NCBI GenBank assembly: GCA_008501785.1
Contig: QQUD01000068.1
Span: 1-5,902 of the forward strand
Source of the DNA: Chloroflexota bacterium
GTDB taxonomy: Bacteria; Chloroflexota; Anaerolineae; Promineifilales; Promineifilaceae
DNA: 5,902 nucleotides
Reading direction: 5' to 3'
The translations under genes were made by a program, and so were the position numbers. A model generated the notes under the pieces. It searched no databases, was not told the DNA's origin, and worked only from the letters and a program-made list of their open reading frames with translations. Below are positions 1 to 5,902 of the stretch, piece by piece (positions within the stretch are counted from its first letter, which is position 1; each line of letters opens with the position of its first letter).

Positions 1-59
1 GTCAAAAACTTTGCAAACAAAGGCCGGTCGTACTGTATTTGATTTTTGCATTGGACTCT

Positions 60-506
60 TTATCCAACCAGTTGCGGCTCCACAATCGTTGACAGCAAAA
101 TCATGGTGCTGGTTTCACTCAATGCCGCAAACCGGTCGAGTAGGTTGTCGAGTTGGGTGATGGTGGAAACGGCCGTTTTCACCAAAAATGCCTTCTCTCC
201 CGTTACATTCACACACGCCACCACCTCGGTCTGCTGTTTCACAAACGCCACAAATGCAGCCTCTTGCCCGTGAAACACCTGCACCAGCACATACGCCGTA
301 ATCGGAAAGCCCATCGCCGCCGAGTCAACCTGCACCCGATACCCCGTAATAATTCCCGCCGACTCCATCTTGCGCACGCGCTCCGCTACCGCTGGCGCAG
401 ACAAATGCACCAGCTTCCCAATTTCCGCAAAAGAAAGCCGCGCATTCTCCCATAAATGTTGCAATATTTGCTGATTTATTTTGTCTATTTTGTGTTCCAT
501 CGTCAT
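60..506 (-). CDS. Lrp/AsnC-family transcriptional regulator
   Basis: A 148-residue protein with the usual Lrp/AsnC length and two-part layout. Residues 5-60 form the N-terminal winged helix-turn-helix: the stretch RLSFAEIGKLVHLS, then a recognition helix around residues 36-47 (APAVAERVRKME), then the typical GIITGY turn at 51-56. Residues about 65-145 fit the RAM (ligand-binding/oligomerisation) domain, including the VTGEKAFLV segment where the family usually has a VxGxxD-like motif. Family knowledge: such proteins form dimers to octamers, bind small effectors (mostly amino acids) and often control themselves and a divergent gene. Here the divergent neighbour is an amino acid enzyme operon, so a local regulator of that operon is the natural inference. 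Start: ATG at 506 is preceded by AAAGGA about ten bases upstream on the minus strand; a second in-frame ATG two codons later is possible. The effector cannot be told from sequence. A perfect AACGGCCGTT palindrome lies inside the gene at 168-177. Confidence 0.93.
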   Translation of the reverse strand: MTMEHKIDKINQQILQHLWENARLSFAEIGKLVHLSAPAVAERVRKMESAGIITGYRVQVDSAAMGFPITAYVLVQVFHGQEAAFVAFVKQQTEVVACVNVTGEKAFLVKTAVSTITQLDNLLDRFAALSETSTMILLSTIVEPQLVG

Positions 507-552
507 TTAGCCGCCATCCTTTGCAATCGAAACCATTTTGTGCCAAAAACCT

Positions 553-582
553 TCGACAACCTCTGCCGCATTGCGCCATAAT
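553..582 (+). promoter_or_regulatory. candidate promoter of the aminotransferase operon
   Basis: TCGACA (553-558) and CATAAT (577-582) are separated by 18 bases, each one mismatch from the sigma-70 consensus. A start near 590 would give a leader of about 155 bases that includes both 15-bp dyads (673-728), so a regulator bound there would act as a roadblock or the RNA could fold as an attenuator. A promoter nearer the gene cannot be excluded. Confidence 0.3.
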
Positions 583-587
583 TGGAT

Positions 588-616
588 AAGATACAGAGGA
601 TGTTTTCAAATGGCAA
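588..616 (-). promoter_or_regulatory. candidate promoter of the Lrp-type gene
   Basis: On the minus strand TTGCCA (616-611) and TATCTT (593-588) are separated by 17 bases. They match the sigma-70 consensus hexamers at 5/6 and 4/6 positions. Transcription would start near 581 and give a leader of about 75 bases before the ATG at 506. This is read by eye only; the -10 element sits next to the candidate plus-strand -10. Confidence 0.35.
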
Positions 617-672
617 GAGAGTATTTCAGCAATTCAGCCAAATGCTAACAAGCTGAGATCGCACATGAAACC

Positions 673-728
673 ATCTTCCCGGAAGTTATTCGAGATAAGC
701 GTTAGTCATAAAAAACTTCCGGGAAGAT
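673..728. promoter_or_regulatory. paired 15-bp dyads: probable operator pair or leader hairpin
   Basis: ATCTTCCCGGAAGTT (673-687) and AACTTCCGGGAAGAT (714-728) are perfect reverse complements, separated by 26 bases. Each arm is itself a near-perfect dyad: CTTCC and GGAAG around a single central base. The centres at 680 and 721 are 41 bp apart, close to four helical turns. Two same-face dyads of 15 bp suit an Lrp/AsnC-type oligomer (these proteins are known for about 15-bp dyad sites), and the gene for one diverges from this region. In RNA the same sequence would form a 15-bp stem followed by TTATTTTT (728-735), which resembles an attenuator or terminator just before the AGGAG ribosome site at 737-741. 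The repeats are certain; which role applies is inference. Confidence 0.6.
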
Positions 729-746
729 TATTTTTCAGGAGATTCA

Positions 747-1877
747 ATGACCACTTTTCAACCTTTTGTAATGGAACGTATGATGTCTCTCTTCGAGCAG
801 GATGTTGAATACAATTTGTCTGAAAGCGGTGTGCATCCGATGCTGCTGCGCGAATTGTTGGCGGACAATCCCGACATCATGAACAACTTACTCGACACCG
901 ACATCAACTATCCGCACGTCAACGGCAATCCCGTGCTGCGCCAAAACATTGCGGCAATGTACGATGGCGCAACGGCCGAAAACGTGCTCGTCACCGTGGG
1001 CGCAATTGAAGCAAATTACATCACCACGCGCACGCTGCTGGCTCCCGGTGACGAGATTGTGATGATGCTGCCCAATTACATGCAAATTTGGGGCATTGCA
1101 CGCAATCATGGGCTGTCTATCAAGACGTTTAACCTGCGCGAAGATCAGGGATGGGCACCGGATTTGGACGAGTTGGAAACGGCCGTTACCTCCCGCACCA
1201 AACTCATCGCTATCTGCAACCCGAACAACCCCACCGGCCGCATCATGACCGCAGCCGAAATGGACGCCGTTATTGCCATTGCGGACAAAGTTGGCGCGTG
1301 GATTTTGTCAGATGAGGTGTATAGTGGCGCGGAACGTTTTACAGATGAACAGACGCCTTCGTTTTACGGCCGTTATCCCAAAGTGGTGGCGATGGGCAGC
1401 ATGAGCAAAGCCTACGGCCTGCCTGGATTGCGCATCGGCTGGGCAGTGGCTCCCACCGATACCATCGACGACATTTGGGCACGACACGAATACACAACGA
1501 TTAGCGCCACCATGCTGTCCAACAAGCTGGCCGCCCTCGCGCTGTCTCCCGAAGTGCGCCCTCGTATTTTGCAGCGCACCCGCAGCTACATCCGAAACGG
1601 GTATCCGGTGCTGCAGGAATGGATGGACAGCCATCAAAACACGTTCTCGCTGACGCCGCCTGGAGCCGCCGCTATCGCCTTTGTGCGCTATCATCTGGAC
1701 ATCAATTCCACCACATTCACCGACCGGCTGCGAGAGGAAAAAAGTACGCTGATCGTCCCCGGCGACCATTTTGGTATGGATCGGTTTGTTCGTATAAGCT
1801 TTGGCTTGCCGCACAATTATTTGCTTGCCGCGCTCGACCGAATTCATGACTTGATTGTAGAATTACAACAATCGTAG
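747..1877 (+). CDS. class I/II aminotransferase-fold PLP enzyme
   Basis: A 376-residue fold-type I PLP enzyme of the AspAT superfamily. Visible landmarks: NPNNPTG at 158-164 with the PLP-binding Asn161; SDEVY at 188-192 giving Asp189 (pyridine nitrogen) and Tyr192; SMSKAYGLPGLRIGW with the Schiff-base Lys221; and FVRISFG with Arg349 in the place of the carboxylate-binding arginine. The N-terminal motif NLSESGVHP (23-31) is not typical of generic aminotransferases. From memory it resembles capreomycidine synthase (VioD) and the oxygen-using arginine oxidase/hydroxylase group (MppP, RohP), which are similar in length. That resemblance is unverified, so transamination itself is not assured. Start: ATG at 747 has AGGAG at 737-741. 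It heads the operon, with 41 bases to the dehydratase, and diverges from the Lrp-type gene. Its stop codon lies inside a hairpin repeat (1874-1902). One perfect AACGGCCGTT copy lies at 1178. Confidence 0.92.
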   Translation: MTTFQPFVMERMMSLFEQDVEYNLSESGVHPMLLRELLADNPDIMNNLLDTDINYPHVNGNPVLRQNIAAMYDGATAENVLVTVGAIEANYITTRTLLAPGDEIVMMLPNYMQIWGIARNHGLSIKTFNLREDQGWAPDLDELETAVTSRTKLIAICNPNNPTGRIMTAAEMDAVIAIADKVGAWILSDEVYSGAERFTDEQTPSFYGRYPKVVAMGSMSKAYGLPGLRIGWAVAPTDTIDDIWARHEYTTISATMLSNKLAALALSPEVRPRILQRTRSYIRNGYPVLQEWMDSHQNTFSLTPPGAAAIAFVRYHLDINSTTFTDRLREEKSTLIVPGDHFGMDRFVRISFGLPHNYLLAALDRIHDLIVELQQS

Positions 1878-1902
1878 AGGTGCCCCGCTGGGGCGTCTCT
1901 AC
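1874..1902. repeat. GTAGAG-type hairpin repeat overlapping a stop codon
   Basis: A 13-bp stem with a 3-base loop: GTAGAG (1874-1879) pairs with CTCTAC (1897-1902), two G-T wobbles follow, then GCCCC (1882-1886) pairs with GGGGC (1890-1894) around GCT. The TAG stop of the aminotransferase (1875-1877) is part of the left arm. It resembles the short GTAGAGACG-class intergenic hairpins I know from Chloroflexota and cyanobacteria. There is no T-run, so a factor-independent terminator is unlikely; it may modulate expression or RNA stability between the two genes. Confidence 0.7.
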
Positions 1903-1918
1903 AGCAAAGGGATATTTT

Positions 1919-2875
1919 ATGACTTTTAATCCGACTCAAATGGTGAATGAAGCGGTGGAGCGAATACGGCCGTTTCTGCGTCAAACAATTCTCGATGCAG
2001 CACCCGCGTACAGTCAGCGCACGGGTGCGGAGGTTTATTTTAAATGTGAAAATTTGCAGCACACCGGTTCGTTTAAAGCGCGGGGCGCACTCAACAAAAT
2101 TTTGTCGCTGGATGAGGGTGAACGGGCGCGTGGGATTGTGACAGCTTCGACGGGCAATCACGGGGCGGCATGTGCGTTTGCGATGCAGCAGGTGGGGGCC
2201 AGTGGGATTGTGTTTGTGCCGGAAACGGCCGTTCCCACCAAACTTGCTGCCATTCGCCGCCTCGGAGCCGACATCCGCACCTTTGGCACCGACAGCATCG
2301 AAACCGAAGCGCACGCCCGCACCTTCGCCACCGAAAATGGCATGACCTATGTGCCGCCCTACAACGACCCATTTGTGATTGCGGGGCAGGGTACAATCGC
2401 GGCCGAATTGTTGCACCAGCTGCCCGAACTCGATGCCGTTTTTGTCTCTGTGGGCGGCGGCGGGCTAATTGGTGGCATCGCTTCCTTTTTGAAAGCAGTC
2501 AAGCCATCCGTGCAGGTGATTGGCTGTTCACCCGAAAACTCACAGGTGATGGCGCAATCTGTTGCTGCTGGTGAACTGCTCGATTTGCCTTCGCTGCCCA
2601 CACTATCAGACGGTACGGCAGGTGGGGTTGAGCCAGGGTCTATTACTTTTCCGCTTTGCCGTGACCATGTAGACCAATACATTTCTGTCACCGAAGCAGA
2701 AATTGCCACCAGTTTGCGTGAATTTATGGGGAATCAGCACATGCTGATTGAAGGGTCGGCGGCGGTGGCGATTGCGGCTTTTTTGAAAACGGCCGTTTCT
2801 TTCAAAGGACAGCGTGTTGCTATTGTGTTGTGTGGGGCGAATATTAGTTTGGATACGTTGAAGGTGATATTGTGA
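1919..2875 (+). CDS. threonine/serine dehydratase-like PLP enzyme (EutB-like)
   Basis: A 318-residue fold-type II PLP enzyme of the threonine dehydratase/serine racemase family, expected to catalyse beta-elimination (or racemisation) of a hydroxy-amino acid. Landmarks: GSFKARGA with Schiff-base Lys53; STGNHG at 77-82, where Asn80 contacts PLP; PPYNDP and GQGTIAAEL at 146-164; the phosphate-binding glycine loop GGGGL at 179-183; and LCGAN near the C-terminus, with Cys305 where relatives have Ser or Cys near the pyridine nitrogen. There is no ACT or other regulatory domain, so this is the short catabolic form rather than biosynthetic IlvA. Start: ATG at 1919 has AAAGGG at 1906-1911; an upstream in-frame GTG at 1880 lies inside a hairpin repeat and would add 13 unconserved residues. 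Its proximity to a cyclodeaminase-family gene recalls the EutB/EutC pair of hydroxyectoine use, but other substrates are equally possible. AACGGCCGTT occurs at 2224 and 2788. Confidence 0.92.
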   Translation: MTFNPTQMVNEAVERIRPFLRQTILDAAPAYSQRTGAEVYFKCENLQHTGSFKARGALNKILSLDEGERARGIVTASTGNHGAACAFAMQQVGASGIVFVPETAVPTKLAAIRRLGADIRTFGTDSIETEAHARTFATENGMTYVPPYNDPFVIAGQGTIAAELLHQLPELDAVFVSVGGGGLIGGIASFLKAVKPSVQVIGCSPENSQVMAQSVAAGELLDLPSLPTLSDGTAGGVEPGSITFPLCRDHVDQYISVTEAEIATSLREFMGNQHMLIEGSAAVAIAAFLKTAVSFKGQRVAIVLCGANISLDTLKVIL

Positions 2876-2885
2876 AGCCAATTTT

Positions 2886-3121
2886 GCTGAGGGCTGATGG
2901 CGATTAAAAATTTATTTCGGTAATAGGTTTGGTAGGGGCGAGGTGGTGGAGAAAGGCATTGGCAGAAGCAAATGACCTTGTCTCGCCACCGCCTCGCCCG
3001 AAATTGCGGCAATCAGGGCGAGGCAATCAGAGAGAAGGCCCTTTGCTAGGTCAAGATCGTGGCCGATTGCCTAGCCCCTACTATTACTGGTTTATTTTAT
3101 GAATTTTCATAAGCCCTCAGC
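2886..3121. repeat. MITE-like long imperfect inverted repeat
   Basis: The two ends of this stretch match each other in inverted orientation over about 50 bases. GCTGAGGGCT (2886-2895) is the exact complement of 3112-3121, GTAATAG (2920-2926) of 3081-3087, and GTAGGGGCGAGG (2932-2943) matches 3070-3081 at 11 of 12 positions, with AT-rich, weakly matching DNA between blocks. The core is the two-hairpin element at 2932-3081. It begins about ten bases after the dehydratase stop. There is no coding capacity and no clear target duplication, so a non-autonomous mobile element (MITE) is a plausible reading but not proven. The right end also holds a 16-bp AT-rich dyad at 3097-3112 (TTATGAA and TTCATAA around TT). 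Confidence 0.55.
2932..3081. repeat. two-hairpin intergenic repeat, copy A
   Basis: Hairpin 1 pairs 2936-2952 with 2981-2999 (GGGCGAGGTGGTGG-type arm, one wobble and a bulge or two). Hairpin 2 pairs 3016-3028 with 3065-3077 (GGGCGAGGCAATC, 12 of 13). Both left arms begin with GGGCGAGG, and the element ends CCTAGCCCCTAC (3070-3081), which closes against its own left end. Copy B at 4192-4340 has the same plan, with arm positions offset by at most one base but different arm interiors. No gene is seen in the surrounding 2876-3246 gap. Confidence 0.75.
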
Positions 3122-3206
3122 TACGAGGTGGACGGCCCGTTGGGCCTGAAGAGGTCTTAGCCCTGAAAGGGCTTCGATCTCGTAGGTGGGGCGTTTACGC
3201 CTCACC
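3111..3206. other. multi-helix structured cluster upstream of the cyclodeaminase-family gene
   Basis: Several short inverted repeats nest here. CTACGAGGT (3121-3129) pairs with 3177-3185 (one wobble) and encloses two tight hairpins: GGCCC-GTT-GGGCC (3134-3146) and AGCCCT-GAA-AGGGCT (3159-3173). A third hairpin follows directly, GGTGGGGCG-TTTA-CGCCTCACC (3185-3206, 9 bp with one wobble). AAGCCCT at 3111-3117 could instead pair with AGGGCTT at 3168-3174, giving an alternative fold. It ends 40 bases before the ATG at 3247. It could be a structured leader of that gene or a REP-like genomic repeat; there is no tRNA signature and I recognise no riboswitch class. Confidence 0.5.
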
Positions 3207-3246
3207 GAATTTTCGACCGAAACATTCACATGTTTAAAGGGTAATC

Positions 3247-4185
3247 ATGAAAATCATAACGCTCGATCAAATCAAAGCTGCCTTGCCTTCGCTGGACTTA
3301 TTTCCGGCTATTGAAGAAGGGTTTCGCAAATATTCTGCGGGGCAGGCCGTGGTCCCGCCTGTTGGAGAATTGTTGCTAGAAAAAGGTGAAGTACATATCA
3401 AATATGGTTATATCCAGAAAGATGATTATTATGTCATCAAGATAGCGTCTGGTTTTTACGACAATCCACAGTTAGGACTATCTTCTAGCAACGGCATGAT
3501 GTTGTTGTTTCGTCAGCAAACGGGACAGGCAGAAGCGATTTTGCTAGATGAGGGGCATTTAACAAATATTCGAACGGCCGTTGCTGGTGCAATCGCGGCC
3601 AAATATCTGGCCCCTAGCCAGGTGAAGCGGATTGGCATTGTTGGCGCAGGCATTCAGGCTCGCCTGCAGCTAGGTTATTTGCAAGATATTACGCCCTGTC
3701 GAGATGTGTTGGTTTGGGGATTGAGTGAGGTAGAGCTAAAAGCCTATCAGAATGAGATGACGCCGTTGGGTTTTCGGGTGGAGGTGACGAGAGAAACGGC
3801 CGTTATCCAACAAACCTGCAACCTAATCGTGACCACCACCCCATCCGATACGCCATTGCTCCACGCATCCGACCTGCAACCAGGCACACACATCACCGCT
3901 GTCGGCAGCGACACGCCGCACAAACAAGAGCTAGACGCGCACATCCTGGCACGTGCAAATGTGGTGGTGGCGGACAGCATCCCGCAATGTTTGGCACGCG
4001 GTGAAATTTATCAGGCGATTCAGGCAGGATTGTTGACGCAGGATCGGTTGGTTGAGTTGGGGAATGTGATTGGTGGGGTGAGTAACGGCCGTTCCCATGA
4101 CACCCAAATCACAGTTGCCGATTTAACAGGCGTGGCTGTACAGGACATTGGCATTGCAACGGCCGTTTACACTGCCACACCATAA
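3247..4185 (+). CDS. ornithine cyclodeaminase/mu-crystallin family enzyme (EutC-like)
   Basis: A 312-residue member of the OCD/mu-crystallin family: NAD(P)-dependent enzymes including ornithine cyclodeaminase, alanine dehydrogenase, ketimine reductases and EutC. The substrate-binding half carries YVIKIASGF (Lys65, at the position of the catalytic-site lysine) and LTNIRTAVAGAIAAKYL (Arg109, carboxylate binding). The Rossmann half begins with IGIVGAGIQA (129-138), the dinucleotide loop GxGxxA. AVGSDTPHKQELD (218-230) holds Asp222, matching the catalytic aspartate of P. putida OCD, and the C-terminus has the usual ITVADLTGVAVQDIGIA. All key residues appear intact, so it should be active; the reaction cannot be chosen from sequence. 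Start: ATG at 3247 with AAAGGG at 3236-3241. It lies 371 bases after the dehydratase, so it may have its own promoter despite the shared theme. It holds four perfect AACGGCCGTT copies (3573, 3795, 4084, 4158), the densest in the window. Confidence 0.93.
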   Translation: MKIITLDQIKAALPSLDLFPAIEEGFRKYSAGQAVVPPVGELLLEKGEVHIKYGYIQKDDYYVIKIASGFYDNPQLGLSSSNGMMLLFRQQTGQAEAILLDEGHLTNIRTAVAGAIAAKYLAPSQVKRIGIVGAGIQARLQLGYLQDITPCRDVLVWGLSEVELKAYQNEMTPLGFRVEVTRETAVIQQTCNLIVTTTPSDTPLLHASDLQPGTHITAVGSDTPHKQELDAHILARANVVVADSIPQCLARGEIYQAIQAGLLTQDRLVELGNVIGGVSNGRSHDTQITVADLTGVAVQDIGIATAVYTATP

Positions 4186-4191
4186 CCTGTC

Positions 4192-4340
4192 GTACGGGCG
4201 GGATGGCGCGGCAATACCTTATCAAAACAAAAAACCTCATCTCCGCGCCACCTCGCCCTTCTTGTCCAGCAAACGGGCGAGGTAGGCGGGAGAAAAGGTT
4301 TTCGTTTAGCAAAATAAGTACCCGCCTACCTAGCCCCTAC
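4192..4340. repeat. two-hairpin intergenic repeat, copy B
   Basis: The same architecture as copy A (2932-3081), nearly equal in length. Hairpin 1 pairs 4196-4211 with 4243-4258 (GGGCGGGATGGCGCGG arm, 14 of 16). Hairpin 2 pairs 4275-4290 with 4321-4336 (GGGCGAGGTAGGCGGG arm, 15 of 16). The right end, CCTAGCCCCTAC at 4329-4340, is identical to copy A. Loops are about 30 bases with no T-run. CATAACCTG (4181-4189, overlapping the cyclodeaminase stop codon) and CATACCTG (4341-4348) flank it closely and might be a degenerate target duplication. Confidence 0.75.
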
Positions 4341-4436
4341 CATACCTGCATCGCTTTTCCATCCTCACCTTGCATAATCCTCACAATTCCCGCATACTAA
4401 TTCCAATCTTGGTCACCGAAAATTGAAAATCAATCC

Positions 4437-5902
4437 ATGAAAAACGACACATTTTTCACCGTACCTTTCCCGCGTAATACATATTTTGTGGGGCGTGAGG
4501 CTGAACTAGACGCCTTGCACAACGCCCTCACCGCCAATGGACAAGGGCAGGTAGGCATCAACCCTGCAGGCTTAACCGGCATGGGCGGCATTGGCAAAAC
4601 GCAGCTCGCCGTTGAGTATTGCTACCGCGCCCTTGCCGCAGCACATTTCCCCGATGGCATCTTTTGGCTCAACGCCGCCTTTCCCCTGCGCGAAGAATTT
4701 AGCAAATTAGGGCAAAAGCTAATCGGGTTAGATGGCCTGTTGTTGCCACAAATGCAAATGCGGAAGCTGTTAGTGAAATATTTCAATATCAGCGAGTTGC
4801 AAGACCTGTGTTTGGAGTTGGGTGTCAATCATGAAGAAATAGCAGGCCACAACGACACGATCAGTTCGTTTGCACGGGGATTGATTCAATTTTGTCAACA
4901 ACGTAACCGTTTGCCTGAGTTGTTGAATCACTGCTTCCAAAATCGCCCCAAAGTTATGTGGCCGAAGCCGTGGGAAGATGAGCCTGAACAAACCCGTTCG
5001 CAAGATGATTGGATTGGTGCGGCATTTGACTATTTGCAGGCACACCCAAACAGCTTGCTGGTGTTAGACAACCTGCCAGACCCGCTGACGCTAACGCAAT
5101 CGCTGGGGCGAGAGTGGGTTCCAGCGAACCTGCCAGGGGCACTGATGTTTACGACACGCAGCGGTGAACTGTACCATTTTACGCCAGTGCCGCTGAAAGT
5201 ATTGCCAGAGGATGCGGCGTTGAAGCTATTGCTGCGGCACCCGGCACGCCAGTCATTTCAACAGGCAGAGTACCCAGAGCATGAAACGGCCCGTGAAATT
5301 TGCCAGATGGTTGGCTACTTGCCGCTGGCACTGGAGGTGGCGGGGGCGCAGTTGGGTGCCAGACCGGCGTTGAAACTGGCAGCATACCGGCGCACCTTGC
5401 ACAAGCAGGGTGCGCTACCGGTAATCGAAAATAAAAGGTTACCGGTACAAACGGCGCATGAGACGGGCTTGCAGGCAGTTTTGATGGAGCAGTGGGCGCA
5501 GCTTCCGAGTGATGAAGCGCGGCTGCTGCTGCGAGTCGCGGCAGCGTTTGAGGAAGCAGCACAACTTCCGGCAGCCCGGCTAGGGCTGATGGCAGGCTTA
5601 CCGGATGAAGCAGAGGACTTTTTTGAAGATATAACGCTGGCGGAGACGCTCCGGCAGTTGGTAGCGGCGTCTCTGTTGGAGTTGTTGGATAAGCAAGTAA
5701 TGCAGGCTTCGGATGATAATGAAGCCATTGAATATCAGGATATGCGGTTGATGATTCGTCTGCATCCTTTGGTGCGGGAGTTTACAATGCAACAGCCCCC
5801 TTTCTCGGGACCGCTTCCCGGAGTGGACACGAAAGAGATAGGGCTGTTTTGTGCGCGGAATTTGATTGATGCGTATGAGAATTTTGCGGTACTGGAGCGG
5901 CA
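4437..5902 (+). CDS. STAND NTPase (NB-ARC type) with internal effector-associated-type domain, 3' end cut by window
   Basis: The open frame runs from ATG 4437 to the window edge (488 codons seen, no stop). N-terminal FVGREAELDAL (17-27) is the usual lead-in. Walker A is GMGGIGKT (48-55, Lys54), Walker B LLVLD (207-211), sensor-like GALMFTTRS (234-242), the GLPLAL-type motif GYLPLALEVAG (293-303), then a winged-helix region ending RLHPLVREF (441-449), an MHD-like site. Between Walker A and B, residues about 104-176 are a helical insert (RKLLVKYFNISELQDLCLEL, then a run ending RLPELLNHCFQNRP). It resembles the effector-associated/bacterial death-like domains of conflict systems, which recruit effectors by like-with-like contacts. 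Repeats such as TPR are expected beyond the edge but not seen. An in-frame TAA at 4398 leaves ATG 4437 as the only sensible start, although no good ribosome site precedes it. A role in defence or signalling is inferred from family only. Confidence 0.87.
   Translation, partial: MKNDTFFTVPFPRNTYFVGREAELDALHNALTANGQGQVGINPAGLTGMGGIGKTQLAVEYCYRALAAAHFPDGIFWLNAAFPLREEFSKLGQKLIGLDGLLLPQMQMRKLLVKYFNISELQDLCLELGVNHEEIAGHNDTISSFARGLIQFCQQRNRLPELLNHCFQNRPKVMWPKPWEDEPEQTRSQDDWIGAAFDYLQAHPNSLLVLDNLPDPLTLTQSLGREWVPANLPGALMFTTRSGELYHFTPVPLKVLPEDAALKLLLRHPARQSFQQAEYPEHETAREICQMVGYLPLALEVAGAQLGARPALKLAAYRRTLHKQGALPVIENKRLPVQTAHETGLQAVLMEQWAQLPSDEARLLLRVAAAFEEAAQLPAARLGLMAGLPDEAEDFFEDITLAETLRQLVAASLLELLDKQVMQASDDNEAIEYQDMRLMIRLHPLVREFTMQQPPFSGPLPGVDTKEIGLFCARNLIDAYENFAVLER

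Follow-up and report, generated by a model that had tools for sequence, protein, structure and literature searches.

Iterated palindromes in the window

Four genes of the window, by which we mean the whole 5.9-kb stretch of DNA analyzed, carry copies or variants of one palindromic word. The features are as follows, with the palindromes given without strand.

60..506, minus strand: Lrp/AsnC-type regulator gene (Pfam PF13404, PF01037), with copy 1
168..177: AACGGCCGTT copy 1, read as KTAV, in the regulator gene on the minus strand
747..1877, plus strand: class I/II aminotransferase gene (Pfam PF00155), with copy 2 and one variant
973..978: CGGCCG flanked by A..A (AACGGCCGAA), an incomplete site
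1178..1187: AACGGCCGTT copy 2, ETAV, in the aminotransferase gene
1235..1240: CGGCCG flanked by C..C, an incomplete site
1365..1374: TACGGCCGTT, one-base variant with an outermost position changed, in the aminotransferase gene
1919..2875, plus strand: PALP-family PLP enzyme gene (Pfam PF00291), with copies 3 and 4 and one variant
1965..1974: TACGGCCGTT, one-base variant with an outermost position changed, in the PALP gene
2224..2233: AACGGCCGTT copy 3, ETAV, in the PALP gene
2400..2405: CGGCCG flanked by G..A, an incomplete site
2788..2797: AACGGCCGTT copy 4, KTAV, in the PALP gene
3247..4185, plus strand: ornithine cyclodeaminase/mu-crystallin family (OCD) gene (Pfam PF02423), with copies 5 to 8
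3573..3582: AACGGCCGTT copy 5, RTAV, in the OCD gene
3795..3804: AACGGCCGTT copy 6, ETAV, in the OCD gene
4084..4093: AACGGCCGTT copy 7, other frame, NGRS, in the OCD gene
4158..4167: AACGGCCGTT copy 8, ATAV, in the OCD gene

The original prediction counted eight perfect copies of AACGGCCGTT and two one-base variants where fewer than one was expected, and this count holds: ten matches with at most one mismatch are present against 0.26 expected, and none of 200 shuffled windows contained at least ten. CGGCCG itself occurs 13 times, ten of these as ACGGCCGT. All eight perfect copies lie inside open reading frames (ORFs): copy 1 is in the Lrp/AsnC gene on the minus strand, and the remaining seven are spread over three genes of the plus strand that belong to other families. 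Seven are read as x-T-A-V and one as N-G-R, in agreement with the earlier claim of unrelated families, both gene orientations, and more than one frame.

That seven of the eight copies share the T-A-V frame might point to chance, to a codon or amino acid bias toward Thr-Ala-Val, or to an artifact of a repeat family. Against this stand the surroundings of the copies, which differ from copy to copy, and the outcome of synonymous codon shuffling, which gave a mean of 0.10 and a maximum of 1 AACGGCCGTT copy in the window genes (n = 40) and returned only 1/45 of the observed count in the relative G421, where sites also occupy other frames and intergenic DNA. Such an explanation has virtually no chance of being correct, being refuted by the codon shuffles together with the site conservation and the frozen codons described below.

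Abundance and conservation in related genomes

The genome-wide counts are those of relatives of the window, the nearest of which is 67% identical to it in DNA. Within one order of Chloroflexota, probably Promineifilales, AACGGCCGTT reaches up to 5,060 copies per genome; it is otherwise rare among 400 Chloroflexota genomes. A reversed control word was found 7 times against 5,060 in G421 (6.2 Mb), 12 times against 4,045 in G439, and 7 times against 2,503 in G420 (3.0 Mb). Likewise, CGGCCG outnumbered GCCGGC by 21,019 to 132 in G419, 13,814 to 51 in G452, and 22,240 to 1,218 in G002. The reversed GCCGGC is mostly a useful control but forms the core of the word of G431 (TGCCGGCA), and we relied instead on Markov and codon-shuffle nulls, which the counts in the relatives far exceed. 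Genome-wide counts near expectation, which the original prediction had named as its own refutation, were thus not what the relatives yielded, and its view of a genome-wide iterated palindrome resembling HIP1 was borne out in them.

In a 181.7-kb sample of G421, 192 copies of AACGGCCGTT were present where 0.48 were expected, corresponding to 1,057 per Mb (1,244 per Mb for ACGGCCGT). This density and the counts in the relatives agree with Elhai's definition of a HIP as a palindrome over-represented genome-wide at 500 to 2,500 copies per Mb. ORFs hold 159 of the 192 sites in this sample, which is 86% coding, in frames used 116, 33, and 10 times, and intergenic DNA has sites too. HIP elements lie in coding DNA and are not bound to one protein motif or frame, and the frame usage in G421 conforms to this. 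The mean spacing of the octamer and decamer words is 0.5 to 0.9 kb and mildly even, with 3 of 1,000 pooled random placements being equally even.

Selection on the DNA itself, as originally proposed, is evident in the relatives from three kinds of comparison. Under a codon-shuffle null that preserves both protein sequence and codon use, sites in ORFs numbered 159 against 3.5 in G421, 65 against 5.7 in G414, 46 against 2.8 in G418, 40 against 3.0 in G452, and 184 against 21.9 in G002. Individual sites also resist divergence: 88 of 104 were unbroken in a relative at 77.9% identity (control, 18.2%), as were 35 of 42 at 80.2%, 19 of 19 at 94.3%, and 14 of 20 at 70.6% (control, 13%). Between G438 and G439, column identity was 0.95 to 0.98 across exactly 8 bp and 0.66 to 0.88 in the 10 flanking bases on each side. 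Finally, codons within sites were identical in 177 of 182 cases (93.8 expected), 71 of 73 (40.6 expected), and 34 of 36 (16.6 expected). A codon-pair bias for Thr-Ala-Val, the other ground on which the prediction was to fall, is ruled out by the enrichment in other frames and by conservation of the site codons far beyond that of the same codons elsewhere. We therefore regard AACGGCCGTT as almost certainly a HIP-type element maintained at the DNA level.

The near-misses have a distinct profile. Beside the 192 perfect sites in the G421 sample there were 38 one-base variants, 30 of them changed at position 1 or 10 and 8 at one of the inner eight, the outermost positions being the most variable, as in HIPs. 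In a masked ORF test, end variants were raised in four of five octamer or decamer genomes, the exception being G452. Inner one-base near-misses stayed near background level despite the many perfect sites. Conceivably, the word has no function and is written at every near-miss by mutation or repair, for instance through biased gene conversion or very-short-patch repair. The scarcity of inner near-misses beside many perfect sites is in its favor, as is the ratchet that Elhai's methylation-directed repair model yields, according to the available part of PMC4390886. However, Vsr-type repair of deaminated cytosine clears one kind of near-miss, a pattern not seen at the small counts at hand. The process would also have to fix codons across 20 to 30% divergence, and the spacing is more even than random. 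We consider this account improbable.

Dialects and candidate methyltransferases

The symmetric flanks of the word are lineage specific within the order, which uses ACGGCCGT/AACGGCCGTT, TCGGCCGA, GCGGCCGC, plain CGGCCG, and, in G431, TGCCGGCA. The window word is one dialect of this broader family with a CGGCCG core. When A-dialect sites were aligned to genomes of other dialects (blastn, E of 1e-15, lenient scoring, with one place counted against several genomes), the T word stood opposite them in 0 of 159 alignments, compared with 12 of 95 for the G word. Plain genomes retained the core in 47 of 174 alignments, and G424, G425, and G432 in 5 of 281 (controls, 0.05 to 0.12). These alignment counts suggest separate places of origin for A and T sites and a partial overlap of A, G, and plain sites.

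Dialects bear on two further explanations. In one, the word serves as a signal for DNA uptake, with competent cells favoring DNA that bears it and transformation raising its copy number. Uptake sequences, the Neisseriaceae DUS included, are not known to be palindromic, and the near-perfect sharpness and the freezing of single sites would appear to exceed what a graded uptake preference needs. The thousands of conserved copies, the dialects per lineage, and the presence of the word on phage contigs as well would nonetheless suit such a signal, and DUS dialects are known (PMC3630211, as far as its available text goes). On balance, we think uptake unlikely. In the other, the word is the binding site of a dimeric nucleoid, segregation, or replication protein, each site being locally important and hence conserved, and the methyltransferases considered below are bystanders. 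The perfect dyad symmetry, the local conservation of individual sites, and the even spacing are all in line with this, and the word occurs in genomes, G449 and G456 among them, that lack both a PF00145 match and a strong PF01555 match. Yet the flank preference of such a protein must shift repeatedly (A, T, G, or none) inside one order, and in G431 even the core must shift (TGCCGGCA); Elhai used the same argument from changing words against a protein reader of HIP1 (in the available part of PMC4390886). A search confined to methyltransferase families turned up no candidate for such a protein. A binding protein is a possibility to which we give limited weight, though more than to uptake.

Neither methyltransferase family tracks the word by itself. 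PF00145 is present in 26 of 56 genomes and missing from the word-rich G420, G422, G427, G430, G439 to G442, and G449, while 45 of 56 genomes have PF01555 matches above the cut-off, some of them in many copies, and the family is weak or absent in G416, G437, G449, G002, and G456. Two particular enzymes were set against the word. MTase-H, a DUF1156-like PF01555 enzyme of about 660 amino acids (aa), is present in 29 of the 31 genomes with an octamer word and in 14 of the 25 others in the order (Fisher p of 0.0013, kinship ignored). Of the 400 genomes drawn from the phylum, only 2 outside the order gave matches above 800 bits, G149 and G379, which have 1 and 0 decamers. MTase-H is insufficient for the word because these two genomes and the 14 non-octamer genomes of the order have it. 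Conversely, G449 and G450 have a strong ACGGCCGT without a notable MTase-H match, G449 having no PF00145 match and a weak PF01555 match. MTase-C, a C5 enzyme, exceeds 680 bits only in G002, G003, G419, and G384 among the 56 genomes. The first three belong to the six plain-CGGCCG genomes; the others, G004, G455, and G456, do without it, and in G456 neither PF00145 nor PF01555 gives a match at an E value of 0.001. In G384, MTase-H and MTase-C are both present and the CGGCCG excess is merely 1.7-fold. The boundary between plain and loose genomes is our own choice, CGGCCG exceeding its codon-shuffle count 3.8-fold in G456 (plain) and 3.3- and 3.1-fold in G005 and G458 (loose, with MTase-H). Judged from gene content, the link between methyltransferase and word is a correlation with exceptions.

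MTase-H is a predicted DNA methyltransferase of the PF01555 superfamily, two copies scoring 55.1 and 53.6 bits against a curated cut-off of 26.7, with DPMMGGGTT early and TDPPY late in the sequence. The DPPY motif is usual for adenine methyltransferases; CGGCCG and GCGGCCGC contain no adenine. The DUF1156 match is weak and below cut-off. DUF1156-like DNA methyltransferases are presumably those of COG1743. The best NCBIfam match is NF042963 (PADLOC DUF1156_MTase), and assignment to DUF1156_antiphage on this model was rejected at 75.5 and 71.3 bits against a cut-off of 1000. A fold search gave local matches only, to CcrM and other methyltransferases, with a query TM of at most 0.16 among the matches listed. 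At three MTase-H loci, the one side read (about 1.3 kb each) had P450-like, unnamed, and dihydrouridine-synthase-like genes, as judged by eye. Among the aligned MTase-H copies, no residues tracking the A, T, or G dialect were found: at the columns that the A dialect conserves, the two T-dialect copies have 4 identical changes in common, within the range of 0 to 7 seen between other pairs. In a tree of 37 of 45 rows, from which sequences shorter than 400 aa and a 607-aa paralogue of G426 were excluded, dialect labels cluster, with 4 changes against a shuffled mean of 12.0, for which kinship alone is enough; the T copy of G418 sits on a long branch. In G436, also of the T dialect, MTase-H is split over two reading frames and the word is still strong.

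A possible role and comparison with known systems

Of the causes first suggested, a site linked to a methyltransferase has the most support, as a candidate cause. We propose that an orphan (solitary) DNA methyltransferase would act on each site, MTase-H serving the octamer dialects and MTase-C some of the plain-CGGCCG genomes. This step is tentative, and we place it slightly short of an even chance, to which we had put it before, because enzyme-bearing genomes without a strong word are more numerous than first allowed for. Once methylated, the sites would act in a local chromosomal function needing one site per 0.5 to 1 kb, near-misses would be cleared by selection or directed repair, and a dialect would change when its enzyme did. 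The most plausible role would be to mark the parental strand in repair or in the control of replication, after Elhai's proposal for HIP1; a role in repair is speculative. Taken as a whole, a HIP-type element that is an orphan-methyltransferase target with a local chromosomal function is the explanation we cautiously favor.

Some phage contigs contain ACGGCCGT. It might be imagined that the palindrome is a chromosome-wide mark of self made by an order-specific orphan methyltransferase, its dialect read every 0.5 to 1 kb and mimicked by phages of these hosts in their own genes, those for portal and terminase included, in order to pass as self. If so, dialect shifts would be barriers between lineages. 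We hold this idea to be unlikely.

Among the literature matches listed (preprints and most subscription papers lying outside), no description of the decamer, the octamers, or CGGCCG with Chloroflexi as an iterated word appears, and HIP1 is treated as cyanobacterial (PMC4390886 included, in its available part). HIP1 is an unsolved puzzle, of which the Chloroflexota case offers an independent example in another phylum, with several dialects in one order, switches between relatives, and visible constraint on single sites. Since this independent case combines dialects, sharp conservation, switches, and named relatives, the question of who reads and writes highly iterated palindromes becomes testable, by long-read methylation and by enzyme presence against dialect. 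One named relative, Ca. Leptofilum, is known from wastewater treatment plants (PMC10746286, available part).

Several known systems share features with the word. MTase-H has PF01555 motifs in common with the DUF1156-like methyltransferases of NF042963 and differs in its length of about 660 aa against a model of 960 positions. Two dialects, CGGCCG and GCGGCCGC, are identical to the type II restriction sites of EagI and NotI. The Chloroflexota words are enriched instead of avoided. Hosts generally show avoidance of restriction sites (PMC4687349, as far as available). The palindromic form separates the word from DUS, which is not known to be palindromic. Many conserved copies and lineage-specific dialects are shared with the DUS of Neisseriaceae (PMC3630211, available text).

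The closest parallel is HIP1. Identity with HIP1 itself was rejected, since GCGATCGC occurs 0 times in the G421 sample, the word differs, and the relatives are Chloroflexi and not cyanobacteria. In the available part of PMC4390886, HIP1 (GCGATCGC) and the alternate HIPs are short GC-rich cyanobacterial palindromes at about 500 to 2,500 copies per Mb, whose dialects (GCGATCGC, TCGATCGA, GGGATCCC, GGCGCC) replace each other; deviation from HIP1 is greatest at the outermost positions, and a link to an orphan methyltransferase is made without proof. The Chloroflexota word resembles HIP1 in each of these respects, being a GC-rich palindrome of like density with mutually replacing dialects, end-position deviation, and a putative methyltransferase link. 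It differs in its phylum, in its core of CGGCCG (once GCCGGC), in its extension to a 10-mer in some genomes, in a candidate enzyme of another family, and in its occurrence on phage contigs. Moreover, inner one-base variants are rare in the Chloroflexota word, whereas one-base variants are common in many cyanobacteria (PMC4390886, same part).

The iterated word in the window and in related Chloroflexota

The window carries eight copies of the decamer AACGGCCGTT and two of its variant TACGGCCGTT, where 0.26 are expected at up to one mismatch; the eight perfect and two one-base variant copies of the original prediction were thus recovered, far above expectation. Ten of the 13 CGGCCG in the window are part of the octamer ACGGCCGT, and synonymous codon shuffling of the window genes leaves a mean of 0.10 copies of AACGGCCGTT. 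Pfam assigns five genes to the 5902 bases:

Lrp/AsnC regulator, minus strand
Class I/II aminotransferase
PALP-family enzyme
Ornithine cyclodeaminase/mu-crystallin family (OCD) enzyme
4437-5902, EAD7/NB-ARC protein, open-ended at the right end

The first four lie side by side (60-4185) in an arrangement that we take to resemble ectoine-degradation clusters (eutB, eutC, and an AsnC regulator). The EAD7/NB-ARC gene contains no CGGCCG, none being present in the window beyond 4160, and differs in this from the four metabolic genes. Its acquisition may be recent, in which case site content could provide a clock for horizontal transfer. The intergenic stretches 2904-3110 and 4186-4345 gave short matches (65-98% identity) to many genomes of the order (e.g., G423, G426, G435, G434, and G384) and hence seem part of dispersed intergenic repeats.

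Relatives were sought by alignment of OCD-family proteins, and of 80 loci taken from named genomes, five (L006, L027, L040, L043, and L062), all titled Chloroflexi bacterium, had more CGGCCG than their G+C content would suggest. In the whole genomes of these five, CGGCCG counts rise to 22,240 in G002 (L062), versus 1,218 of the reversed word. L021, a contig of 3424 bases titled Pseudomonadota, has 13 CGGCCG in 3.4 kb at 53% G+C and is either mislabelled or from a further lineage that has the word. Among 400 evenly drawn Chloroflexota genomes, AACGGCCGTT occurred 122 times in G002, 22 times in G156, and 18 times in G384, the latter two belonging to the same order as G002, and at most 13 times in every other genome. 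Across the 56 genomes of this order, the highest counts were 5,060, 4,045, 3,823, and 3,716, with controls of 6-12, so that the predicted genome-wide iteration does hold in relatives; some genomes of the order show no excess. The best alignment of the window itself was to G001, a member of this order (67% identity). The order is probably Promineifilales, since two close homologues of one G439 methyltransferase (86 and 85% identical) are named Candidatus Leptofilum, which NCBI places there.

Constraint on the DNA

A 181.7-kb sample of genome G421 contained 192 AACGGCCGTT where a second-order Markov model predicts 0.48, and its ORFs held 159 versus 3.5 after synonymous codon shuffling. The shuffling test gave 65 versus 5.7 in G414, 61 versus 7.0 in G438, and 13 versus 0.3 in G420, and likewise 46 versus 2.8 for TCGGCCGA in G418, 40 versus 3.0 for GCGGCCGC in G452, and 184 versus 21.9 (G002) and 114 versus 17.0 (G419) for plain CGGCCG, that is, without strong flank preference. 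Sites occupy all three reading frames, and 33 of the 192 in G421 fall outside ORFs, matching 86% coding.

Single sites are conserved between genomes; comparisons drawn from the same clade are mutually nonindependent. Along 55.8 kb of G438 and G439 (77.9% identity), 88 of 104 ACGGCCGT sites in the former and 88 of 96 in the latter were perfect in the partner, against 18.2% of G+C-matched windows. The sites of the first genome were kept in 35 of 42 cases for G438/G437 (80.2% identity), 18 of 20 for G438/G440 (88.7%), 32 of 33 for G437/G439 (82.9%), 19 of 19 for G441/G442 (94.3%), and, pooled over five pairs among G414-G417 at 82-87% identity, 57 of 64, with controls of 0.22-0.62 for these nine pairs. 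Pairs at about 70% identity kept 14 of 20, 11 of 20, and 7 of 10 (controls, 13-14%). In four pairs among G437-G440, column identity was 0.94-1.0 over exactly eight bases and dropped just outside. Considering only codons with an unchanged amino acid, and taking the same codons outside sites as expectation, 177 of 182 codons inside G438/G439 sites were identical versus 93.8 predicted (CGT, 34 of 34 versus 40% outside); four other comparisons gave 71 of 73 (40.6 predicted), 36 of 36 (27.7), 32 of 33 (22.9), and 34 of 36 (16.6). The excess over codon shuffles, the use of all frames, and the frozen codons inside sites bear out in relatives the proposal that selection acts on the DNA, and the word is a DNA-level feature.

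Beside its 192 perfect words, the G421 sample had 38 one-base variants; 30 deviated at one end or the other of the decamer and only 8 at one of its eight inner positions. When perfect sites were masked and ORF counts compared with codon shuffles, the following near-misses were found.

Near-misses in ORFs, observed/shuffled
Genome: inner positions; end positions
G421: 8/3.9; 29/1.5
G414: 6/9.1; 14/5.7
G438: 6/11.1; 21/8.5
G418: 9/8.0; 12/4.0
G452: 8/6.4; 2/2.1

All near-misses of plain CGGCCG amounted to 72 versus 91.5 in G419 (AGGCCG, 0 versus 9.8) and 185 versus 171.9 in G002; in the octamer genomes, where counts are small, no single substitution type stood out as absent. Sites that have lost one of the inner bases are therefore seldom encountered, which implies strong selection or directed restoration. 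That a writing process lays down the word without any function is a less likely alternative.

On average, octamer and decamer words lay 0.54-0.89 kb apart, and plain CGGCCG 0.27 kb apart in G002 and 0.16 kb apart in G419. The variance/mean ratio of counts in 2-kb windows was 0.51-0.74 in seven octamer/decamer samples, 1.04 in G414, and 1.06 and 2.10 in plain genomes. Pooled over six octamer/decamer genomes, 3 of 1000 random placements were as even (6 of 1000 when G002 was added); individually, only G421 fell below 0.05 (0.019).

Dialects within the order and in viral contigs

Typing covered all 56 genomes and used samples of between about 5 and 182 kb of DNA per genome, some of them small. The ACGGCCGT dialect was found in 28, with preference for an additional A at -2 ranging from none (G412-G417) to 78% (G420 and G421). 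TCGGCCGA characterizes G418 (61 versus 1.2) and G436 (42 versus 2.0), and GCGGCCGC G452 (71 versus 1.7). CGGCCG is plain in G002, G003, G004, G419, G455, and G456, and 1.4-3.3 times codon shuffles in a loose group (G384, G443-G447, G156, G005, and G458), the boundary being our own, with G456, classed as plain, at 3.8 times. The ratio was 1.8 in G460 (small count); no clear excess was seen in G424, G425, and G459, and G432 was low (7 versus 13.9), in a comparison that left out G448, G453, G454, and G457. G431 (loci L305 and L348) has a different core, TGCCGGCA, with 14 copies versus 0.4 in 11.2 kb and, in ORFs, 13 versus 0.68 after codon shuffling, in agreement with 7,315 GCCGGC versus 447 CGGCCG genome-wide. 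In alignments of low identity that count places repeatedly, A-dialect sites coincided with T-dialect sites in 0 of 159 cases and, above controls, with G-dialect sites in 12 of 95 and plain cores in 47 of 174.

Screening IMG/VR for pairs of ACGGCCGT lying within 30 bases returned at least 120 stretches, and 11 of 80 loci among the matches listed carried at least eight ACGGCCGT. Contig L427, with a portal-like gene and weak terminase matches, has 14 in 7.1 kb (nine full decamers), 4 and 5 of the octamers being within the portal-like and terminase-matching genes, respectively; L414 encodes large and small terminase subunits, and each of these two genes holds one of its 18 copies in 9.3 kb. Their ORFs held 10 versus 0.58 and 11 versus 0.94 after codon shuffling. 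L416, L367, and L379 are denser (44-49 in 13-15 kb), their viral nature being less clear from the proteins scanned. Together, these metagenomic viral contigs range from about 2 to 3.7 ACGGCCGT per kb.

Candidate methyltransferases and the likeness to HIP1

C5 methyltransferases (PF00145) were found in 26 of the 56 genomes and are absent from many word-rich ones. Weak PF01555 matches in G439, G422, and G416 identified one conserved protein of about 660 residues, MTase-H, with methylase motifs and a weak DUF1156 match. A confident structure prediction for a protein with 98% identity to MTase-H of G439 (P0121; mean pLDDT, 87.5) has CcrM as its best local PDB match. Of the 46 order genomes that gave a match at E 0.001, 43 contain MTase-H, either intact, truncated at a contig end, or fragmented; three matches no stronger than 8.9e-6 (G431, G450, and G457) were set aside. 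In G436, where the T-dialect word is strong, MTase-H spans two overlapping frames on a long contig (L337, G436:C1:576001-580500), which reflects a genuine frameshift or else a mistake in the assembly. A cytochrome P450-like ORF, recognized by eye, lies directly downstream in G439 (L252, 171-1355); the neighbours in G422 and G416 differ.

MTase-H occurs in 29 of 31 octamer genomes versus 14 of 25 others (Fisher P = 0.0013, ignoring kinship). Profiling of the 56 genomes found it neither in the six plain genomes nor in G425, G431, or G432. Nor was it found in the word-rich G449 and G450, which counts against it as the writer. The 400-genome sample gave at least 15 matches at 1e-30, a lower bound with up to three candidates scored per genome, and at least four genomes above 800 bits: G156 and G384 inside the order, and G149 and G379 outside it, with one and no AACGGCCGTT, respectively. 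Another candidate group is of the C5 type (MTase-C; 66-75% identity to the copy in G002) and exceeds 680 bits only in G002, G003, G419, and G384, remaining matches reaching at most 232 bits. The first three are plain-CGGCCG genomes without MTase-H; G384 has both enzymes, yet its CGGCCG excess is only 1.7-fold. Methyltransferase targeting, with these enzymes as candidates, is the best-supported mechanism, although we propose it tentatively and would put it at slightly less than even; a binding-protein site and an uptake signal are less likely alternatives.

In conclusion, the word is real and genome-wide in relatives and under strong DNA-level constraint. The counts, codon nulls, and conserved sites vindicate its earlier likening to HIP1, the cyanobacterial highly iterated palindrome (HIP), and we regard it as almost certainly a HIP-type element. 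We count it as previously undescribed because no description of the word or its dialects was found in the literature among the matches listed; it would be a second HIP system, located beyond the cyanobacteria and apparently independent, whose dialects extend across the order. Elhai (PMC4390886) described a matching methyltransferase appearing together with HIP1 and its alternates. The Chloroflexota words and their candidate methyltransferases, of putative specificity and with real exceptions, resemble this.
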